Below, in pieces: positions 1 through 64,000 of a DNA stretch of 64,000 bases. The notes under the pieces are model-generated. The model was not told where the DNA came from. It ran no database searches and was given only the letters and a program-made list of their open reading frames with translations. Position 1 is the stretch's first letter. Each line of letters begins with the position of its first letter. Source of the DNA: Candidatus Eisenbacteria bacterium (GTDB taxonomy: Bacteria; Eisenbacteria; RBG-16-71-46); contig JADLBL010000020.1 of the NCBI GenBank assembly GCA_020847735.1, forward strand, positions 381,632-445,631, in the 5' to 3' direction. Both the position numbers and the translations under genes were made by a program.

Positions 1-1
1 G

Positions 2-121
2 AGCATCGTCGCGATCGGGCAGTACCAGGGCGATCACTTCGAGGCGAGCCAGCTGCTCGTCAAGTGCCCCTCGAAGTACCAGGCGATGGAGGGCAAGCAC
101 CCCGAAGGCGTGGCCTCGTGA
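2..121 (+). CDS. ccmE: Cytochrome c maturation protein CcmE, C-terminal end (cut by window edge)
   Basis: The first bases continue an open frame that ends at the TGA at 119-121 and encodes about 39 residues. The segment VKCPSKYQA is the C-terminal signature of CcmE, the periplasmic membrane-anchored haem chaperone that takes haem from CcmCD and hands it to CcmF/H for attachment to apocytochromes c. The haem-binding histidine region lies outside the window. The stop codon overlaps the GTG start of ccmF by 4 nt (GTGA), the usual arrangement for coupled ccm genes. Identification rests on the short motif plus the ccmF neighbour. Confidence 0.8.
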   Translation, partial: SIVAIGQYQGDHFEASQLLVKCPSKYQAMEGKHPEGVAS

Positions 122-2568
122 GCGGCCGCCGCACCTCGCTGCTGACCGCGGCCGCGCTGCTGCTGCCGGCGCTCGCGGTCGGCGGCTCCCTGCTCCGCGC
201 CGGCGTGCTGAACCTCGGACAGCTGTTCGCCTGGGTGGCGTTCCTCGCCTCGCTCGTCTCCGGCCTCTCCTGGCTGCTGGTGACCAGCGGACGCGCCGGC
301 GCGGAACCGGCCGCGCGCACCTCGTACGTCGTCCAGTGGGTCGCGTTCCTGGCGGGCACCGTGTTCCTGTGGTGGATCCTGTTCAGCCACCAGTACCAGT
401 ACCAGTACGTCCACGATTACACGTCGCGCGCGATGCCGAGCCGCTTCGTGTACGCGGCGTTCTGGGGAGGACAGGAGGGCACGTTCCTGCTCTGGGCGTT
501 CCTCAGCACGACGCTCGGCCTGTTCGTGCTGCGCTGGCGCCACCCGCTGCAGGCCCCGACCATGATGTTCCTGAACCTGCCGAACATCATGCTCGGACTG
601 GTGACGGTGATGCGCGGTCCGTTCCTGCGCGCGACGCAGGCCTTCACCGACGGCGTGGGCCTCAACCCGCTGCTGCAGGACTACTGGATGACGATCCATC
701 CGCCGGTGCTGTTCATCGGCTTCTCGTCGTTCGTCGTGCCCTTCGCGATCGCGTGCGCCGCGCTGGTGCGCCGCGACTTCGACGGCTGGCTCAAGCCGGT
801 GATGCCGTGGGTGGTGTTCTCGACCGCCATCCAGGCGACCGGCTTCATCATGGGCGGCGTGTGGGCGTACAAGGTGCTCGGCTGGGGCGGCTACTGGGGT
901 TGGGATCCGGTCGAGAACGGCTCGCTGATCCCATGGTTGAGCAACACGGCGCTGCTGCACGGGCTGCTCGTCCAGCGCGTGACCGGCTCGCTGCGGCGCA
1001 CGAACTTCTTCCTCGCGATCACCTCGTACGTGCTGGTGCTGTACGCGTCGTTCCTCACGCGCAGCGGCGTTCTGGCCGACTTCTCGGTCCACTCGTTCGC
1101 CAACCTCGGCCTCTCGGGCTTCCTGCTGTCGTTCATCGGCGTCGTCGGGATCGGCGGATACGGCCTGCTGCTGAGCCGCCTGCGCGACATCCCGAAGGCG
1201 CCGACGCCCCTGGGTTCGTTCTCGCGCGAGTCGTTCCTGTGGCTCGGTCAGCTCGTCTTCATGCTCATGTGCCTGCTGGTGGCGCTCGGCATGAGCGCGC
1301 CGCTCATCACCCGGCTCTTCGGGCCGCCGGCGAACGTGCAGACGTCCTACTACAACCTCGTCAACGCCCCGCTGGCGATCGCCCTGGGGCTGCTCCTCGG
1401 GTTGTCGCCGCTCATGCGCTGGCGCAAGCAGGAACCTCCGCCCGGCGCGCACCGGCTCGGCCGCGTGCTGCAGATCTCGGTGCTGGTGATCGCGGTCGGC
1501 CTGATCGCCTGCTTCGTCAACGCGAACGGCCACCCGCTCGCGAAGACGCTGTTCCCGTGGTTCGGCTTCGCGCTGCTCGGCTGGCTCGTGACCGCGATGC
1601 TGATCTTCGCGCCGGTGACCGGCACGGCGGTCGCGCTCGCGGTCGTCTTCACCGCGGCGGCGGTCGCGTGGGGCGTCCGCGATCCGATGCCGGTGGCCAT
1701 CGTCTTCGCGATGTCGTTCGCGCTGGCCGCGAACTGGGGCGTCACCGTGCGGGGATTCCGCTCGGGCTGGCGGCACGGCGTCGCGTACCTGGGCCACATG
1801 GGGGTCGCGATCCTGCTCATCGGCGTGATCGCCTCGTCCGGCTACGGCCGCTCGGCGCAGGTGCAGCTGCCCCGGGGTGAGGCGCGCAGCGCGCTCGGTT
1901 ACCAGCTCACCTACGAGGGCATGAAGCGTGGCGGCGACGGCAAGGACGTGGCGGTCATCGCCGTGAACGCGCCGGAGGGCCGGTACACGGCCAACGCGCA
2001 TTTCTACTGGAGCGACTACAACCAGAGCTACATGAAGAACCCGCACATCGAGCGGTTCCTCACCCACGACATCTACATCTCGCCGCTCGACATCGTCGGA
2101 GGCGGGGCGGGCGGACCGGGGGCGGGCGAGTTCTTCCGTGCCGGAGAATCGAAGAAGCTGGGAGAGGTCACCTACACGTTCGTCGGCTTCACCCCGATCC
2201 CGGGTCCGCAGTCCATGAAGCTGATCGCCAACGTCACGGCCGAGACCGGCGGGCGCACGGTGCCCCTCAAGCCGACCTTCGAGGTCAGCATGACCTCGGG
2301 CCAGCCGACGCGCACGCCGGACTACCTGCCGGGTGGCGGGCAGGTGAACATCCTGAACGCCCGGCCCGGCGCCGACGGTGGCGTCGAGCTGTCACTGCCC
2401 GGCATGCAGCAGGGCGCCGCCTCGAACGGCGAGGTGCTGGCCGTCGAGGTCAGCACCAAGCCGTTCATCAGCCTGGTGTGGGCGGGTGCGATCATCGCGC
2501 TGGTCGCGACCTTCCTGGTCGTGATCCGGCGCGCGCTCGACCTGCGCCGCGAGAAGCTGGCCGCCTGA
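118..2568 (+). CDS. ccmF: Haem lyase subunit CcmF
   Basis: CcmF is the integral-membrane core of the system I haem lyase that ligates haem to CXXCH apocytochromes at the periplasmic face. The 816-residue protein is almost entirely transmembrane segments up to about residue 600. It carries the WWD-type haem-handling motif (GWGGYWGWDPVENG). A periplasmic domain of about 200 residues precedes a last C-terminal membrane segment. It is longer than the E. coli protein (about 650 aa). I chose the GTG at 118 because it overlaps the ccmE stop and removes an unlikely Arg-rich N-terminus that an ATG at 64, inside ccmE, would add. No ccmG or ccmH follows, so the ccm cluster ends here. Confidence 0.93.
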   Translation: MSGRRTSLLTAAALLLPALAVGGSLLRAGVLNLGQLFAWVAFLASLVSGLSWLLVTSGRAGAEPAARTSYVVQWVAFLAGTVFLWWILFSHQYQYQYVHDYTSRAMPSRFVYAAFWGGQEGTFLLWAFLSTTLGLFVLRWRHPLQAPTMMFLNLPNIMLGLVTVMRGPFLRATQAFTDGVGLNPLLQDYWMTIHPPVLFIGFSSFVVPFAIACAALVRRDFDGWLKPVMPWVVFSTAIQATGFIMGGVWAYKVLGWGGYWGWDPVENGSLIPWLSNTALLHGLLVQRVTGSLRRTNFFLAITSYVLVLYASFLTRSGVLADFSVHSFANLGLSGFLLSFIGVVGIGGYGLLLSRLRDIPKAPTPLGSFSRESFLWLGQLVFMLMCLLVALGMSAPLITRLFGPPANVQTSYYNLVNAPLAIALGLLLGLSPLMRWRKQEPPPGAHRLGRVLQISVLVIAVGLIACFVNANGHPLAKTLFPWFGFALLGWLVTAMLIFAPVTGTAVALAVVFTAAAVAWGVRDPMPVAIVFAMSFALAANWGVTVRGFRSGWRHGVAYLGHMGVAILLIGVIASSGYGRSAQVQLPRGEARSALGYQLTYEGMKRGGDGKDVAVIAVNAPEGRYTANAHFYWSDYNQSYMKNPHIERFLTHDIYISPLDIVGGGAGGPGAGEFFRAGESKKLGEVTYTFVGFTPIPGPQSMKLIANVTAETGGRTVPLKPTFEVSMTSGQPTRTPDYLPGGGQVNILNARPGADGGVELSLPGMQQGAASNGEVLAVEVSTKPFISLVWAGAIIALVATFLVVIRRALDLRREKLAA

Positions 2569-2722
2569 CGTCCGGCGCGCTCGCGGCGGCGGACCTCTCG
2601 TCCGTCGGCGAGCGGCGCGCGCGGGCGGCGACGCCGGAGGAGTCCCGCGCCGGAGCGCACGCCGCCCTTGCGGGCTGCCCATGCGTGCAGTAGCGTTGCC
2701 GCCGGTGCCCGCCTGCAAGACC

Positions 2723-2977
2723 ATGTTCGAATCGCTCGACGATCCCGTGGACGTGCTGACCGCATTCCTGGACGGCGTCATGCGCCCGATCCGATTCCGC
2801 TGGCAGGGCCGTGTCGTGCGGGTCCGCAGGGTGACGGGGCAGTGGAACCGACGTGAGGGCCAGGCCGTGCTGCGCTACTTCGCCGTCCAGGGATCGCGCG
2901 ACGAGAGCTACGAGCTCTGCTACGACGCGCGCGGCCCGCGCTGGACGCTGAAGCGCGCCTGGCGGGAGGGCGCGTGA
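2723..2977 (+). CDS. DUF6504-type small protein upstream of dinB
   Basis: The 84-residue protein (98 if the ATG at 2681 is used) has the pattern IRFRWQGRVVRVRRV...YELCYDARGPRWTLKR. This resembles DUF6504, a small beta-rich domain often encoded beside Y-family polymerases in GC-rich bacteria. Its biochemical role is unknown. The stop codon overlaps the dinB start (GTGA), so the two are very probably co-translated, which points to an accessory role in translesion synthesis. I prefer the ATG at 2723 because the family usually begins close to this point, but neither start has a convincing ribosome site. Confidence 0.75.
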   Translation: MFESLDDPVDVLTAFLDGVMRPIRFRWQGRVVRVRRVTGQWNRREGQAVLRYFAVQGSRDESYELCYDARGPRWTLKRAWREGA

Positions 2978-4302
2978 TCCTGCTCGTGGACATGGACGCG
3001 TTCTTCGCGTCGGTCGAGCAGGCCCATCACCCGCACCTGCGCGGCCGGGCGGTCATCGTCTGCGGCGATCCCGACCGGCGGGGCGTGGTGACCGCGGCGT
3101 CGTACGAGGCACGCCCGTTCGGCGTGCGCGCCGGCATGCCGCTCGCCGAAGCGAAGCGCCTGTGCCCGAACGCCGAGTACGTCGAGGGCAGCCCGCGCAA
3201 GTACGTCGAGAAGTCGCTCGAGCTGCTCGAGTGCTTCCTGTCCTACACGCCCGATGTCGAGCCGTTCAGCGTGGACGAGGCGTTTCTCGACCTCGGCCGG
3301 CTCGGCGCGCGGGGCGCGACGATGGACGCGGCGATCGCGCTCGGGCGCGAGATCCAGGAGCGCATCGCCCGCGAGCACTCGCTCGGCGCCTCGATCGGCA
3401 TCGGACCGAACAAGTTGATCGCGAAGATGGCCTCCGGCGTACGCAAGCCACGCGGGCTGACGGCGTTCGACGAGGAGGGCTTCCGCCGGCACTTCTGGCC
3501 CCGGCCCGTGCAGGAACTGTGGGGGGTCGGGCCGAAGATGTCGGTGCACCTCGGAGCTCTGGGCATCCGCACGGTCGGCGATCTCGGCGAAACGAGCGCC
3601 GCGGCGCTCGAGCAGGCGTTCGGCGTGGTCGGGCCGCACCTGCGGGACGCGGCCTGGGGCATGGACCGCTCGCCGGTGATTCCCTACCACGAGGGCGTGG
3701 ACCCCAAGTCCATGGGGCACGAGGTGACGCTGCCGGAGGATTCGCGCGATCCCGCGTTCCTCGAGGGCACGCTGCTGAGGCTCGCCGACCAGGTGGCGCG
3801 CCGCCTGCGCGGCGATGGTTTCGCCGCCCGCACGGTGACGCTCAAGCTGCGGGATTTCCGCTTTCGCACCGTGACGCGCCAGCGCGCGCTCGACGTGGCG
3901 GTGGACGACCACCTGAGCCTGTTCGAGGTCGCCCGGAACCTGTGGCGCACGAATTGGCGGGGCGAGCCGCTGCGGCTGCTGGGAGTGAGCGCCAGCGCGC
4001 TCGAGAAGCGCGGCGAAGCGGCGCAGACCGAGCTCTTCGAGCGCGACGAGAGGGCCAGGACGCTGCAGCAGGCGCTCGACCGTGTGCGCGACCGGCTCGG
4101 CGAGGCTTCGGTCGTGCCGGCGGGCTCGCTCACCCAGCGGGGCGAACCCGGCCACGTGCCCTTCGGCGCCGCCCAGCGTCAGAATCGCGGAACGCTGAGC
4201 CGCAGGAGCGCCGGAGCGGAGTTGAACCGGCGGATCCGCCGCGAAGCCGGGCGGGACGAGGGACCGGCAGGCGGCTCCTCTCCGCCGGGCGCTCAGCCAT
4301 GA
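2974..4302 (+). CDS. dinB: DNA polymerase IV (Y-family translesion polymerase)
   Basis: This is an error-prone polymerase for lesion bypass. The palm carries the metal ligands D6 (VDMDAFF) and D101/E102 (SVDEAFLDL), with F11 at the steric-gate position that excludes ribonucleotides. The thumb helix-hairpin-helix (NKLIAKMASG, WGVGPKM) and the little finger follow. QTELF at residues 351-355 matches the beta-clamp binding motif (QxxLF). The following helix and an 85-residue tail make it longer (442 aa) than E. coli Pol IV (351 aa), as in many high-GC phyla. The GTG start overlaps the DUF6504 stop, and its own stop overlaps the DUF72 start (ATGA). Confidence 0.95.
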   Translation: MILLVDMDAFFASVEQAHHPHLRGRAVIVCGDPDRRGVVTAASYEARPFGVRAGMPLAEAKRLCPNAEYVEGSPRKYVEKSLELLECFLSYTPDVEPFSVDEAFLDLGRLGARGATMDAAIALGREIQERIAREHSLGASIGIGPNKLIAKMASGVRKPRGLTAFDEEGFRRHFWPRPVQELWGVGPKMSVHLGALGIRTVGDLGETSAAALEQAFGVVGPHLRDAAWGMDRSPVIPYHEGVDPKSMGHEVTLPEDSRDPAFLEGTLLRLADQVARRLRGDGFAARTVTLKLRDFRFRTVTRQRALDVAVDDHLSLFEVARNLWRTNWRGEPLRLLGVSASALEKRGEAAQTELFERDERARTLQQALDRVRDRLGEASVVPAGSLTQRGEPGHVPFGAAQRQNRGTLSRRSAGAELNRRIRREAGRDEGPAGGSSPPGAQP

Positions 4303-5096
4303 GCGCAGCGGGCCGAATCCACGTCGGAACTTCCGGCTATTCGTTCGCCGACTGGGTGGGCCCCTTCTATCCGCCGGGCACGCCGGGCGGCGAGTTCCTG
4401 CCCTACTACGCCCGTCACTTCGGCAGCGTCGAGGTGAACTCGACCTACTACCGGATCCCTTCGCCACGGGTGCTGGAGCGGATGGAACAGAAGACTCCCG
4501 AGGGCTTCCGCTTCGTGGTGAAGCTCAACCAGGCGATGACGCACGAGGGCTCGACCGAAGCCGGGCTCTACCGCGAGTTTCTCGCCGCGATCCAGCCGCT
4601 CAAGGACGCGGGCAAGTACCACGGCCTTCTGGCCCAGTTCCCGTGGGGCTTCAAGAAGAGCGAAGGCTCCAAGACCCACCTCGAGGCGCTGCGCGCCCTG
4701 CTGCCGGGGGAACCCCTGTGGATCGAGTTCCGCCACGACTCTTGGATGCACCCGCGCCTGCCGGACTGGCTGCGCGAACGCTCGCTCGGCTACTGCGCGG
4801 TGGACGAGCCGCGCCTGCCGGGGCTGGTTCCGCCGGCCCTGCACCTGACGACGGACACCGGCTACGTGCGCTTTCACGGCCGCAACGAGAAGACCTGGTG
4901 GGGCCGCTCGGGGGGCGATCGCTACGACTACGACTACGCCGAGCGCGAGCTGCAGGAGTGGGTGGAACGCATCCGCACCCTGGCCGCGCAGGCGAAACAG
5001 ACCTACCTGTTCTTCAACAACTGCCACGCCGGCCAGGCCGCCCGAAACGCGAAGCTCATGGAGGAGCTGCTTCGCCGCCAGCAGCTGCCGGTCTGA
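4299..5096 (+). CDS. DUF72 family protein (YecE-like)
   Basis: The 265-residue protein has the hallmarks of DUF72, a TIM-barrel family of unproven activity: HVGTSGYSFADWVGPFYPPG near the N-terminus, VEVNSTYYRIPS, VKLNQAMTH, WIEFRHDSW, YVRFHGRN and YLFFNNCHAG. It may act on nucleic acid or sugars, and DUF72 genes often sit near repair genes. The ATG overlaps the dinB stop by 4 nt, so it is the third member of a DUF6504-dinB-DUF72 unit. A strong hairpin follows the stop codon and probably ends the transcript. Confidence 0.9.
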   Translation: MSAAGRIHVGTSGYSFADWVGPFYPPGTPGGEFLPYYARHFGSVEVNSTYYRIPSPRVLERMEQKTPEGFRFVVKLNQAMTHEGSTEAGLYREFLAAIQPLKDAGKYHGLLAQFPWGFKKSEGSKTHLEALRALLPGEPLWIEFRHDSWMHPRLPDWLRERSLGYCAVDEPRLPGLVPPALHLTTDTGYVRFHGRNEKTWWGRSGGDRYDYDYAERELQEWVERIRTLAAQAKQTYLFFNNCHAGQAARNAKLMEELLRRQQLPV

Positions 5097-5107
5097 CCCG
5101 CGGGCGC

Positions 5108-5152
5108 GCGGCCGATCGGCCGCCGACGTCGCGGCGCGCGTTGACGCGCCGC
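5108..5152 (+). terminator. Hairpins after the DUF72 gene
   Basis: Two inverted repeats lie 11 nt or more after the stop codon. The first is a perfect 16-bp palindrome at 5108-5123 (GCGGCCGATCGGCCGC). The second is an 8-bp stem with a 6-nt loop at 5131-5138/5145-5152. No T-run follows. They would serve as a GC-rich terminator for the dinB operon. Confidence 0.45.
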
Positions 5153-5170
5153 CCCGCCCGCACCTAGTTT
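5141..5170 (+). promoter_or_regulatory. Possible promoter of the aquaporin gene
   Basis: TTGACG (5141-5146) and TAGTTT (5165-5170) are separated by 18 nt, with about 40 nt left before the ATG at 5216. The -35 box overlaps the second terminator hairpin. The pattern resembles other promoter-like sites in this window (TTGAC, 17-18 nt, TAnnnT). Confidence 0.4.
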
Positions 5171-5215
5171 CCGCGGCGGTTCGCTCACGCGGCGCGTCCG
5201 GTTCGGGAGATCCCC

Positions 5216-5890
5216 ATGGATCAGGGTCCCAAGTCCTACTGGGCCGAGTTCCTCGGCACGTTCACGCTGTGCTTCGTCGGCCAGGGCGCGATCGTCGTCC
5301 AGCACCTCGTCGGCGCCGGACCGACGGCGCTGCTGTCCATCGCGGTCGCGCATGGCCTGGCGCTGGCGCTGATGATCTCGGCGCTCGGGGCGACCTCCGG
5401 CGGGCACTTCAATCCGGCGGTGACTTTCGGCTTCGTGGTCACGGGCCGGCAGTCGTGGACGTCGGCCATCACCTACTGGTTCTCGCAGCTGATCGGGGCG
5501 ATCGCGGCCAGCTTCCTGCTGCGCTCGGTGCTGCCCGGCGAATCCGGCCAGGCCACGCACTGGGGCGTGCCGATGCCCGGCGCGGGCGTCTCGGTCTCCA
5601 TGGGCCTGATGCTGGAGTTCGTGCTCACCTTCCTGCTCGTGACCTCCGTGTGGGGCACGCTCGTGGACGAGCGCGCGCCGCGACTCGGCGGCTTCGGCGT
5701 GGGCCTCACCTGGCTCATGGCCATGCTGGTCGCCGGCCCTCTCACCGGCGCCGCCCTGAATCCGGCACGGGCCTTCGGCTCGGCCTGCGCCTCGGGCGTA
5801 TGGACGGCGCACTGGATCTACTGGCTCGGCCCCCTGCTCGGCGGCGCGGCCGCCGCGCGCGTCTACAAGCAGGTCGTCCTGCGCCCCTGA
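5216..5890 (+). CDS. MIP family channel (aquaporin/glycerol facilitator)
   Basis: A six-helix inner-membrane channel for water or small neutral solutes. Both pore-forming half-helix motifs are present: NPA at residues 66-68 (GHFNPAVTFG) and NPA at 182-184 (LNPARAFGS), the latter followed by the selectivity-filter arginine R185. The length of 224 aa and the lack of the long glycerol-facilitator loops favour an aquaporin-type (AqpZ/plant-like) channel, though substrate cannot be read from sequence. It stands alone between hairpins and seems to be monocistronic. Confidence 0.92.
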   Translation: MDQGPKSYWAEFLGTFTLCFVGQGAIVVQHLVGAGPTALLSIAVAHGLALALMISALGATSGGHFNPAVTFGFVVTGRQSWTSAITYWFSQLIGAIAASFLLRSVLPGESGQATHWGVPMPGAGVSVSMGLMLEFVLTFLLVTSVWGTLVDERAPRLGGFGVGLTWLMAMLVAGPLTGAALNPARAFGSACASGVWTAHWIYWLGPLLGGAAAARVYKQVVLRP

Positions 5891-5903
5891 GGGACCGTGC
5901 AGG

Positions 5904-5941
5904 CCGCCCGCTCCGCCCGCGGGCCGGCGCGAAGCGGGCGG
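5904..5941 (+). terminator. Stem-loop after the aquaporin gene
   Basis: A 9-bp perfect stem (CCGCCCGCT at 5904-5912 with AGCGGGCGG at 5933-5941) begins 13 nt after the aquaporin stop. There is no clear T-tract. It probably separates the aquaporin transcript from the cupredoxin-kinase pair. Confidence 0.4.
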
Positions 5942-6035
5942 AACCGCGCCGGGCGGGCTTTCCGTCCTCAACTCCCGGGACCTGCCGTCCGAAAACCTCC
6001 GTGGATCACGGCCGGTATCGCGGAGGATTGGCAGG

Positions 6036-6746
6036 ATGTCCCGTGCGCTGAGGAACACACCCCGAATGCCGAAGCTCGCCGCAGCGCTCGCTCTCGCCGG
6101 CTGCCTGGCGGGCTCCTCCGCCTTCGGCGGCACCAACGTGAAGGGCACCCTGTGGCTGTCGGCGGGCGCCCGCGAGGCGTCCCGGCACGCGGAAGGGACC
6201 GCCGCGCGGCAGCAGAAAAGCGCCGGCGAAGGAGTCGTCTGGGTCGAGAAGATTCCCGCCGAACTCGAACGCGCGCTCGCCGATCCGCCGCGCGGCTGGT
6301 TCGTCTTCTGGAAGCCGAAGGCCGATCCGCCGTTGCCCCGGGTCGGGGAGCGCGACGACCGCTTCTCGCCGAGGGTGCTCGCGGTGCCCGCGGGCACGAG
6401 CGTCGAGTTCGCGAACCGTGACCGCCTCTATCACAGCGCCTTCAGCGTCTCGGGTGCGAAACGATTCGACCTCGGCAAGGCGCCGCCCGGACGGCGCGAC
6501 ACGCTCGAGTTCGGACGCGCCGGCGTCGTCAACCTGCACTGCGAGATCCACCCGAAGGCCGTCGGCTACGTCGTGGTGACACCGAACCGCGCCTACGCCA
6601 CGCCGGACGCCTCCGGGCGCTTCCGCCTGCCGAGGCTGCCGGCGGGACGCTACGTACTGCATGCCTGGCACCCGCGCCTGGGCGAGCTCAGCCTGCCGTT
6701 CAACGTTCCCCGGCGCGGCACGGTCGAACTCAACCCCACCTTCTAG
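6036..6746 (+). CDS. Secreted cupredoxin-like protein, copy 1 (MauL-like)
   Basis: The 236-residue protein has an N-terminal export signal with a candidate lipobox LAGC (residues 20-23). A cupredoxin-type beta fold (about 108-185) carries the copper-ligand pattern H133 (YHSAFS), C169 and H172 (HCEIH). A short carboxypeptidase-regulatory-like strand pair (about 186-225) ends in LHAWHP. Related proteins are annotated as methylamine-utilisation or plastocyanin-like. The axial ligand position after CxxHxx is Ala175 rather than Met. A GGAGG 9 nt upstream supports the ATG at 6036. The kinase gene starts 12 nt downstream. It is a paralogue of the protein at 52576-53250. An electron carrier or a copper/redox sensor for the kinase are both possible. 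Confidence 0.8.
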   Translation: MSRALRNTPRMPKLAAALALAGCLAGSSAFGGTNVKGTLWLSAGAREASRHAEGTAARQQKSAGEGVVWVEKIPAELERALADPPRGWFVFWKPKADPPLPRVGERDDRFSPRVLAVPAGTSVEFANRDRLYHSAFSVSGAKRFDLGKAPPGRRDTLEFGRAGVVNLHCEIHPKAVGYVVVTPNRAYATPDASGRFRLPRLPAGRYVLHAWHPRLGELSLPFNVPRRGTVELNPTF

Positions 6747-6758
6747 GACGAACCGCAC

Positions 6759-8585
6759 GTGCGCCTCGGACTCCGCTGGAAGATCCTGCTGCTGACGGTG
6801 CTCACGCCGGTCTCGCTCGCCGTCGCGACGCTCGTGATGGTGGACCGCGACGTGGCCGAGCACGTGGATGCCTCGAGCCTGCACGAAAACCTCGGCCACT
6901 CGGCCGCGGTCTTCGAGGGCATGCTCGCCACCCGCATGCGGGCGCTCGAGGGTGGCGCGCTCGTGGTCGCGCAGGACCCGCGCTTCTTCTCGCTGCTCAT
7001 GCTCGGCTTGGACCAGCGCGACGCGCGCTTCGACGCGACCGTGCGGGGCATGGCCCACGACTTCAACGGCATCACCCAGACCGACGTCTTCGAGGTCTTC
7101 GACCGCAGGGGCAGGCTCGTGACCTCGGTGGGCGAGTCGAAGTCCTCGCCCGACGCGCGCAAGGCGCTCGTGGCCCGCGCGCTCGGCGGCGAGGTCACGA
7201 CCGGCGTGCTCGCCGAGGGCCGCACGCACTACCAGGCGGTGGCGGTGCCGGTGCGCGCCGATGGCCGGCAGGTCGGCGTGCTGATGCTGGGCGCGGAGAT
7301 CGGCACGGCGCTCGCTTCCGACCTGCGGACGCAGATGCGCTGCGAGGTGTCGTTCCTCTCCGGTCGTGCCATCACCGGCACGACGCTGCCGGACGCCTCC
7401 GACCGCCAGAAGCTTCTCGACGCGCTCAACCAGATCCAGCTCGGACCCGACACGAACCCGGTCCGGCTCGGGCTGCTGCGCGTGCACGGGGCCCGCGAGT
7501 ACCTGACCCTGGTGCGCCGCATCCCCGGAACTTCGGCGAGCGCGATGCAGTTCTACGTGCTGCAGCGCGCGTTCGATCCCGAGGCGGCGTTCCAGAAGGC
7601 GATCCGCAACGACCTCGTCGCCCTCGCCGCCGTCGCTCTCATGCTCGCCATCGCCACGAGCCTGATCTTCAGCGAGCAGATCGTGCGGCCGCTGCAGAAG
7701 CTCGTGCTCGGTGCGAAGGAGATGGAGGCCGGCAACTACGAGCACCCGATCGAAGTGCGCCGCGACGACGAGGTGGGCTACCTCGCCGACCAGTTCACGC
7801 GCATGCGCGCGCGCGAACAGGCCTACGTGAAGAGTCTCGAGCAGGCGACGAGGCTGAAGAGCGAGTTCATCAGCATCGCCTCGCACGAGCTGCGCACCCC
7901 GATCAGCGTGCTGTCCGGCTATCGCGACCTGCTCGCCGAGGGCAGCCTCGGACCGCTGAGCCCGAGGCAGTCGAGGGTCGTCGAGTCCATGCACGAATAC
8001 CTGGAGCGGCTCGGGCGGGTCGCCGAGGACGCGGCGATGGTCGCGGAGATGCGCAACGAGCGCCTGTCGCTCGATCGCAAGTCGGTGCCGGTGCGCTCGA
8101 TCGTGCAGGTGGCCGTCGAGGCCGCCCGGCAGTCGGCGGCCGGACGCGCGGTCGAGGTCGCGACCTCGATCTCGGCGCCCGAGGCGAAGGTGGAGGTGGA
8201 CCACCAGGCGCTGGTTCAGGCCCTCACGCACCTGATCACCAACGGCGTGCGCTTCACGCCGGACGGCGGGCGCGTGGAGGTCCGCGCGGACATCGAGGAG
8301 GACCAGCTGCGGATCGTCGTGGCCGACACCGGGGTCGGCATGAGCGAGGGCAGCGTCGAATCGCTGCGCGCCCACGGCGCGGCCCAGCGCGACGCCGCGC
8401 ATCACCGATCGTCGGTCGGCCTCGAGTTCGGCTCCGGCGGGCTGGGGCTCGGATTCTCGCTCGCCCGCGGCATCGTCGCCGCGCACGGCGGGCGCATCGA
8501 GATCGAGAGCCGCACGGGCCACGGCAGCACGTTCACCATTCTCGTGCCCGTGGGCGGCGAACAGGAGCTTCGGGCCGCGGCCTGA
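6759..8585 (+). CDS. Membrane histidine kinase with Cache-like sensor, copy 1
   Basis: The 608-residue kinase has a membrane segment at 8-27, a periplasmic Cache-like sensor (about 30-275), a second membrane segment (about 285-304) and HAMP (about 305-358). HisKA follows with the phospho-acceptor H376 (ASHELRTP), then an HATPase domain with N, G1 (DTGVGM) and G2 boxes near the C-terminus. The GTG start lies 12 nt after the cupredoxin stop, so the two are co-transcribed. No response regulator is adjacent. It is a paralogue of the kinase at 50760-52574, beginning with the same MRLGLR.KILL sequence, and both partner a cupredoxin-like protein. I infer that the secreted partner presents the signal. 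Confidence 0.9.
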   Translation: MRLGLRWKILLLTVLTPVSLAVATLVMVDRDVAEHVDASSLHENLGHSAAVFEGMLATRMRALEGGALVVAQDPRFFSLLMLGLDQRDARFDATVRGMAHDFNGITQTDVFEVFDRRGRLVTSVGESKSSPDARKALVARALGGEVTTGVLAEGRTHYQAVAVPVRADGRQVGVLMLGAEIGTALASDLRTQMRCEVSFLSGRAITGTTLPDASDRQKLLDALNQIQLGPDTNPVRLGLLRVHGAREYLTLVRRIPGTSASAMQFYVLQRAFDPEAAFQKAIRNDLVALAAVALMLAIATSLIFSEQIVRPLQKLVLGAKEMEAGNYEHPIEVRRDDEVGYLADQFTRMRAREQAYVKSLEQATRLKSEFISIASHELRTPISVLSGYRDLLAEGSLGPLSPRQSRVVESMHEYLERLGRVAEDAAMVAEMRNERLSLDRKSVPVRSIVQVAVEAARQSAAGRAVEVATSISAPEAKVEVDHQALVQALTHLITNGVRFTPDGGRVEVRADIEEDQLRIVVADTGVGMSEGSVESLRAHGAAQRDAAHHRSSVGLEFGSGGLGLGFSLARGIVAAHGGRIEIESRTGHGSTFTILVPVGGEQELRAAA

Positions 8586-8615
8586 GGCGGCGGAACCCGC
8601 CCAGGTTCTATCTGT

Positions 8616-8633
8616 GAACGCCCCGCGGCGTTC
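8616..8633. terminator. Bidirectional hairpin between convergent genes
   Basis: GAACGCC (8616-8622) pairs perfectly with GGCGTTC (8627-8633) around a 4-nt loop. It lies between the stop of the kinase gene on the plus strand and the stop of fbp on the minus strand, so it can end transcripts from both sides. Confidence 0.5.
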
Positions 8634-8644
8634 CCAGACGGAGC

Positions 8645-9676
8645 CTAGCCGCGCCGCTCGATCGTCACGCCCTCGTGGCGGCCGGAGATGAACTCCTCGC
8701 ACTCGCGCACGTCCACCGGGCTGCCCAGGAACAGCGGGCTGCGCTGATGGAGCGACGAAGGAGCGATGTCCATGATGCGCTGCGAACCATTGCTCGCCGC
8801 GCCGCCGGCCTGCTCGGCGATGAACGCCAGCGGCGCTCCCTCGTACAGCAGGCGCAGCTTGCCGTTCGGGTTCTTGGAGTCGCCGGGGTACAGGTAGATG
8901 CCGCCGTACAGCAGGTTGCGGTGGAAGTCGGCCACCAGCGAGCCCACGTAGCGGGCGCTGTAGGGGCGACCGGTGGCCTTGTCGTCGGCCTTGAGCCAGT
9001 CCACGTAGCGGCGCACGCCCACCGGCCATTTGGCGTAGTTGCCCTCGTTGGCGCTGTAGATGCGGCCGCGTTCCGGCGTGCGGATGTTCGGGTGGGAGAG
9101 CAGGAACTCGCCGATGCTCGGCTCGAACGTGAAGCCGTGCACGCCGTCGCCGGTCGTGTACACCAGCATGGTCGTCGTGCCGTAAAGGACGTAGCCCGCG
9201 CACAACTGGCGACGCCCCGCCTGCAGGCAGTCCTCGAGCGTGCCATGACCCTTGCGCGAAATGCGCGGCAGGATCGAGAAAATCGTCCCGATGTTGACGT
9301 TCGCGTCGATGTTCGAGGAGCCGTCGAGCGGATCGAAGTTGACGACGTACTTGCCGAGCGGCGCGCCGTCGGGCACCGGCACGATGCCCTCGTCCTCCTC
9401 GGAGGCGACGACCGCGAGCTGCCCGGTCACGCCGAGCACGTTCATGATCGTCTCGTGCGCGAAGACGTCGAGCTTCTGCACGCGCTCGCCCTGCACGTTG
9501 GTCGTGCCGGTCGCGCCGAGCACGTCCACCAGCCCGGCGCGGATGACCGCCTTGTTGATCATCTTGGCGGCCAGCGCGATGTCGAGCAGCACGCCGGTGA
9601 ACTCGCCGCTCGCCTCGGGATGATCCCGCTCCGACTGCAGCACGAACTGCGACAGGGTCACGGCACGGTTTTCCAT
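8645..9676 (-). CDS. fbp: Class I fructose-1,6-bisphosphatase
   Basis: It hydrolyses fructose-1,6-bisphosphate to fructose-6-phosphate in gluconeogenesis or pentose-phosphate cycling. The 343-residue protein has the metal and substrate motif NFDPLDGSSNIDANV, an upstream acidic ligand region (VVASEEDEG) and the GGIYLYPGD and KLRLLYEG strands near the C-terminus. The frame is open further upstream, but MENRAVTLSQF at 9676 matches the family N-terminus and follows a purine-rich site. It lies 11 nt downstream of the aldolase gene, giving a two-gene gluconeogenic operon. Confidence 0.95.
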   Translation of the reverse strand: MENRAVTLSQFVLQSERDHPEASGEFTGVLLDIALAAKMINKAVIRAGLVDVLGATGTTNVQGERVQKLDVFAHETIMNVLGVTGQLAVVASEEDEGIVPVPDGAPLGKYVVNFDPLDGSSNIDANVNIGTIFSILPRISRKGHGTLEDCLQAGRRQLCAGYVLYGTTTMLVYTTGDGVHGFTFEPSIGEFLLSHPNIRTPERGRIYSANEGNYAKWPVGVRRYVDWLKADDKATGRPYSARYVGSLVADFHRNLLYGGIYLYPGDSKNPNGKLRLLYEGAPLAFIAEQAGGAASNGSQRIMDIAPSSLHQRSPLFLGSPVDVRECEEFISGRHEGVTIERRG

Positions 9677-9687
9677 GCGGTCCTCGC

Positions 9688-11088
9688 TCAGTCCGAAAGG
9701 CCCGTCACGTCTTCGGGGCCCTTGCCCGCTCCGACCGCGTGCGCGGCGACGGGGAAGGAGCCGGGAACGAAGGGCGCGTGCTGCTCGGCGACCGCCCGGG
9801 TGCCGCCCGCCTGCAGCTGCCGGAGAAGGAACGAGAATCGTTCCTCGAGCGCCTGCCCGATCGCCTCGCGCGCGGCGGCGGGCATGGACCACATCTCCTT
9901 CTTCCACGGGCCCAGCGCCTTCTTGCGCGTCTTGTAGAAGAACTGCTCGTCGGTGTCGGTGCTCTTGCGGTCGCCGGCTTCCGTCTCGCGGAGTTTCGCG
10001 TAGATCGCCGCCTTGAGCTCGGCCGGGAAGGCCGGGTGGTCGAAGATCATGTTCTGGAACTCGGTCGCGAGGTGGATCTCGCAGGCCCCCCGCCGCGGGA
10101 ACTCGCCGAACAGTTCGCTCGGCAGGGTCGAGGCGCCGTGCTGCACCGCGCCGGCGAAGCCGTACTTTTCACGCGACAGCTTCGAGAGCCGTTCGAGCGT
10201 GTCGAAGTCGAGCTTGACCGTGGCGATCGTGCCGTCGGGAAGCGGCACGCCGCCGTGGCTCGTGCCGGTCTGGATCGAGATCTTGCTCATGCCCGGCTTG
10301 CCGGGAGAGAGCTTCGCGAGCTCGGAGTGGAAGACCTCGACGAACGCCTCCAGCTCCTCGGCCGTCGAGTTCTTGCCGCCGACTTCGCCGATTTCACCCC
10401 CGATCGAGACGGTCACGCCGGCCGGCTCGTGCTGGCGGATGAACGCGGTGATCCGCGCGCACAGCGATCCGTTCAGTTTCTGCTGCTCGGCGTGCGTGGG
10501 CCGGTCGAGGTCCACGAGCGTGGAGGTGTCCACGTCGATGTTGTAGAAGCCGGCCTTCAGCGCCTCGTCCGCGAGATCCAGCACGTTCTTGAGCTCGGCG
10601 TCGGGCCCGGCCGCGTACTTCTTCGCGTTGATCTGGAAATGGTCGCCCTGCAGGAACACGGGCCCGCGCCAGCCTTCGCGCAGCGCGGCGGCGAGCACCA
10701 CGAACGTGTACTCGGCGGGACGCTGGTCGGTGTAGCTGATCTCCGAACGGGCGATCTCGCACAACACCGCGCCGGCGTCGAGCGCCTTGCGGGCGCGAAA
10801 CAGCGCCCGCGCCGTGTCGTAGGCGATGCCGCGAATGTTGATCGCCGGCACGGTGAACGTGGGTGCGACCTCGCCACGGCCGCGGGCCATGTACAGGCCG
10901 TGGATCGAGGCCGGGTAGATGCCGACGCTGCGGCACTGGTCGAACACCGCCTGGCGCGCGGCGTCGCGCACCTCGCCCGAGCCGAACACGCCGGTCCACA
11001 CGAGGCGGTCGAGCGCGTCACCGTTGCCGGTGGCCAGCACCGCGGTGGCCTGCCGGACTTCATCGAGATGCTTGAGTTCGATGCTCAT
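9688..11088 (-). CDS. Class II fructose-bisphosphate aldolase-like protein
   Basis: This zinc-dependent aldolase superfamily member interconverts fructose-1,6-bisphosphate with dihydroxyacetone phosphate and glyceraldehyde-3-phosphate. Motifs include FLQGDHFQIN with the catalytic/zinc region, NIDVDTSTL, GEIGEVGGKNS, GTSHGGVPL and AVQHGASTLP. At 466 aa it is longer than typical class II enzymes (about 310-360 aa), with extra N- and C-terminal regions, as in some deeply branching phyla. Tagatose-bisphosphate aldolase activity cannot be excluded. Pairing with fbp 11 nt downstream supports a fructose-bisphosphate role. A promoter-like element lies about 100 nt upstream. Confidence 0.88.
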   Translation of the reverse strand: MSIELKHLDEVRQATAVLATGNGDALDRLVWTGVFGSGEVRDAARQAVFDQCRSVGIYPASIHGLYMARGRGEVAPTFTVPAINIRGIAYDTARALFRARKALDAGAVLCEIARSEISYTDQRPAEYTFVVLAAALREGWRGPVFLQGDHFQINAKKYAAGPDAELKNVLDLADEALKAGFYNIDVDTSTLVDLDRPTHAEQQKLNGSLCARITAFIRQHEPAGVTVSIGGEIGEVGGKNSTAEELEAFVEVFHSELAKLSPGKPGMSKISIQTGTSHGGVPLPDGTIATVKLDFDTLERLSKLSREKYGFAGAVQHGASTLPSELFGEFPRRGACEIHLATEFQNMIFDHPAFPAELKAAIYAKLRETEAGDRKSTDTDEQFFYKTRKKALGPWKKEMWSMPAAAREAIGQALEERFSFLLRQLQAGGTRAVAEQHAPFVPGSFPVAAHAVGAGKGPEDVTGLSD

Positions 11089-11187
11089 GAGGGATCCCCG
11101 ATCATCCGAGGCGCGCGGGGGCCGGTGGGGCCCCGGGCGGCCCGGGCGCGAATGGAGCAGGTGAGGTGTGGCCGCGTAGGCGCGGGC

Positions 11188-11217
11188 AGTATAGACCGGC
11201 GATGGAACAGCCGTAAA
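11188..11217 (-). promoter_or_regulatory. Promoter of the aldolase-fbp operon
   Basis: Reading the minus strand, TTTACG (11217-11212) and TATACT (11193-11188) are 18 nt apart. TATACT is one of the best -10 matches in the window. The predicted start near 11181 gives a leader of about 90 nt before the ATG at 11088. Confidence 0.55.
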
Positions 11218-11236
11218 CGCCTTCCGCGCCGCCCTT

Positions 11237-12493
11237 TCAGGCCCTCGCGGCGCCCAGCGCCAGGATGCCTTCGCGCCCCTGGCGCACTTCGGGAAAACGC
11301 TGCGGGTCGAAGGTCGAGATGCCGGTCGCCCGCTTCCACGACAGCAGTTCGGCCAGGTCCTGCGTGCACGAGGCCGCCATGCCCAGTCCGTGCCCGGTGA
11401 AGCCGCCGACGATGGCCAGGTGGTGCGCCGCGTCGAGCCAGCCGACGAGCGGCCGGCCGTCGCGTGCATAACCCATGATCCCGGCCCAGCGGCGTTCGAT
11501 CGGCGCGCCGCCCGGCACCAGTTGCTTCAGGCCTTCCTCGATCGCGGCCTGGATCCTCGCTGTCGTCTCGTTGACGTCCACCGACTCGGCCTCGAAGTCC
11601 GTGTCGCGCCAGCCGCCGATCACGAGCCGGCGATCCGCGGTCTGCCGCCAGTACTGGTAGCCCCAGTGCGCGTAGGCCGGCCGCGAGGTGACGACCTGAT
11701 CGAGCGGCGCCGTGGCGATGACCTGCCCGCGGCGCGGCGCGATGATCGGCGCGAGGTGGGGCAGCAGCCGGGGCGTGAACGCGTTGGTCGCCAGCACCAG
11801 CGTGCGGGCGCGCGCGACGTGCGCGCCGCAGCGCGCTTCCCAGAGCCCCGCCTGCCACTTCGCGGAGTCGAGCCGCGAATGGGGAAAGATCCGCGCCCCC
11901 CGCGCGGCGGCGGCGACGGCCAGGCCGTTCAGGAAGCGCACCGGGTCCATCATGCCGTCCTCGGGCACTTCGAAGGCCGCGTCGAATCCGGCGGCGGCGT
12001 GCGCCGGCACCGCGTCGGTGACCGGGATCTCGCGCATCGGGAAGCCGTCGTGCCGCAGTTCGGGCAGCGAGCCGCGCAGGTCCTCGCTCTCCTCGGGCGT
12101 GCGCGTGATGCGCAGCGAGCCCGTCTGCTGGTAGTCGCAGTCGATCCCGAGCTCCTGCACGAGCTGGCGGATGCGCTGGTGGTTGCGCCGCCCGATGTGC
12201 AGCACCGCGCGCGCGCCCTCGCGGCCCCAGAGCGCGATGCGCTCCGAGTAGGGCTCGGCGGGAGCGGCGAGCAGGAAGCCGACGCTGCGTCCGCTGGCCT
12301 CGCCGGCGAGCCAGCCGGCCTCGAGCAGCCCGACCATCGCGCCCTGTTCGGCGAGCGTGTACGCGAGCGTCAGGCCGGCGATGCCGCCGCCGACGATGAG
12401 CACGTCGGCGTCGAGGTCCTGCGCGAGCGGCGGCAGTTGCGGGGCGGCCTCGGTCCACCAGATCGAGTCGGGGCGGGGCGTCGGATCCATCAT
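11237..12493 (-). CDS. FAD-dependent amino-acid/amine oxidoreductase (DadA/PuuB type)
   Basis: The 418-residue protein has an N-terminal dinucleotide-binding fold (DVLIVGGGIAGLTLAYTLAE), the family segment GRSVGFLLAAP and a C-terminal GFTGHGLGMAAS that closes the FAD site. This is typical of the DAO family that includes gamma-glutamylputrescine oxidase and D-amino-acid dehydrogenases. The substrate is unknown. I chose the ATG at 12493. A GTG at 12550 would add 19 residues but would overlap the promoter region of the divergent molybdoenzyme operon. The gene is upstream of the aldolase on the same strand, but a promoter separates them. Confidence 0.85.
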   Translation of the reverse strand: MMDPTPRPDSIWWTEAAPQLPPLAQDLDADVLIVGGGIAGLTLAYTLAEQGAMVGLLEAGWLAGEASGRSVGFLLAAPAEPYSERIALWGREGARAVLHIGRRNHQRIRQLVQELGIDCDYQQTGSLRITRTPEESEDLRGSLPELRHDGFPMREIPVTDAVPAHAAAGFDAAFEVPEDGMMDPVRFLNGLAVAAAARGARIFPHSRLDSAKWQAGLWEARCGAHVARARTLVLATNAFTPRLLPHLAPIIAPRRGQVIATAPLDQVVTSRPAYAHWGYQYWRQTADRRLVIGGWRDTDFEAESVDVNETTARIQAAIEEGLKQLVPGGAPIERRWAGIMGYARDGRPLVGWLDAAHHLAIVGGFTGHGLGMAASCTQDLAELLSWKRATGISTFDPQRFPEVRQGREGILALGAARA

Positions 12494-12544
12494 GGCCGCG
12501 ATGATGCACGCGCCGCGCGCGGGCGGCAAGACAGGCGCGTCCTT

Positions 12545-12574
12545 TGACACCTGCGGGCGAAAGCGGCTTCAATC
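12545..12574 (+). promoter_or_regulatory. Promoter of the molybdoenzyme operon
   Basis: A consensus TTGACA (12545-12550) is followed after 18 nt by TTCAAT (12569-12574). The TTG start of the first gene is at 12626, leaving a leader of about 45 nt. The -10 box is imperfect. Confidence 0.45.
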
Positions 12575-12625
12575 TCCGGGTTCGCCGCAGCCGGAGCCGC
12601 CGTCCCCCAGCCGAGGACCCTCGCG

Positions 12626-13114
12626 TTGGAGATTCCCGAGACCACCGTCGGCCGCCTGCGCGTCAACGGCGACGAGCGCGAGTGCGCGGTCACGGCCGGA
12701 ACGACGCTGCTCGAGGCGCTGCGCTACGGCCTGGGGCTGACGGGCAGCAAGCAGGGCTGCGACAAGGGTGACTGCGGCGCGTGCACGGTGCTGCTGGACG
12801 GCCGCCCGGTGCTCGCGTGCATCACGCTCGCGCTGGCGGCGCAGGGCCACGAGGTCCTGACCGTCGAGGGCCTCGCGGAGCGCGGCCGCCCGCACGCGCT
12901 GCAGGACGCCTTCGACCGCACCGGCGGGGCGCAGTGCGGGTTCTGCACGCCGGGCATGCTGATGAGCGCCTGCGCGCTGCTGCGGGACAACCCGAACCCG
13001 ACGCGCGACGAGATCTCGCAGGCGCTGTCGGGCAACCTGTGCCGGTGCACCGGTTACACGAAGATCCTCGAAGCGGTCGAACTGGCCGCGCGCGAACTGC
13101 GGGAGTCGCGGTGA
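12626..13114 (+). CDS. [2Fe-2S] small subunit of a xanthine dehydrogenase-family molybdoenzyme
   Basis: The small electron-transfer subunit, 162 aa, binds two [2Fe-2S] clusters. The plant-ferredoxin-type cluster uses C45, C50, C53 and C65 (CDKGDCGAC). The second, helical-domain cluster uses C104, C107, C139 and C141 (CGFC, CRCTGY). It passes electrons between the molybdenum subunit and the FAD subunit encoded downstream. I accept the unusual TTG start because the family N-terminus (xxVNGxxR) follows directly and there is a GAGGACC purine stretch upstream. Its stop overlaps the GTG of the next gene. Confidence 0.92.
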   Translation: MEIPETTVGRLRVNGDERECAVTAGTTLLEALRYGLGLTGSKQGCDKGDCGACTVLLDGRPVLACITLALAAQGHEVLTVEGLAERGRPHALQDAFDRTGGAQCGFCTPGMLMSACALLRDNPNPTRDEISQALSGNLCRCTGYTKILEAVELAARELRESR

Positions 13115-15594
13115 GCGCCCGGCGCAGGTCGGCCGGTCCGGCGAAGGCCGGGATGGCGGTTCCGGCAGGGCGGATGATGCCGCGCGAGGACCGCCTGACG
13201 CCGCCGCGCTGGGAGGCCGGACGCACGGACCCGCCCAACGGCGGGACGTTCTCGACCGTCGGGCGGCGCAACCGCAAGGTCGAAGGCCTCGCCAAGGTGA
13301 CCGGCCGGGCCGTCTACGCCGACGACCTCGTGCTGCCGCGCATGCTGCACGCCAAGCTGCTGCGTTCGATCCACGCGCACGCGCGCATCGTCTCGCTGGA
13401 TGCCGGCGCGGCGCTGGCGATGCCGGGCGTGCACGCGGTGATCACCGGCAAGGACCTGCCGGGCTGGTTCGGGATCATCCCGTGGACCGAGGACGAGCAG
13501 GCGCTGGCGGCCGAGAAGGCGCGCTACGTGGGCGACGCGATCGCCGCCGTCGCGGCCGACACCGAACTGCTGGCGGAAGAGGCGCTGCGCGCGATCCGGG
13601 TCGAGTACGAGGTTCTGCCGGCGGTCACCGGCATGGACGAAGCGCTCGCGCACCCGGAGTGGCAGGTCAACGAGAAGGCCTCGGAAGGCAACGTCAGCAA
13701 GCAGGTGCGGCTCGAGTTCGGGCCCGTGGACGCGGCGCTCGAGAACAGCGACGCGGTGGTCGAGGCCGAGTACTGGTACGAGGGCTCGACGCACGCGCCG
13801 ATCGAGCCGCACTGCTGCGTCGCCGAGTTCGACGCCACGGGATTCCTGACCGTCTGGTCGAGCACCCAGGTGGCGCACTACCTCCACCGGGACCTCGCGA
13901 AGATCCTCGAGCTGCCGACGCAGCGCGTGCGCGTCGTCCAGCCGGTCGTGGGCGGCGCCTTCGGCGGCAAGTCGGAGCCGTTCTCGCTCGAGTTCTGCGC
14001 CGCGAAGCTGGCGATGGTGACCGGCCGGCCGGTCAAGATTCTCTACACGCGCGAGGAGGTCTTCTACGCCCACCGCGGGCGCCATCCGATGCGCCTGCGC
14101 TACCGGACCGGCATGAAGCGTGACGGCACGCTGACCGGAACGGACGCGCTCGTCCACCTCGACGGCGGCGCCTACAGTTCGTTCGGGCTGGTGACGACCT
14201 ACTACTCCGGCCAGCTGCTCACCGCGCCGTACGCGATGCCCGCGTACCGCTTCGATTCGACGCGCCTGTTCACGAACAAGCCCGCCTGCGGGCCGAAGCG
14301 CGGCCACGGCTCGGTGCAGCCGCGCTTCGCGTTCGAGTGCCAGCTCGACAAGCTCGCCGAAGCGCTCGGCCTCGACCCGATCGCGGTCCGGCGGAAGAAC
14401 TTCATGGGTGAGAACGTCCGGACCGTGAACGGCCTGCGCGTCACCTCGAACGGCTTCCTGCAGTGCCTGGACGGCGTCGAGCGCGCCTCGGGCTGGAAGG
14501 ACAAGTTCCGCCGCCTGCCCTACGGACGCGGCGTCGGCGTCGCCGGCAGCATGTACATCAGCGGCACCAACTACTGCATCTACCCGAACGAGATGCCCCA
14601 GGCGGCCGTGCAGCTCAAACTCGATCGCAGCGGGCGCGCGACCGTGTTCAGCGGCTGTTCCGACATCGGCCAGGGCGTGGACTCGGTCCTGGCCTACATC
14701 GTCTGCGAGGAACTCGGCCTCGAGCTGCGCGACGTGCGCGTGGTCGCCGCCGACACCGATCTCACGCCCGTGGACCTCGGCTCGTATTCCAGCCGCGAGA
14801 CGTTCATGGTCGGCAACGCCTGCCTCGACGCGGCGCGCGCGCTGCGCGAGCGGATCGCCGCGACGCTCGCCGAACGCTGGGACGTGCCGAAGGGCGAGAT
14901 CGTGCTGGCGGGCGGCGTCGCGTGCGCGAGCAGCGACCCGCGTGGCAAGGCCATGAGCGTGAAGGACGCGTTCCAGGCGGCCGAGGCGAGGCACGGCACG
15001 CTCGGCTCGGTCGGCTGGTACCAGTCGCCGCGGCTCGGCGGCGACTACCGCGGCGGCACGATCGGCGCCTCGCCCGCCTATTCGTTCACGGCGCACGTCG
15101 CCGAGGTGGACTGCGATCCCGAGACCGGCTTCGTGACGGTCACCGATCTGTGGGTGGCGCACGACTGCGGACGGGCGCTGAACCCGGTGAACGTCGAGGG
15201 CCAGATGGAGGGCGGCGCCTACATGGGTTTCGGCGAGGCGCTGATGGAGTCACAGAGCTACAAGCCGGCGGCGCCCGGGCACGGATTCGGCCTGCACCAC
15301 GGACCGAGCCTGCTCGACTACCGCATGCCGACGTCGCTCGACACGCCACGGCTGCACTCGATCATCGTCGAGTCGGTGGATCCCGAGGGACCCTACGGCG
15401 CCAAGGAGGCGGGCGAGGGCCCGCTGCACCCGAGCGTCCCGGCCATCGCCAACGCCATCCACGACGCGCTCGGCGTGCGCTGCGACCGGTTGCCGTTCGA
15501 CCCTCCCCGGGTGCTCTCGCTGCTGCGCGCCGGCGGCGCCCGCGAACGCTGGGAAAAGGCGCGCTCGCTCGCGGGAGGACCGCGTCCGTGCTGA
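13111..15594 (+). CDS. Molybdopterin-binding large subunit (xanthine dehydrogenase/HcrA-like)
   Basis: The catalytic subunit, 827 aa. After an unusual basic N-terminal extension of about 50 residues comes the family start KVTGRAVYADDL. Further on are VGGAFGGKSEP (Moco contact), SDIGQGVDS and KEAGEGPLHPSVPAIANA, which supplies the active-site glutamate that activates the molybdenum-bound oxygen. The best functional clue is the partner FAD subunit, which resembles 4-hydroxybenzoyl-CoA reductase HcrB, so an aromatic CoA thioester or related substrate is plausible. Other xanthine-dehydrogenase-type substrates remain possible. The GTG start overlaps the small-subunit stop, and the 3' end overlaps the FAD gene by 7 nt. 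Confidence 0.9.
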   Translation: MSARRRSAGPAKAGMAVPAGRMMPREDRLTPPRWEAGRTDPPNGGTFSTVGRRNRKVEGLAKVTGRAVYADDLVLPRMLHAKLLRSIHAHARIVSLDAGAALAMPGVHAVITGKDLPGWFGIIPWTEDEQALAAEKARYVGDAIAAVAADTELLAEEALRAIRVEYEVLPAVTGMDEALAHPEWQVNEKASEGNVSKQVRLEFGPVDAALENSDAVVEAEYWYEGSTHAPIEPHCCVAEFDATGFLTVWSSTQVAHYLHRDLAKILELPTQRVRVVQPVVGGAFGGKSEPFSLEFCAAKLAMVTGRPVKILYTREEVFYAHRGRHPMRLRYRTGMKRDGTLTGTDALVHLDGGAYSSFGLVTTYYSGQLLTAPYAMPAYRFDSTRLFTNKPACGPKRGHGSVQPRFAFECQLDKLAEALGLDPIAVRRKNFMGENVRTVNGLRVTSNGFLQCLDGVERASGWKDKFRRLPYGRGVGVAGSMYISGTNYCIYPNEMPQAAVQLKLDRSGRATVFSGCSDIGQGVDSVLAYIVCEELGLELRDVRVVAADTDLTPVDLGSYSSRETFMVGNACLDAARALRERIAATLAERWDVPKGEIVLAGGVACASSDPRGKAMSVKDAFQAAEARHGTLGSVGWYQSPRLGGDYRGGTIGASPAYSFTAHVAEVDCDPETGFVTVTDLWVAHDCGRALNPVNVEGQMEGGAYMGFGEALMESQSYKPAAPGHGFGLHHGPSLLDYRMPTSLDTPRLHSIIVESVDPEGPYGAKEAGEGPLHPSVPAIANAIHDALGVRCDRLPFDPPRVLSLLRAGGARERWEKARSLAGGPRPC

Positions 15595-16580
15595 CCCTGC
15601 CGGTGTTCCGCTGGATGCGGCCGGAATCGGTGGACGAGGTGCTCGGCCTGCTCGCGGAGCATGCCGGAGCGTGCCTGCTCGTCGCCGGCGGCACCGACGC
15701 GGTGCCGAATCTCAAGCACCGGCTGCACGAGCCGCGCGTGGTCGTGAGCCTCGCCGGCGTGAAGGAGCTGCGCCACGCGCGCGCGACGGCCGACGGCCTT
15801 GAGCTGGGGGCGCTGCTCACGCTGAGCGAACTGGCGGCGCGGGAGGAGGTCCGGCGCGACTACCCGGCGCTCGCCACGGCCGCCTCGAAGGTGGCCTCGC
15901 CGCAGATCCGCAACATGGGCACGCTGGGCGGCAACCTGTGCCTCGACACGCGCTGCACGTACTACAACCAGACCTATTTCTGGCGCGAGGCGCTCGGCTT
16001 CTGCCTGAAGAAGGACGGCGTCCGCTGCCACGTCGTGCCGGCGGGCAGGCGTTGCGTCGCCGCCCATTCCTCGGACGTCGCGCCGGTCCTGATCGCGCTC
16101 CGCGCGCAGGTCGAAATCGCCGGCCCGACGGGCCGCCGCACGATCGCGGTCGAGGACTTCTTCGTCGGCGACGGCATCCACAACAACGTGCTCGCGCCCG
16201 GCGAACTGGTGACGCGCGTCGTCGTGCCCGGCGCCTCGCGCGGCATGCGCCAGGCCTACGGCAAGCTGCGTCCGCGCGGCGCGATCGATTTCCCGATGCT
16301 GTCGGTCGCGGTCGCCGGCCGTGCCGAGGCCGGCAGGGTGACGGCGCTGCGCATCGTCGTGAGCGCGCTGGGCGCGAAGCCGCGCACGCTCGGCGGCCTC
16401 GACGCGCTCGCGGTCGGCCAGCCGCCGGGCGAAGCGCTGTTCGAGACGATCGCCGCCGCCGCCTACAAGCAGTGCAAGCCGCTCACCAACGTGCCCTACG
16501 ACGACGTCTGGCGGCACGAGATGGTGCCGGTGTTCGTCAAGCGCGCGCTGCGCGAGGCGTTCGCGGGAGACGCCGCGTGA
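15588..16580 (+). CDS. FAD subunit with HcrB-type [4Fe-4S] loop
   Basis: The medium subunit, 330 aa, has the FAD_binding_5 fold (LLVAGGTDAVPNL, NMGTLGGNLC) and the C-terminal CO-dehydrogenase flavoprotein domain. It has an inserted loop with C123, C139, C147 and C156. The spacing (16, 8, 9) equals what I recall for the four [4Fe-4S] ligands of Thauera HcrB. Neighbouring residues (DTRCTYYNQ, KCHV-like RCHVV) match too. Ordinary xanthine dehydrogenase and CO dehydrogenase FAD subunits lack this cluster, which in HcrB allows low-potential electron input. The GTG start follows GGGAGG and overlaps the large-subunit gene. Confidence 0.9.
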   Translation: MLTLPVFRWMRPESVDEVLGLLAEHAGACLLVAGGTDAVPNLKHRLHEPRVVVSLAGVKELRHARATADGLELGALLTLSELAAREEVRRDYPALATAASKVASPQIRNMGTLGGNLCLDTRCTYYNQTYFWREALGFCLKKDGVRCHVVPAGRRCVAAHSSDVAPVLIALRAQVEIAGPTGRRTIAVEDFFVGDGIHNNVLAPGELVTRVVVPGASRGMRQAYGKLRPRGAIDFPMLSVAVAGRAEAGRVTALRIVVSALGAKPRTLGGLDALAVGQPPGEALFETIAAAAYKQCKPLTNVPYDDVWRHEMVPVFVKRALREAFAGDAA

Positions 16581-17560
16581 GCCGGCGCTCCGGCGAAGCG
16601 CCCGGCGAAGCGCGGAACGAGCCGGTCCGCCGCGCGCCGGAGGCCGTCCCGGGTCCGGAGCCGGCGCACGCTTCGCTCGCCGCCTTCGGCGAGGCGCGCG
16701 AGCCCGACGTGTGGCGCACGCTGGCGCGCTGGCGCGCCGCCGGCCGCTCGTTCGCGATGCTCACCGTCATCGAGTCGCGGGGCTTCACGCCGCGCAAGGC
16801 CGCGACCCACATGCTGCTCGCGGCGGACGGCGAGACCGCGGGCAGCATCGGCGGCGGAGCGATCGAGCACGAGCTGCTGCGCGAAGCCGGCGCGATGCTC
16901 GCCTCGGGCGGGCCCGCGCGCACGGTGAGGCGGCACCTGACACAGGACCTCGGCATGTGCTGCGGCGGCGAAATGGTCGTGTTCCTCGAGCCGGTGGACG
17001 CCGCTCCACGGCTGTTCGTCTTCGGCGCCGGTTACGTGGCGCGCCCCATCGCCGCGCTGGCCGACGCCTGCGGCTTCGCCGTGACCGTCATTGACGGCCG
17101 CCCCGAGTGGGCGAGCGCCGGTCGCTTCCCCGGCGTGGCGGTCCGCTGCGAGGACCCCGAGTCGGCCGCCCGGACGCTCGAGACGACGCCGGAGGACTAC
17201 GCCGTCGTCGTCACGCACGATCACGCGCTCGACCAGCGCGTGGTGAAGCGGCTGCTGGCGCGTCCGCTGCGCTTCACCGGCATGATCGGCAGCCTCGCCA
17301 AGCAGCGGAAGTTCGCGCTGCGGCTGTCGGCCGCCGGCTTCACGGCCGAGCAGATCGCGCGACTGCGCACCCCGCTCGGCGTTTCGATCGGCGCGCAGAC
17401 GCCCGAGGAGATCGCCGTCAGCGTGCTCGGCGAGCTGATCGCGGTGCGCCGCGGCGCGACGCCGGAGAAGGGCTGGACGCCCCGGCCGCGCGAGGCGGCG
17501 GCTCGCGCCGAAACCCCCACCCCGGCGCTCGCGGCGGGCGCGAAGGGAGATCCGGCATGA
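16577..17560 (+). CDS. xdhC: Molybdoenzyme maturation factor XdhC
   Basis: XdhC-type chaperones bind molybdenum cofactor, aid its sulfuration and insert it into xanthine-dehydrogenase-family enzymes. The 327-residue protein has the N-terminal XdhC/CoxI domain (LTVIESRGFTPRKAATHML, GSIGGGAIEHE, LGMCCGGEMVVFLEP) and a C-terminal Rossmann domain (LFVFGAGYVARPIAALA, VVTHDHALD, FTGMIGSLAKQRKF). The start GTG overlaps the FAD-subunit stop (GTGA), and the stop overlaps the MocA-like gene (ATGA). An Ala/Arg-rich N-terminal extension of about 40 residues precedes the conserved domain. Confidence 0.93.
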   Translation: MSRRSGEAPGEARNEPVRRAPEAVPGPEPAHASLAAFGEAREPDVWRTLARWRAAGRSFAMLTVIESRGFTPRKAATHMLLAADGETAGSIGGGAIEHELLREAGAMLASGGPARTVRRHLTQDLGMCCGGEMVVFLEPVDAAPRLFVFGAGYVARPIAALADACGFAVTVIDGRPEWASAGRFPGVAVRCEDPESAARTLETTPEDYAVVVTHDHALDQRVVKRLLARPLRFTGMIGSLAKQRKFALRLSAAGFTAEQIARLRTPLGVSIGAQTPEEIAVSVLGELIAVRRGATPEKGWTPRPREAAARAETPTPALAAGAKGDPA

Positions 17561-18225
17561 ACGTCGGCGTGCTGCTGGCGGCCGGCGCCTCGGTCCGAAT
17601 GGGGGCGCCCAAGGCCAACGTGAAGTGGAAGGGAAGGAGCTTTCTCACCAGCGGCACGCTGGCCCTGTGGGCGAGCTGCGATCACGTCGTGATCGTACTG
17701 GGCGCGAAGGCGCGCGAAGTGCGGGAGGCCGCCGAGGCGGAGTTCGGCGCGCTGGTCGCCCGTGGCGCGCTGAGCCCGCTGGTGCACGCCGCGCGCGACA
17801 AGGGTTCCCGCGGGCTCGAGGCGTCGTTCGTGGTCAACACGCGCTGGGCGCGCGGCATGCTGTCGAGCGCGCAGTTCGGCATCGCCGAAGCGCTGCGCCT
17901 GAAGCCCGGCGCGGTCCTGGTCCTGCCCGTGGATCACCCGGAAGTGAAGCCGGCGACGGTCGCGCAGCTGGGCGCGATGATGTCCGAGGCGCTCGGCGCC
18001 TTCGGCGGCCGCTCGCGGGAGGGCTTCGCCTACGCGCTCGTGCCCCGCTGCCGCGGCCGGCGCGGACACCCGCTGGCGCTCTCGCCCGCGCTCGCCCGCG
18101 CCGTCGCGCGCGACCGGCAGGCGCGCGATCTCGCGGACGCCGCGCGCCGCCATGCGCGCCTCATCGGCTACCTCGACGTGGCGGACCCCGGCGTGGTCCG
18201 CAATCGCAACACGCCGCGAGGCTGA
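17557..18225 (+). CDS. MocA-like nucleotidyltransferase (molybdenum cofactor cytidylyltransferase family)
   Basis: The 222-residue GT-A-fold nucleotidyltransferase has the nucleotide motif VLLAAGASVRMGAPK at the N-terminus and LPVDHPEV, the metal-binding aspartate region. In xanthine-dehydrogenase operons such proteins cytidylylate molybdopterin (MocA) to form the MCD cofactor. It lacks the KLL stretch usual in MocA after the PK dipeptide, and has a basic C-terminal half, so specificity could differ. Translation is coupled to xdhC through an ATGA overlap. Confidence 0.82.
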   Translation: MNVGVLLAAGASVRMGAPKANVKWKGRSFLTSGTLALWASCDHVVIVLGAKAREVREAAEAEFGALVARGALSPLVHAARDKGSRGLEASFVVNTRWARGMLSSAQFGIAEALRLKPGAVLVLPVDHPEVKPATVAQLGAMMSEALGAFGGRSREGFAYALVPRCRGRRGHPLALSPALARAVARDRQARDLADAARRHARLIGYLDVADPGVVRNRNTPRG

Positions 18226-18235
18226 GGCCCGCCGG

Positions 18236-18667
18236 ATGCGCCGCGAGAAGAGGATTCGGCGGACCGTCCTCGGGCTGCTGTCGGGATCACTCTGGGGCGG
18301 TCTCGCCTGGCTCATCGGCCACCGGGCGATGGGGCCGCCGGTAACGTACGGCGTCTGGGCCTCGCCGGTGATCGGCGCGCTGGTCGCGCTGGCGTTCGGG
18401 AACTGGCCGCGCTTTTCGCTCGCGTGGCGCGTCGGCCTCGCACTCGCGAGTCTTTACTTCGGCGCCGCGCTTTTCGGGCTCGCCGTCGGGGCCGCCGACG
18501 CGCTGCGCGTCCTGAGCGGCCCGCATGCCATGCGGGCGCCCTTCGCCGTCGTGGCCCAGGACGTGTACGGCACACTCTGGGGTCTCACGCTCCTGGGCTG
18601 GTTCGTCCCCCTGTGGCCGCTGGCCTACCTGAACCACGCGGTGATCGCCCGGCTCACCGAAGAGTAG
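18236..18667 (+). CDS. Small four-helix membrane protein, unknown function
   Basis: The 143-residue protein starts with a basic MRREKRIRRT and then has about four hydrophobic segments (roughly residues 12-28, 38-54, 64-86 and 110-132). I do not recognise a family. It begins 10 nt after the MocA-like gene and ends the molybdoenzyme operon, so co-expression is likely. A role in the operon, such as membrane docking of the enzyme or electron delivery, is only a guess. Confidence 0.7.
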   Translation: MRREKRIRRTVLGLLSGSLWGGLAWLIGHRAMGPPVTYGVWASPVIGALVALAFGNWPRFSLAWRVGLALASLYFGAALFGLAVGAADALRVLSGPHAMRAPFAVVAQDVYGTLWGLTLLGWFVPLWPLAYLNHAVIARLTEE

Positions 18668-18688
18668 GAACGAGGCGGCTCCGGGCGC

Positions 18689-19036
18689 TCAGCCGCCCGC
18701 GCGCCCGGTGCACCACAGCTCGCCGCCGCGCTCCTCGACCGCGAGCGCGGTGAGCGTGCCGCCGGCGCACGGGCCGCCCTGGCAGCGGCCCGTGTCCGGC
18801 GCGTAGCGGGCGCCGTGGTGGCAGCAGACGAGCGCGTCGAACGCCTCGTCGAAGAAGCGCCCGTCGCCGAAATCGAGCGGCAGCGATTCGTGCCGGCAGA
18901 CGTTGAGGTAGGCGTGCACGGCGCCGCGCCAGCGGACGGCGAAGGCGTCGTACGCAAGGCCGTCGAGCGTCACGCGAAAGCGCAGTCCGTCGCCCTCGTG
19001 CAGGGAAGCGGACCTCGCGATCCGGACGCCGCTCAC
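18689..19036 (-). CDS. Rieske [2Fe-2S] ferredoxin-like protein
   Basis: The 115-residue soluble protein has the Rieske ligands C47 and H49 (VCRHESLPL) and C71 and H74 (CCHHGARY), followed by a typical proline/glycine loop (CQGGPCAGG). It resembles ferredoxin components of ring-hydroxylating dioxygenases and NirD-like proteins. There is no oxygenase or reductase beside it. The GTG start overlaps the stop of the MocR regulator (GTGA), so it is expressed with the regulator. It converges on the small membrane-protein gene with only 21 nt between the stops. Confidence 0.88.
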   Translation of the reverse strand: MSGVRIARSASLHEGDGLRFRVTLDGLAYDAFAVRWRGAVHAYLNVCRHESLPLDFGDGRFFDEAFDALVCCHHGARYAPDTGRCQGGPCAGGTLTALAVEERGGELWCTGRAGG

Positions 19037-20565
19037 GCGCGCACGAACGTGCGGGCCTGCACCGCGCGCACGCAGGCCGCGACGGTCTGGATCCCGTGTT
19101 CGATGGCGGCCTCGTCGCTGCCGGTGAAGCCGAGGATGAGCCCGCCGCGCTCGCCGTTCTGCATCGCGTACTCCGAGAGCGGCAGGCACTGGATGCCGGC
19201 GCGGGCGACCTCGGCGCCCGCCTCGAGGTCGTCCACCCCGGGCGGCAGCCACGCCACGCGGCTCATGCCGCCCTCGCCCTCGTCCACCTCGAGCACGTCC
19301 CCGGCGTGCACGCGCACCGCCCGCAGCAGCGCCGCGAGCCGCGCGCCGTACAGCGTGCGCATGCGCCGGATGTGCCGGGCGAAATGGCCCTCGTTCATGA
19401 AGTCGGCGAGCACCGCCTGCGAAAGCCCGGGAGACTGCCGGTCCACGAGCACGCGGGCGCGGACGAGCACGGACACGAGGTCGGAGGGCGCGACGACGTA
19501 ACCGATCCGCAACGAGGAGAACAGCACCTTGCTGAACGTTCCGACGTAGATCACGCGGTCCGAAGGGTCGATGCCCTGCAGCGAGGCGAGCGGCCGGCCG
19601 CGGTAGCGGTACTCGCTGGCGTTGTCGTCCTCGAGGATCCAGGCGCCGGTGCGCTCCGCCCACTGCGTCAGCGCCATTCGGCGTCCGAGCGTCATCGTCA
19701 CCCCGAGCGGGTTCTGGTGCGAGGGCGTGCAGTAGACGAGCCGCGCGTTCGGGGCGCGTTCGATGCCCGCCGAGACCACCAGGCCGTCGGAGTCCACCGG
19801 CACCGGCACGGGGACGGCGGCGTGCGCCTGCAGCGTGGCGCGGGCGCCGAAGTAGCCGGGGTCCTCGAACCACACCTCGTCGCCGCGATCCAGCAGCATG
19901 CGGACCGTCAGGTCCACGCCGTGCTGCGAACCGTTGACGATGATGACGTGCTCGGGGCCGCAGCGGGCGCCCCGGCTCGCGGACAGGTGCGCGGCGATGG
20001 CCTCGCGCAGCGGCAGGTAGCCCTGCGGGTCGTCGTACGACAACTGGCGCACCGAGGCGCGGCGAAGGCGCCGGTCGTAGAGCCGCCGCCAGATCTTCAT
20101 CGGGAAGTGGTCGAGCGCCGGCAGGCCGGGTCGGAAGGCGTTGGCGACCGTGCGCAGTGGATGGCGCAGGATGGGAGCGTCGGCGATGCGGCGGCCGCGC
20201 GCCGACAACGAGCGCGGCGTGCCCGGGAGACCCGCGTCCCCGGGGCGGGCCACGCTCGCCTCGGGCGCCGGCGACTCCGGCGTCATCGCCTCCGGAATCG
20301 AACGCGCGACGAAAGTGCCGGAGCCGGCACGGCTCTCGATGTATCCTTCGGCGAGCAGCTGGCCGTAGGCGCTGAGCACCGTGTTGCGCGAGATGCGCGA
20401 GACGCTCGCGAACTCGCGGCTCGCGGGCAATCGCGAGCCGGCCCCGAGCCGGCCGCTCAGGATGGCGCGGCGGAGCTCCTCGTACAGCTGGCGGTGGAGC
20501 GCCTCGGGCGCCTCGGGGTCGAGCGAGACGGCGCGGAAGCTCGAAATGGATGGTCTTCGCGGCAT
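19033..20565 (-). CDS. MocR family transcriptional regulator (GntR HTH fused to aminotransferase fold)
   Basis: The 510-residue protein has an N-terminal winged helix of the GntR type (about 20-90; LPASREFASVSRISRNTV) and a PLP-dependent fold-type I aminotransferase-like domain. The lysine lies in YVGTFSKVLFSSLRIGYV. MocR proteins such as PdxR and GabR use PLP as a sensor. The targets here are unknown; the overlapping Rieske gene and the divergent LOG-like gene are the obvious candidates. A -10-like TAGAGT (20618-20613, minus) lies about 50 nt upstream of the ATG. Confidence 0.92.
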   Translation of the reverse strand: MPRRPSISSFRAVSLDPEAPEALHRQLYEELRRAILSGRLGAGSRLPASREFASVSRISRNTVLSAYGQLLAEGYIESRAGSGTFVARSIPEAMTPESPAPEASVARPGDAGLPGTPRSLSARGRRIADAPILRHPLRTVANAFRPGLPALDHFPMKIWRRLYDRRLRRASVRQLSYDDPQGYLPLREAIAAHLSASRGARCGPEHVIIVNGSQHGVDLTVRMLLDRGDEVWFEDPGYFGARATLQAHAAVPVPVPVDSDGLVVSAGIERAPNARLVYCTPSHQNPLGVTMTLGRRMALTQWAERTGAWILEDDNASEYRYRGRPLASLQGIDPSDRVIYVGTFSKVLFSSLRIGYVVAPSDLVSVLVRARVLVDRQSPGLSQAVLADFMNEGHFARHIRRMRTLYGARLAALLRAVRVHAGDVLEVDEGEGGMSRVAWLPPGVDDLEAGAEVARAGIQCLPLSEYAMQNGERGGLILGFTGSDEAAIEHGIQTVAACVRAVQARTFVRA

Positions 20566-20704
20566 GTTCGATTCCGGGGGAGTCGTTGGGACCGGTTGGA
20601 TCTCGGCCCGGCACTCTAGCCATTTCGCCGGCCGCTATCCACCCGTGAATGCGGTCTGTCAGAAAGCCGGGCGTCATAGCGTCCCGCGCGAGGGAGAGTG
20701 ATAG

Positions 20705-21286
20705 ATGGCACCATTCCCGCGGCAGCCGGTGGTGGCGGTCTTCGGCAGCAGCACGATCGGCGAGGGCGACCCGGCCTATGCCGGGGTCGTCGCGCTCGGA
20801 TCGGAGCTGGCGAGAGCCGGGTTTGCGGTGATGAGCGGCGGCTACGGCGGCGCCATGGCGGCGGTCTCGCGCGGCGCCCACGAGGCCGGCGGCCACGTGA
20901 TCGGGGTGACCGTCGAGCTCTTCGAGCGGCGCGGGCCGGTGAATCCATGGGTTCGCGAGCGGGTCCACACCCCGGACCTCCACGAACGCCTGCGGCACCT
21001 GGTGCGCACGGCCGACGCGTTCATCGCCGTGAATGGCAGCATCGGCACGCTCTCCGAACTGTTCCTGACCTGGACGCTGCTCAGCGTGAGCGCCCGCCCG
21101 CCCGCGCCGCTCGTGCTGATGGGCGAGCACTGGCACGGCTGGCTCGCGGCGCAACGCGCGCCCGGGCTGGTGCCGGGTCACCTGTTCGGATTCGTCGAGG
21201 TCGCCGACACGCCGCGGGCGGCCGCGCAGTCGGTCGCCGCCGCGCTCGCCCGCTCGCGCGCGGCAAGTCCGGAGTCCTCACGCTGA
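20705..21286 (+). CDS. LOG family / TIGR00725-like nucleotide-binding protein
   Basis: The 193-residue Rossmann-like protein has VAVFGSST at the N-terminus and MSGGYGGAMAAVSRGA, which corresponds to the phosphate loop of LOG proteins. The second signature, normally PGGxGTxxE, reads VNGSIGTLSEL, so the Pro-Gly-Gly is lost although GTxxE is kept. LOG enzymes release cytokinin bases from riboside monophosphates, and related proteins include molybdenum-cofactor carrier proteins. The altered loop makes classical phosphoribohydrolase activity uncertain. A GGGAGAG lies 4 nt before the ATG. It is divergent from the MocR gene. Confidence 0.8.
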   Translation: MAPFPRQPVVAVFGSSTIGEGDPAYAGVVALGSELARAGFAVMSGGYGGAMAAVSRGAHEAGGHVIGVTVELFERRGPVNPWVRERVHTPDLHERLRHLVRTADAFIAVNGSIGTLSELFLTWTLLSVSARPPAPLVLMGEHWHGWLAAQRAPGLVPGHLFGFVEVADTPRAAAQSVAAALARSRAASPESSR

Positions 21287-21529
21287 GGAGCGGCGCCGGA
21301 TCCCGCGCCTCCGCCGCCGGACGCCCGCGGCCTGCCCTCCTCCCGCGGCCGGCGGGCCGCGCGCTTCTCGCCCCCGCGCGCCTGCGGTACATTGCGCGCC
21401 ACCGGACCGCGGCGCGACGTCACAACGACGCTTGCGCCGTCCCGGCAGGTCCGTGTGTACCGCCCGCCGGAGCGGGACGGCCGAGCCACGCGAGGCGCAC
21501 CGCGCCCCGCAGCCTGCGAAGGAGTCGCC

Positions 21530-22327
21530 ATGGGCACCGCGCCCGCCGAGACCCGTGAACTGAAGATCGTCCGCGAGCCGAAGGTCTACCTCGTCGGGCG
21601 GCAGGTGGTGAGCGACGCCGACGTGGATCGCTTTCTCGCCGACGAGGAACTCAGCTGGCAGACCGACACCGAGGTCGGGGCCGAGCGGCTCGCCGAACTC
21701 GCGGGCCGCGTCTGCTACATGTCGTACGGCAAGGGCCGCAAGACCAACGCCGAGTTCGTCGGACACATCATCGACGTCGGGCACGGCTCGGTGCTCGAGC
21801 ACGGCGTGTGGAGCTTCCTGTTCACCGGCGTCTCGCGCTCGTTCACGCACGAGCTCATCCGGCACCGGCACTTTTCCTACTCGCAGCTCTCGCAGCGCTA
21901 CGTGGACGAGTCGGACTCCGACTACGTCGAGCCGGACGTGATCGCCGCCGATCCGGCGCTGCACGCCGCCTGGTGCGAGGCCGTGAACGCCGCGCGCGCG
22001 GGTTACGACCGACTGGTCTCGGGGCTCGAGGCGAAGTTCACCGACGTGGCCGACCGCACGCTGCGCCGCAAGATGGCGCGGCAGGCGGCGCGTTCGGTGC
22101 TGCCGAACGCCACCGAGACGAAGATCTTCGTGACCGCCAACGCCCGTGCGCTGCGGCACTTCATCGAGCTGCGCGGCAGCGAGCACGCCGAGGTGGAGAT
22201 CCGCAAGGTCGCGGTCGAGCTGCTGCGCATCATGCAAAAGGAGGCGCCCAGCATCTTCCGGGACTACACCCTGGTCACCCTGCCCGACGGCACGCTCGCG
22301 ACGCATACCGAGCACGTGAAGGTCTGA
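21530..22327 (+). CDS. thyX: Flavin-dependent thymidylate synthase ThyX
   Basis: ThyX makes dTMP from dUMP with methylene-tetrahydrofolate, using FAD and NADPH. The 265-residue protein holds the ThyX signature RHRHFSYSQLSQRY (RHR-x7-S type), the upstream GHGSVLEHG segment and the C-terminal LPNATETKIFVTANARAL and HAEVEIRKVA. GAAGGAG lies 5 nt before the ATG. The 243 nt between the LOG-like gene and this start hold no gene. The only promoter-like element there is a -10-type TACATT at 21388-21393 with a weak -35. No classical thyA is in the window. Confidence 0.96.
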   Translation: MGTAPAETRELKIVREPKVYLVGRQVVSDADVDRFLADEELSWQTDTEVGAERLAELAGRVCYMSYGKGRKTNAEFVGHIIDVGHGSVLEHGVWSFLFTGVSRSFTHELIRHRHFSYSQLSQRYVDESDSDYVEPDVIAADPALHAAWCEAVNAARAGYDRLVSGLEAKFTDVADRTLRRKMARQAARSVLPNATETKIFVTANARALRHFIELRGSEHAEVEIRKVAVELLRIMQKEAPSIFRDYTLVTLPDGTLATHTEHVKV

Positions 22328-22356
22328 ATCCGGGCCGCGCGCCCGGTGCCGGTTCC

Positions 22357-23184
22357 ATGAGCGACGACGCGCGGACGACGCCGGCGATGGTCGAGCGGCG
22401 GCCCGTCCATCGCATGAGCGGGGGCGGGTGGGAGCGCGCCGACGATGCCGTGGCCCGCGAGCGCGCGCTCGAGATTCGCGTGGACGGTCGCGCGCTTTCG
22501 GTGACGCTCTGCACGCCGGGCCACGACGAGGATCTCGCCCTCGGGTTCCTCGCGGGCGAGGGACTGCTCGAGCGCGCGACCGACGTGGTCTCGCTGACCC
22601 TCGCACCCGCGGAGCACACCGACCAGCCGGACCTGCTCGAGGTGCGTCTTGCGCCCGGAGTGGCGCTCGACTGGTCGAAGCTGGAGCGCAACTTCGTCTC
22701 CACCTCCGCGTGCGGACTCTGCGGCCGCGCCCATCTGGAATCGCTGCGCTCGGGTCTGGCCGCCGCGGCCGGCTCGGCCCGCTTCTCCGCGGGTTCGATC
22801 CTCGCGTTGCCCGAGCGCCTGCGCACCGGGCAGGCCGCGTTCGCCCAGACGGGCGGTCTGCATGCCGCCGCCTGGTGCGACGCGGCGCTCGTGCCGGGCG
22901 TGCTGCGCGAGGATGTCGGACGCCACAACGCGGTGGACAAGGTCTGCGGATGGCTGCTGCGCACGGGCCGCCACGGCGCCGGCGAGGGCCTGCTGTGGGT
23001 GAGCGGTCGCGCCGGCGCCGAACTCGTCCTGAAGGCCGCGCGCGCCCGCCTTCCCGCGCTCGCCGCCGTCGGCGCGCCCACGACGCTGGCCGTGGACCTC
23101 GCGGAAGCGGCGGGGCTGACGCTCATCGGCTTCCTGCGCGACGGCCGCATGAACGTTTACTCGGGCGTGGACCGGATCGTGTAG
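22357..23184 (+). CDS. fdhD: Formate dehydrogenase accessory sulfurtransferase FdhD
   Basis: FdhD transfers sulfur from a cysteine desulfurase to the molybdenum/tungsten bis-MGD cofactor so that formate dehydrogenase becomes active. The 275-residue protein has the catalytic loop STSACGLCG with C119 and C122, the entry segment HDEDLALGFLAGEGL and the cofactor-binding DVGRHNAVDK and VSGRAGAELVLKA. It starts 29 nt after thyX. No formate dehydrogenase gene is in this window, so the client enzyme lies elsewhere. Confidence 0.95.
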   Translation: MSDDARTTPAMVERRPVHRMSGGGWERADDAVARERALEIRVDGRALSVTLCTPGHDEDLALGFLAGEGLLERATDVVSLTLAPAEHTDQPDLLEVRLAPGVALDWSKLERNFVSTSACGLCGRAHLESLRSGLAAAAGSARFSAGSILALPERLRTGQAAFAQTGGLHAAAWCDAALVPGVLREDVGRHNAVDKVCGWLLRTGRHGAGEGLLWVSGRAGAELVLKAARARLPALAAVGAPTTLAVDLAEAAGLTLIGFLRDGRMNVYSGVDRIV

Positions 23185-23366
23185 CGAGCGCTGCCGGCTC
23201 GGGCGGCACCCGGCCACGGGGGCCTCCGCGGCCGCGCCGACAGCCCGATGCGCCGATCCCGCGAGGTAAATGTCCGCGCCGGCGCGGCCGATAACCTCCC
23301 GGATGCGGGGGCCGCCCGAAGGCCCGCGAGGCTCCCGCGCGCAACGACCCGACGCGAGGTGCTCCG

Positions 23367-24014
23367 ATGCCCATGCCCGCGACCCTGACCTCCGACCTCA
23401 TCTGGCTGGCGGTGCTCGTCCTGTTGCTCGTCTCCTGGACCGTGATCCGGCCGGTGGTCGGCTTCCTCTTCGGGCGCGGAATTTCGCGGCGCGCTCTCGC
23501 GGCCCAGCCCGACACGATCCACCTCGAACCCTGCACGGATTCCGAGTGGGCCGACCTCGCCCGGCGCGACCGGGTCACGGCCGAGCTCGAAGGACTCGGA
23601 TTCGGCGACGCGGGCTGCTTCGCCGTGCGTGAGCTGCCGGGGGTGAGGCTGCGGCTCTTCGCCCGCGAGGCCGATGCGACGTACGCCGCCTACTACGAGC
23701 ACCCCCGCGCCCGCGCATGGTTCGAGTACGTTTGCCGCTTCACCGACGGCTCGAGCTGCACCTGGACGACGCTGCGTCCGACCGGGGTGGCCGAGCGTCC
23801 CGGCCACCCGGTGCGTCATCTGCCGAACGCGAGCGCCGCCTCGCTGTGGAAGTGCGTGACGCGCGAGCGTCCGGCCCGGCCCGCGCAGCACGCCTCGGTG
23901 GATGAGGCGGCCGCCGACTTCGAACACGCGTGGGCGGACGGCATCGCCTGGCGCAAGGGCAGGGGAGCGTCCCGCACCGAGGTCGCGCAGGTCGCGATGC
24001 GCAAGGCGGCGTAG
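23367..24014 (+). CDS. Membrane-anchored protein of unknown function
   Basis: The 215-residue protein has one N-terminal transmembrane segment (about residues 9-33, LIWLAVLVLLLVSWTVI) followed by a soluble domain rich in aromatic residues (YAAYYEHPRARAWFEYVCRF). I do not recognise a family. The repeated Trp/Tyr/Phe pattern and a CTW segment suggest a compact alpha/beta domain. It stands alone between fdhD and a convergent gene; a GATAAC (23290-23295) upstream could be a -10 box. Confidence 0.7.
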   Translation: MPMPATLTSDLIWLAVLVLLLVSWTVIRPVVGFLFGRGISRRALAAQPDTIHLEPCTDSEWADLARRDRVTAELEGLGFGDAGCFAVRELPGVRLRLFAREADATYAAYYEHPRARAWFEYVCRFTDGSSCTWTTLRPTGVAERPGHPVRHLPNASAASLWKCVTRERPARPAQHASVDEAAADFEHAWADGIAWRKGRGASRTEVAQVAMRKAA

Positions 24015-24051
24015 CCGACGGGCCCGGCGTGCCGGCGGCTTCGCGGGCCGG

Positions 24052-26835
24052 TCAGTCCTCCGAGGTGACGTCTCCCGCGGCGCGTGCGGCGGCGAACATC
24101 CCCACGGCCTGTTCGAGCTCGGCGTTGAGCAGGACGCGCAGCACCTGCCCTTCGCGCGCGCGGCCCACGTCAATGACGCGCACCACCTCCACGAACTCGG
24201 CCGCGTCCGGCAGCAATTGCGGGAGCTCGTTTTCGGCGTCGAGCAGGAAGCGCTCGTCGAAGCGCACCCCGGGATCGTCTGGGTAGAGCGGCAGGTAGCG
24301 GATCGAAGCCTCGACCAGATCCTGGAAGAAGTGCGTGCCGAAGGACAGATCGGGCAGGTAGTTGCCCTTCTGGCGCGCGATCTCGACGAGCAGCGCCGCG
24401 TTGCTGATGTCGGAGTAGGTCACGCTCACGCCGAGCTTCGCGTCCCCCCGGCTGCCCCAGCGCCCCGGACCCAGCAGGGCGAACCGGCGCCGGGGGAGCA
24501 CCTTGTTGAGGCGTCCGACGACGCGGCCGACCGCGCGCAGCCGCTCCTCGTCTCCGAGCGCGCCGTAGGCGCCGGGCTCCACGTAGACGAGGTGCGTCAG
24601 GTCGGGCACGCGGCCGTTGGAGACGAACCGGTTGGCGGTGAACAGCACGCGCTCGCGCGGCAGGTCGCGCGGGATGCTCGCCGGCCGCGCGTCGCCGAAG
24701 GAACTTTGCGGCCGGCACTGGAGCAGATAGAGCGACTGCCCGTCGGAGGCGAACTCGAGGTCCACGGGGGTGCCCATCTCGCGCTCGAGCACCTCGAGCA
24801 CGTCCTTCATCAGGCGCAGGAACTCTCCCTCGGCGGCGAGCCCCTCGAACGTCACCAGCAGCTTCTCGGACTCCCAGTCCACGTGCCGGCCGGTCGGCCG
24901 CCGCAGGTGGTCGCCCTCGAGGATGGAGACGAGCTGGGCGGCGCGCGGCAGCTCGTGGCCGTGCGCGGCGAGCAACTCCGCGACCGGGACCGTTTCGAAC
25001 TCGCCGGTCTCGAGATTGATCACGTCGGCCATGCGAGGCGCGTAGCGCAGAACCTCCTGCGGCGTGACGTTGACGCGCAGACCCGGCTGGCCGGGAGCGA
25101 GCAGCACCGGGTAGTCGTCCTTGAGCCGGTCCACGGCCCGCGTGCCGAGCCCGGGCACCAGGCGCAGCAGGCCGTCCTCGCGGCGAATGCGGGCCGACCA
25201 GCGGAACTCGTTCCGGCTGAACGCCACGCCCGCGAAGGACGGCAGGTACCACCGGCCGACGCGCGTGCCGACGACCTCCTGGATCATGATGCCCATTTCC
25301 TCGTAGGCGTCGATCAGGCCGCGCTCGGCACGGTATTCGATCGGGTCGGGTCCGAACGTGGACGCGTAGACTTCCGCCACCGCGTCGAGCAGTGCGGCCA
25401 GACGCTCCTGCTTGCCGCCCTCGTTGGCGAGAAACAGGCTCTTGTACTTGCCGGCGAACACCGAACCCAGACGGTCCTCGAGCAGGCTCGAACTGCGCAC
25501 GATGATCGGCCGGTCCGGGAAGTCGTCGAGCACCTGCGAGAGTCCGCGCACCAGTTCGGGCGGGAAAGCCGAATTCTTGAAGACGCGCACGATGTGCGGG
25601 TAGTCCTGCCGGATTTGCTCGAGGTCGGCGTACTTGTGGTTGTGGATGTCCTCGAGGTTGTTGTACTGGATGAAGCTCGCGAGGCTGTCGGACGTCACGT
25701 ACCAGGTGCGGGGCATCGTGACGCCGTCGAGCCGCGGGCGCTCCGCGGCGGCGCGCCGCAGGATGCGCGAGGCGAGGAACAGCCCCGCGCTCTTGCCGCC
25801 CAGCTTGCCGCGCGTGCGCGGCGTGCTCACGACCCGCTGCACCAGCTCGTGGAAGTCGTCAATGTCGAGGTGCCGTTTCGCGATGTTGATGAACTCGGGT
25901 TCGTCGGTGAAGAAGCGCTCGATCAGGGTGACGCGGATGCCCTTGTGCGCCGCCACGGACAATTCGGTGCCGCCCGGTCCGAGACGGTGGTAGCGGCGGA
26001 TCGCCTCGGCGACCTCGTCGAGCCCCGCGTCCGGGTCGCCGAGCGTGGTGACGAGGAACCGCGACTTGTCCTCGCGGATCCACTTCTGCACGAGGTCCAC
26101 CAGCCCCTGATCGCCCAGCTTCCCGGCGGCGATCCGGAACGTCTCCTCGATGCGCGCCCGCGCCGGGTCGCGTCCGATGCGCGACAGCGGGCGGTTATCC
26201 GCCGCGACGTCCTCGCCCGAAGCGGTCTCCTCGACGTTCATCTCGTGCAGCATGGCCACCGCCTCGCCGACTCCCAGCCAGCCGAGGTGGTTGATCAGCT
26301 TGCGCGTGATGCGCACGAGCAGTGTTTCGTCGGTTCCGCGCAGGAAGTCGAGGACGACGCGCCACGAGCCGCCCGCCGGCTGGCCGGTGCGCCCGGTCGC
26401 CTCCATCTCCCGGAAGGCCTGCCGCAGCCGGGCGTGATCGAGGTAGCGGCCGAGCCGGTCCGCCACCATCTCGAGCAACTGGCGTTCCTCCGCGAGGAAC
26501 GGACCCTCGTCGGCGCTCGGCCGCTCCTCGGCGTAGACGACCTCGAGGACGCCCTCGGTTTCGCCCGGCACTCGGATCGGAGCGCGCAGGGTCCACGGTG
26601 AGGGCCGGAAGTCCGGGTCCCCGACGGTCGTGTCGCCGGCCACCAGGCGTACGCGACAGACCTCCGGAAATCGCAGCGCCGTCCGCAGCGTTCGCGCCAC
26701 CTCGGCCAGGGTGTCCACGGACGGCGGCCCCGCGCGGCGCAGCAGCGCGTCCACGCGGTAGAGGCACTCCAGCTCCTTGGTCCGCTCCGCCAGGTCGCGG
26801 CGCGTGTCGTCGTCGGGCCCGCGCGAAGCGGTCAT
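24052..26835 (-). CDS. GAF domain fused to PEP/pyruvate-binding (PPDK N-terminal-like) protein
   Basis: The 927-residue protein has an N-terminal coiled segment with a GAF-like sensor (about 10-175) and a middle region of unknown fold. A PPDK/PEP-synthase nucleotide-binding domain follows (about 345-660; GKLGGKSAGLFLASRIL, IIVRSSSLLEDRLGSVFAGK, LQCRPQS). The C-terminal third contains LLGPGRWGSRGDAKLGVS and GTHFFQDLVEASIRYLP. No phosphohistidine swivelling domain or PEP-binding barrel is visible, so it is not a normal PEP synthase. It may be an ATP-dependent phosphotransferase or regulator. It starts 5 nt after gdhA and must be co-transcribed. Confidence 0.82.
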   Translation of the reverse strand: MTASRGPDDDTRRDLAERTKELECLYRVDALLRRAGPPSVDTLAEVARTLRTALRFPEVCRVRLVAGDTTVGDPDFRPSPWTLRAPIRVPGETEGVLEVVYAEERPSADEGPFLAEERQLLEMVADRLGRYLDHARLRQAFREMEATGRTGQPAGGSWRVVLDFLRGTDETLLVRITRKLINHLGWLGVGEAVAMLHEMNVEETASGEDVAADNRPLSRIGRDPARARIEETFRIAAGKLGDQGLVDLVQKWIREDKSRFLVTTLGDPDAGLDEVAEAIRRYHRLGPGGTELSVAAHKGIRVTLIERFFTDEPEFINIAKRHLDIDDFHELVQRVVSTPRTRGKLGGKSAGLFLASRILRRAAAERPRLDGVTMPRTWYVTSDSLASFIQYNNLEDIHNHKYADLEQIRQDYPHIVRVFKNSAFPPELVRGLSQVLDDFPDRPIIVRSSSLLEDRLGSVFAGKYKSLFLANEGGKQERLAALLDAVAEVYASTFGPDPIEYRAERGLIDAYEEMGIMIQEVVGTRVGRWYLPSFAGVAFSRNEFRWSARIRREDGLLRLVPGLGTRAVDRLKDDYPVLLAPGQPGLRVNVTPQEVLRYAPRMADVINLETGEFETVPVAELLAAHGHELPRAAQLVSILEGDHLRRPTGRHVDWESEKLLVTFEGLAAEGEFLRLMKDVLEVLEREMGTPVDLEFASDGQSLYLLQCRPQSSFGDARPASIPRDLPRERVLFTANRFVSNGRVPDLTHLVYVEPGAYGALGDEERLRAVGRVVGRLNKVLPRRRFALLGPGRWGSRGDAKLGVSVTYSDISNAALLVEIARQKGNYLPDLSFGTHFFQDLVEASIRYLPLYPDDPGVRFDERFLLDAENELPQLLPDAAEFVEVVRVIDVGRAREGQVLRVLLNAELEQAVGMFAAARAAGDVTSED

Positions 26836-26840
26836 TCCGC

Positions 26841-28145
<1,305 letters not shown>

Positions 28146-28169
28146 GATGTCCTCCAGAGCGGAGCAACG

Positions 28170-28203
28170 AAAAAGGCCGCCCGCGCCCTTCGCGGTGGCC
28201 TCG
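28170..28203 (-). terminator. Intrinsic-terminator hairpin in the gdhA leader (possible attenuator)
   Basis: On the minus strand a stem built from AGGCC and CCGCG pairs with CGCGG and GGCCT around an AAGGG loop, and a TTTTT run follows at 28174-28170. It is the clearest hairpin-plus-U-tract in the window. The gdhA ATG lies only about 25 nt further on. No gene lies upstream on this strand within the leader, so the hairpin is placed to control gdhA rather than to end another transcript. Confidence 0.65.
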
Positions 28204-28535
28204 AGTCATGAACGTATCGAAGGATTTCGCCATGTCGGCGACAGGCCGCGGCCGTGCCCGGAGTCCGCCCGCGGTTCTCCTGAACTGGGTGCTGGCAAGG
28301 GCGCCAGCGGCGCGACGCGACTCTCGCTGGGCAGCTGACGGCCCTGAAGATAGCCCGCGACCCGGCGAAGTCAACCGGACCGCGTCCTGCCGGCGCCGGT
28401 CCCCGGCCTCGCGCTCGGTGCGAGGATGGCCGCGCCCGTCCGATGCCCGCGAGCGCGGCCGCACGCACGACCTACGGTCACGAACTCGCGATCCCACCGC
28501 ATGAGTCCTTCCGGCAGCCCCACCCGAGGTGCTCC
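28204..28535. other. Divergent intergenic region between gdhA and the BNR-protein gene
   Basis: About 330 nt hold no convincing gene. The minus strand carries the gdhA promoter and leader. A 35-codon frame on the minus strand, starting at 28233, runs through the terminator hairpin and past the gdhA start, but it has no ribosome site. On the plus strand nothing convincing is visible before the BNR-protein gene. Confidence 0.4.
28347..28374 (-). promoter_or_regulatory. Promoter of the gdhA operon
   Basis: Minus strand TTGACT (28374-28369) and TATCTT (28352-28347) are separated by 16 nt. The predicted start near 28340 gives a leader of about 195 nt ending in the terminator-like hairpin and the gdhA ribosome site. 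Confidence 0.6.
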
Positions 28536-31500
28536 ATGTCGCGCTCCCCGATGACGATCGTCCTGCCCCTTGTCGCCGCGCTGCTGATGCTGGCTCCGCC
28601 TCCGAGTTCCGCCGCGCCGGCGAAGAGCGCCGCGATCAGCCCCGACGCCTACGGCTCGCGACAGCTCGCGGCGCTGCAGTGGCGCAACATCGGACCGTTC
28701 CGCGGCGGGCGCGTGACCGCGGTCGCCGGAGTCGTCGGGCAGCGGAACGTCTACTACTTCGGCGGCACCGGCGGCGGCGTCTGGAAGAGCACCGACAGCG
28801 GCAACGACTGGAGCAACGTCTCCGACGGACAGCTCGGCACGGGCTCGGTCGGCGCGGTCTCCGTCGCCCCCTCGGACCCCAACGTCGTCTGGGTCGGAAT
28901 GGGCGAAGGCTGCATCCGCGGCAATGTCTCGCACGGCGACGGTGTGTACCGCTCGACCGACGCCGGCCGCACGTGGACGCACCTCGGACTCGCCGACACG
29001 CGCCAGATCGGGCGCATCGCCGTGGACCCTCGCGACCCGGACGTCGCGTACGTCGCCGCCCTCGGCCACACGTTCGGTCCCAATCGCGAGCGCGGAGTCT
29101 TCCGCACGCGCGATGGCGGCGTGACGTGGAAGAACGTGCTGTTCGTGAACGACAGCACCGGAGCGATCGACGTGAGCCTCGATCCGCTCAACCCGCGAAT
29201 CCTCTACGCGGCGACCTGGCAGGTCTATCGCACGCCGTGGAGCCTCTCGAGCGGAGGGGCCGGCAGCGGCCTGTGGAAGTCCACCGACGCGGGCGAGTCG
29301 TGGACACGCCTCGCGGCCGAAGGCCTGCCGAAGGGGGTCTGGGGCCGGGTGGGCGTCAGCGCCTCCGGCGCGCAGGCCGGCCGCGTCTTCGCGGTCATCG
29401 AAGCCGACGCCGGCGGCGTGTTCCGCTCCGACGACTGGGGTCGCACCTGGCGGCGTACGAACGAGTCGCGCGACCTGCGCCAGCGCGCCTGGTACTACAC
29501 GCACGTCTTCGCCGATCCGAAGAACGCCGACGTCGTGTGGGTGCTGAACGTGGGCTGCATGCGCTCGCGCGATGGCGGCGTGACCTTCCAGCGCGTCGGC
29601 ACGCCGCACGGGGACAACCACGACCTGTGGCTGGACCCCGCCGACCCGCAGCGCCTGATCGAGGGCAACGACGGCGGAGCCTGCGTCTCGAACGACGGCG
29701 GGTTGTCGTGGACTTCGCTCGAGAACCAGCCGACCGCGCAGTTCTACCGCGTGACCACCGACGACGCGTTCCCGTACCGCGTCTACGGCGCGCAGCAGGA
29801 CAACTCGACGGTCGGCATCGCCAGCCGCACGGCCGGCTTCGGCATCGGCCGCACCGACTGGTACGACGTGGGCGGCGGAGAGAGCGGCTGGATCGCGCCC
29901 AAGCCCGGCGAGCCCGGGATCGTCTACGCCGGTTCGTACAACGGTCTGCTCACGCGCGTGGATCGCCGCAGCGAACAGGAGCGCGACGTCAACCCGTACC
30001 CCGACAACCCGATGGGCTGGGGCGCCGAGGGCGCGAAGTACCGCTTCCAGTGGTCGTTTCCGATCGTCATCTCGCCGCACGACCCGAACACCGTCTATGC
30101 CGCCTCCAACGTGTTGCACCGCTCGACTAACGAAGGCCAGAGCTGGGAGGTCATCAGCCCCGACCTGACGCGCAATGATCCCGCGAAGCTCGTCTCCTCG
30201 GGCGGGCCCGTCACGCAGGACAACACCAGCGTCGAGTACTTCTGCACGATCTTCGCGTTCGCCGAATCGAAGCTCGAAAAGGGCGTGCTGTGGGCCGGAT
30301 CGGACGACGGCCTCGTGCACGTCTCGCGTGACGCGGGCCGGAACTGGCGGAAGGTGACGCCGCCGGGGCTTCCCGAGTGGGCGACCATCAACAGCATCGA
30401 CGTCGGCACGCACGCTTCCGGCACCGCCTACGTCGCGGCGCACCGCTACCGCCTGGACGACTTCAAACCCTACGCGTACGTGACGCACGACTACGGCCGC
30501 ACCTGGCGTTCCGTCGCCGGCGACCTGCCCGCGGACGGCGGCTTCGTGCGCGTCGTGCGCGAGGACCCGGTGCGCGAGGGGCTGCTCTACGCCGGAACCG
30601 AGACGGGCCTGTGGTTCTCGGTGGACGAGGGCGCCCACTGGCGGCCACTGCGCGTCAACCGTCCGGGCCTGATCGCGGACCTCGCGAAGCCGGACGGCGA
30701 GGCACGCGGCGCGCTGCCGCTGGTGCCGATCACCGACCTGGTGGTCAAGGACGACGCGCTGGTCGTCGCCACGCAGGGCCGATCGTTCTGGATTCTCGAC
30801 GACCTCGGACCACTGCGTCAGGCGAGCGTGAAGTCGGCGGCCGCGGGGGCATGGCTGTTCACGCCCACGCCCGCGTACCTGTACGGCGGGGGCGGCGGCT
30901 TCGGCGCCCGGGGCAACCTGGGGGGGAACCCGCCGGCCGGCGCCACCTTCTACTACCGGCTCGCCGCCGAGCCGAGGGAGAAGCAGGAAATCACGCTCGA
31001 GGTTCTCGACTCCGACCGGAAGCTCGTGCGGAAGTACTCGAACCTCGACGATCCCGACGCCGACCCCTCCGGGTCGCCGGGCGGCGGCGAAGGCATGCCC
31101 TTCGCGTTCGGCGGCGCCCGCAAGCTGCCGGCGAAGGCCGGGCTCAACCGGTTCACCTGGGATCTGCGCGGCGCCGAGGCCTCGCGTTTCAAGGGACTGA
31201 TCCTGTGGGGCGGCGGCCTGCAGGGTCCACGCGTCGCGCCCGGCGCGTATCAGGCCAGGTTCACCGCCAATGGTCAGGCCCAGGTCGTGAACTTCGAAGT
31301 CCGCAAAGACCCGCGCGTCGCCGCGACGCAGGCCGACTACCAGAGCCGCTACGACTTGCACGCGCGCATCCGCGACAAGCTCACCGAGACGCACGACGCC
31401 ATCACGCGCCTGCGCGAGGTGCGCGAACAGATCAGGGCCGTCGCCGACCGCGCGAAGGCCGCCGGCAGGGACACGACCGTCGCCGCCGCCGCCAACGCGC

Positions 31501-31829
31501 TGACGAAAAAGCTGACCGCCGCCGAAGAAGCGTTGTATCAGACCAGGAACAAGAGCAGCCAGGATCCGCTCAACTACCCGGTCCGGCTCAACAACAAGCT
31601 GAGCCAGCTGACGGACACCGTGGACGGCGCCGACGCGCCGCCCACCGACCAGGCTGCCGCCGTCTACGCCGACGTCGCCGCGCGCATTGACGAGCAGCTC
31701 GCCGTGATCCGCGAGGCGCTCGGCCCCGGACTCGACGCCTTCAACAAGCTGGTCCGGGACCGCGAGCTGCCCGCCGTGTTCGTCAGGGAGAAGCAGGGCG
31801 GGAAGCCGGCGCCGCCGCCGATTCCGTAG
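28536..31829 (+). CDS. Secreted BNR/sortilin-type beta-propeller protein
   Basis: The 1097-residue protein starts with a clear Sec signal (about 1-26, ending SSAAPA). Many Asp-box/BNR repeats (KSTDSGNDWSN, RSTDAGRTWTH, RTRDGGVTWKN, KSTDAGESWTR, VSRDAGRNWRK) form one or two propellers over roughly 45-780. A C-terminal region of about 300 residues includes a predicted coiled stretch near 950-1050. Databases usually label such proteins glycosyl hydrolase or VPS10/sortilin-like, but no catalytic residues of a sialidase are evident. It is probably periplasmic or extracellular. I chose the ATG at 28536 because it gives the signal peptide. Confidence 0.88.
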   Translation: MSRSPMTIVLPLVAALLMLAPPPSSAAPAKSAAISPDAYGSRQLAALQWRNIGPFRGGRVTAVAGVVGQRNVYYFGGTGGGVWKSTDSGNDWSNVSDGQLGTGSVGAVSVAPSDPNVVWVGMGEGCIRGNVSHGDGVYRSTDAGRTWTHLGLADTRQIGRIAVDPRDPDVAYVAALGHTFGPNRERGVFRTRDGGVTWKNVLFVNDSTGAIDVSLDPLNPRILYAATWQVYRTPWSLSSGGAGSGLWKSTDAGESWTRLAAEGLPKGVWGRVGVSASGAQAGRVFAVIEADAGGVFRSDDWGRTWRRTNESRDLRQRAWYYTHVFADPKNADVVWVLNVGCMRSRDGGVTFQRVGTPHGDNHDLWLDPADPQRLIEGNDGGACVSNDGGLSWTSLENQPTAQFYRVTTDDAFPYRVYGAQQDNSTVGIASRTAGFGIGRTDWYDVGGGESGWIAPKPGEPGIVYAGSYNGLLTRVDRRSEQERDVNPYPDNPMGWGAEGAKYRFQWSFPIVISPHDPNTVYAASNVLHRSTNEGQSWEVISPDLTRNDPAKLVSSGGPVTQDNTSVEYFCTIFAFAESKLEKGVLWAGSDDGLVHVSRDAGRNWRKVTPPGLPEWATINSIDVGTHASGTAYVAAHRYRLDDFKPYAYVTHDYGRTWRSVAGDLPADGGFVRVVREDPVREGLLYAGTETGLWFSVDEGAHWRPLRVNRPGLIADLAKPDGEARGALPLVPITDLVVKDDALVVATQGRSFWILDDLGPLRQASVKSAAAGAWLFTPTPAYLYGGGGGFGARGNLGGNPPAGATFYYRLAAEPREKQEITLEVLDSDRKLVRKYSNLDDPDADPSGSPGGGEGMPFAFGGARKLPAKAGLNRFTWDLRGAEASRFKGLILWGGGLQGPRVAPGAYQARFTANGQAQVVNFEVRKDPRVAATQADYQSRYDLHARIRDKLTETHDAITRLREVREQIRAVADRAKAAGRDTTVAAAANALTKKLTAAEEALYQTRNKSSQDPLNYPVRLNNKLSQLTDTVDGADAPPTDQAAAVYADVAARIDEQLAVIREALGPGLDAFNKLVRDRELPAVFVREKQGGKPAPPPIP

Positions 31830-31956
31830 CGCGAGGGAGGGGCCGCGGCGTCGCATGCATGTCGCGCCGGCAGCGGCGTGAGCCGTGCGCCTTCGGCGAG
31901 CGGACGCTCTCGCCGGGTCCCTTCAGTGCGCCGCAATCCACGCCGATAACCGCCGC

Positions 31957-32922
31957 ATGCGGACCGGCCCCGGCCTCGTGCGTCTGATCGGCGTCGCCGC
32001 CGTGGCGGCCGTCGTCTGCGGCTCCGGCGCGCGGGCGGCCGCGCGGCCGGATCCGCTTCGCGGGCTCGCCGCGAGAATCGAGGCCGGTGCGCATCCGGAG
32101 AGCAGCGCCGTGATCGTGGTCTCCGACGAGGATCTTGGCCGGGCGCTGCGCGCGCTCCTGCCGCGGTCCATCGCGGTCGTTCCCTTCTGGCCGGCCGGCG
32201 TCCGTCGCGCAGGACCTGTCGAGCCCGCGTTGGCGGGGCGGCTGTTCCGAGCGGCGTCGGCCGCCACGGCGAACGCCACCGACCTCTGGGTGGTCGGCTA
32301 CTCGAGGCCATCCGACCCGCCCGCGACGAGACGCACGGACGCGTTCGCCGACCGCGCGGCCGCACCGGGGCGTCGCCGTGTGGCCCGCGACAGCCTCGGA
32401 ACGCCGCGGGGTCTGGTCACGATCAGCCGATGGCTGGACCTGCCGGGAGGGCTCGCGCAGCGCGATCGGATCCGCCGGGGGATGGCCTATGCCGAAAGCG
32501 TGCTGGCGCACGGCGGGTCGACGCGGACCGTAATCACGCAACCGTTCACCCGCGGCGATCTCGCGTTCGACGCCGACTCCGCCGCCTGGTACCTCGCGCA
32601 CCTCGCGGACACGACCCTCTACTCGATCGGCGGCTGCTCTGACGTGCAGACCTTGTCGTGGGACTCCTCCGAGAAGTTGGGGCGGATGGGGCCCGGGATC
32701 GTGCCGCTGCTCCTGAAGCGGATGGGAGACCCGGATCACTTCGTCCGTGAACGCGTTCAGGACGCGCTGCTGTTCGTGACGCAAGACGAGCGCATCCTGG
32801 CGAGAACGGGCGGGGAGTACGTGAAGTTCTACGATCAGCCCGACCGTGCTCCGCGCGATGTCGCGGCGGCCTGGTGGGCCAAATTCGGCCGCTTCTGGAC
32901 GCCCGCGGACAGCACGCGATGA
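31957..32922 (+). CDS. Exported protein of unknown function
   Basis: The 321-residue protein has a signal peptide (MRTGPGLVRLIGVAAVAAVV, cleavage near GARAAA). A mature region of about 295 residues shows no domain I recognise. The C-terminal 100 residues look helical (GPGIVPLLLKRMGDPDHFVR), somewhat like a HEAT-type helix pair. A GTG at 31885 would lengthen it but would bury the signal. The ATG at 31957 lies 6 nt after a -10-like GATAAC (31945-31950), so the message may be leaderless. It converges with the ABC-F gene. Confidence 0.72.
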   Translation: MRTGPGLVRLIGVAAVAAVVCGSGARAAARPDPLRGLAARIEAGAHPESSAVIVVSDEDLGRALRALLPRSIAVVPFWPAGVRRAGPVEPALAGRLFRAASAATANATDLWVVGYSRPSDPPATRRTDAFADRAAAPGRRRVARDSLGTPRGLVTISRWLDLPGGLAQRDRIRRGMAYAESVLAHGGSTRTVITQPFTRGDLAFDADSAAWYLAHLADTTLYSIGGCSDVQTLSWDSSEKLGRMGPGIVPLLLKRMGDPDHFVRERVQDALLFVTQDERILARTGGEYVKFYDQPDRAPRDVAAAWWAKFGRFWTPADSTR

Positions 32923-32956
32923 GGAGGACCGCGCTCCGCGGCGCCGGTGCCCCGCG

Positions 32957-34603
<1,647 letters not shown>

Positions 34604-34689
34604 GGGCCGGGCACTCTAGCAGGCACGGCGCCGGTGCGCGCCCGGTGAGGGCGCTCGAGGCCGCGCGCGGGTGGGGGCGACCGGCGCCG

Positions 34690-35955
34690 TCAGCGCCCGG
34701 TCGGCGGCGCCCCTCCCGCGTGCGCGGCGTGCGCCCGGCGGATGGCGGGGCCGATCGCGGTGTAGCAGGCGGCGCCGGCGAGCGCCACGGCGAACGAGCC
34801 GGTCCACAGCGCACCGGCGCCGTAACGTTCGAGTACGAGGCCGCCGATCGGCGAGCCGATCATCAGCGCGCTCGCGTACGCCAGCGTCACCATGCCCATG
34901 TAGGTCCCTCGCAGATCGGGTGGCGCGAGGTCGGCGACCACGGCCGAGAGATAGGCGGACTGCAGCATCTCGCCGGCGGTCCACACGACCACGCTCCCCG
35001 CGAGCGCCCGGAGCGTTGTCGCGAAGCCCGTGAGCCCGAATCCGACCGCGGTCAGCAGGGCGCCGCACACCAGCAGAGCTTCGCGCGGGAAGCGGGCGAT
35101 CCAGCCGGTGAAGGGAAGCTGGAAGGCGACGATGAGCGCGGCGTTGACCGCCGTGATCATTCCGTACTGCTGCGGGCCGAACCCGAGCCCCTTCATGTAG
35201 AGCGGCAGCGTGGTGTGCGACTGCATGTAGGCGAGGCTCACGAAGTGCGTCGCGAGGCAAAAGACGAGGAACACGCCATGCCCGAGGACCCGCCGCGCGA
35301 TCGCGGCGAGCGGCGGGTGGGGCCCGTCGGGGGCGGGCGCGGCGACGTCCGCGACGGCGCCATCGGCCGCCGTGCGAACCGCGCGAGCGGGCAGCGTCTC
35401 GCGCACCGCCAGCAGCAGGATCAGCGCGTACGCCGTGCTCGTCGCCGCGTCGCCCCAGAAGAGCCACTGGTACGAATGTCCGGCGATGAACCCGCCGACG
35501 ATGGGAGAGACGGTCATGCCGAGGTTGATCGTCAGGTACATGAGCGCGTACGCGCGCGGGCGCTCCTCGGGCGGGCTGAGGTCGGCGATCATCGCCGACG
35601 CGGCGGGCCGGTACATCTCGCCGAGGAAGGAGACGGCGAGCACCGCGGCCAGGATCGCCGCCGGCGAGCCGAGCCGGCCGAACACCAGCAGCACCGCCGA
35701 GGCGCCGAGCAGGCTCGCCAGCATGACGGTGCGACGGCCGATCCGGTCGGCGAGGTGGCCCCCCGTCAGCGCCGCGAGGATGCCGCCCAGTCCGTAGAGC
35801 CCCATCGCCTGCGTCGCGAACGCGTCGCCCAGTCCGAGTTGCGTCGTGAGGTAAAGGGTCAGGAACGGAACGAGGAAGGTTCCGGCGCGATTGACGAGCG
35901 TGCCCAGGCAGAGCACGTGGATCGCGCGGGGAAGCTGGAAATACGGCTTGAGCAT
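34690..35955 (-). CDS. MFS transporter (MdtH-like drug efflux family)
   Basis: The 421-residue protein has about 12 membrane helices. MFS motif A appears as GGHLADRIGRR after helix 2, and RPAASAMIADL sits in helix 4. A central loop of about 40 residues rich in Ala/Pro (near 195-235) separates the halves. The best guess is a proton-driven multidrug exporter, but the substrate is not evident. The start at 35955 gives the usual cytoplasmic N-terminus. A -10-like TAGACT (36001-35996) lies about 40 nt upstream. Confidence 0.88.
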   Translation of the reverse strand: MLKPYFQLPRAIHVLCLGTLVNRAGTFLVPFLTLYLTTQLGLGDAFATQAMGLYGLGGILAALTGGHLADRIGRRTVMLASLLGASAVLLVFGRLGSPAAILAAVLAVSFLGEMYRPAASAMIADLSPPEERPRAYALMYLTINLGMTVSPIVGGFIAGHSYQWLFWGDAATSTAYALILLLAVRETLPARAVRTAADGAVADVAAPAPDGPHPPLAAIARRVLGHGVFLVFCLATHFVSLAYMQSHTTLPLYMKGLGFGPQQYGMITAVNAALIVAFQLPFTGWIARFPREALLVCGALLTAVGFGLTGFATTLRALAGSVVVWTAGEMLQSAYLSAVVADLAPPDLRGTYMGMVTLAYASALMIGSPIGGLVLERYGAGALWTGSFAVALAGAACYTAIGPAIRRAHAAHAGGAPPTGR

Positions 35956-36231
35956 GGGCGGCTCGCGGCGAGGGAAGGGCAAAGGGAGGCGCCGCAGTCT
36001 AGCCGAGCGGAGCAACGGCCCACCCGCCGGAATCGCCCGCCCCCGAGGAGCGTCGCGCGAATCGGCTCGCAGGAGCGGTGAGCTTCGCCCTGCGTTGCGG
36101 GGCGCGGGAGGAGACCGGCACCCGCCGGAGGTCCGGAGGAGCCACTCGCCGGACATCGGCCGGACGCGGACGGAACGCACCGTCATTTCCCGCTGGCGGG
36201 GCGCCCGGTGAATCGGCGACGATGCGCCCTC

Positions 36232-36510
36232 ATGTCCATCACCGTCCAGCTTCCGGGAATGCTGCGCCAGTGTTGCGGCGGCGTCACGCGACTGACGCTC
36301 ACGGCCGACACCGTTCGGGCGACGCTCGTGCTGCTCGAAAGAACGCAGCCCGAACTGCACCGCAACCTCTGCGACGAAACCGGCGCGGTGCGCCGGCACA
36401 TCAACGTGTTCGTCAACTCGGCCAACACGCGGGACCTGGCGACAGGTCTCGACACCGAACTCTCCCCGGGGGACGTCGTCACCATCCTTCCCGCGGTCTC
36501 AGGAGGCTAG
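36232..36510 (+). CDS. MoaD/ThiS-like sulfur-carrier (ubiquitin-like) protein
   Basis: The 92-residue beta-grasp protein begins with MSITVQLPGML and ends in SGG. The C-terminal Gly-Gly is what an E1-like enzyme adenylates and thiocarboxylates in MoaD and ThiS. The conserved penultimate stretch (LSPGDVVTILPAVSGG) fits MoaD/ThiS. It contains two unusual cysteines early on (RQCCGG). Only 3 nt separate it from a BNR-propeller gene, not from moaE or thiG, so its acceptor is unclear. Molybdopterin synthesis or a separate sulfur pathway are both possible. Confidence 0.87.
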   Translation: MSITVQLPGMLRQCCGGVTRLTLTADTVRATLVLLERTQPELHRNLCDETGAVRRHINVFVNSANTRDLATGLDTELSPGDVVTILPAVSGG

Positions 36511-36513
36511 AAG

Positions 36514-37626
36514 ATGCCGGAGCGCGTCGTCGTCACCGTCGGCACCAAGAAGGGCGTGTTCGTCGCGGAGGCGGCGAAGAGCCGCGGCCGGTTCGAGCTG
36601 CGGGGTCCGTTCGGGCCCGGGGTCAGCGTCTACTCGACGCTGATCGACGATCGCGGCTCCACCCGGCTTTTCGCCTCGAGCTGCAATCCGTTCTTCGGAA
36701 TGAAGGTCCTGGTCTCGACGAACCTCGGCAAATCGTTCAAGGAGACGAAATCCGCGCCGGCGTTCCCCAAGGACGACGGCCGCGCGCTCGCCAACATCTG
36801 GGCGCTCGAACCGGGCGAGGACAGGAAGGAGCTGCTCGCCGGCGTCGAACCCGCGTCGCTCTTCCGCAGCGGGGACGGCGGCGATTCGTGGGAGATGGTC
36901 GAGGGCATCAGCAACCACGAGCATGCGCGCCAGTGGCATCCGGGCAATGGCGGCCTGTGCATGCACACGATCGTGCGCGACGGCAACCGCCTGCACCTCG
37001 GCATCTCGACCGGCGGGCACTACCTGAGCGAGGACGGCGGCGGCACCTTCCGCGCGGCGAACGACGGCGTCGGCGCCGGCTTCGTGCCCGATCCTTACCC
37101 CGAGTTCGGACAGTGCGTGCACAAGATCGTCGTCGCGAAAGGCGCGCCCGGGCGCATGTACATGCAGAACCACGGCGGCTGGAGCGAGTGGAACGGGCCC
37201 GGCGGACCTCGGCCCGACATCGGCGTGCTGCGCAGCGACGACCACGGCCACACCTGGCACTCGATCTCGAAGGGCCTTCCGACCGACTTCGGCTTCCCCG
37301 TCTCGGTGCACCCGCACGACCCCGACACGGTCTACGTCCTGCCGCTCGAGCCCATGACCCGCACCTGCCCCGGCGGCAGCCCGGGCGTGTGGCGAAGCGA
37401 GAACGGCGGCGGTTCGTGGAAGAAGTGCGCGAAGGGACTGCCCAGGAAGCAGAGCTACTTCACGGTCCTGCGCGACGGCATGGACATGGACGAGCACAAG
37501 AACCCCGCCCTCTACTTCGGCACGACCACCGGCCAGCTGTGGATCGGCCGCGACGGCGGGGACGAGTTCGAGTGCCTGTTCGACTCGCTGCCGCCGATCA
37601 ACTGCGTCAAGGTCGGCATCGTCTGA
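36514..37626 (+). CDS. Cytoplasmic BNR/WD40-like propeller protein paired with a MoaD-like protein
   Basis: The 370-residue protein has Asp-box repeats (RSGDGGDSWEM, LSEDGGGTFRA, RSDDHGHTWHS, RSENGGGSWKK) and no signal peptide, unlike the larger BNR protein at 28536. It is probably a six- to seven-bladed propeller in the cytoplasm. The start (MPERVVVTVGTKKGVFV) is 3 nt after the MoaD-like gene. I recall this MoaD-BNR neighbourhood from other high-GC genomes, but no function is established. The name exo-alpha-sialidase used for relatives is likely misleading. Confidence 0.85.
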   Translation: MPERVVVTVGTKKGVFVAEAAKSRGRFELRGPFGPGVSVYSTLIDDRGSTRLFASSCNPFFGMKVLVSTNLGKSFKETKSAPAFPKDDGRALANIWALEPGEDRKELLAGVEPASLFRSGDGGDSWEMVEGISNHEHARQWHPGNGGLCMHTIVRDGNRLHLGISTGGHYLSEDGGGTFRAANDGVGAGFVPDPYPEFGQCVHKIVVAKGAPGRMYMQNHGGWSEWNGPGGPRPDIGVLRSDDHGHTWHSISKGLPTDFGFPVSVHPHDPDTVYVLPLEPMTRTCPGGSPGVWRSENGGGSWKKCAKGLPRKQSYFTVLRDGMDMDEHKNPALYFGTTTGQLWIGRDGGDEFECLFDSLPPINCVKVGIV

Positions 37627-37757
37627 ACGCCGCCTGAGGCTCACGGCCCGGCGTCCGGGCGCGGCGAGGGCTCCTCGGAGCGCGCCGCGCCCGCTGGCGC
37701 CCCGCGGATGGCCCGGCCGCCTCGACCGCACGGCGGGCGCGTGAGAGCCTGCCGGCC

Positions 37758-38417
37758 ATGAACCTGTTCGCGATCCTCGGCCTGGGCCTGCTGCTCGGGC
37801 TGCGCCACGCCGCCGACGCCGATCACGTCGTCGCCGTCACCACGATCGCCGCGCGCGAGCGGCGCGTGCTGCCGGCGCTGTGGCTGGGCGTCGTGTGGGG
37901 CGCCGGCCACACGCTGACGCTGTTCGCCGTGGGCGCCGGCATCATCCTGTTCAACTGGGTCGTGCCGCCTCGCCTGGGATTGGCGCTCGAGTTCTGCGTC
38001 GCGCTCGCGCTCATCACCGTGGGGCTTCTGAACCTGGGCCGGCGCCGACGCGCCGATCCGGGTCTCGGCGATGCGGCCTCGCGTCCGCCGGCGCGGCGCG
38101 CGTTCGTGGTCGGACTGGTGCACGGACTGGCCGGCAGCGCGGCGGTGGCGCTGCTCGTGCTGGCCACGGTCCGCGATCCGCTGTGGGCGTGCGGCTACCT
38201 GCTGGTGTTCGGCGCCGGCACGCTGCTCGGCATGTCGCTCATCACGACCGGTTTCGCGCTCCCCGTCGCGACCGTCGCCCGGCGCTGGGGTGGAGCGGCG
38301 CGGCTCATCCACGTGGCGACGGGCGTCCTGTCGCTCGCGTTCGGGCTGTGGATGGCCTGGCAGATCGGTTTCGGCGACGGGCTGTTCCTCGCCACCCCGA
38401 AGTGGACGGCGCACTGA
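37758..38417 (+). CDS. Nickel/cobalt permease-like membrane protein (NiCoT/HupE-UreJ type)
   Basis: The 219-residue protein has about six membrane segments. LRHAADADHVVAV near residue 18 carries the His/Asp signature (HAxDADH) of nickel-cobalt transporters, and VGLVHGLAGSAAV holds a second conserved histidine. Relatives are called high-affinity nickel transport or urease accessory UreH-like proteins. No urease or hydrogenase gene is nearby. It appears to be a single-gene transcript. Confidence 0.85.
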   Translation: MNLFAILGLGLLLGLRHAADADHVVAVTTIAARERRVLPALWLGVVWGAGHTLTLFAVGAGIILFNWVVPPRLGLALEFCVALALITVGLLNLGRRRRADPGLGDAASRPPARRAFVVGLVHGLAGSAAVALLVLATVRDPLWACGYLLVFGAGTLLGMSLITTGFALPVATVARRWGGAARLIHVATGVLSLAFGLWMAWQIGFGDGLFLATPKWTAH

Positions 38418-38519
38418 GACTCGTCTTCGCGTGCGCGGACGGGTAGTCTCCGCGTGCCGGACAGCCCCCCCAACCCCGCGGTGGATGCCTCCCGCACGAA
38501 CAACGGTTCGGAGCCCGAG

Positions 38520-38783
38520 ATGACCGACAGCCCGGTTCGAGAGCTGCTCACCCAGCTGCATTCGACCCTCGAAAGCGGAAAGCCCGTCTCCGCCGCGGAC
38601 CGCGAGCTGCTTCGGCAGCTCGCCGCCGACATCCAGACGGCGCTCGAGCGCACGGCGGACGGCCGGCGTGAGTCGCTGGCGGACCGCCTGCGTTCCGCGA
38701 TCACGCGCTTCGAGGTCTCGCATCCCGATCTGACCGCGACCATGGCGCGCGCCGCCAGGACGCTCGGCGACATGGGCATCTGA
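38520..38783 (+). CDS. DUF4404 family small protein
   Basis: The 87-residue, mostly helical protein (LLTQLHSTLES, LLRQLAADIQTALER, FEVSHPDLTATMARAARTLGDMGI) matches the DUF4404 pattern, whose function is unknown. I chose the ATG at 38520, which follows GGAG closely. A GTG at 38454 sits 4 nt after a -10-like TAGTCT (38444-38449) and would add 22 disordered residues, so the longer form is possible if the message is leaderless. Confidence 0.75.
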   Translation: MTDSPVRELLTQLHSTLESGKPVSAADRELLRQLAADIQTALERTADGRRESLADRLRSAITRFEVSHPDLTATMARAARTLGDMGI

Positions 38784-38828
38784 GACGGCGGGAAAAACGA
38801 TGCGGACGCGTCGCGCCCGCACCGCGAT

Positions 38829-39764
38829 TCAGTTGCCGGCCGGTTCCCCGCCCGGCGGGTTCCCGTCCTTGATGAACGTGCCGCTGCGCAGTTCGGCCTG
38901 CGCCGTGCGGATTTCCTGCGCGGTGTTCATCACGATCGGTCCCCACCAGGCCACCGGCTCCTCGAGCGGCCGGCCCGAGCAGAGCAGGAAGCGGATGCCG
39001 TGCTCGCCGGCGCGCACCACGACCTCGTCGCCGGGGCCGAACATCACGAGCGAACGATTGCCGGCCTTGTGCCGGACCAGCGTCTCCACCGGTCCGCCGG
39101 CGTCGGTCAGGACACCCATCGGCTCCGAAGCGTCCCGGAACTCGCCGTCGCCTTCGAAGACGTACGCGAACGCGTTCCGCCGCGTGTCGATGGGCAGAGT
39201 CTTGCGCCGGCCCGGCGGCACCCAGACGTCCAGGTACTGCGGATCGGCCGCGATGCCCTCGACCGGGCCCCGCTTGCCCCAGAAATCGCCGATGATGACG
39301 CGCACCCGCGTGCCGTCGTCGTCCGTCACCTCGGCGACGTCCTTCGACGGCACGTCCTGGTAGCGCGGCGCGGTCATCTTGAGGTTCGAGGGCAGATTCG
39401 CCCACAACTGGAAGCCGTGCATGCGCCCGTTCGTGTCGCCCTGCGGCATCTCCTGGTGCAGGATGCCGCGCCCGGCGGTCATCCACTGGACATCGCCGGC
39501 TCCGAGGGCGCCCGCGTTGCCGAGGCTGTCCGCGTGCGTGACGGTCCCCGACAGCACGTAGGTGATCGTCTCGATGCCCCGGTGCGGGTGCCACGGGAAG
39601 CCGGCGATGTAGTCCACCGGGCGCTCGTTGCGGAAATCGTCGAAGAGCAGGAACGGGTCCGTCTGGTCGGTATCGCCGAAGCCGAACGCACGGCGCAGCT
39701 TCACGCCGGCGCCTTCCAGGGTCGGCTGGGACTCCAGGATCCTGCGGACGGGACGAATGGACAT
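38829..39764 (-). CDS. Pirin family protein (cupin)
   Basis: The 311-residue bicupin has the metal ligands of pirin: H59 and H61 (HPHRGIETITYV), H103 and E105 (GILHQEMP). Bacterial pirins have quercetin 2,3-dioxygenase activity in some cases and may act as redox-linked regulators in others. The C-terminal cupin (about 180-290) lacks the metal motif, as usual. It converges on the DUF4404 gene. It lies downstream of the GlpT-like gene on the same strand with a 95-nt gap. Confidence 0.93.
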   Translation of the reverse strand: MSIRPVRRILESQPTLEGAGVKLRRAFGFGDTDQTDPFLLFDDFRNERPVDYIAGFPWHPHRGIETITYVLSGTVTHADSLGNAGALGAGDVQWMTAGRGILHQEMPQGDTNGRMHGFQLWANLPSNLKMTAPRYQDVPSKDVAEVTDDDGTRVRVIIGDFWGKRGPVEGIAADPQYLDVWVPPGRRKTLPIDTRRNAFAYVFEGDGEFRDASEPMGVLTDAGGPVETLVRHKAGNRSLVMFGPGDEVVVRAGEHGIRFLLCSGRPLEEPVAWWGPIVMNTAQEIRTAQAELRSGTFIKDGNPPGGEPAGN

Positions 39765-39859
39765 GACCGCTCCTGACGTTCGGGGTGCGCTTCCGCTCCT
39801 GCCTGACGCCGGCTCAGATGCCGCGAGGCCCCGGCAGGAGCGCAAGGATTCGTCAGGGG

Positions 39860-41167
39860 CTAGTGCGCCGCGGCTTTCGGGTTCGGCCGCGCGTTCCACA
39901 GGAACAGCATGAGCACCCCGCCCAGGGCGGCGAAGCCGATCATGCTCGAGCCCCACGCGTGCCAGCCGAAGCGGTCGAGCAGCGTCCCCATGCCCCAGCC
40001 GACGAACGACTGCCCGACGTACTGCATGCCGTCGAACATGCCGGCCGCGGTGGCGGCGGCCCGCTTGCCGCCGAAGTCCATCGAAGCGGTGCCCGAGAGC
40101 ATCGAGTGCACCATCGAGATGGCCATCGAGTTGACCATGAACGCGGCGATGACGGCGCCCATGCTCGGCGCCTTCCAGACGACGAACAGGCAGACGACCT
40201 GGAGCAGGTAGCCGATGAACGCGACCGGCGGGCGGCGGTGCTGGAACAGCTTGTCGGACGCGAAGCCGGCGACGAACGCGCCGAGGATTCCGCACGCGAC
40301 GATGGCGAGCGCGTTCTTCTGGAAGATCGGGTCGCTCAGCTTGAGGTGCTGGACCTCCTGCATGTAGCGCGGGAACCACTGCTCGAAGCCGCCGCGCACG
40401 AGACCCGTGCAGAACTCGGCGACCGCGATCGTGATGGCGATGGGGTTCGTGAACACCTTGCGGGCCACGTAGGCGAAGGTGATCTTCTCGGTGTCGCCGC
40501 TGGTCGCGTCCTGCGGATCGAACGGCCCAAGGCCGGCGTCCGCGGGCGTGTCCCGCACGACCAGGAACGTCAGGATCACCATGACGAGGACGATCGCGGC
40601 GGGGATGAAGAACATCCACTGCCAGGGCAGCGCGGCCACGAACGGCGCGGCCAGCAGCAGGAAGACGAGGAAGCGCCCGCTCTGGATCATCGAGCCGAAG
40701 ATGGCGCTGAAGACCCCGCGCTCGCTGACGTGGAACCAGCCGCTGTTGACCTTGATGAGCGCGAGCGCGCTGTACGACTGGAAGTACATGTTCAGCGTCC
40801 ACACCGTGGCGAGGAAGCCGAGCAGCAGCGGGCCCGTGCCGAGCACGCCGAGGTACGCGCCGAGACCGAAGATGGTGTTGAAGACGAACGCGCCGCTCGC
40901 GCCGATCAGCATCGCCCTGCGGCCGCCGAAGCGATCGGCGATCGGGCCGTTGAAGAGCGCCGAGATGCCGTACAGGAGGGTCGCGGTCGAGATGATCAGG
41001 CCGACCTGCGACTTGTCCCAGCCGTAGGCGTCCGACAGCGCCTTGTTCGCGAGCGGAAAGTTGTACCGGGCCATGTACATGGCCGCGTAGGTGAGGCCCA
41101 GCACCAGCCAGTTCTGGGTGCGGCGCTGCAGGAAGGGGCGCGAGTGATTCAGGGGCGTTTCCGGCAT
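39860..41167 (-). CDS. MFS organophosphate:phosphate antiporter-like transporter (GlpT/UhpT family)
   Basis: The 435-residue protein has 12 predicted helices. YAAMYMARYNFPLANKALSD near the N-terminus and a following GPIADRFGGRR motif are typical of the OPA family that exchanges glycerol-3-phosphate or hexose phosphates for phosphate. The substrate is uncertain. AAGGAGAGG precedes the ATG at 41167 by 8 nt, and a promoter-like pair lies at 41245-41216. No glp genes are adjacent. Confidence 0.88.
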   Translation of the reverse strand: MPETPLNHSRPFLQRRTQNWLVLGLTYAAMYMARYNFPLANKALSDAYGWDKSQVGLIISTATLLYGISALFNGPIADRFGGRRAMLIGASGAFVFNTIFGLGAYLGVLGTGPLLLGFLATVWTLNMYFQSYSALALIKVNSGWFHVSERGVFSAIFGSMIQSGRFLVFLLLAAPFVAALPWQWMFFIPAAIVLVMVILTFLVVRDTPADAGLGPFDPQDATSGDTEKITFAYVARKVFTNPIAITIAVAEFCTGLVRGGFEQWFPRYMQEVQHLKLSDPIFQKNALAIVACGILGAFVAGFASDKLFQHRRPPVAFIGYLLQVVCLFVVWKAPSMGAVIAAFMVNSMAISMVHSMLSGTASMDFGGKRAAATAAGMFDGMQYVGQSFVGWGMGTLLDRFGWHAWGSSMIGFAALGGVLMLFLWNARPNPKAAAH

Positions 41168-41215
41168 GCGACGGTCCTCTCCTTGGGCGGGGTGCGGACG
41201 GCTGCGCGAAGGACG

Positions 41216-41245
41216 CATGTAAGCCGCGCACGGCGGACCGGTCAA
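41216..41245 (-). promoter_or_regulatory. Promoter of the GlpT-like transporter gene
   Basis: Minus strand TTGACC (41245-41240) and TACATG (41221-41216) with an 18-nt spacer. About 42 nt of leader, including AAGGAGAGG, remain before the ATG. Confidence 0.5.
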
Positions 41246-41279
41246 GCCGCGCCCTTGCCGTGGCCGCCCTGTGTCCCCG

Positions 41280-41305
41280 CGGGCCGGCGCCGGACGGACG
41301 GCCCG
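41280..41305 (-). terminator. Hairpin after the LytTR regulator gene
   Basis: CGGGCCG (41280-41286) pairs with CGGCCCG (41299-41305) around a 12-nt loop, starting 16 nt beyond the regulator stop codon. No T-tract. It probably ends the four-gene kinase-receptor transcript. Confidence 0.4.
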
Positions 41306-41320
41306 CCCGGGCGCGCCGCC

Positions 41321-42094
41321 TCACGCCCCGAGGCGGGCCTTGAGCTGGCGCGCCCGCGCCCGGGAGACGGGGACCTCGGTGCGCGCCTCGTCGTTCAGTT
41401 GCAGCCGCCAGGTGCCGGCGAACCCCGGCCGCAGCGCGGCCGCGCGGTCGAGGTTGGCGATGGCGCCCCGGTGCACGCGCACGAAACGCGCCGGGTCGAG
41501 CCGGCGCTCGAGCTCGTCGAGCGTGAAGTTCACGTAGTGCCTCGCGCCCGCGGTCGCCGCGAAGACGAGCTTGTCCTCGGCGCCGAACCACAGGACGTCC
41601 TCGGCCCTGACGATCAGCTGCCGGGTGCCGAGCCGCACGGTGAAACGGTCGAGCCAGCGGTCGGCGCGACCGCCCGGGCCCACGGCGGCGAGCAGTTCCT
41701 CGAGCCGGCGCGAGAGCTCGGCGGGCTGCGCCAGCCCGCGGCGCGCGCGCGCGAGCGCCGCGGCGAGCCGCTCGGCGCGGAACGGCTTGAGCAGGTAGTC
41801 CACCGCGTTCTCCTCGAACGCGCGCACCGCGTACTGATCGTAGGCGGTGACGAACACGATCGCGGGACGCGCCTCGAGCCGGGCGAGCAGGGCGAAGCCG
41901 TCCTCGCCAGGCATCTGCACGTCCAGCAGCACGAGGTCGGGACGCACCGCCTCGATCACGCGTTCGGCTTCGGGCACCGAACCGGCCTCGCCGACCACGA
42001 CCGTGCCGCCGATCTCGCCGAGCATGCGGCGGGCGCGGGCGCGGGCGAGGGGCTCGTCGTCCACGAGCACGACCTTCAGCGGGGCATCGCTCAT
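41321..42094 (-). CDS. LytTR-type response regulator
   Basis: The 257-residue protein has a receiver domain with the acidic pocket D12/D13, phospho-acceptor D58 (VLLDVQMPG) and conserved K near 108 (YLLKPF). A LytTR DNA-binding domain follows (about 150-255; FVRVHRGAIANLDR). It is the last gene of a unit that begins with a LytS-like kinase at 46272, the expected cognate partner. Only 10 nt separate it from the TonB-receptor stop, so signalling and receptor expression are linked. Confidence 0.94.
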   Translation of the reverse strand: MSDAPLKVVLVDDEPLARARARRMLGEIGGTVVVGEAGSVPEAERVIEAVRPDLVLLDVQMPGEDGFALLARLEARPAIVFVTAYDQYAVRAFEENAVDYLLKPFRAERLAAALARARRGLAQPAELSRRLEELLAAVGPGGRADRWLDRFTVRLGTRQLIVRAEDVLWFGAEDKLVFAATAGARHYVNFTLDELERRLDPARFVRVHRGAIANLDRAAALRPGFAGTWRLQLNDEARTEVPVSRARARQLKARLGA

Positions 42095-42104
42095 GCGGCG
42101 CGTT

Positions 42105-44324
42105 CTACCACGTCAGCGAGACGCCCGCCACGATCAGCCGGCGCGAGAAGTAGGACTCGGTGGCGACGCGGTGCGAGTAGTCGGCGTCGTAGGTCCACTC
42201 GAGCACGTTCTTCGTGTCGAGAACGTTCATGCATTCCGCGTAGAAAACGCACACGCCGCTCGGCGGCAGGCCGCCGGCGCGCGGCAGCGAGAACAGCCGC
42301 GTCAGGCGCAGGTCGAGCCGGTTGTAGGCCGGCATCTCGCCCGAGCCATGCTCGCCGTAGACGGGATGCCAGATCGCGCGGCCCGGGTCCCAGGTCGCGC
42401 CGACGACCGGCGTGTAGGGCCGGCCGCTCGAGTACGACCAGCGCGCGCCGTACATCCAGCGAATGGACTGCTGCCACTGCCCGACCAGCGTGAGCGAGTG
42501 GCGCACCGAACTCGCCGAGCGCACCTCGTACGGGTCGTCGTCCACGCGCCGGCGCGCGTCGAGCAGGCCGTACGACACCCAGCCGTTCAGCGACTGCCAG
42601 TTGCCCTGCGCGAACACGTCCAGCCCGCGGGCGAAGCCGGTGCCGGCGGCGCGGAACCAGGTGAGGGAGTCGGTGATCGGCAGCCCGCGGTATCGCTTGT
42701 GATAGGCCTCGAGCCGCACGTTGCCGAAATCCGACTTCCACTCGTAACCGGCGATGGCGTGGTCGGCGTAGGCGTCGCTCAGGTCCGGGTTGCCGTGTCG
42801 CGGGTCGAGCCTCGTCGGGTCGGGCAGCTGGTGGTAGCGGCCGCCCGCGAAGCGCACCGTCTGGTGTTCGTCCACGCGCCAGGCGAGCGCGCCGCGCGGG
42901 TCCACGACCCACTCGCCGGTCCGGGCCGCGCCGTCCACGCGTGCGCCCAGCGTCGCGTACAGCGGGCCCCACAGGCGCAGCTTGTCCTCGGCGTAGATTC
43001 CCGGCTGGCGTCGGCGCGTGCCGTAGGCGTATTCGCGCGTCGGCGCGCCCGCGCCGAGATCGGTGCTGTCGGCGGCCTGGTGACCCGAGAGCTCCGCGCC
43101 ACGATCGCGCCACGCCGCGCCGAAGGACAGCTCGTGTCGGGACGAGACGGGCCACACGAAGTCGGCCTGCGCCTGCGTCGAGCGCTCGCTGCGCCGGCCG
43201 CCGAACGCCGAGTAGCCCCAATCGTCCGCGTAGCGCTGCGTCGTCACGTTCGCGCGCACCGCGACCTTGCCGCGGATCGCGTCGTGCAGGGTCAAAGCCG
43301 CGAAATGGTTCGCGGCGTCCGAGGAGTACAGGCCGCGGACGTTGAGCGCCGACGAATAGACGCCGATGCGGTCGGTCGAGACGATGTCGAAGAGCGACAG
43401 CTTGCCGCTTCCCGAATAGCGCCACAGGAGCTTGGCGACGCCGTTGAAGCTGTTCGGGACCGACTCGTAGTCCTCCGGCGAGCCGTAGAGGCGGAAGAGC
43501 ACCGGCAGCAGGCTCTGGTTGACGCTGACGAGCGCCGAGACCTTGTCCGGCACGAGCGCCCACGTCGCCGAGCCGCCCGCGCCCGCGAAATTGCCGCCGA
43601 CGCTCACGGTGCGCAGGTTCATCGGGTCCTGCGTCTCGATGTCGAGCACGCCGCTCATGGCGCCGCCGTACTTCGCGGTGAATCCGCCGCTCGAGAAGAA
43701 CGCGCTCTTGAGCATGTAGGCGTCGAGAATCCCGAACAGCCCGCCCGAGGCGCCTTCGTAGTGGTACGGGTGCCCGATCTCGGCGCCGTCCACGCGGATC
43801 ACGGTCTCGGAGGGGTCGCCGCCGCGCACGTACAGCGCCGCGCCTTCGGTCGGAGCGTTGATGCCCGGAAGCGCGCGCAGCGACTGGAAGATGTCGGCCG
43901 CGCCGCCCGGGGTCATGTACACGTCCATGCGGCGGACGACGGCGCCCTCGCTCCTGCCGGCCTTGCCGAACGACGACGCCGAGACGTTGACCTCGGCGAC
44001 GGGCACCGGCTCGAGGTCCAGCGTGACCCGCAGCGGCGCGTTCACGGCCCCGACGGTGACCGACAGCCGTGCCGCCGAATAGCCGATCTGGGCGATGACC
44101 AGCGCGGCGGGTCCCTCGGGCAGCTCCAGGGTGAAGCGTCCCCCGGCGTCGGTCACGGCACCACGCTTGAGCGCCGGGACGGTGACGTTCGCGAACTCGA
44201 CCGGCTGACCCTTGTGGTCCAGGACCGTGCCGCTGATCGTCGCCGCGAGCGCGCCCGGCGCCGCAAGGACGAGCGCGAGCAGGACGGGCGCGAATCGCGC
44301 GAGTGCCGGCAGGCGACCGTTCAC
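42105..44324 (-). CDS. TonB-dependent outer-membrane receptor with N-terminal regulatory-like domain
   Basis: The 739-residue protein has a signal peptide (to about residue 24) and a carboxypeptidase-regulatory-like beta domain (about 26-110). The plug domain (about 130-230; LRALPGINAPTEGAALYVRG, DGAEIGHPYHY) and a 22-strand-type barrel ending in an aromatic-rich ILV..VSLTW C-terminus follow. The substrate is unknown. The GTG start overlaps the stop of the TPR gene (GTGA). Its position between a kinase and its regulator suggests that the receptor is part of, or is controlled by, the same signalling circuit. Confidence 0.92.
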   Translation of the reverse strand: MNGRLPALARFAPVLLALVLAAPGALAATISGTVLDHKGQPVEFANVTVPALKRGAVTDAGGRFTLELPEGPAALVIAQIGYSAARLSVTVGAVNAPLRVTLDLEPVPVAEVNVSASSFGKAGRSEGAVVRRMDVYMTPGGAADIFQSLRALPGINAPTEGAALYVRGGDPSETVIRVDGAEIGHPYHYEGASGGLFGILDAYMLKSAFFSSGGFTAKYGGAMSGVLDIETQDPMNLRTVSVGGNFAGAGGSATWALVPDKVSALVSVNQSLLPVLFRLYGSPEDYESVPNSFNGVAKLLWRYSGSGKLSLFDIVSTDRIGVYSSALNVRGLYSSDAANHFAALTLHDAIRGKVAVRANVTTQRYADDWGYSAFGGRRSERSTQAQADFVWPVSSRHELSFGAAWRDRGAELSGHQAADSTDLGAGAPTREYAYGTRRRQPGIYAEDKLRLWGPLYATLGARVDGAARTGEWVVDPRGALAWRVDEHQTVRFAGGRYHQLPDPTRLDPRHGNPDLSDAYADHAIAGYEWKSDFGNVRLEAYHKRYRGLPITDSLTWFRAAGTGFARGLDVFAQGNWQSLNGWVSYGLLDARRRVDDDPYEVRSASSVRHSLTLVGQWQQSIRWMYGARWSYSSGRPYTPVVGATWDPGRAIWHPVYGEHGSGEMPAYNRLDLRLTRLFSLPRAGGLPPSGVCVFYAECMNVLDTKNVLEWTYDADYSHRVATESYFSRRLIVAGVSLTW

Positions 44325-45142
44325 TTCGCGTCTCGGGCGGGAGCGCCCTTCGCGGCCAGCTCCTTTTCGGCTCCGGGCAGCAGCACGTACCTGGTCCAGG
44401 CGTGGCCGGGATTCCGCGCGAGCACCTCGCGGAAGCGCGCGCGCGCCGCCGACCAGTCGCCGAGCCGCGACGCGCAGATGCCGCTCCACACGAGCACGTC
44501 GTCCCGCCCCCAGTCGATCGAAGTGCTGTCGCCTTCCGCGGGCGGTGCCGCGGCGGCCGCCGCCACGGCGCGCTCGAGGATCGGCCGGGCGGCCTGCGGC
44601 CCGCCGCCGACTTCCTTCGGCTTGTACAGCGTGCCCAGGCCCTTGAGCAGCAGCACGCGCGGGTTGTCGGGTTCGAGTCCCATGGCCCGTCCGTACCCTT
44701 CCTCCATCTCGGCGCCCAGCGCCATTCCGGCCTGCGGGCTCAGGAAGCGGAACGCCAGGCCCTGCAGGCCGGCGCGCAGCGCGACCGCGTCGGCGAACCT
44801 CGGGCGCGCCGCGATCGCGCGATCGCACGCCGCGATGCCCTCCTTGCAGAGCTGCCTTGCCGCCGCGCTCTCGCTGTCGGGCAGTACCGGGACGAGCCGC
44901 CAGTCGGCGAGCGCCAGCCAGTAGGCGAGCTCAGGTGAAGCGGGGTCGCCGGCGCGCAGCAGCGCGAACGCGTCCCTCGCCTGGCGCAGCCCGGGAGCGC
45001 TGCCTTCCGAGACGGCGGCCGCGAGCTGACGGCGGGCCGCGGCGAGCCCGGCCGCGTCGGCGTGCGCCTTCGCGTCGGCGAAAGCGGGCAAGGGCGCGAG
45101 CAGCGCGGCGGTCACGAGCATCGGCAGCAGGTTCATGCGCAT
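44321..45142 (-). CDS. Exported TPR-like protein
   Basis: The 273-residue protein has a signal peptide (MRMNLLPMLVTAALLAPLPAF, cleavage near ADA) and then helical repeats of TPR/Sel1 character (AYWLALADWR, ACDRAIAARPRFADAVALRAG, YGRAMGLEPDNPRVLLLKGL, ARFREVLARNPGHAWTRYV). It is probably periplasmic and may scaffold protein contacts with the receptor encoded next. GGAG lies 8 nt before the ATG at 45142. A second ATG at 45136 overlaps the kinase stop exactly (ATGA) and would remove two residues. Confidence 0.85.
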   Translation of the reverse strand: MRMNLLPMLVTAALLAPLPAFADAKAHADAAGLAAARRQLAAAVSEGSAPGLRQARDAFALLRAGDPASPELAYWLALADWRLVPVLPDSESAAARQLCKEGIAACDRAIAARPRFADAVALRAGLQGLAFRFLSPQAGMALGAEMEEGYGRAMGLEPDNPRVLLLKGLGTLYKPKEVGGGPQAARPILERAVAAAAAAPPAEGDSTSIDWGRDDVLVWSGICASRLGDWSAARARFREVLARNPGHAWTRYVLLPGAEKELAAKGAPARDAK

Positions 45143-46272
45143 GGGTCGAACTCCGGGTCGAGGGTGGAGGGGTGGGTCGGAGGAACGGTGGGTTCGAGCG
45201 GCAGACGCACGGTGATGCGCGTGCCCTCGCCCGGAGCCGAGGCGACGGTCAGCGCGTGGCCTTCGCCCGCGAGGCGCAGTCGCTCGCGGACGCTCTCGAG
45301 GCCGACGCCGTGCCCGCTCGGCTGCGCGCCCGGCGTGATGCCGGGGCCGTCGTCGGCGATCGTCACGAGCAGCGAGTCCCCGTCCCGACGCGCCTCCAGC
45401 CTCACCGTGCCGCCCTCGGCGCGCTCGGCGGCCGCGTAGCGCACGGCGTTCTCGAGCAGCGGCTGGAGGAGCAGCCCGGGCACGGGAACGGCCTCGAGCC
45501 CGGGCTCGATGGCTTCCTCGTAGCGGAGCCGCGGGCCCAGACGTGCCTGTTCGATCGACAGATAGGCGCGCAGGAACTCCAGTTCGTCGCCGAAGCGGGT
45601 CGGCTGGCCGTTCGCGGAGGCGAGCGAGTGCCGGAAGACGTCGGCGAGGCGCGTGACGACGTCCTCCGCGGCGCGCGGGTCCTCGCCGATCAGGGCGGCG
45701 ATCGTGTTGAGCGTGTTGAAGAGGAAGTGAGGGTGGACCTGGGCGCGCAGCGCCCGGTACTCGGCCTGAGCCAGTTCGGCGCGCATGCGCTCGACCTGCA
45801 GCGCCCGCTGGACCGAAACGCGGTAGAAGACGCGCGCGTACACGATCCCGCCGACCAGCAGCGAGAAAAGCGCCGAATAGAGCGCCGTGATGCGCCACGC
45901 CGCGGGGCCGTCGAGAAAGCCGTGCCAGACGAAGCGGTCCACGAGGACCGCGGAGAGCAGCGCGGCCGACATGCTGGTTCCCATGAACAGCGCGCCCTCG
46001 CGCAGCCACGGGTAGCGGCCCGCGCCCGCGCGGGCCCGCAGGCCGGGCGCGACCAGCCGCTGGATGACGAGGACGCTGAGCCGGATCACGTACGAGAAGA
46101 CCAGCGCGATGAGGTACGAGATCCGGTAGGCGGGCCACGTCCCACCCCAGAGCGTGCCGAAGAACAGCGCGAACGGCACCGCCCACAGGATCGGCGTCCA
46201 CAGGACTTCCCACGGAAACGGCCGGCGGCCGTGCGCGGGCGGGACGGAGGGGAACGAGCTCATGCGCGCCAT
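45133..46272 (-). CDS. LytS/YehU-type membrane sensor histidine kinase
   Basis: The 379-residue kinase has four membrane segments in the first 150 residues and no large periplasmic domain. The His_kinase domain follows (QVHPHFLFNTLN, phospho-acceptor H182), then an HATPase region with N box LLQPLLENAVRYA and G box DDGPGI. It is the first gene of the unit with the TPR protein, TonB receptor and LytTR regulator. The stop codon overlaps the TPR start. An ATG at 46263 is a possible alternative start. Confidence 0.93.
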   Translation of the reverse strand: MARMSSFPSVPPAHGRRPFPWEVLWTPILWAVPFALFFGTLWGGTWPAYRISYLIALVFSYVIRLSVLVIQRLVAPGLRARAGAGRYPWLREGALFMGTSMSAALLSAVLVDRFVWHGFLDGPAAWRITALYSALFSLLVGGIVYARVFYRVSVQRALQVERMRAELAQAEYRALRAQVHPHFLFNTLNTIAALIGEDPRAAEDVVTRLADVFRHSLASANGQPTRFGDELEFLRAYLSIEQARLGPRLRYEEAIEPGLEAVPVPGLLLQPLLENAVRYAAAERAEGGTVRLEARRDGDSLLVTIADDGPGITPGAQPSGHGVGLESVRERLRLAGEGHALTVASAPGEGTRITVRLPLEPTVPPTHPSTLDPEFDPCA

Positions 46273-46344
46273 TGGACGACCGATTTCCCGGACCGCAAAC
46301 GCCCGGCCCGACGAACCGTCGTTCGGGCGGGACGAACGGTAGCG

Positions 46345-46361
46345 GCCCGTCGCGAACGGGC
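46345..46361 (-). terminator. Hairpin after the SpoIIE-type phosphatase gene
   Basis: GCCCGT (46345-46350) pairs with ACGGGC (46356-46361) with a 5-nt loop, 2 nt beyond the phosphatase stop on the minus strand. There is no T-run. It would separate that transcript from the kinase operon. Confidence 0.4.
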
Positions 46362-46363
46362 GC

Positions 46364-47572
46364 TCAGCCCCGCGAAACAGGTCGCTCGAGCACGCGCAAC
46401 ACCATCACGGTGATGTCGTCCCCGGGTTCGACCCCGTCGAGCCAGGCGCGCACGCCGGCGAGCACGTGCTCGACGAGCTGCTCCGCGGACAGCTCCCGGG
46501 GCGCCGCGTCGAGCAGGGCGTAGAGTCGTTCCTCGCCCAGCATCTCGCCGTCTTCACGCTCGGCCTCGGTCACGCCGTCGGTGTAGAAGACGATCCGGTC
46601 GCCGGGCGCGAGCGTGAGCGCCTCCTCTTCGTAGACCGGGCCGTCGAGCATGCCGACGACGCAGCCGCCCCGCTCGAGCAGCTCGCGCTCGCCGCGGGCG
46701 CGCTGCAGCACGGGAAAGTTGTGCCCGGCGTTCGTGAACCGGAACCCCAGCGTCGGCTCGTCCACCACGGCGAGGAAGAAGGTCGCGAACTGCCCGGTGC
46801 TGACGCGCTGGCAGGCCAGTTCATTGAGCCGTCGCATCATCGCCGCCGGGGACTCCACCACGCCCGCCTGCGTGCGCACCGAAGCCTGCAGCATGCTGGA
46901 GAGCAGCGCCGCGGGCACGCCCTTGCCCGACACGTCGGCGATCGCGAGCACCACGTGTTCCTCGCCGACCGGGACGACGTCGTAGAAGTCTCCGCTCACC
47001 TGCTTCGAGGAGACGTTGACGGCATGGACCTCGATGCGCGAGCGCTGCGGAAACTCCGAGAGCAGGAACGAACGCTGGATGCGGCGCGCGAGCAGCAGTT
47101 CACGGTCGGCTCCCGACTTCTCCATGGCTTCGCGGTGGAACATGACCGCGAGCGAGACGCCGAGCATGAGGGTTCCGAACAGCAGGCAGTAGACCAGCAC
47201 CGTGATCAGCGAGCGAATCCCCGAGAGGAATCCCGGCACGAACGTGTAGTTGAGAATCAGGGCCGCGGCGATGGCGGCGAGGATCGCGAGGCCCATGTAC
47301 GTGGCCGAAAGCGTGATCGTGCCCCGTGTCGCGCTCCGCGCGTTCGCGAGGATCCCCGGCTGGAGGAAGTGCTTCGTCGTCCACGACGCGAGCATCTCGA
47401 GGATGGTGAACACGAACGAGACGGCGTAGAAGCCGCCGAACGCGGCGAACGGCGAGCCTGAGACGATCACGAAGAAGCCGGCGAACGGCAGCGAGACGAG
47501 CGGCACCATCAGCACCATCCGCAGCAGGTCCGCCAGCGGTCCGCGGGTCCGGGCGGGCTTCTTCCTGGCCAC
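46364..47572 (-). CDS. Membrane-bound SpoIIE/RsbU-type PP2C serine phosphatase
   Basis: The 402-residue protein has four membrane segments in about 15-150, a short helical linker, and then a PPM-type SpoIIE domain (about 185-400). Metal ligands are visible in SGDFYDVV, IADVSGKGVPAALL and VFYTDGVTEA. Such phosphatases dephosphorylate anti-sigma-factor antagonists in partner-switching stress pathways, but no such partner is in the window. The GTG start is supported by AGGAGG 7 nt upstream. It lies 12 nt after pdxH, so the two are co-transcribed. Confidence 0.92.
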   Translation of the reverse strand: MARKKPARTRGPLADLLRMVLMVPLVSLPFAGFFVIVSGSPFAAFGGFYAVSFVFTILEMLASWTTKHFLQPGILANARSATRGTITLSATYMGLAILAAIAAALILNYTFVPGFLSGIRSLITVLVYCLLFGTLMLGVSLAVMFHREAMEKSGADRELLLARRIQRSFLLSEFPQRSRIEVHAVNVSSKQVSGDFYDVVPVGEEHVVLAIADVSGKGVPAALLSSMLQASVRTQAGVVESPAAMMRRLNELACQRVSTGQFATFFLAVVDEPTLGFRFTNAGHNFPVLQRARGERELLERGGCVVGMLDGPVYEEEALTLAPGDRIVFYTDGVTEAEREDGEMLGEERLYALLDAAPRELSAEQLVEHVLAGVRAWLDGVEPGDDITVMVLRVLERPVSRG

Positions 47573-47584
47573 GTTCAGGCCTCC

Positions 47585-48220
47585 TCAGGGGGCGAGCCGC
47601 TCGCGCGTCCAGCGCGAGCCGCGGCGGCGGTAGAGGATGCGGTCGTGCAGCCGGTCGGCGCGGCCCTGCCAGAACTCGATGCGCGATGGCCGAAGGCGCC
47701 AGCCGCCCCAGTGCGCGGGACGCGGCACCGGTTCGCCGGCGCAGTCCTCGGCGGCGAGCGCGAAGCGGCGCTCGAGCACCCCGCGGCCGCGGATCGCGCG
47801 GCTCTGGTCCGAGGCCAGCGCCCCGAGCTGCGCGCCCCGCGGGCGTTCCTGCCACAGAACCTCGCTCTCGCGCCCCGGAAGTCTCGCGAGCCGGCCCTCG
47901 ACGCGGACCTGCTTCTGAAGCGCGGGCCAGTAAAAGAGCAGCGCGCCGGCCGGATTGGCGGCGAGTTCCCGCCCCTTGCGACTGGAGTAGTTGCCCGCCA
48001 GGACGAACCCTCGCGGACCCCACGACTTGAGCAACATCATCCGGCAGGAGGGGTGCCCGCGGCGATCGGCGGTCGCGAGCGCGACGGCCTGCGGGTCGGC
48101 GCCGCCCAGCGCCAGGACCGCCCGGAACCAGCGGCCGAAGAGCGGGAAGGGTTCGCCCGGGGCGTTGCGCTCGGAAAGGCGGGCGAGCCGGTACTCGGTG
48201 CGTGGGGTGCGGACGCGCAT
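47585..48220 (-). CDS. pdxH: Pyridoxamine 5'-phosphate oxidase
   Basis: An FMN enzyme that makes pyridoxal 5'-phosphate from PNP or PMP. The 211-residue protein has HPSCRMMLLKSWGPRGFVLA (FMN site), GALLFYWPALQKQVRVEG and the C-terminal signature IEFWQGRADRLHDR...WTRERLAP. The ATG lies 6 nt after a -10-like TAGCGT (48232-48227), which suggests a leaderless message. The SpoIIE phosphatase gene follows 12 nt downstream. A link to the PLP-sensing MocR regulator at 19033 is possible but remote. Confidence 0.96.
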   Translation of the reverse strand: MRVRTPRTEYRLARLSERNAPGEPFPLFGRWFRAVLALGGADPQAVALATADRRGHPSCRMMLLKSWGPRGFVLAGNYSSRKGRELAANPAGALLFYWPALQKQVRVEGRLARLPGRESEVLWQERPRGAQLGALASDQSRAIRGRGVLERRFALAAEDCAGEPVPRPAHWGGWRLRPSRIEFWQGRADRLHDRILYRRRGSRWTRERLAP

Positions 48221-48226
48221 CGCCGC

Positions 48227-48256
48227 ACGCTACACGCGCCCTCGCGGGCCGTCCAA
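48227..48256 (-). promoter_or_regulatory. Promoter of pdxH, probably leaderless
   Basis: Minus strand TTGGAC (48256-48251) and TAGCGT (48232-48227) with 18 nt between them. The -10 box ends 6 nt before the pdxH ATG, so transcription would start at or next to the start codon. Confidence 0.5.
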
Positions 48257-48272
48257 GCGGCGAACGTTCCGC

Positions 48273-48301
48273 TTGACAGCTTCGCGCCAGGGAGCTATTC
48301 A
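48273..48301 (+). promoter_or_regulatory. Promoter of the secreted CbiX-like gene
   Basis: A perfect TTGACA (48273-48278) is followed by a 17-nt spacer and TATTCA (48296-48301). A short inverted repeat GTGAA-N6-TTCAC lies just downstream (about 48311-48326) and could be an operator. The remaining leader of about 145 nt to the ATG at 48471 is AT-richer than its surroundings at first, with no other recognised element. Confidence 0.5.
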
Positions 48302-48470
48302 CTCCCGGGTGTGAACCAAGCTTCACTGTGTTGAAGCCACTTTACTGATGCGCATGCTTGCGCCCGCCCTCGCCGAATCCGAGTGGCTTTCGTTCGGACC
48401 GAGGGTTGCCGTTCGCGCCATCCCACCATCCCACCGCCGACGCCTGAGCGGGTGAGAAAGCGAGTCCCCG

Positions 48471-49544
48471 ATGCCCAAGCGAATGTCGCTGCCGACGCTC
48501 CTGTTGCTCGCCCTGCTGCCGGCGTTCGTGCCCGCGACGACCGGCGCCGCGCCCTCCGATTCGATCGGCGTGCTCGTCATGGCCCACGGCGGCGAGCCCG
48601 AATGGAACGCCGCCGTCGAGAAGACCGCCGAAGCCCTGCGCGCGAAGTGGCCCACCGAGGTCGCGTTCGGAATGGCGGACCCGGCGACACTGCAGTCGGG
48701 CGTGAACGCGCTCGAGGCGAAGGGCGTCCGCCGCATCGTGGTCGCGCGGCTGTTCCTCTCGGACGGCTCGTTCCTGCACCAGACCGAATACCTGCTCGGT
48801 CTGCGCCCGGACGCCCCGGAGAAGTTCCTCCTGCACTCGCATGGCGGTGCGCACGCGGCGGGTGGCGGAGCGATGGCCGGCGCCGGTCAGGATGCGCACG
48901 CCGGGCACGGGATGCCCATGGCGCACGGCGCGCACGCGGGCCACGACGGTCACCCGGAGGCGGACAAGGCGCAAGCGCCGGCGGCGCCCTCGCCGATCAC
49001 GCACACGGCGAGCCTCGCGATCACGCGTGGCGGCCTCGACGAGTACGCCGGCACGGGCGAAATCCTGGCGGAACGCGCCCGGGCCCTGTCGAAGGACCCC
49101 CGCACGGAGGTCGTCGTCCTGCTGGCGCACGGCGCGGGCGACGAGGCCGAGAACGACGCCATCCTCTCCCGACTGTCCGGGTACGCCGGCGCGATCCGGA
49201 CCGCGGCGGGATTCGCGGACGTGCGCGGCTTCACCCTGCGCGAGGACTGGCCGGCTTCCCGGGCGCCCTCCGAGCGGGCGATCCGGGACTACGTCGCGGC
49301 CCACGCGCGCTCGGGGCAGCGCGTGCTGGTCGTGCCCTTCCGGCTGTTCGGATTCGGTCCCTATCGCGACGTGCTGAAGGGCCTCGAGTACCGCTCGGAT
49401 GGAACCGGCCTGCTGCCGCACGCCGCGGTGGCGGAATGGCTCGCCTCGCGCGTGCGCGCGACGCTCGATCAGCAGGGCTGGGCGAAGGCCGCGGACGCCG
49501 GCGAAGTCATCGGCGGCGCTTCGGCGGCGCGTTCGGAGCGCTGA
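48471..49544 (+). CDS. Secreted CbiX-like chelatase-fold protein with His-rich linker
   Basis: The 357-residue protein has a signal peptide (about 1-26) and two CbiX/sirohydrochlorin-chelatase-like half domains, each with the active-site-type histidine: VLVMAHGGEPEW (H39) and VVVLLAHGAGDE (H220). Between them is a linker (about 122-161) with nine histidines and several methionines (HSHGGAH, HAGHGMPMAHGAHAGHDGH). Cytoplasmic CbiX inserts cobalt into sirohydrochlorin. A secreted form with a metal-binding linker points instead to periplasmic cobalt/nickel/copper binding or tetrapyrrole handling. It converges on the porin of the second cupredoxin-kinase cassette. Confidence 0.85.
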   Translation: MPKRMSLPTLLLLALLPAFVPATTGAAPSDSIGVLVMAHGGEPEWNAAVEKTAEALRAKWPTEVAFGMADPATLQSGVNALEAKGVRRIVVARLFLSDGSFLHQTEYLLGLRPDAPEKFLLHSHGGAHAAGGGAMAGAGQDAHAGHGMPMAHGAHAGHDGHPEADKAQAPAAPSPITHTASLAITRGGLDEYAGTGEILAERARALSKDPRTEVVVLLAHGAGDEAENDAILSRLSGYAGAIRTAAGFADVRGFTLREDWPASRAPSERAIRDYVAAHARSGQRVLVVPFRLFGFGPYRDVLKGLEYRSDGTGLLPHAAVAEWLASRVRATLDQQGWAKAADAGEVIGGASAARSER

Positions 49545-49562
49545 GGCCGAAGTTCCGGGAGA

Positions 49563-50744
49563 TCAGAACTCGAGCGACAGCTGCGACAGGAACAGGTCGA
49601 AGGACTGCTGGCCGTCCGCCTGGTCCAGCCGCGTGCGCTGCCAGGAGGCCTTGAGCGCGGCTTTCCGCGAGAGCCGGTAGCCGAGTCCGCAGTCGAGCCG
49701 GTCCACGTCGTCGTCCCACGGGCGCGTGACCGCGCCGGCGGTGAGGTCGGAGTGGCGCATGAGCCCGGCGCGCGCGGCCAGCCACACACCCGAGTCGAAG
49801 CCGTAGCGCGCTTCCGCGTAGCCGCCGGTCGAACGAAGCGTGCCGCAGTAGGCGGTCTCGAACGCGTTCGAGAAGGCCTCGGCGCGCAATTCCACCCGGC
49901 CGCGCTCGAAGGCGAAATCGGCCATGCCGAGCGTCTGGAGATAGTCGGCCTCGGTCCGGTTTGTGGGCAGCGAGTAGCGGACCCACTTGCCGAGATACGA
50001 CCCCTGCGCCCCCGAGAGCCCGAAGCGGAAGCCCGCGGTGGGCACGAAGCCGAGGCGCCCCTGCACGGCCTTGCCGTGGTTCACGTCCTCTCCAGGGGAG
50101 CCCCAGCCGGGCGCGCTGTTCGTCATCCCGAGCGAGAACTCGAAGGGCGCGACGCTGCCGAGCGCGACGAGGCCGAAGTCCCAGCCGTAGTCGTCCACGA
50201 CCGGCATGCCCGGCGCGCCGGGTCCGCCGCCGTAGTCGGCGCCTTCCCAGCCGGTGCCGGCGGCCGCCAGCAAGGCCGCCGGGGACAGCGGCACCTCGTC
50301 CCAGCGCAGCGAACCGTGATGCTGGTACATGAGCGGCGCGGTGATGAGCGGATTGCGGTTCGAGTAGGTGCGCGGAGCCCACACACCGATCGGCGCGGGG
50401 ATCTTGCCCGCCATGAGGTGCAGGTCGCGCTGCGGCCACGGCGTGACGAGCGCGTAGGCTCCATCCAGGGCGAAATCGTCCTGCGAGAAGATGACCTGCG
50501 TGAAGACGTCGATGTTCGGCGAGGCGCTGCCCTCGACGAACAGCCGTACTCGCTGCGATTCGAGCGGAGAGCTCTCGTCGTCGAAGCGGGCGATCTCGGC
50601 CGCATGCGTGTCGTTGTGCAGGACCAGGTCCAGCAGGCCGCGCACGCGCAGGCGCGGAGTCTCCTCGGCGCGCAGCGGCGCGGTGGCGAGCAGCGCGCCG
50701 GCCGCCAGCAGGGTCAGGGAAGTGAGCCTCGTCCGGGTTCGCAT
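49563..50744 (-). CDS. Porin-like outer-membrane beta-barrel protein
   Basis: The 393-residue protein has a signal peptide (about 1-26, ending APLRAEE). Alternating beta strands and an aromatic C-terminal residue (LFLSQLSLEF) are typical of outer-membrane porins. The start of the mature part (RVRGLLDLVLHNDT, QRVRLFVEGSASPNIDVFTQVIF) resembles OprO/OprP-like and uncharacterised porins. It is the third gene after the cupredoxin and kinase, beginning 15 nt after the kinase stop, so it may be the output or the import route for the ligand sensed. Confidence 0.82.
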   Translation of the reverse strand: MRTRTRLTSLTLLAAGALLATAPLRAEETPRLRVRGLLDLVLHNDTHAAEIARFDDESSPLESQRVRLFVEGSASPNIDVFTQVIFSQDDFALDGAYALVTPWPQRDLHLMAGKIPAPIGVWAPRTYSNRNPLITAPLMYQHHGSLRWDEVPLSPAALLAAAGTGWEGADYGGGPGAPGMPVVDDYGWDFGLVALGSVAPFEFSLGMTNSAPGWGSPGEDVNHGKAVQGRLGFVPTAGFRFGLSGAQGSYLGKWVRYSLPTNRTEADYLQTLGMADFAFERGRVELRAEAFSNAFETAYCGTLRSTGGYAEARYGFDSGVWLAARAGLMRHSDLTAGAVTRPWDDDVDRLDCGLGYRLSRKAALKASWQRTRLDQADGQQSFDLFLSQLSLEF

Positions 50745-50759
50745 GGTCGGTCTCCTTGC

Positions 50760-52574
50760 TCAGGCGGCGGCCGCGCCGGGACTCTGGACCGCGGGCAGCA
50801 CGAGGGTGAACGTGCTGCCCTGGTTCTCACGGCTTTCGGCCCGCAGCCAGCCGTCGTGCGCGCGGGCGATGCCGCGCGCGATGGACAGGCCGAGGCCGAG
50901 CCCGGCCGAATTGAACTCGAGGGTGTTGGACGAGTGGTGGTTCGCCGAGTCGCGAACCGGTGACTGGCGTTCGAGCAGCTGTTCCAGCCGGCGGGGGGGG
51001 ATGCCGACGCCGGTGTCGCGCACCTCGATGTACAGTTGCCGCTCGTCGGAGCGCGCCCAGACCAGCACCTGTCCGCCGTCGGGCGTGAAGCGGATGCCGT
51101 TGCGGACGAGATGTCCGACTGCGTCGCGCAGCCGCGCGCCATCCACGTCGGCGAACACCGCGCCGGCGCTGATCGCGCACTCGACCCGCACGGCGCGCCC
51201 GCGCGCCTCGGCCAGGGCGTCCGCGACGGCGCCGCGCAGGATCGGCTCGAGGTCCTGGCGCTCGCGCTCGAGGACGAGGCGGTCCTCGCTGATCTGCGCC
51301 ATGCGCGTGGCGTCCTCGGCGATGCGGGAGAGCGTCGAGACGCTCCGGCCGATGGCCTCGAGCGCGCGCCGCTGGGCGTCGCTCACCGGGCCGAGCGCGC
51401 CGCCGCCGAACAACTCCTGGAAGCCCTGGATGACCGTGATCGGGGTGCGCAGCTCGTGCGAGGCGACGGACAGGAACTCACGCTTGACCCGCATGCTCTC
51501 CTGCAGGCTTTCGACGACCTTGCGTTGCTGTGCCCGCATGTCCACGAACCGTTCGGCGAGGTAGCTCACCTCGTCGCTGCCCCGGGCTTCGAGGGGAAAA
51601 TCGTAGTCCCCGCGTTCCATCGCCTCGGCGGCGCGCACGATCCGGTCGATGGGCGAAGTGATCCGCTGCGCGATCACCAGCCCGGCCGCCAGGGCGAGGG
51701 CGACGGCGACCAGACCCAGAGCCAGCAGGCCGGTGTGAATGCGGCGCAACACCGCGGTCTCGTCACGCAGCGAGCGCTGCATGACGTAGCCGTGCCGGAC
51801 CGCGACGGGGGAATCCGGCAGCGGACGCGCCACCGCGAGCCAGGTGTCGCCGCCGGCCGCGTGCTCGTGAACTCCCGGCGGGGGTTCCCCCCTGCGGGCG
51901 CTGCGCTCGGAGGCGAGCGCCGCGGCGTGCGCGGCCGCGAGGTCGGCGGGCTCCTGCAGCGTCGTGCCCGTGGCGCGGCCGTCAACCAGGAACGTCACCT
52001 CGCTGCGCGACAGTTCGCGCAGGTCGCGCGCGAGCGCGCCGTCCACGGCGGTCCCGAGCACCAGCAGTCCGACGACACGCCCGTCAGCGAGCACCGGGGT
52101 GCCCACGACCTGCAGCTGGATGCCGCCCTCGCCGACCGCCCACGACTCGGTGTGGCCGTTCGCCGCGGTGGACGCGAGCCACTCGGGGGAGAGCGCATAG
52201 CGCCCGACGCTGGCGAGCACGTGTCCGCGCGCATCGAGCACCGCGAAGACGTCCGCGCGCGTGATGCGCTCGAAGTCGGCCGCCACGCCCGCGACGGTCG
52301 CGCGGAACTGCTCGTCCTTCCAGGACGCCGGCAGCGACACGACCGAGAAGAACTTCGGGTCGCGCACGATCACCCCGCCTTCGACGGCGAGGGCCCCGGC
52401 GCGCGCGCGCAGCATGTTCTCGAACGAGGCCGAGGCGCGCTGAAGGTCGTCGCGCACCTGGCGGTGCACCTGCTCCGAGACGTCCTGATCCACGCGCCAC
52501 AGCGAGGCCAGCGTCAGGGAGAGCAGCGGCGGCACCGTGAACAGCAGGATCTTGCCGCGAAGGCCGAGGCGCAT
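50760..52574 (-). CDS. Membrane histidine kinase with Cache-like sensor, copy 2
   Basis: The 604-residue kinase has the same plan as the one at 6759: membrane segment (8-27), Cache-like periplasmic sensor (about 30-275), second membrane segment (about 282-302) and HAMP. HisKA follows with H373 (ASHELRTP), then HATPase (DTGVGI). The sequences align from the first residue. The second half of the sensor differs most, with an insertion around 205-245, which suggests a different ligand. It starts 1 nt after the cupredoxin stop and is followed by a porin. No response regulator is adjacent. Confidence 0.92.
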   Translation of the reverse strand: MRLGLRGKILLFTVPPLLSLTLASLWRVDQDVSEQVHRQVRDDLQRASASFENMLRARAGALAVEGGVIVRDPKFFSVVSLPASWKDEQFRATVAGVAADFERITRADVFAVLDARGHVLASVGRYALSPEWLASTAANGHTESWAVGEGGIQLQVVGTPVLADGRVVGLLVLGTAVDGALARDLRELSRSEVTFLVDGRATGTTLQEPADLAAAHAAALASERSARRGEPPPGVHEHAAGGDTWLAVARPLPDSPVAVRHGYVMQRSLRDETAVLRRIHTGLLALGLVAVALALAAGLVIAQRITSPIDRIVRAAEAMERGDYDFPLEARGSDEVSYLAERFVDMRAQQRKVVESLQESMRVKREFLSVASHELRTPITVIQGFQELFGGGALGPVSDAQRRALEAIGRSVSTLSRIAEDATRMAQISEDRLVLERERQDLEPILRGAVADALAEARGRAVRVECAISAGAVFADVDGARLRDAVGHLVRNGIRFTPDGGQVLVWARSDERQLYIEVRDTGVGIPPRRLEQLLERQSPVRDSANHHSSNTLEFNSAGLGLGLSIARGIARAHDGWLRAESRENQGSTFTLVLPAVQSPGAAAA

Positions 52575-52575
52575 G

Positions 52576-53250
52576 TCAGAAGGACAGCGCGAGAGTCCGG
52601 TCTTCCGCGAGATCCACCTCGCGTTCGAACTCGCCGAAGTCGGGGTGCCAGACGTGCAGCGTATAGCGGCCGGCGGGCACGTCCGGCAACGCGAAGGATC
52701 CGTCGTCCCGCGGCTGCGTGTAGGCCCGGTTGGGCGCGACGAGCACGAACGCGGCCATGTCGGAGTGGATGTCGCAGTAGACGTTCACGAGACCCGACTT
52801 CGGAAACGTGACGCTGCGCGAGTGCCCCTTCGGGTACTTGCCCAGGTCGAAACGCCGAATGGTCGAGACGCTGAAGACGTTGTGGTAGATCGGGTCCTGG
52901 TTCGGGAAGTCCACCGTGCCGCCGGCGAACACCGCCACCACGCGCGGGACGAAGCACTGGTCCTTCTGCGCGAGCCGCGGCCGCGCCGGCGGGGTGATGA
53001 GCGAGTCGGCCGCGATGTCCACGTGCTCGAACCACAGCACCGCGTCGCTCACCGCGCCGCGCGGCGCCATGCGGTGGGCCGCCATCGAACCGGCCTGTCC
53101 CGGATAGGCGTTCAGGTGGCGGGCGGGCGGCGGAGCCGCGGGCACGGCCAGCGTCCCGCGCAACACCGATCCCTGCGCGGGAGGGGTGACGAGCGGGAGC
53201 AGCGCGAGCGCCAGCGGGACGATCGCAGTCAGCCAGGATGACGACTTCAT
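52576..53250 (-). CDS. Secreted cupredoxin-like protein, copy 2
   Basis: The 224-residue protein has a signal peptide (about 1-27) and a cupredoxin domain with the full type-1 copper set H123 (YHNVFS), C159, H162 and M165 (YCDIHSDM). A regulatory-like beta segment ends in LHVWHPDFGEF. Shared blocks with copy 1 (FSVS..RRFDLGK, APNRAY, LP..PAGRY.LH.WHP) show they are paralogues. It is the first gene of the cupredoxin-kinase-porin unit. A role as periplasmic copper or redox carrier feeding the kinase is inferred. Confidence 0.84.
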   Translation of the reverse strand: MKSSSWLTAIVPLALALLPLVTPPAQGSVLRGTLAVPAAPPPARHLNAYPGQAGSMAAHRMAPRGAVSDAVLWFEHVDIAADSLITPPARPRLAQKDQCFVPRVVAVFAGGTVDFPNQDPIYHNVFSVSTIRRFDLGKYPKGHSRSVTFPKSGLVNVYCDIHSDMAAFVLVAPNRAYTQPRDDGSFALPDVPAGRYTLHVWHPDFGEFEREVDLAEDRTLALSF

Positions 53251-53467
53251 GCACGGGTTCCCGGGCCGGGGGCCTGGTCCGGGCGGTGGTGCCCGGGCCG
53301 GAAGCGACCTGCGCCCGTCATCGGCACCCCGGCCGTCGCTCTGAAGGAGCCGCGGGGAGGGCGGCGGACGCGCGGGCAGGGCGGCTTCGCGCCACGCGCG
53401 AAGGCCCGGCGCGTCGACGCCCCGGGCCGTGGTTTCGCGGTCTTCCGCGGCCGCGCCGCCTTCGGGG
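53251..53467 (-). other. Structured leader of the second cupredoxin operon
   Basis: These 217 nt lie between the acyl-CoA dehydrogenase stop and the cupredoxin start, both on the minus strand. Besides the terminator-like palindrome, three short blocks occur in the order seen in c-di-GMP-I (GEMM) aptamers: GCGAAACC, then GCGAAGCC, then GCCGGGGTGCCGATG. The match is imperfect and the first hairpin would be unusually long, so I do not call a riboswitch. Confidence 0.25.
53403..53428 (-). terminator. Near-perfect palindrome after the acyl-CoA dehydrogenase gene
   Basis: GGCCCGG (53403-53409) pairs with CCGGGCC (53422-53428), and the interior GCGTCGACGC is itself palindromic, giving a 26-nt hairpin with one mismatched pair. 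It lies 40 nt after the dehydrogenase stop codon. Confidence 0.45.
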
Positions 53468-54655
53468 TCAGCGGTAGGCCGCGATCCCCGTGACCTGCTC
53501 GCCGAGCACGAGCGTGTGGATGTTGTGGGTACCCTCGTAGGTCTTGACCGATTCGAGGTTGCACATGTGCCGCATGACCGGGTACTCGGAGGTGATGCCG
53601 TTGGCGCCGAGGATGTCCCGGGCCCGGCGGGCGATCTCGAGCGCGATCTCGCAATTGTTGCGCTTCGCCATCGAGACGTGCTCCGGGCGGCACACGCCGC
53701 GCTCCTTCATGCGCCCGCACTGGAGGGCGAGCAGCTGCGCCTTGACGATCTCGGTGAGCATCTTCGCCAGTTCGGCCTGCACGAGCTGGTAGGAGCCGAT
53801 CGGCTTGCCGAACATGACGCGCGCCTTGCTGTACCGCGCCGCCTCCTCGAAGCAGGCCATGGCTGCCCCCACCACGCCGAAGGCGATGCCGAAGCGCGCC
53901 TGGGTGAGGCAGCCGAGCGGGGCCTTGAGACCGTTGCCCTCGGGCAGCCGGTGCGACTCGGGCACGAACACGTCCTGCAGCACCAGTTCGCTGGTCACCG
54001 AGGCGCGCAGCGAATGCTTGCGCTTCTGCTCGGGCGCCGTGAATCCCCGGGAGCCCTTCTCGACGAGAAATCCGGCGATGGCCTCGCGGCCCTTTTCCGG
54101 ATCGTGGAGCTTGGCCCACACGATCGCGAGGTCCGCCACGGTACCGTTGGTGATCCACATCTTCGCGCCGTTCAGGACGTATCCGCCGTCCACCCGCTTC
54201 GCGCGCGTGATCATGCCTCCCGGGTCGGACCCGAAGTCGGGTTCGGTCAGGCCGAAGCAGCCGATGACCTCGCCCTTCGCCATCCGCGGCAGCCACTTTT
54301 CGCGCTGCTCCTCGGAGCCGTACGCGAAGATCGGGTACATGCAGAGCGAGCCCTGCACCGACGCGAAGCTGCGCAGGCCCGAGTCGCCCCGTTCGAGCTC
54401 CTGCATCGTCAGGCCGTAGGCGACCGGACCGATGCCGGCGCAGCCGTACTTCTCGGGAAGCGTCGCGCCGAACAGCCCCATCCCGGCCAGCTCGGGAATC
54501 ACGTCCTTCGGGAAGTAGGCCTCGTCGTAGGCGTCCTCGACGATGGGGAGGAAGCGCTCGTCCACCCAGTCCCCGACCGCGTCGCGGATCTGGATCTCTT
54601 CCTCGGTGAGCAGCGAGTCAACGTCGTAGAAGTCCATGCGCGTGGCGCGGGGCAT
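53468..54655 (-). CDS. Acyl-CoA dehydrogenase (glutaryl-CoA dehydrogenase-like)
   Basis: The 395-residue flavoprotein oxidises acyl-CoA thioesters to enoyl-CoA and passes electrons to ETF. It has GCFGLTEPDFGSDPGGM (FAD/substrate contact), YVLNGAKMWITNG, RFGIAFGVVGAAMACFE and the catalytic-base segment TYEGTHNIH. The last segment, with the glutamate after KTY, is typical of glutaryl-CoA dehydrogenases, so a role in lysine/tryptophan or aromatic degradation is possible. AGGAG lies 7 nt before the ATG. It begins 26 nt after the glycosyltransferase stop. Confidence 0.92.
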   Translation of the reverse strand: MPRATRMDFYDVDSLLTEEEIQIRDAVGDWVDERFLPIVEDAYDEAYFPKDVIPELAGMGLFGATLPEKYGCAGIGPVAYGLTMQELERGDSGLRSFASVQGSLCMYPIFAYGSEEQREKWLPRMAKGEVIGCFGLTEPDFGSDPGGMITRAKRVDGGYVLNGAKMWITNGTVADLAIVWAKLHDPEKGREAIAGFLVEKGSRGFTAPEQKRKHSLRASVTSELVLQDVFVPESHRLPEGNGLKAPLGCLTQARFGIAFGVVGAAMACFEEAARYSKARVMFGKPIGSYQLVQAELAKMLTEIVKAQLLALQCGRMKERGVCRPEHVSMAKRNNCEIALEIARRARDILGANGITSEYPVMRHMCNLESVKTYEGTHNIHTLVLGEQVTGIAAYR

Positions 54656-54681
54656 GGTCGGCTCCTCGGGCTGGCGGATCG

Positions 54682-56214
54682 TCAGCGCCCGGCGGGCGCG
54701 GAACGCACGGGACGTGCGGGGTCGGCAGGGGCTGCGGAAAACGCCGGGGCAGCATAGCAGATGATGTCGAGAGCCCGGACGCTTCGCGAGCGCGTGAGTC
54801 CCTGCGGCGAGACGAGCCATTCACGATGAGCCGCCGTGTCGCGCCCGGCCGCGAGCGCCGCGGGCAGCAGTCCCCCGGGGTCGTCCGTCCGGGCCCGCAC
54901 GAGCCACACGCGCGGGCGCCGAGCGAGTGCCGGCGCGAGCGCACCGATGTCGGCGCGGGTGATCGCGCCTTCGTGCGCCGGAACGCCTCGCGCATCGAGG
55001 TCGTGGCGCTTCGCGTAGTACGCGAAGACGCCGTCGCGGTACCAGGGCGCCGTGACCAGCACGAGGTCGCCGGGCCGCGCCCCGCGTTCGAGCCAGGCGA
55101 CCGCATCGCGCCACGGCTCCTTGTGAAGGTCGCGGTGAAGGGCGAGCAGCGGTGGCACGCTCGCGGCCACGACCAGCAGCGCGACCAGCGCGCGGCCCAC
55201 ACGCGAAGGCACCCCGGCCCAGCCGGCGGCGGCGAGGATGGCGAGCGCGAGCGAAGAAGCGATCGCCGCGCGCGTCAGGTAGATCGCCGGTCCGGCGAGC
55301 GAGATCACGTACGGCGCGAACAGTGGAACGAGCGCGAGCAGGAGGACCAGCGCCCGGGCGGCGGTCGCGTTCGGAGGGGCCGTGGCGCCGGAGTCGTCGG
55401 CGGGACGGGCGGCGGCCGCCGACGGGCGCCGCAGCGCCGCCAGCAGGACGAGCGACGCGAGCAGGACCAGCAAGGTTCCGCTGCCCGCGAACTCGTGGAG
55501 GGTCCGGACCATCTCGAACGGAACCGGCCGCGCGATCCAGAACGACTGCTGCACGCGCCGGGCCTGCGCGACCAGGACCGAAGCCCACGGCAGGAAGCCC
55601 GCGAACACGACCGCGGCCGGAACCAGCAGCCGCCGCGCGGCCCCGCGCCCCGCCGGCGTGCGCGCCACTCCCGCGAGCACCAGCGCTTCGGCGAACACGA
55701 CGAACAGGCCGTGCGCGTGCGTGTAAAGGAGCGTCAGGGTTGCCGCCGCCCAGCCGATGCGCGCGCGCGGGCGTCCGTCCGCCAGCACCGCGAGCAGGCC
55801 GTCGGCCGAGGCGAGCGAGAGCGCCCCGAGCAGTGCGTAGGGCCGCGCCTCCTGCGCGTACCGGACCTGGAAGGCCGAAAGTGCGACGAGCGCAGCGGCG
55901 CCCCAGGCGGCGGTCTCGCCGAACGCCCGGCGGGCGAGTCGCCAGGTGAAGTAGACGGCCGCGCAGGATGCGGCGACCGACACGGCGCGCAGCGTGGTTT
56001 CGCAGTCGCCGAAGAAGCGCACCAGCAGCTTCACGAGCAGCGGGTGGAGCGGTGGGTGCACGTCGGCGCGGCTCGCCTCGATCAAACCGCGAAGCGGAAG
56101 CCGCGTCAGCCGCCAGGTGAAACCCTCGTCGAGCCACAGGCTCTCGCGCCCCAGCCCCCAGACGCGCAGCGCGATGGCGACGGCCGCGATCGCGAGAGCC
56201 GCGAGCCACGACAT
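54682..56214 (-). CDS. GT39-type membrane glycosyltransferase
   Basis: The 510-residue protein has about 11 membrane segments. The periplasmic motif after the first helix (RESLWLDEGFTWRLTR) has the conserved acidic pair of the ArnT/PMT superfamily, which uses polyprenyl-phosphate sugars, and HPPLHPLLVKLL is a second family motif. The acceptor is unknown. A C-terminal soluble domain of about 120 residues ends the protein. I chose the ATG at 56214 because it starts directly at the first helix; an upstream ATG would add 32 polar residues. Confidence 0.82.
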   Translation of the reverse strand: MSWLAALAIAAVAIALRVWGLGRESLWLDEGFTWRLTRLPLRGLIEASRADVHPPLHPLLVKLLVRFFGDCETTLRAVSVAASCAAVYFTWRLARRAFGETAAWGAAALVALSAFQVRYAQEARPYALLGALSLASADGLLAVLADGRPRARIGWAAATLTLLYTHAHGLFVVFAEALVLAGVARTPAGRGAARRLLVPAAVVFAGFLPWASVLVAQARRVQQSFWIARPVPFEMVRTLHEFAGSGTLLVLLASLVLLAALRRPSAAAARPADDSGATAPPNATAARALVLLLALVPLFAPYVISLAGPAIYLTRAAIASSLALAILAAAGWAGVPSRVGRALVALLVVAASVPPLLALHRDLHKEPWRDAVAWLERGARPGDLVLVTAPWYRDGVFAYYAKRHDLDARGVPAHEGAITRADIGALAPALARRPRVWLVRARTDDPGGLLPAALAAGRDTAAHREWLVSPQGLTRSRSVRALDIICYAAPAFSAAPADPARPVRSAPAGR

Positions 56215-56392
56215 GTGCGAGCCGCGCCGTGCCTCGACGCCGGCATCCTGGGACGAGCGACCGTGGAAATCCACGGCGGTGAGTCTGCCCGAGCGCGCGG
56301 TCGGGCGCACGGAGGATTGCTGGCCCCCGCGCGGTGAGCCGCGCTACCCTGCCCCGCATGTCCCGCACCCACGCCCATCCGGAGGTGAACCC

Positions 56393-58093
56393 GTGCGTTC
56401 CCGACTCCTCGTCCTCGCGGCGGCCGCGCTGATGATGTCCGCCGGTGTGCAGACCACGTTCGCGGCGCGCGGCGCGGCGACCCGCTCTCCCGTCTATGCC
56501 CGCCACGGCATGGTCTGCGCGGCCCAGCCGCTCGCCGTGCAGGCCGGGCTGCGCGTGCTCGAGGAGGGCGGCAGCGCCGTGGACGCGGCCATCGCGGTCA
56601 ACGCCTGCCTCGGCCTCATGGAGCCGACGTCGAACGGCATCGGCGGCGACCTGTTCGCGATCGTCTGGGATCCGAAGGACCAGCGCCTGCACGGGCTGAA
56701 CGCCTGCGGGCGCTCGCCGCTGGCGCTGACCGCGGCGAAGGTGAAGCCCGAGGCCGACGGCACCATTCCGCTTTACTCGCCCTACTCCTGGAGCGTTCCG
56801 GGGACGGTGGACGGCTGGGCGGAACTGCACGCGAAGTACGGCAAGCTGCCGCTCGCGCGCGACTTGGCGCCGGCGATCCGCTACGCCGAGGAAGGGTTCC
56901 CGCTCTCGCCGGTCATCGCGTCCGACTGGGCGCGGGGCGCGGCGCGCATGAAGGACATGCCCGGCTTCGCCGAAGTGTTCATGCCCGGAGGTCACGCGCC
57001 GCGCGAAGGCGAGATCTTCAAGAACCCGGCGCTCGCGAAATCGCTGCGCCTGATCGCCGAGAAGGGCCGCGACGCCTACTACCGGGGGCCGATCGCCGAC
57101 GAGCTGGTGCGCTACTCGCAGGCGCAGGGCGGTTTCTTCTCGAAGGAGGACTTCGCGCGGCACACGTCGGAGTGGGTGGATCCGGTCTCGGTCAGCTACC
57201 GCGGCTACGACGTCTGGGAACTTCCGCCGCCGGGGCAGGGGATCGCCGCGCTGCAACTGCTGAACATCATGGAGAACTACGACCTGCGCGCCATGGGCCG
57301 GAACTCGGCCGACTTCTGGCACCTGTTCACCGAGGCGAAGAAACTCGTGTTCGCCGATCGCGCGCGCTACTACGCCGACCCAGACTTCGCCAGGGTGCCG
57401 GTCCGTGAACTGCTGTCGAAGGCCTACGCGAAGGAGCGCGCGAAGCTCATCGATCCGAAGGTCGCGGCGACGAAGGACGTGCCCGGTGACCCGGCGGCGC
57501 TCAATCGTCCGGAGACCACCTACTTCTGCACCGCCGACGGCAGCGGAATGATGGTCTCGATGATCCAGAGCAACTACACCGGTTTCGGCTCGGGCTACGT
57601 GGTTCCGGCGCTCGGCTTCGGACTGCAGGACCGGGGGAATCTTTTCGACCTGCGGCCCGGCCGCCCCAACTCGCTGGAGCCGGGAAAGCGGCCGTTCCAC
57701 ACCATCATCCCGGCGTTCATGACGAGGAACGGCCAGCCGCTCATGGCCTTCGGCCTGATGGGTGGCGACATGCAGCCGCAGGGCCACGCGCAGGTGATCG
57801 TCAACCTCGTGGACTTCGGCATGAACCTGCAGGAGGCCGGCGACGCCATTCGCTTTCATCACACCGGCTCGTCGGAACCGACCGGCACGGTGATGGTGGA
57901 CGGCGGCGTCCTGCACATCGAGGACGGCCTGCCCGACTCGCTGCTCGCCGAGCTGCGCCGCCGCGGGCACCGGATCGAGCCCGAGCCCGTCGGCGCCTAC
58001 GGCGGCTACCAGGCCATCTGGCGCGACCCGGCGACCGGTGTGCTGAGCGGTGCGACGGAGAAGCGCAAGGACGGCTGCGCGGCCGGGTACTGA
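56393..58093 (+). CDS. ggt: Gamma-glutamyltranspeptidase family hydrolase
   Basis: A periplasmic N-terminal-nucleophile enzyme, 566 aa, that cleaves gamma-glutamyl bonds such as those in glutathione. It has a signal peptide (about 1-25), EEGGSAVDAAIAVNACLGL, SNGIGGDLFAIVWD, PGTVDGWAELHAKYG, and the autocleavage site before the catalytic threonine (PETTYFCTADGSG, replacing the usual TTHFSVVD). GGAGGTGAAC precedes the GTG by 7 nt. A -10-like TACCCT (56345-56350) lies about 40 nt upstream. Confidence 0.93.
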   Translation: MRSRLLVLAAAALMMSAGVQTTFAARGAATRSPVYARHGMVCAAQPLAVQAGLRVLEEGGSAVDAAIAVNACLGLMEPTSNGIGGDLFAIVWDPKDQRLHGLNACGRSPLALTAAKVKPEADGTIPLYSPYSWSVPGTVDGWAELHAKYGKLPLARDLAPAIRYAEEGFPLSPVIASDWARGAARMKDMPGFAEVFMPGGHAPREGEIFKNPALAKSLRLIAEKGRDAYYRGPIADELVRYSQAQGGFFSKEDFARHTSEWVDPVSVSYRGYDVWELPPPGQGIAALQLLNIMENYDLRAMGRNSADFWHLFTEAKKLVFADRARYYADPDFARVPVRELLSKAYAKERAKLIDPKVAATKDVPGDPAALNRPETTYFCTADGSGMMVSMIQSNYTGFGSGYVVPALGFGLQDRGNLFDLRPGRPNSLEPGKRPFHTIIPAFMTRNGQPLMAFGLMGGDMQPQGHAQVIVNLVDFGMNLQEAGDAIRFHHTGSSEPTGTVMVDGGVLHIEDGLPDSLLAELRRRGHRIEPEPVGAYGGYQAIWRDPATGVLSGATEKRKDGCAAGY

Positions 58094-58096
58094 CGC

Positions 58097-58136
58097 GGCG
58101 GATCCTCGCGCGGCGCCCGCCGCACGAGGGTCCGCC
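58097..58136. terminator. Long bidirectional hairpin between convergent ggt and rnk genes
   Basis: GGCGGATCCTCG (58097-58108) pairs with CGAGGGTCCGCC (58125-58136) at 11 of 12 positions, and the interior GCGGC/GCCGC extends the stem. It is the longest simple stem in the window and sits midway between two convergent stop codons. Confidence 0.65.
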
Positions 58137-58147
58137 ACAGCCCGGCC

Positions 58148-58609
58148 CTACTCGCCGGGCTGCCCTGCTTCGTCCACGGACGCCGCAGCGAGTTTGAGCT
58201 GTTCCTGCCCCGCCGCCTCGGGCTGAAACAGCACCTGCACGATCCGAAAGCGCCGCGTGCCGGCCGGGACGTTCCATTGGACAACGTCGCCTTCGCGGCC
58301 GCCGAAGATGGCGGTGCCGATCGGTGCGAGCACCGACAGCTGGCCCGATTCGAGATCGGCGAAATCGGGATAGACCAGCGTGTAGTCGAGCTCCTCGCCG
58401 GAGTCCTCGTCGCGCAGTCGCACGCGGCTCTGCATGGTAACGACGCGGGGGTCCACCTCGGTCGGCTTCACGATGTCGGCCCGGTCCAGTTCCCCCCGCA
58501 GGGGTTCGAGCGCACGCCGATCAGCGCCGCGGCGCGCGGCCAGCGTGCCGATCAGGTTGCGCAGCCTCAGGGCGTCGTGCTCCGTGACGGTGATTCGCTT
58601 CTCCTTCAT
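58148..58609 (-). CDS. rnk: Rnk/GreA C-terminal domain protein, copy 1
   Basis: The 153-residue protein has an N-terminal coiled region (about 1-50) and a GreA/GreB-type C-terminal FKBP-like domain (VTMQSRVRLRDEDSGEELDYTLVYP, LSVLAPIGTAIFGGREGDVVQW). This is the Rnk arrangement, named regulator of nucleoside diphosphate kinase, which binds RNA polymerase near the secondary channel. GGAGG lies 10 nt before the ATG. A second copy lies about 460 nt upstream on the same strand. The C-terminal tail after residue 135 is not conserved between copies. Confidence 0.9.
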   Translation of the reverse strand: MKEKRITVTEHDALRLRNLIGTLAARRGADRRALEPLRGELDRADIVKPTEVDPRVVTMQSRVRLRDEDSGEELDYTLVYPDFADLESGQLSVLAPIGTAIFGGREGDVVQWNVPAGTRRFRIVQVLFQPEAAGQEQLKLAAASVDEAGQPGE

Positions 58610-59072
58610 GGCTTCGAATCCTCCATTTCGTCGGGTTCGTCAACGGCGGTTCGTGAGAGCGGGCGGCCCGCCCATCGGGCTCGTGGCAGCGCGTGAACAT
58701 GGACCGTTTTCGGGCCGGCGTGAATCGCGTCGTCCGGGTGCATCCTGCGCGTCTCCACGCCCGGGCGTCCATCGGGTGCATTGCTCGGGAAGCGCGCCGG
58801 GGGCGGCCATGGCGGCGATGGCACCGCAACGACGGGAGCCGCGTGTCCCCGGCAAGCGAGCGCCGCGCCGCCAGATCTCGGCCGCGCGGGCCCCGGGACA
58901 ACGTGGCAGGCCGCCGGGTCAGCCCGGCGGCGGGTGCGGCCTGCCGGGCGAACCCGAGGGTCGTTCGAGCGGGCGGCGCACGAACGGGTGCGCGGCGGGC
59001 GATGCGCCCGCCGCGCGCGAGGCGCTGCCCGGCGACGGCGCCGCCGGGCTCAGGGGAATCACGCCTCCCCGC
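58610..59072. other. 463-nt gap between the two rnk paralogues
   Basis: I see no convincing gene here. The few open frames have Arg-rich composition and no ribosome site. There are short GC-rich inverted repeats but no terminator with a T-run and no clear promoter for the downstream rnk copy. Confidence 0.4.
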
Positions 59073-59576
59073 CTATCCGGTGGCCGGATGCGGCCGGCCG
59101 GCCAGAGGGAACGGCCGGCGGGCAGGGGACTCCCGGACGTCGGACCGGGTCAGGAAGGTCTTGACGTGATCCTGGCCGGCGGCTTCCGGCTGGTGGAGCA
59201 CCTTTTCGATTCGGAACCGACGCGTGCCTGCGGGAACATCCCAGGCGACGAGGTCGCCCTCCCGGTAACCGAGGATCGCGGTCCCGATCGGAGCGAGCAC
59301 CGAGAGCCGTCCCGAGGCGAGGTCCGCGTGCTGCGGATAGACCAGCAGGTACTCAAGCGCCCCGCCCGTGACCTCGTCGCGCAGCCGCACCCGGCTGTGC
59401 ATCGTCACCACGCGCGGGTCCACGTGCAGCGACGGCACGACGTTCGCCCGGTCGAGTTCGCGGCGAAGCTCCTCGGCCGCGCGCCGGTCGGGCCCGAACC
59501 GGGCCAGCACCCCGGCGACCATCGTCCGCAGACGCACGGCGTCGAGATCGGTCACTTCGATGCGGTTGTCGTACAT
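59073..59576 (-). CDS. Rnk/GreA C-terminal domain protein, copy 2
   Basis: The 167-residue paralogue of the preceding Rnk protein. Shared blocks include DPRVVTM.SRVRLRDE, LSVLAPIGTAI.G.REGD and VPAGTRRFRI. The N-terminal helices differ more. The last 25 residues are Pro/Arg-rich and unlike copy 1. AAGGAG lies 10 nt before the ATG. It is divergent from the LysR gene across an AT-rich control region. Two different Rnk proteins side by side suggest distinct effects on transcription. Confidence 0.88.
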   Translation of the reverse strand: MYDNRIEVTDLDAVRLRTMVAGVLARFGPDRRAAEELRRELDRANVVPSLHVDPRVVTMHSRVRLRDEVTGGALEYLLVYPQHADLASGRLSVLAPIGTAILGYREGDLVAWDVPAGTRRFRIEKVLHQPEAAGQDHVKTFLTRSDVRESPARRPFPLAGRPHPATG

Positions 59577-59849
59577 GCTCGCGTCTCCTTGCAGGAGGTC
59601 GTCGTCGCCATGCCGGCCCCCCGATCCGTGGGCTGCCGCCGCGGGACGGCGGGTGGGGCGCTCCGTGGGGGTTCTCCCGCGGCGTCCCGCCGGGTTCCTC
59701 GCCCGGGCGCTCACCGCGTCCCGCCGTCCCTTGTCCCTGTCGGGGGTGTGGTCCACCGCCGACGCCGGCAGGTTCGACGATTCCCCGTGCCCGCTCCAAT
59801 AGATAGTTTGAGCGGAAGCAATCGGTTATTTCGATGTATGGTGCCGGTC
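59577..59849. promoter_or_regulatory. Divergent control region of rnk copy 2 and the LysR gene
   Basis: The segment 59798-59840 is markedly AT-richer than its surroundings (CAATAGATAGTTTGAGC, CAATCGGTTATTTCGATG), as expected for promoters and a LysR operator. AATA near 59799 and TTATT near 59827 form a loose dyad. No clear -35/-10 pair can be fixed. The other 200 nt, towards rnk, show nothing. Confidence 0.4.
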
Positions 59850-60773
59850 ATGGAGCGACTGAACTACCACCACCTGCTGTACTTCTGGATGACCGCGCGG
59901 GAGGGCAGTGTTTCGCGCGCCGCGGCGCGGCTGCGTCTGGCTCAACCGACGCTGAGCGGGCAGATCCGCTCGCTCGAAGGCGCGCTCGGCGAGCGATTGT
60001 TCGAGAAGGCGGGGCGCCGCCTGCAGCTCACCGACGCCGGCCGGCTCGTGCTCGGCTACGCCGACGAAATCTTCGAGACGGGCGAGGAGCTGATGGACGC
60101 CGTGCGCATGCGGCCGACGCGCCGGCCGGGACGACTGACGTTCGGCCTCTCGGACGTCGTCGCCAAGCCGGTCGCGCACCGCCTGATCCTGCCGCTGCTC
60201 GACTCGCCCGACCCGCCGCGGCTGGTGGTGCGCGAGGACAGTCCCGAGAAGCTGCTCGCCGGGCTGGTGGCGGGGGACCTCGACGTGCTGCTGCTCGACG
60301 CGCCGCCGGGGCCCGACGCGGGCGTGCGGGTCTTCAGCCGGCTGGTCGGGGAATCGGGCGTCACGCTGCTGGCGGTTCCGCGCCTCGCGGGGCGCTACCG
60401 TCGGCGATTTCCAAAGTCGCTCGACGGCGCGCCGTTCCTGATGCCGGGCCGCACGACCGGGCTGCGCCGTTCGCTCGAAGCGTGGTTCGACCGGCACGGC
60501 GTCCGTCCGCACGTGGTCGGGGAGTTCGACGACAGCGCGCTCGTCATGGTTTTCGGGCAGGGCGGAAGCGGCATCTTCGCCGTGCCGTCCGTCGTCGAGC
60601 GGGACCTGCGGCGCCGGCAGGGATTCGCGCGCGTCGGCAACGTCGAGGGCGTGCGCGAGCAGCTGTTCGCGGTCTCGCTGCAGCGGCGCTTCAACCATCC
60701 GGCCATCGAGGCTCTGAGCGAGCGGGCGCGCAGCGAACTCCACGGCCGCCGCCGGCCCCGGAAGCGGGACTGA
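59850..60773 (+). CDS. LysR family regulator (NhaR-like)
   Basis: The 307-residue protein has an N-terminal winged helix (LNYHHLLYFWMTAREGSVSRAAARLRLAQPTLSGQIRSLE, helix-turn-helix near 18-37). A periplasmic-binding-protein-like effector domain follows. The opening MERLNYHHLLYFW is typical of NhaR. No sodium/proton antiporter gene is adjacent; the fused E1 dehydrogenase gene follows after 150 nt. An in-frame ATG at 59838 would add four residues. Confidence 0.92.
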   Translation: MERLNYHHLLYFWMTAREGSVSRAAARLRLAQPTLSGQIRSLEGALGERLFEKAGRRLQLTDAGRLVLGYADEIFETGEELMDAVRMRPTRRPGRLTFGLSDVVAKPVAHRLILPLLDSPDPPRLVVREDSPEKLLAGLVAGDLDVLLLDAPPGPDAGVRVFSRLVGESGVTLLAVPRLAGRYRRRFPKSLDGAPFLMPGRTTGLRRSLEAWFDRHGVRPHVVGEFDDSALVMVFGQGGSGIFAVPSVVERDLRRRQGFARVGNVEGVREQLFAVSLQRRFNHPAIEALSERARSELHGRRRPRKRD

Positions 60774-60847
60774 TCCGGCCCGGGCCCGCGCCGCCGGCGT
60801 CGCGGACGCGGACCCTGGAGCGGCGCGCGATGGCGCACGATCCGGGT

Positions 60848-60877
60848 TTGCCCCGGCTCGTGAGCGTCCGTTACATT
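60848..60877 (+). promoter_or_regulatory. Promoter of the fused E1 dehydrogenase gene
   Basis: TTGCCC (60848-60853) and TACATT (60872-60877) are 18 nt apart, leaving about 40 nt of leader before the ATG at 60924. Confidence 0.45.
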
Positions 60878-60923
60878 CGTGTTCCTCCGCGTCGCTCTGG
60901 CGTCTTCCAACGGGGACTCCTCC

Positions 60924-63056
60924 ATGGCTTCCGCCAAGACCTCGACCGCCGCCGTCCGCCATGCCGGATTGACGGCCGAAGACCTGATCGGCCTCTACCG
61001 GACGATGGTCACCTCGCGCCGCACCGACGACGAGGAGATCCGGCTCAAGAAGTTGAACCTGACCTTCTTCCAGATTTCGGGCGCCGGGCACGAGGCGGTT
61101 CTGGCGGCGGCGGGGAAGGCGCTCCGGCCCGGCCACGACTACTTCTATCCCTACTACCGCGACCGCGCGCTCTGCCTGCAGCTCGGCATGACGGTGAAAG
61201 AGATGCTGCTCTCGTCGGTCGGGGCCGCCGAGGATCCCAACTCGGGCGGCCGGCAGATGCCGAGCCACTGGGGCCATCGCCGGCTCAACATCGTGTCGCA
61301 GTCCAGCCCGACCGGAACGCAGTTCCTGCAGGCCGTCGGCGCGGCCGAGGCGCTGGTGAAGTACCGCGACCTCGAGGCACGGCATCCCGAGTTGAAGGGC
61401 GTCGCGCACGGGGACGAGGTCGTCTACGTCTCGACGGGTGACGGCGCGACCAGCCAGGGCGAGTTCTGGGAGGCGCTCAACAGCGCGTGCAACCTGAAGC
61501 TCCCGGTCCTGTTCCTCGTCGAGGACAACGGCTATGCGATCTCGGTGCCGGTGGACGTGCAGACCGCGGGCGCCAACATCGCCGAGCTGGTGAAGGGCTT
61601 TCCCAACCTGCACTGGGTCGGCGAGGTGGACGGCAACGATCCGGTGGAGTCCTTCCGCGCGCTCACCGAGGCGGTCGCCTACTGCCGGGCCCGCCGGGGT
61701 CCGGCGTTCGTGCGCGCGAAGGTGACCCGGCCCTATTCGCACTCGATGTCGGACGACGAGACCAAGTACAAGCCGCAGGCGCAGCGGGACGCCGAGGCCG
61801 AGCAGGACTGCCTGCGGACGTTCAGCCGCTGGCTCGTCGAGGAGCGCCTCCAGACGGCGGAGCAGATCGAGAAGCTGCACGCCGAGGTCGCGGCCTCTGT
61901 GCGCAGGGCCTCCGAGGAGGCCCAGCTCTCGCCGCAACCCGCGGTGCACACCGCGACCGCGTACGTGTTCTCTCCCAACGTGGACCCGGCTTCGGACCGT
62001 TTCGTCGCGAAGGCGGCGCCCGAGCACCCGGACCAGGCCGAGACCATCCTGCAGAGCATCAACTTCACGTTGCGCGACGAGATGCAACGCAACTCGCGCA
62101 TCGTGGTCTTCGGCGAGGACGTCGCCGACGCTTCACACGAGCACGTCCTGAGCGAGGTCAAGGGCAAGGGCGGCGTGTTCGGCGTCACGCTCGGACTGCA
62201 GAAGCAGTTCGGCGGCAAGCGCGTCTACAACTCGCCGCTGGCCGAGGCCAACATCGTCGGCCGCGCCATCGGCATGGCCACGCTCGGCTTCAAGCCGGTC
62301 GTCGAGATCCAGTTCTTCGACTACATCTGGCCGGCGATGATGCAGATTCGCGACGAGCTGGGTTACATGCGCTATCGCTCGAACAACGCCTGGAGCTGTC
62401 CGGTCGTGATCCGCACCGCGTACGGCGGCTACCTGGGCGGCGGCGCGCCGTACCACAGCCAGTGCGGCGAGAGCATCTTCGCGCACTGCCCGGGGCTGCG
62501 CGTCGTGCTGCCGAGCTGCGCGAGCGACGCGGCCGGGCTGCTGCGCACGGCGCTGCGCTGCGAGGATCCGGTGCTGTTCCTCGAGCACAAGCACCTCTAC
62601 CGCCAGCCCTACGCCAAGGAGCCCTACCCCGGGGCGGAGTACACGGTGCCGTTCGGACGCGCGCGCGTCGTGCGACCGGGCTCCGACGTCACGATCGTGA
62701 CCTACGGCGCGCTCGTGCAGCGCAGCTATCTCGCCGCGCAGGAGCTGGCCGAGGAAGGGCTGGACGTCGAGGTGCTCGACCTGCGGACGATGCAGCCGCT
62801 GGACTTCGCCAGCGTGGCGGCATCCGTCGCCCGCACCGGACGAGTCGTCGTCGCGCACGAGGACACGTTGTTCTGCGGCTTCGGCGCCGAGGTCGCGGCG
62901 CGCATCGCCAGCGAGTGCTTCATGGACCTCGACGCTCCCGTGCGGCGGATCGGGGCGCTCGATACGCCGATCGCCTACGCGCCGAAGCTCGAGGAGGAGA
63001 TCCTTCCCCACAAGAACGACCTCGTGAGGGCCGTTCGGGAGATCGCCGCCTTCTAA
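60924..63056 (+). CDS. 2-oxoacid dehydrogenase E1, alpha and beta subunits fused
   Basis: A thiamine-diphosphate decarboxylase component of a branched-chain 2-oxoacid or pyruvate dehydrogenase complex. The 710-residue protein joins an alpha domain (about 1-340; TPP motif [16 protein letters not shown]...VEDNGYAIS) to a beta domain (about 385-710; [53 protein letters not shown]-type loop). Separate subunits are the rule; the fused form is known for BCKDH-type E1 in Bacteroidetes-like groups. No E2 or E3 gene is in view. I chose the ATG at 60924; a GTG at 60879 would precede it by 15 residues. Confidence 0.93.
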
Positions 63057-63104
63057 GCCGTACGAAATTTCCCATTCGCGGCAGGTAAACGTTTTCAGTT
63101 TCGA

Positions 63105-63144
63105 CCGGGCCGCGGCCACGATTCTTAATGTGGTCGCGGCCCGG
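63105..63144 (+). terminator. Strong stem-loop after the E1 gene
   Basis: CCGGGCCGCGGCCAC (63105-63119) pairs with GTGGTCGCGGCCCGG (63130-63144), 15 positions with one G-T wobble, around a 10-nt AT-rich loop. It lies about 50 nt after the stop codon and is followed by GATTT rather than a long T-run. Confidence 0.6.
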
Positions 63145-63148
63145 CGAT

Positions 63149-63219
63149 TTGTCATGACAACGCCTTGACCGCCGTGCTATTCAACGCCCGCGCGGGGCTG
63201 GTGCGTCCGGGAACGCACC
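63149..63219 (+). promoter_or_regulatory. Palindrome and leader hairpin before the protease gene
   Basis: TTGTCATGACAA (63149-63160) is a perfect 12-bp palindrome in an AT-richer patch, a plausible operator. Downstream, GGTGCGT (63200-63206) pairs with ACGCACC (63213-63219) as a leader hairpin. The protease ATG is at 63304 with GGAGG 6 nt before it. Confidence 0.4.
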
Positions 63220-63303
63220 GACCCCTTCGCATGCAGTTCACTGGCCGGTCTTCAGGAGGTCCACGAAGCGTTCGTTCGTCCCACGGCAGATTGGAGGCGG
63301 TAC

Positions 63304-64000
63304 ATGATGCGATCCCCCAGTCGTTTCATTGCCCTGATCTCGTTCACCATCCTCTTCGCAACCCCCGGGTTCCCGGCCCGGGCCGCAGCGCCGCCCGCGC
63401 GCGTCTATTCCGCGCCGGTCCAGTTCGGCTTTCAGCCCAACGCCCCGCTCGTTCCGGCGCACGTGCCCGGTCGGGTGCTGGTGCAACTGCGCGCCGACGC
63501 GCAGGAACAGTCGGTCTCCGCGATGGGCATGCGCTTCGGCCAGCCGGCCCGCGGGGTCACGCTCGGCCTCGCGGAGGTGGACCAGGCCCTGGCGGTGAGC
63601 GGCGCCACCGCGCTCTCGCGCGCCTTCATCGAACCCGCGAACGCCGAGATGGCCGAGCACCTGGGCGTCGGCCGCTGGCTGCGCGTGGATCTCGACGGCA
63701 CGCAGGACGCGGCCGCGGTCGCCGAACGGCTGGCGAAGCTCCCGCAGGTCGAGGCGGTCTCGCTCGACTGGATCGCGTTCCCGGCCGTGGTCCCGGCCGA
63801 CCCGCTCCACGGCATGCACTGGGGACACAACAACACCGGCCAGCTCCTCAGCTACAACTGGGCCAACAACAACCACGAGACCGGCTCGCCGGTCGGCACA
63901 CCCGGGTTCGACGCGAACGCCCAGGCCGCGTGGGACGGCACGCAGGGTTACGGCTCCTCGTCGGTGATCATCGCGATCATCGACAGCGGCGTGCAGACCG
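63304..64000 (+). CDS. Subtilisin-family (S8) serine protease, N-terminal part cut by window edge
   Basis: The open frame runs off the window after 232 codons. It starts with a signal peptide (about 1-27, ending PARAAA). A propeptide-like region (about 55-155; VPGRVLVQLRADA, AERLAKLPQVEAVSLDW) fits the inhibitor/fervidolysin-type prodomain. The mature N-terminus (DPLHGMHWGHNNTGQL) and the catalytic-aspartate motif VIIAIIDSGVQT close the visible part. The His and Ser motifs would lie beyond 64000. It is an exported protease, probably with further C-terminal domains. Confidence 0.9.
   Translation, partial: MMRSPSRFIALISFTILFATPGFPARAAAPPARVYSAPVQFGFQPNAPLVPAHVPGRVLVQLRADAQEQSVSAMGMRFGQPARGVTLGLAEVDQALAVSGATALSRAFIEPANAEMAEHLGVGRWLRVDLDGTQDAAAVAERLAKLPQVEAVSLDWIAFPAVVPADPLHGMHWGHNNTGQLLSYNWANNNHETGSPVGTPGFDANAQAAWDGTQGYGSSSVIIAIIDSGVQT

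Follow-up and report, generated by a model that had tools for sequence, protein, structure and literature searches.

A secreted cupredoxin encoded beside a dCache_3-HAMP receptor: a recurrent, duplicated candidate sensory unit with exchangeable outputs in Eisenbacteria and other bacteria

Two loci in the window analysed here, a 64,000-nucleotide stretch of a Candidatus Eisenbacteria genome, each encode a secreted cupredoxin followed immediately by a transmembrane histidine kinase with a dCache_3-HAMP input region. The cupredoxin and this input region are encoded side by side in at least six lineages, with four classes of output domain, and apparently constitute a widespread and undescribed signalling unit. 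That the two proteins function together and were duplicated as a unit, as the preliminary description of the window had proposed, is strongly supported by sequence comparison, and the best inference is that the cupredoxin acts as the sensor partner of the receptor.

Copy 1, on the forward strand, consists of a gene for a 236 amino acid secreted cupredoxin with a C-terminal carboxypeptidase-regulatory-like domain (6036-6746) and, 12 nt after its stop codon, a gene with a GTG start for a 608 amino acid histidine kinase with intact H-, N- and G-boxes (6759-8585). Copy 2 lies on the reverse strand and encodes a 224 amino acid secreted cupredoxin, also with a C-terminal regulatory-like domain (53250-52576), and, after 1 nt, a 604 amino acid histidine kinase (52574-50760). 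Both kinases begin with the shared N-terminus MRLGLR-KILL and contain dCache, HAMP, HisKA and HATPase_c domains in this order, all above the Pfam cutoffs (dCache_3: 30.0 and 38.5 bits; cutoff 25.7). The kinases share 43% amino acid identity over their full length (E 2e-135) and the cupredoxins 39% over 172 aligned amino acids (E 7e-46). The window was initially described as holding two full paralogous pairs at 6036-8585 and 50760-53250, with the cupredoxin gene first, a gap of 1-12 nt and kinases alike in start and domain order, and all of this holds. The further designation as a two-gene cassette fits copy 1, which lacks a barrel gene, but not copy 2, which has a third member directly downstream of the kinase gene (49563-50744, reverse strand; 393 amino acids). 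Its product is modelled with 16 long strands, in a structure that matches those of OmpF, OmpC and the Campylobacter MOMP, and on this basis is an outer-membrane beta-barrel of the general porin fold.

No response regulator gene adjoins either kinase, in agreement with the preliminary description, and the nearest receiver domain (41753-42073) is located ~8.7 kb from the copy 2 kinase. The window kinases would thus have to signal to an unlinked response regulator. The LytTR-type response regulator that contains this receiver (41321-42094) was considered as a partner of the kinases and rejected, as two LytS-like genes adjoin it; these encode membrane proteins and, together with the regulator, occupy 41321-47572 on the reverse strand (all read by eye), and the regulator probably belongs with them. 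A CbiX-like protein with a probable signal peptide and a His/Met-rich insert is encoded on the forward strand (48471-49544), tail-to-tail with the barrel gene. It was likewise rejected as a member of the unit, its homologue being absent from the relatives' loci examined.

A within-class search, for which the two window cupredoxins were the only queries, identified a sensor gene directly downstream in 20 of the 21 strong relatives with enough contig, the exception being L004/L057. Sampling was widened to the Gemmatimonadota, Pseudomonadota, Verrucomicrobiota and the small phylum of L047, and 225 distinct family members were graded by their closeness to the window type. Across the five sampled groups, a sensor adjoins 121/137 close cupredoxins with room for one (E<1e-45), 30/48 intermediate cupredoxins and 2/32 weak cupredoxins with room, where the alignment behind the wider searches (A2) was seeded mostly with linked loci. 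At least three of the sixteen exceptions among the close cupredoxins (L039, L220 and L276) are technical misses of ORF calling, while in L047 a second cupredoxin follows the receptor instead. Conversely, 27 of 30 sensor-region matches in 47 genomes of the class adjoin a cupredoxin, and the three Cache kinases lacking one all belong to a single family. Rare adjacency elsewhere, one of the two outcomes that the preliminary description would have taken as a refutation, is therefore not what is seen. Units with the order cupredoxin, receptor, cupredoxin occur in L047 (2063-5302) and L036 (4794-8336), the two flanking cupredoxins possibly representing two ligand heads for one receptor.

The output domain, by contrast, varies among the units. 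By Pfam assignment, the cupredoxin, Cache and HAMP input carries one of four outputs. Histidine kinases are the output in Eisenbacteria, Ignavibacteria and many Verrucomicrobiota, whereas most Gemmatimonadota units, and one or more from Eisenbacteria, have a Ser/Thr protein kinase. Several groups have a class III nucleotide cyclase, and Pseudomonadota a GGDEF-EAL module. The output class switched at least eight times on the cupredoxin tree and at least seven times on the sensor tree of 147 pairs. As the outputs were exchanged while the input was kept, the constant element is the cupredoxin plus Cache-HAMP, not the cupredoxin plus histidine kinase. The term orphan kinase, apt within the window, hence does not describe a unit that elsewhere drives Ser/Thr kinases, cyclases and GGDEF-EAL proteins. 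It is mainly because the linkage to Cache-HAMP survives this exchange that the cupredoxin is placed on the input side.

One Eisenbacteria genome (G007, family f1) harbors a Gemmatimonadota-like Ser/Thr kinase unit (L086, 4130-6776) together with histidine-kinase units of the same system. In Burkholderiales, including Caballeronia grimmiae (NZ_CP084273.1) and Comamonas aquatica (NZ_CP104280.1), the unit is annotated as a 'methylamine utilization protein' and an 'EAL domain-containing protein'. This pair, known by annotation only, corresponds to the unit described here, generically named and with a GGDEF-EAL output. No functional study behind the name 'methylamine utilization protein' in Burkholderiales was found, and it likely stems from MauG-type neighbours of cupredoxin units. 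Upstream of one Burkholderiales unit lie genes for a DUF3034 protein and a truncated haemoglobin; the truncated haemoglobin of the Caballeronia operon belongs to group 1.

The model of the copy 2 cupredoxin (mean pLDDT 86.5) displays the Greek-key cupredoxin fold and matches NirK, amicyanin and plastocyanin structures in the PDB, the best matches being NirK and amicyanin, the latter with a TMt of about 0.7. The copy 1 protein, which is 41% identical to the modelled one in a further comparison and has a possible lipobox (LAGC), matches Cupredoxin_1 below the Pfam cutoff (21.9 vs 27 bits). The copy 2 ligands, H123 and C159-x2-H162-x2-M165, have the amicyanin spacing. Copy 1 retains H133, C169 and H172, with A175 at the site of the relatives' axial methionine. 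Apart from the copy 1 clade described below, the H, C, H and M ligands are almost invariant in the family, and the axial ligand is methionine in 146/153 sensor-linked cupredoxins. A second conserved feature is an F-[DE]-[LI] motif, FDLG in copy 2 and likewise F-D-L-G in copy 1, in which the position of D135 is acidic in 150/153 sensor-linked cupredoxins, whereas unlinked ones most often carry asparagine there (37/64). None of the approximately 20 FN-type cupredoxins with room for a sensor adjoins one. Three Planctomycetes records (L050, L051 and L052) join a related cupredoxin domain to an FTR1-type iron permease, each fusion being a single open frame (Pfam was run on L050). A recurrent in-frame TGA in Verrucomicrobial cupredoxins was considered as a selenocysteine codon and rejected, as it is an ordinary terminal stop.

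Trees were built for 44 pairs of the histidine-kinase type and for all 147 pairs of any output, L071 being excluded because its fragment was mis-extracted. Copy 1 groups with the same six loci (L059, L066, L070, L073, L074 and L079), all from the family of the window, in both the cupredoxin tree (support 96/99) and the sensor tree (support 95); the pair was therefore duplicated jointly, ahead of the diversification of the family. The distances in the two trees are correlated among the 44 pairs (r=0.605; shuffle maximum 0.315) and the 147 pairs (r=0.738; maximum of shuffles within output classes 0.480). These mirror-tree coefficients carry no species-tree correction, and more weight is given to the co-duplicated clade and the within-class shuffles; linkage and correlated trees are also expected from vertical inheritance of an operon. 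Taken with an adjacency that recurs in six or more lineages, the agreement between the trees upholds the initial proposal that the two proteins work together; strongly conflicting trees, the other outcome named there as a refutation, are not seen.

The copy 1 clade has diverged in both barrel content and metal site. A barrel gene is found in none of its seven members, vs 14/19 other Eisenbacteria units (Fisher p 0.0012, relatedness ignored), and the axial methionine is kept in 2/7 vs 18/19 (p 0.0018, relatedness ignored). The axial site is occupied by alanine in copy 1 and by glutamate, serine or methionine in its relatives, while L079 lacks a histidine ligand instead. The absence of the axial methionine from copy 1 and several relatives, and of a histidine from L079, means that copper cannot be required by all members. 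On the basis of these substitutions, the metal chemistry of copy 1 may differ, and copy 1 is read as an old paralogue which lost the barrel and the axial methionine and so probably responds to another metal state or signal.

The Cache sensor region itself lacks conserved metal-ligand residues. No column of its alignment contains more than 40% Cys, His or Met, which suggests that the cupredoxin takes over metal handling for the receptor. The two kinases score 97.5 and 107.2 bits against TIGR01386, the NCBIfam model of CusS/CopS heavy-metal sensor kinases, below its cutoff of 292.55. Comparison of the sensor sequence with the PDB returned matches at chance level only, LuxQ among them (E 0.35), and these were given no evidential use.

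Since exchange of the output leaves the linkage between the cupredoxin and its input domain intact, we favor the reading of the cupredoxin as a sensor partner, and consider it probable that the secreted protein is a co-receptor giving a copper or redox signal to the dCache_3-HAMP receptor. The type-1-like cupredoxin would serve as the periplasmic input protein of this transmembrane receptor, binding copper or shifting the redox or occupancy state of its copper. It would dock on the Cache domain in a manner altered by that copper or redox state, and the HAMP domain would pass the change on to the output domain that a given lineage carries, signalling presumably running in this direction. The porin-fold barrel of copy 2 would probably admit the relevant solute into the periplasm. 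The three Cache kinases that lack a neighbouring cupredoxin speak against this reading, as does the location of more distant cupredoxins of the family next to oxidases and oxidoreductases. For a stricter formulation, in which the cupredoxin is a detachable sensor head that informs a metal-free Cache receptor of its copper occupancy or redox state, and in which this input was repeatedly re-wired to histidine kinase, Ser/Thr kinase, cyclic-nucleotide and c-di-GMP outputs, we see the chances as evenly balanced.

A narrower form of the co-receptor explanation, compatible with it, is that the cupredoxin is a sensor partner but that the signal is a redox state, of the respiratory chain, O2 or NO, rather than copper availability. 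Ligands spaced as in amicyanin are suited to reversible cycling between Cu(I) and Cu(II), and the truncated haemoglobin in the Caballeronia operon and the MauG/CCP genes in other units are consistent with such a signal. However, these redox neighbours are sporadic, and the loss of the axial methionine in the copy 1 clade does not agree with a conserved redox potential, such that this form is plausible but somewhat doubtful. Genes for MauG/cytochrome c peroxidase-type diheme proteins are located inside or beside the cupredoxin units of L281 and L306, a possible redox link.

Alternatively, the cupredoxin could be an effector or electron carrier controlled in level or activity by the receptor, with the receptor sensing something else and the genes merely being co-transcribed. 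Copper two-component systems that govern nearby copper proteins exist, and a few units contain or adjoin genes for diheme peroxidases (MauG-like). Distant members of the family are found next to COX1, bd oxidase or Rieske/oxidoreductase operons, a setting most naturally explained by electron carriage. We nevertheless regard this explanation as unlikely, as the link survives Ser/Thr kinase, cyclase and GGDEF-EAL outputs, none of which directly controls the transcription of a neighbour, and as it is the input domain, and no response regulator, with which the cupredoxin is associated. Furthermore, the acidic residue of the sensor-linked cupredoxins is mostly missing from those of the electron-transfer type. 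A related 'FNLG' cupredoxin in L090, L255 and L269, which adjoins a redox gene set, is probably a true electron carrier; the next gene encodes an Fe4S/pyridine-nucleotide oxidoreductase in L090 (Pfam), and L255 and L269 appear similar by eye.

It is less likely still that the unit senses a porin-borne solute and that the cupredoxin, its metal site being vestigial, serves as a structural adaptor. Most relatives of the histidine-kinase type indeed have a barrel homologue in the unit, at either end or between the two genes, and the ligands are eroded in the copy 1 clade, but the H, C, H and M ligands are conserved almost throughout the remaining family, and the Ser/Thr kinase units yielded no barrel gene. 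Finally, chance adjacency or a local quirk, with the duplicate arising from a recent segmental duplication, might be imagined from the presence of just two copies of the sensor region in the whole 3.66 Mb genome, but is refuted by the recurrence of the adjacency in at least six lineages, by copies only about 40% identical that fall into clades older than the family, and by the shared clade and the tree-distance correlation.

No published description of a cupredoxin-Cache receptor pair was found in the full-text literature, a body of text from which subscription papers are mostly absent. If the co-receptor explanation is correct, it would add a new class of input protein, assign a signalling role to a fold seen as an electron carrier and provide a function for a large, misnamed protein family. 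As the unit has four outputs and its six or more lineages include Burkholderiales that can be cultured, the sensed signal could be tested directly in tractable organisms.

The unit falls with the systems composed of a periplasmic co-receptor and a sensor, outside any named family. Copy 2 has the fold and C-x2-H-x2-M spacing of amicyanin, plastocyanin and the cupredoxin domain of NirK, while the window cupredoxins differ from these in an additional N-terminal region and C-terminal regulatory-like domain, in having a receptor rather than an enzyme as partner and, for copy 1, in lacking the methionine. In CusS-type kinases, the periplasmic domain of the kinase itself binds the metal and a response regulator gene adjoins. 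Like CusS, CopS and PcoS, the arrangement proposed here feeds a copper-related signal from the periplasm into a histidine kinase with a HAMP domain, but it differs in its Cache region without conserved Cys, His or Met and, unlike a classical adjacent two-component system, in the lack of a regulator next to the kinase. The CHASE4-GGDEF-EAL proteins PA14_37690 and PA2072 of P. aeruginosa, one of which is reported to bind copper directly (PMC13277305), resemble the Pseudomonadota units in their periplasmic CHASE4/Cache-type domain and GGDEF-EAL output; the metal is, however, on the receptor domain itself, and a cupredoxin is not mentioned in that work. Few sensor kinases are known to receive their signal via a partner protein, and the known partners are periplasmic binding proteins, as in LuxP-LuxQ, TorT-TorS and XylFII-LytS (reviewed in PMC6321045). 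As in these systems, a separate periplasmic protein is encoded, and here also co-inherited, with a transmembrane receptor, and by analogy the loaded protein may likewise work via the periplasmic domain of that receptor. LuxP, TorT and XylFII are, however, sugar-binding-type proteins for small organic ligands, whereas the partner described here lacks the periplasmic binding protein fold of the LuxP family and is instead a type-1-like cupredoxin, part of an input common to four outputs.
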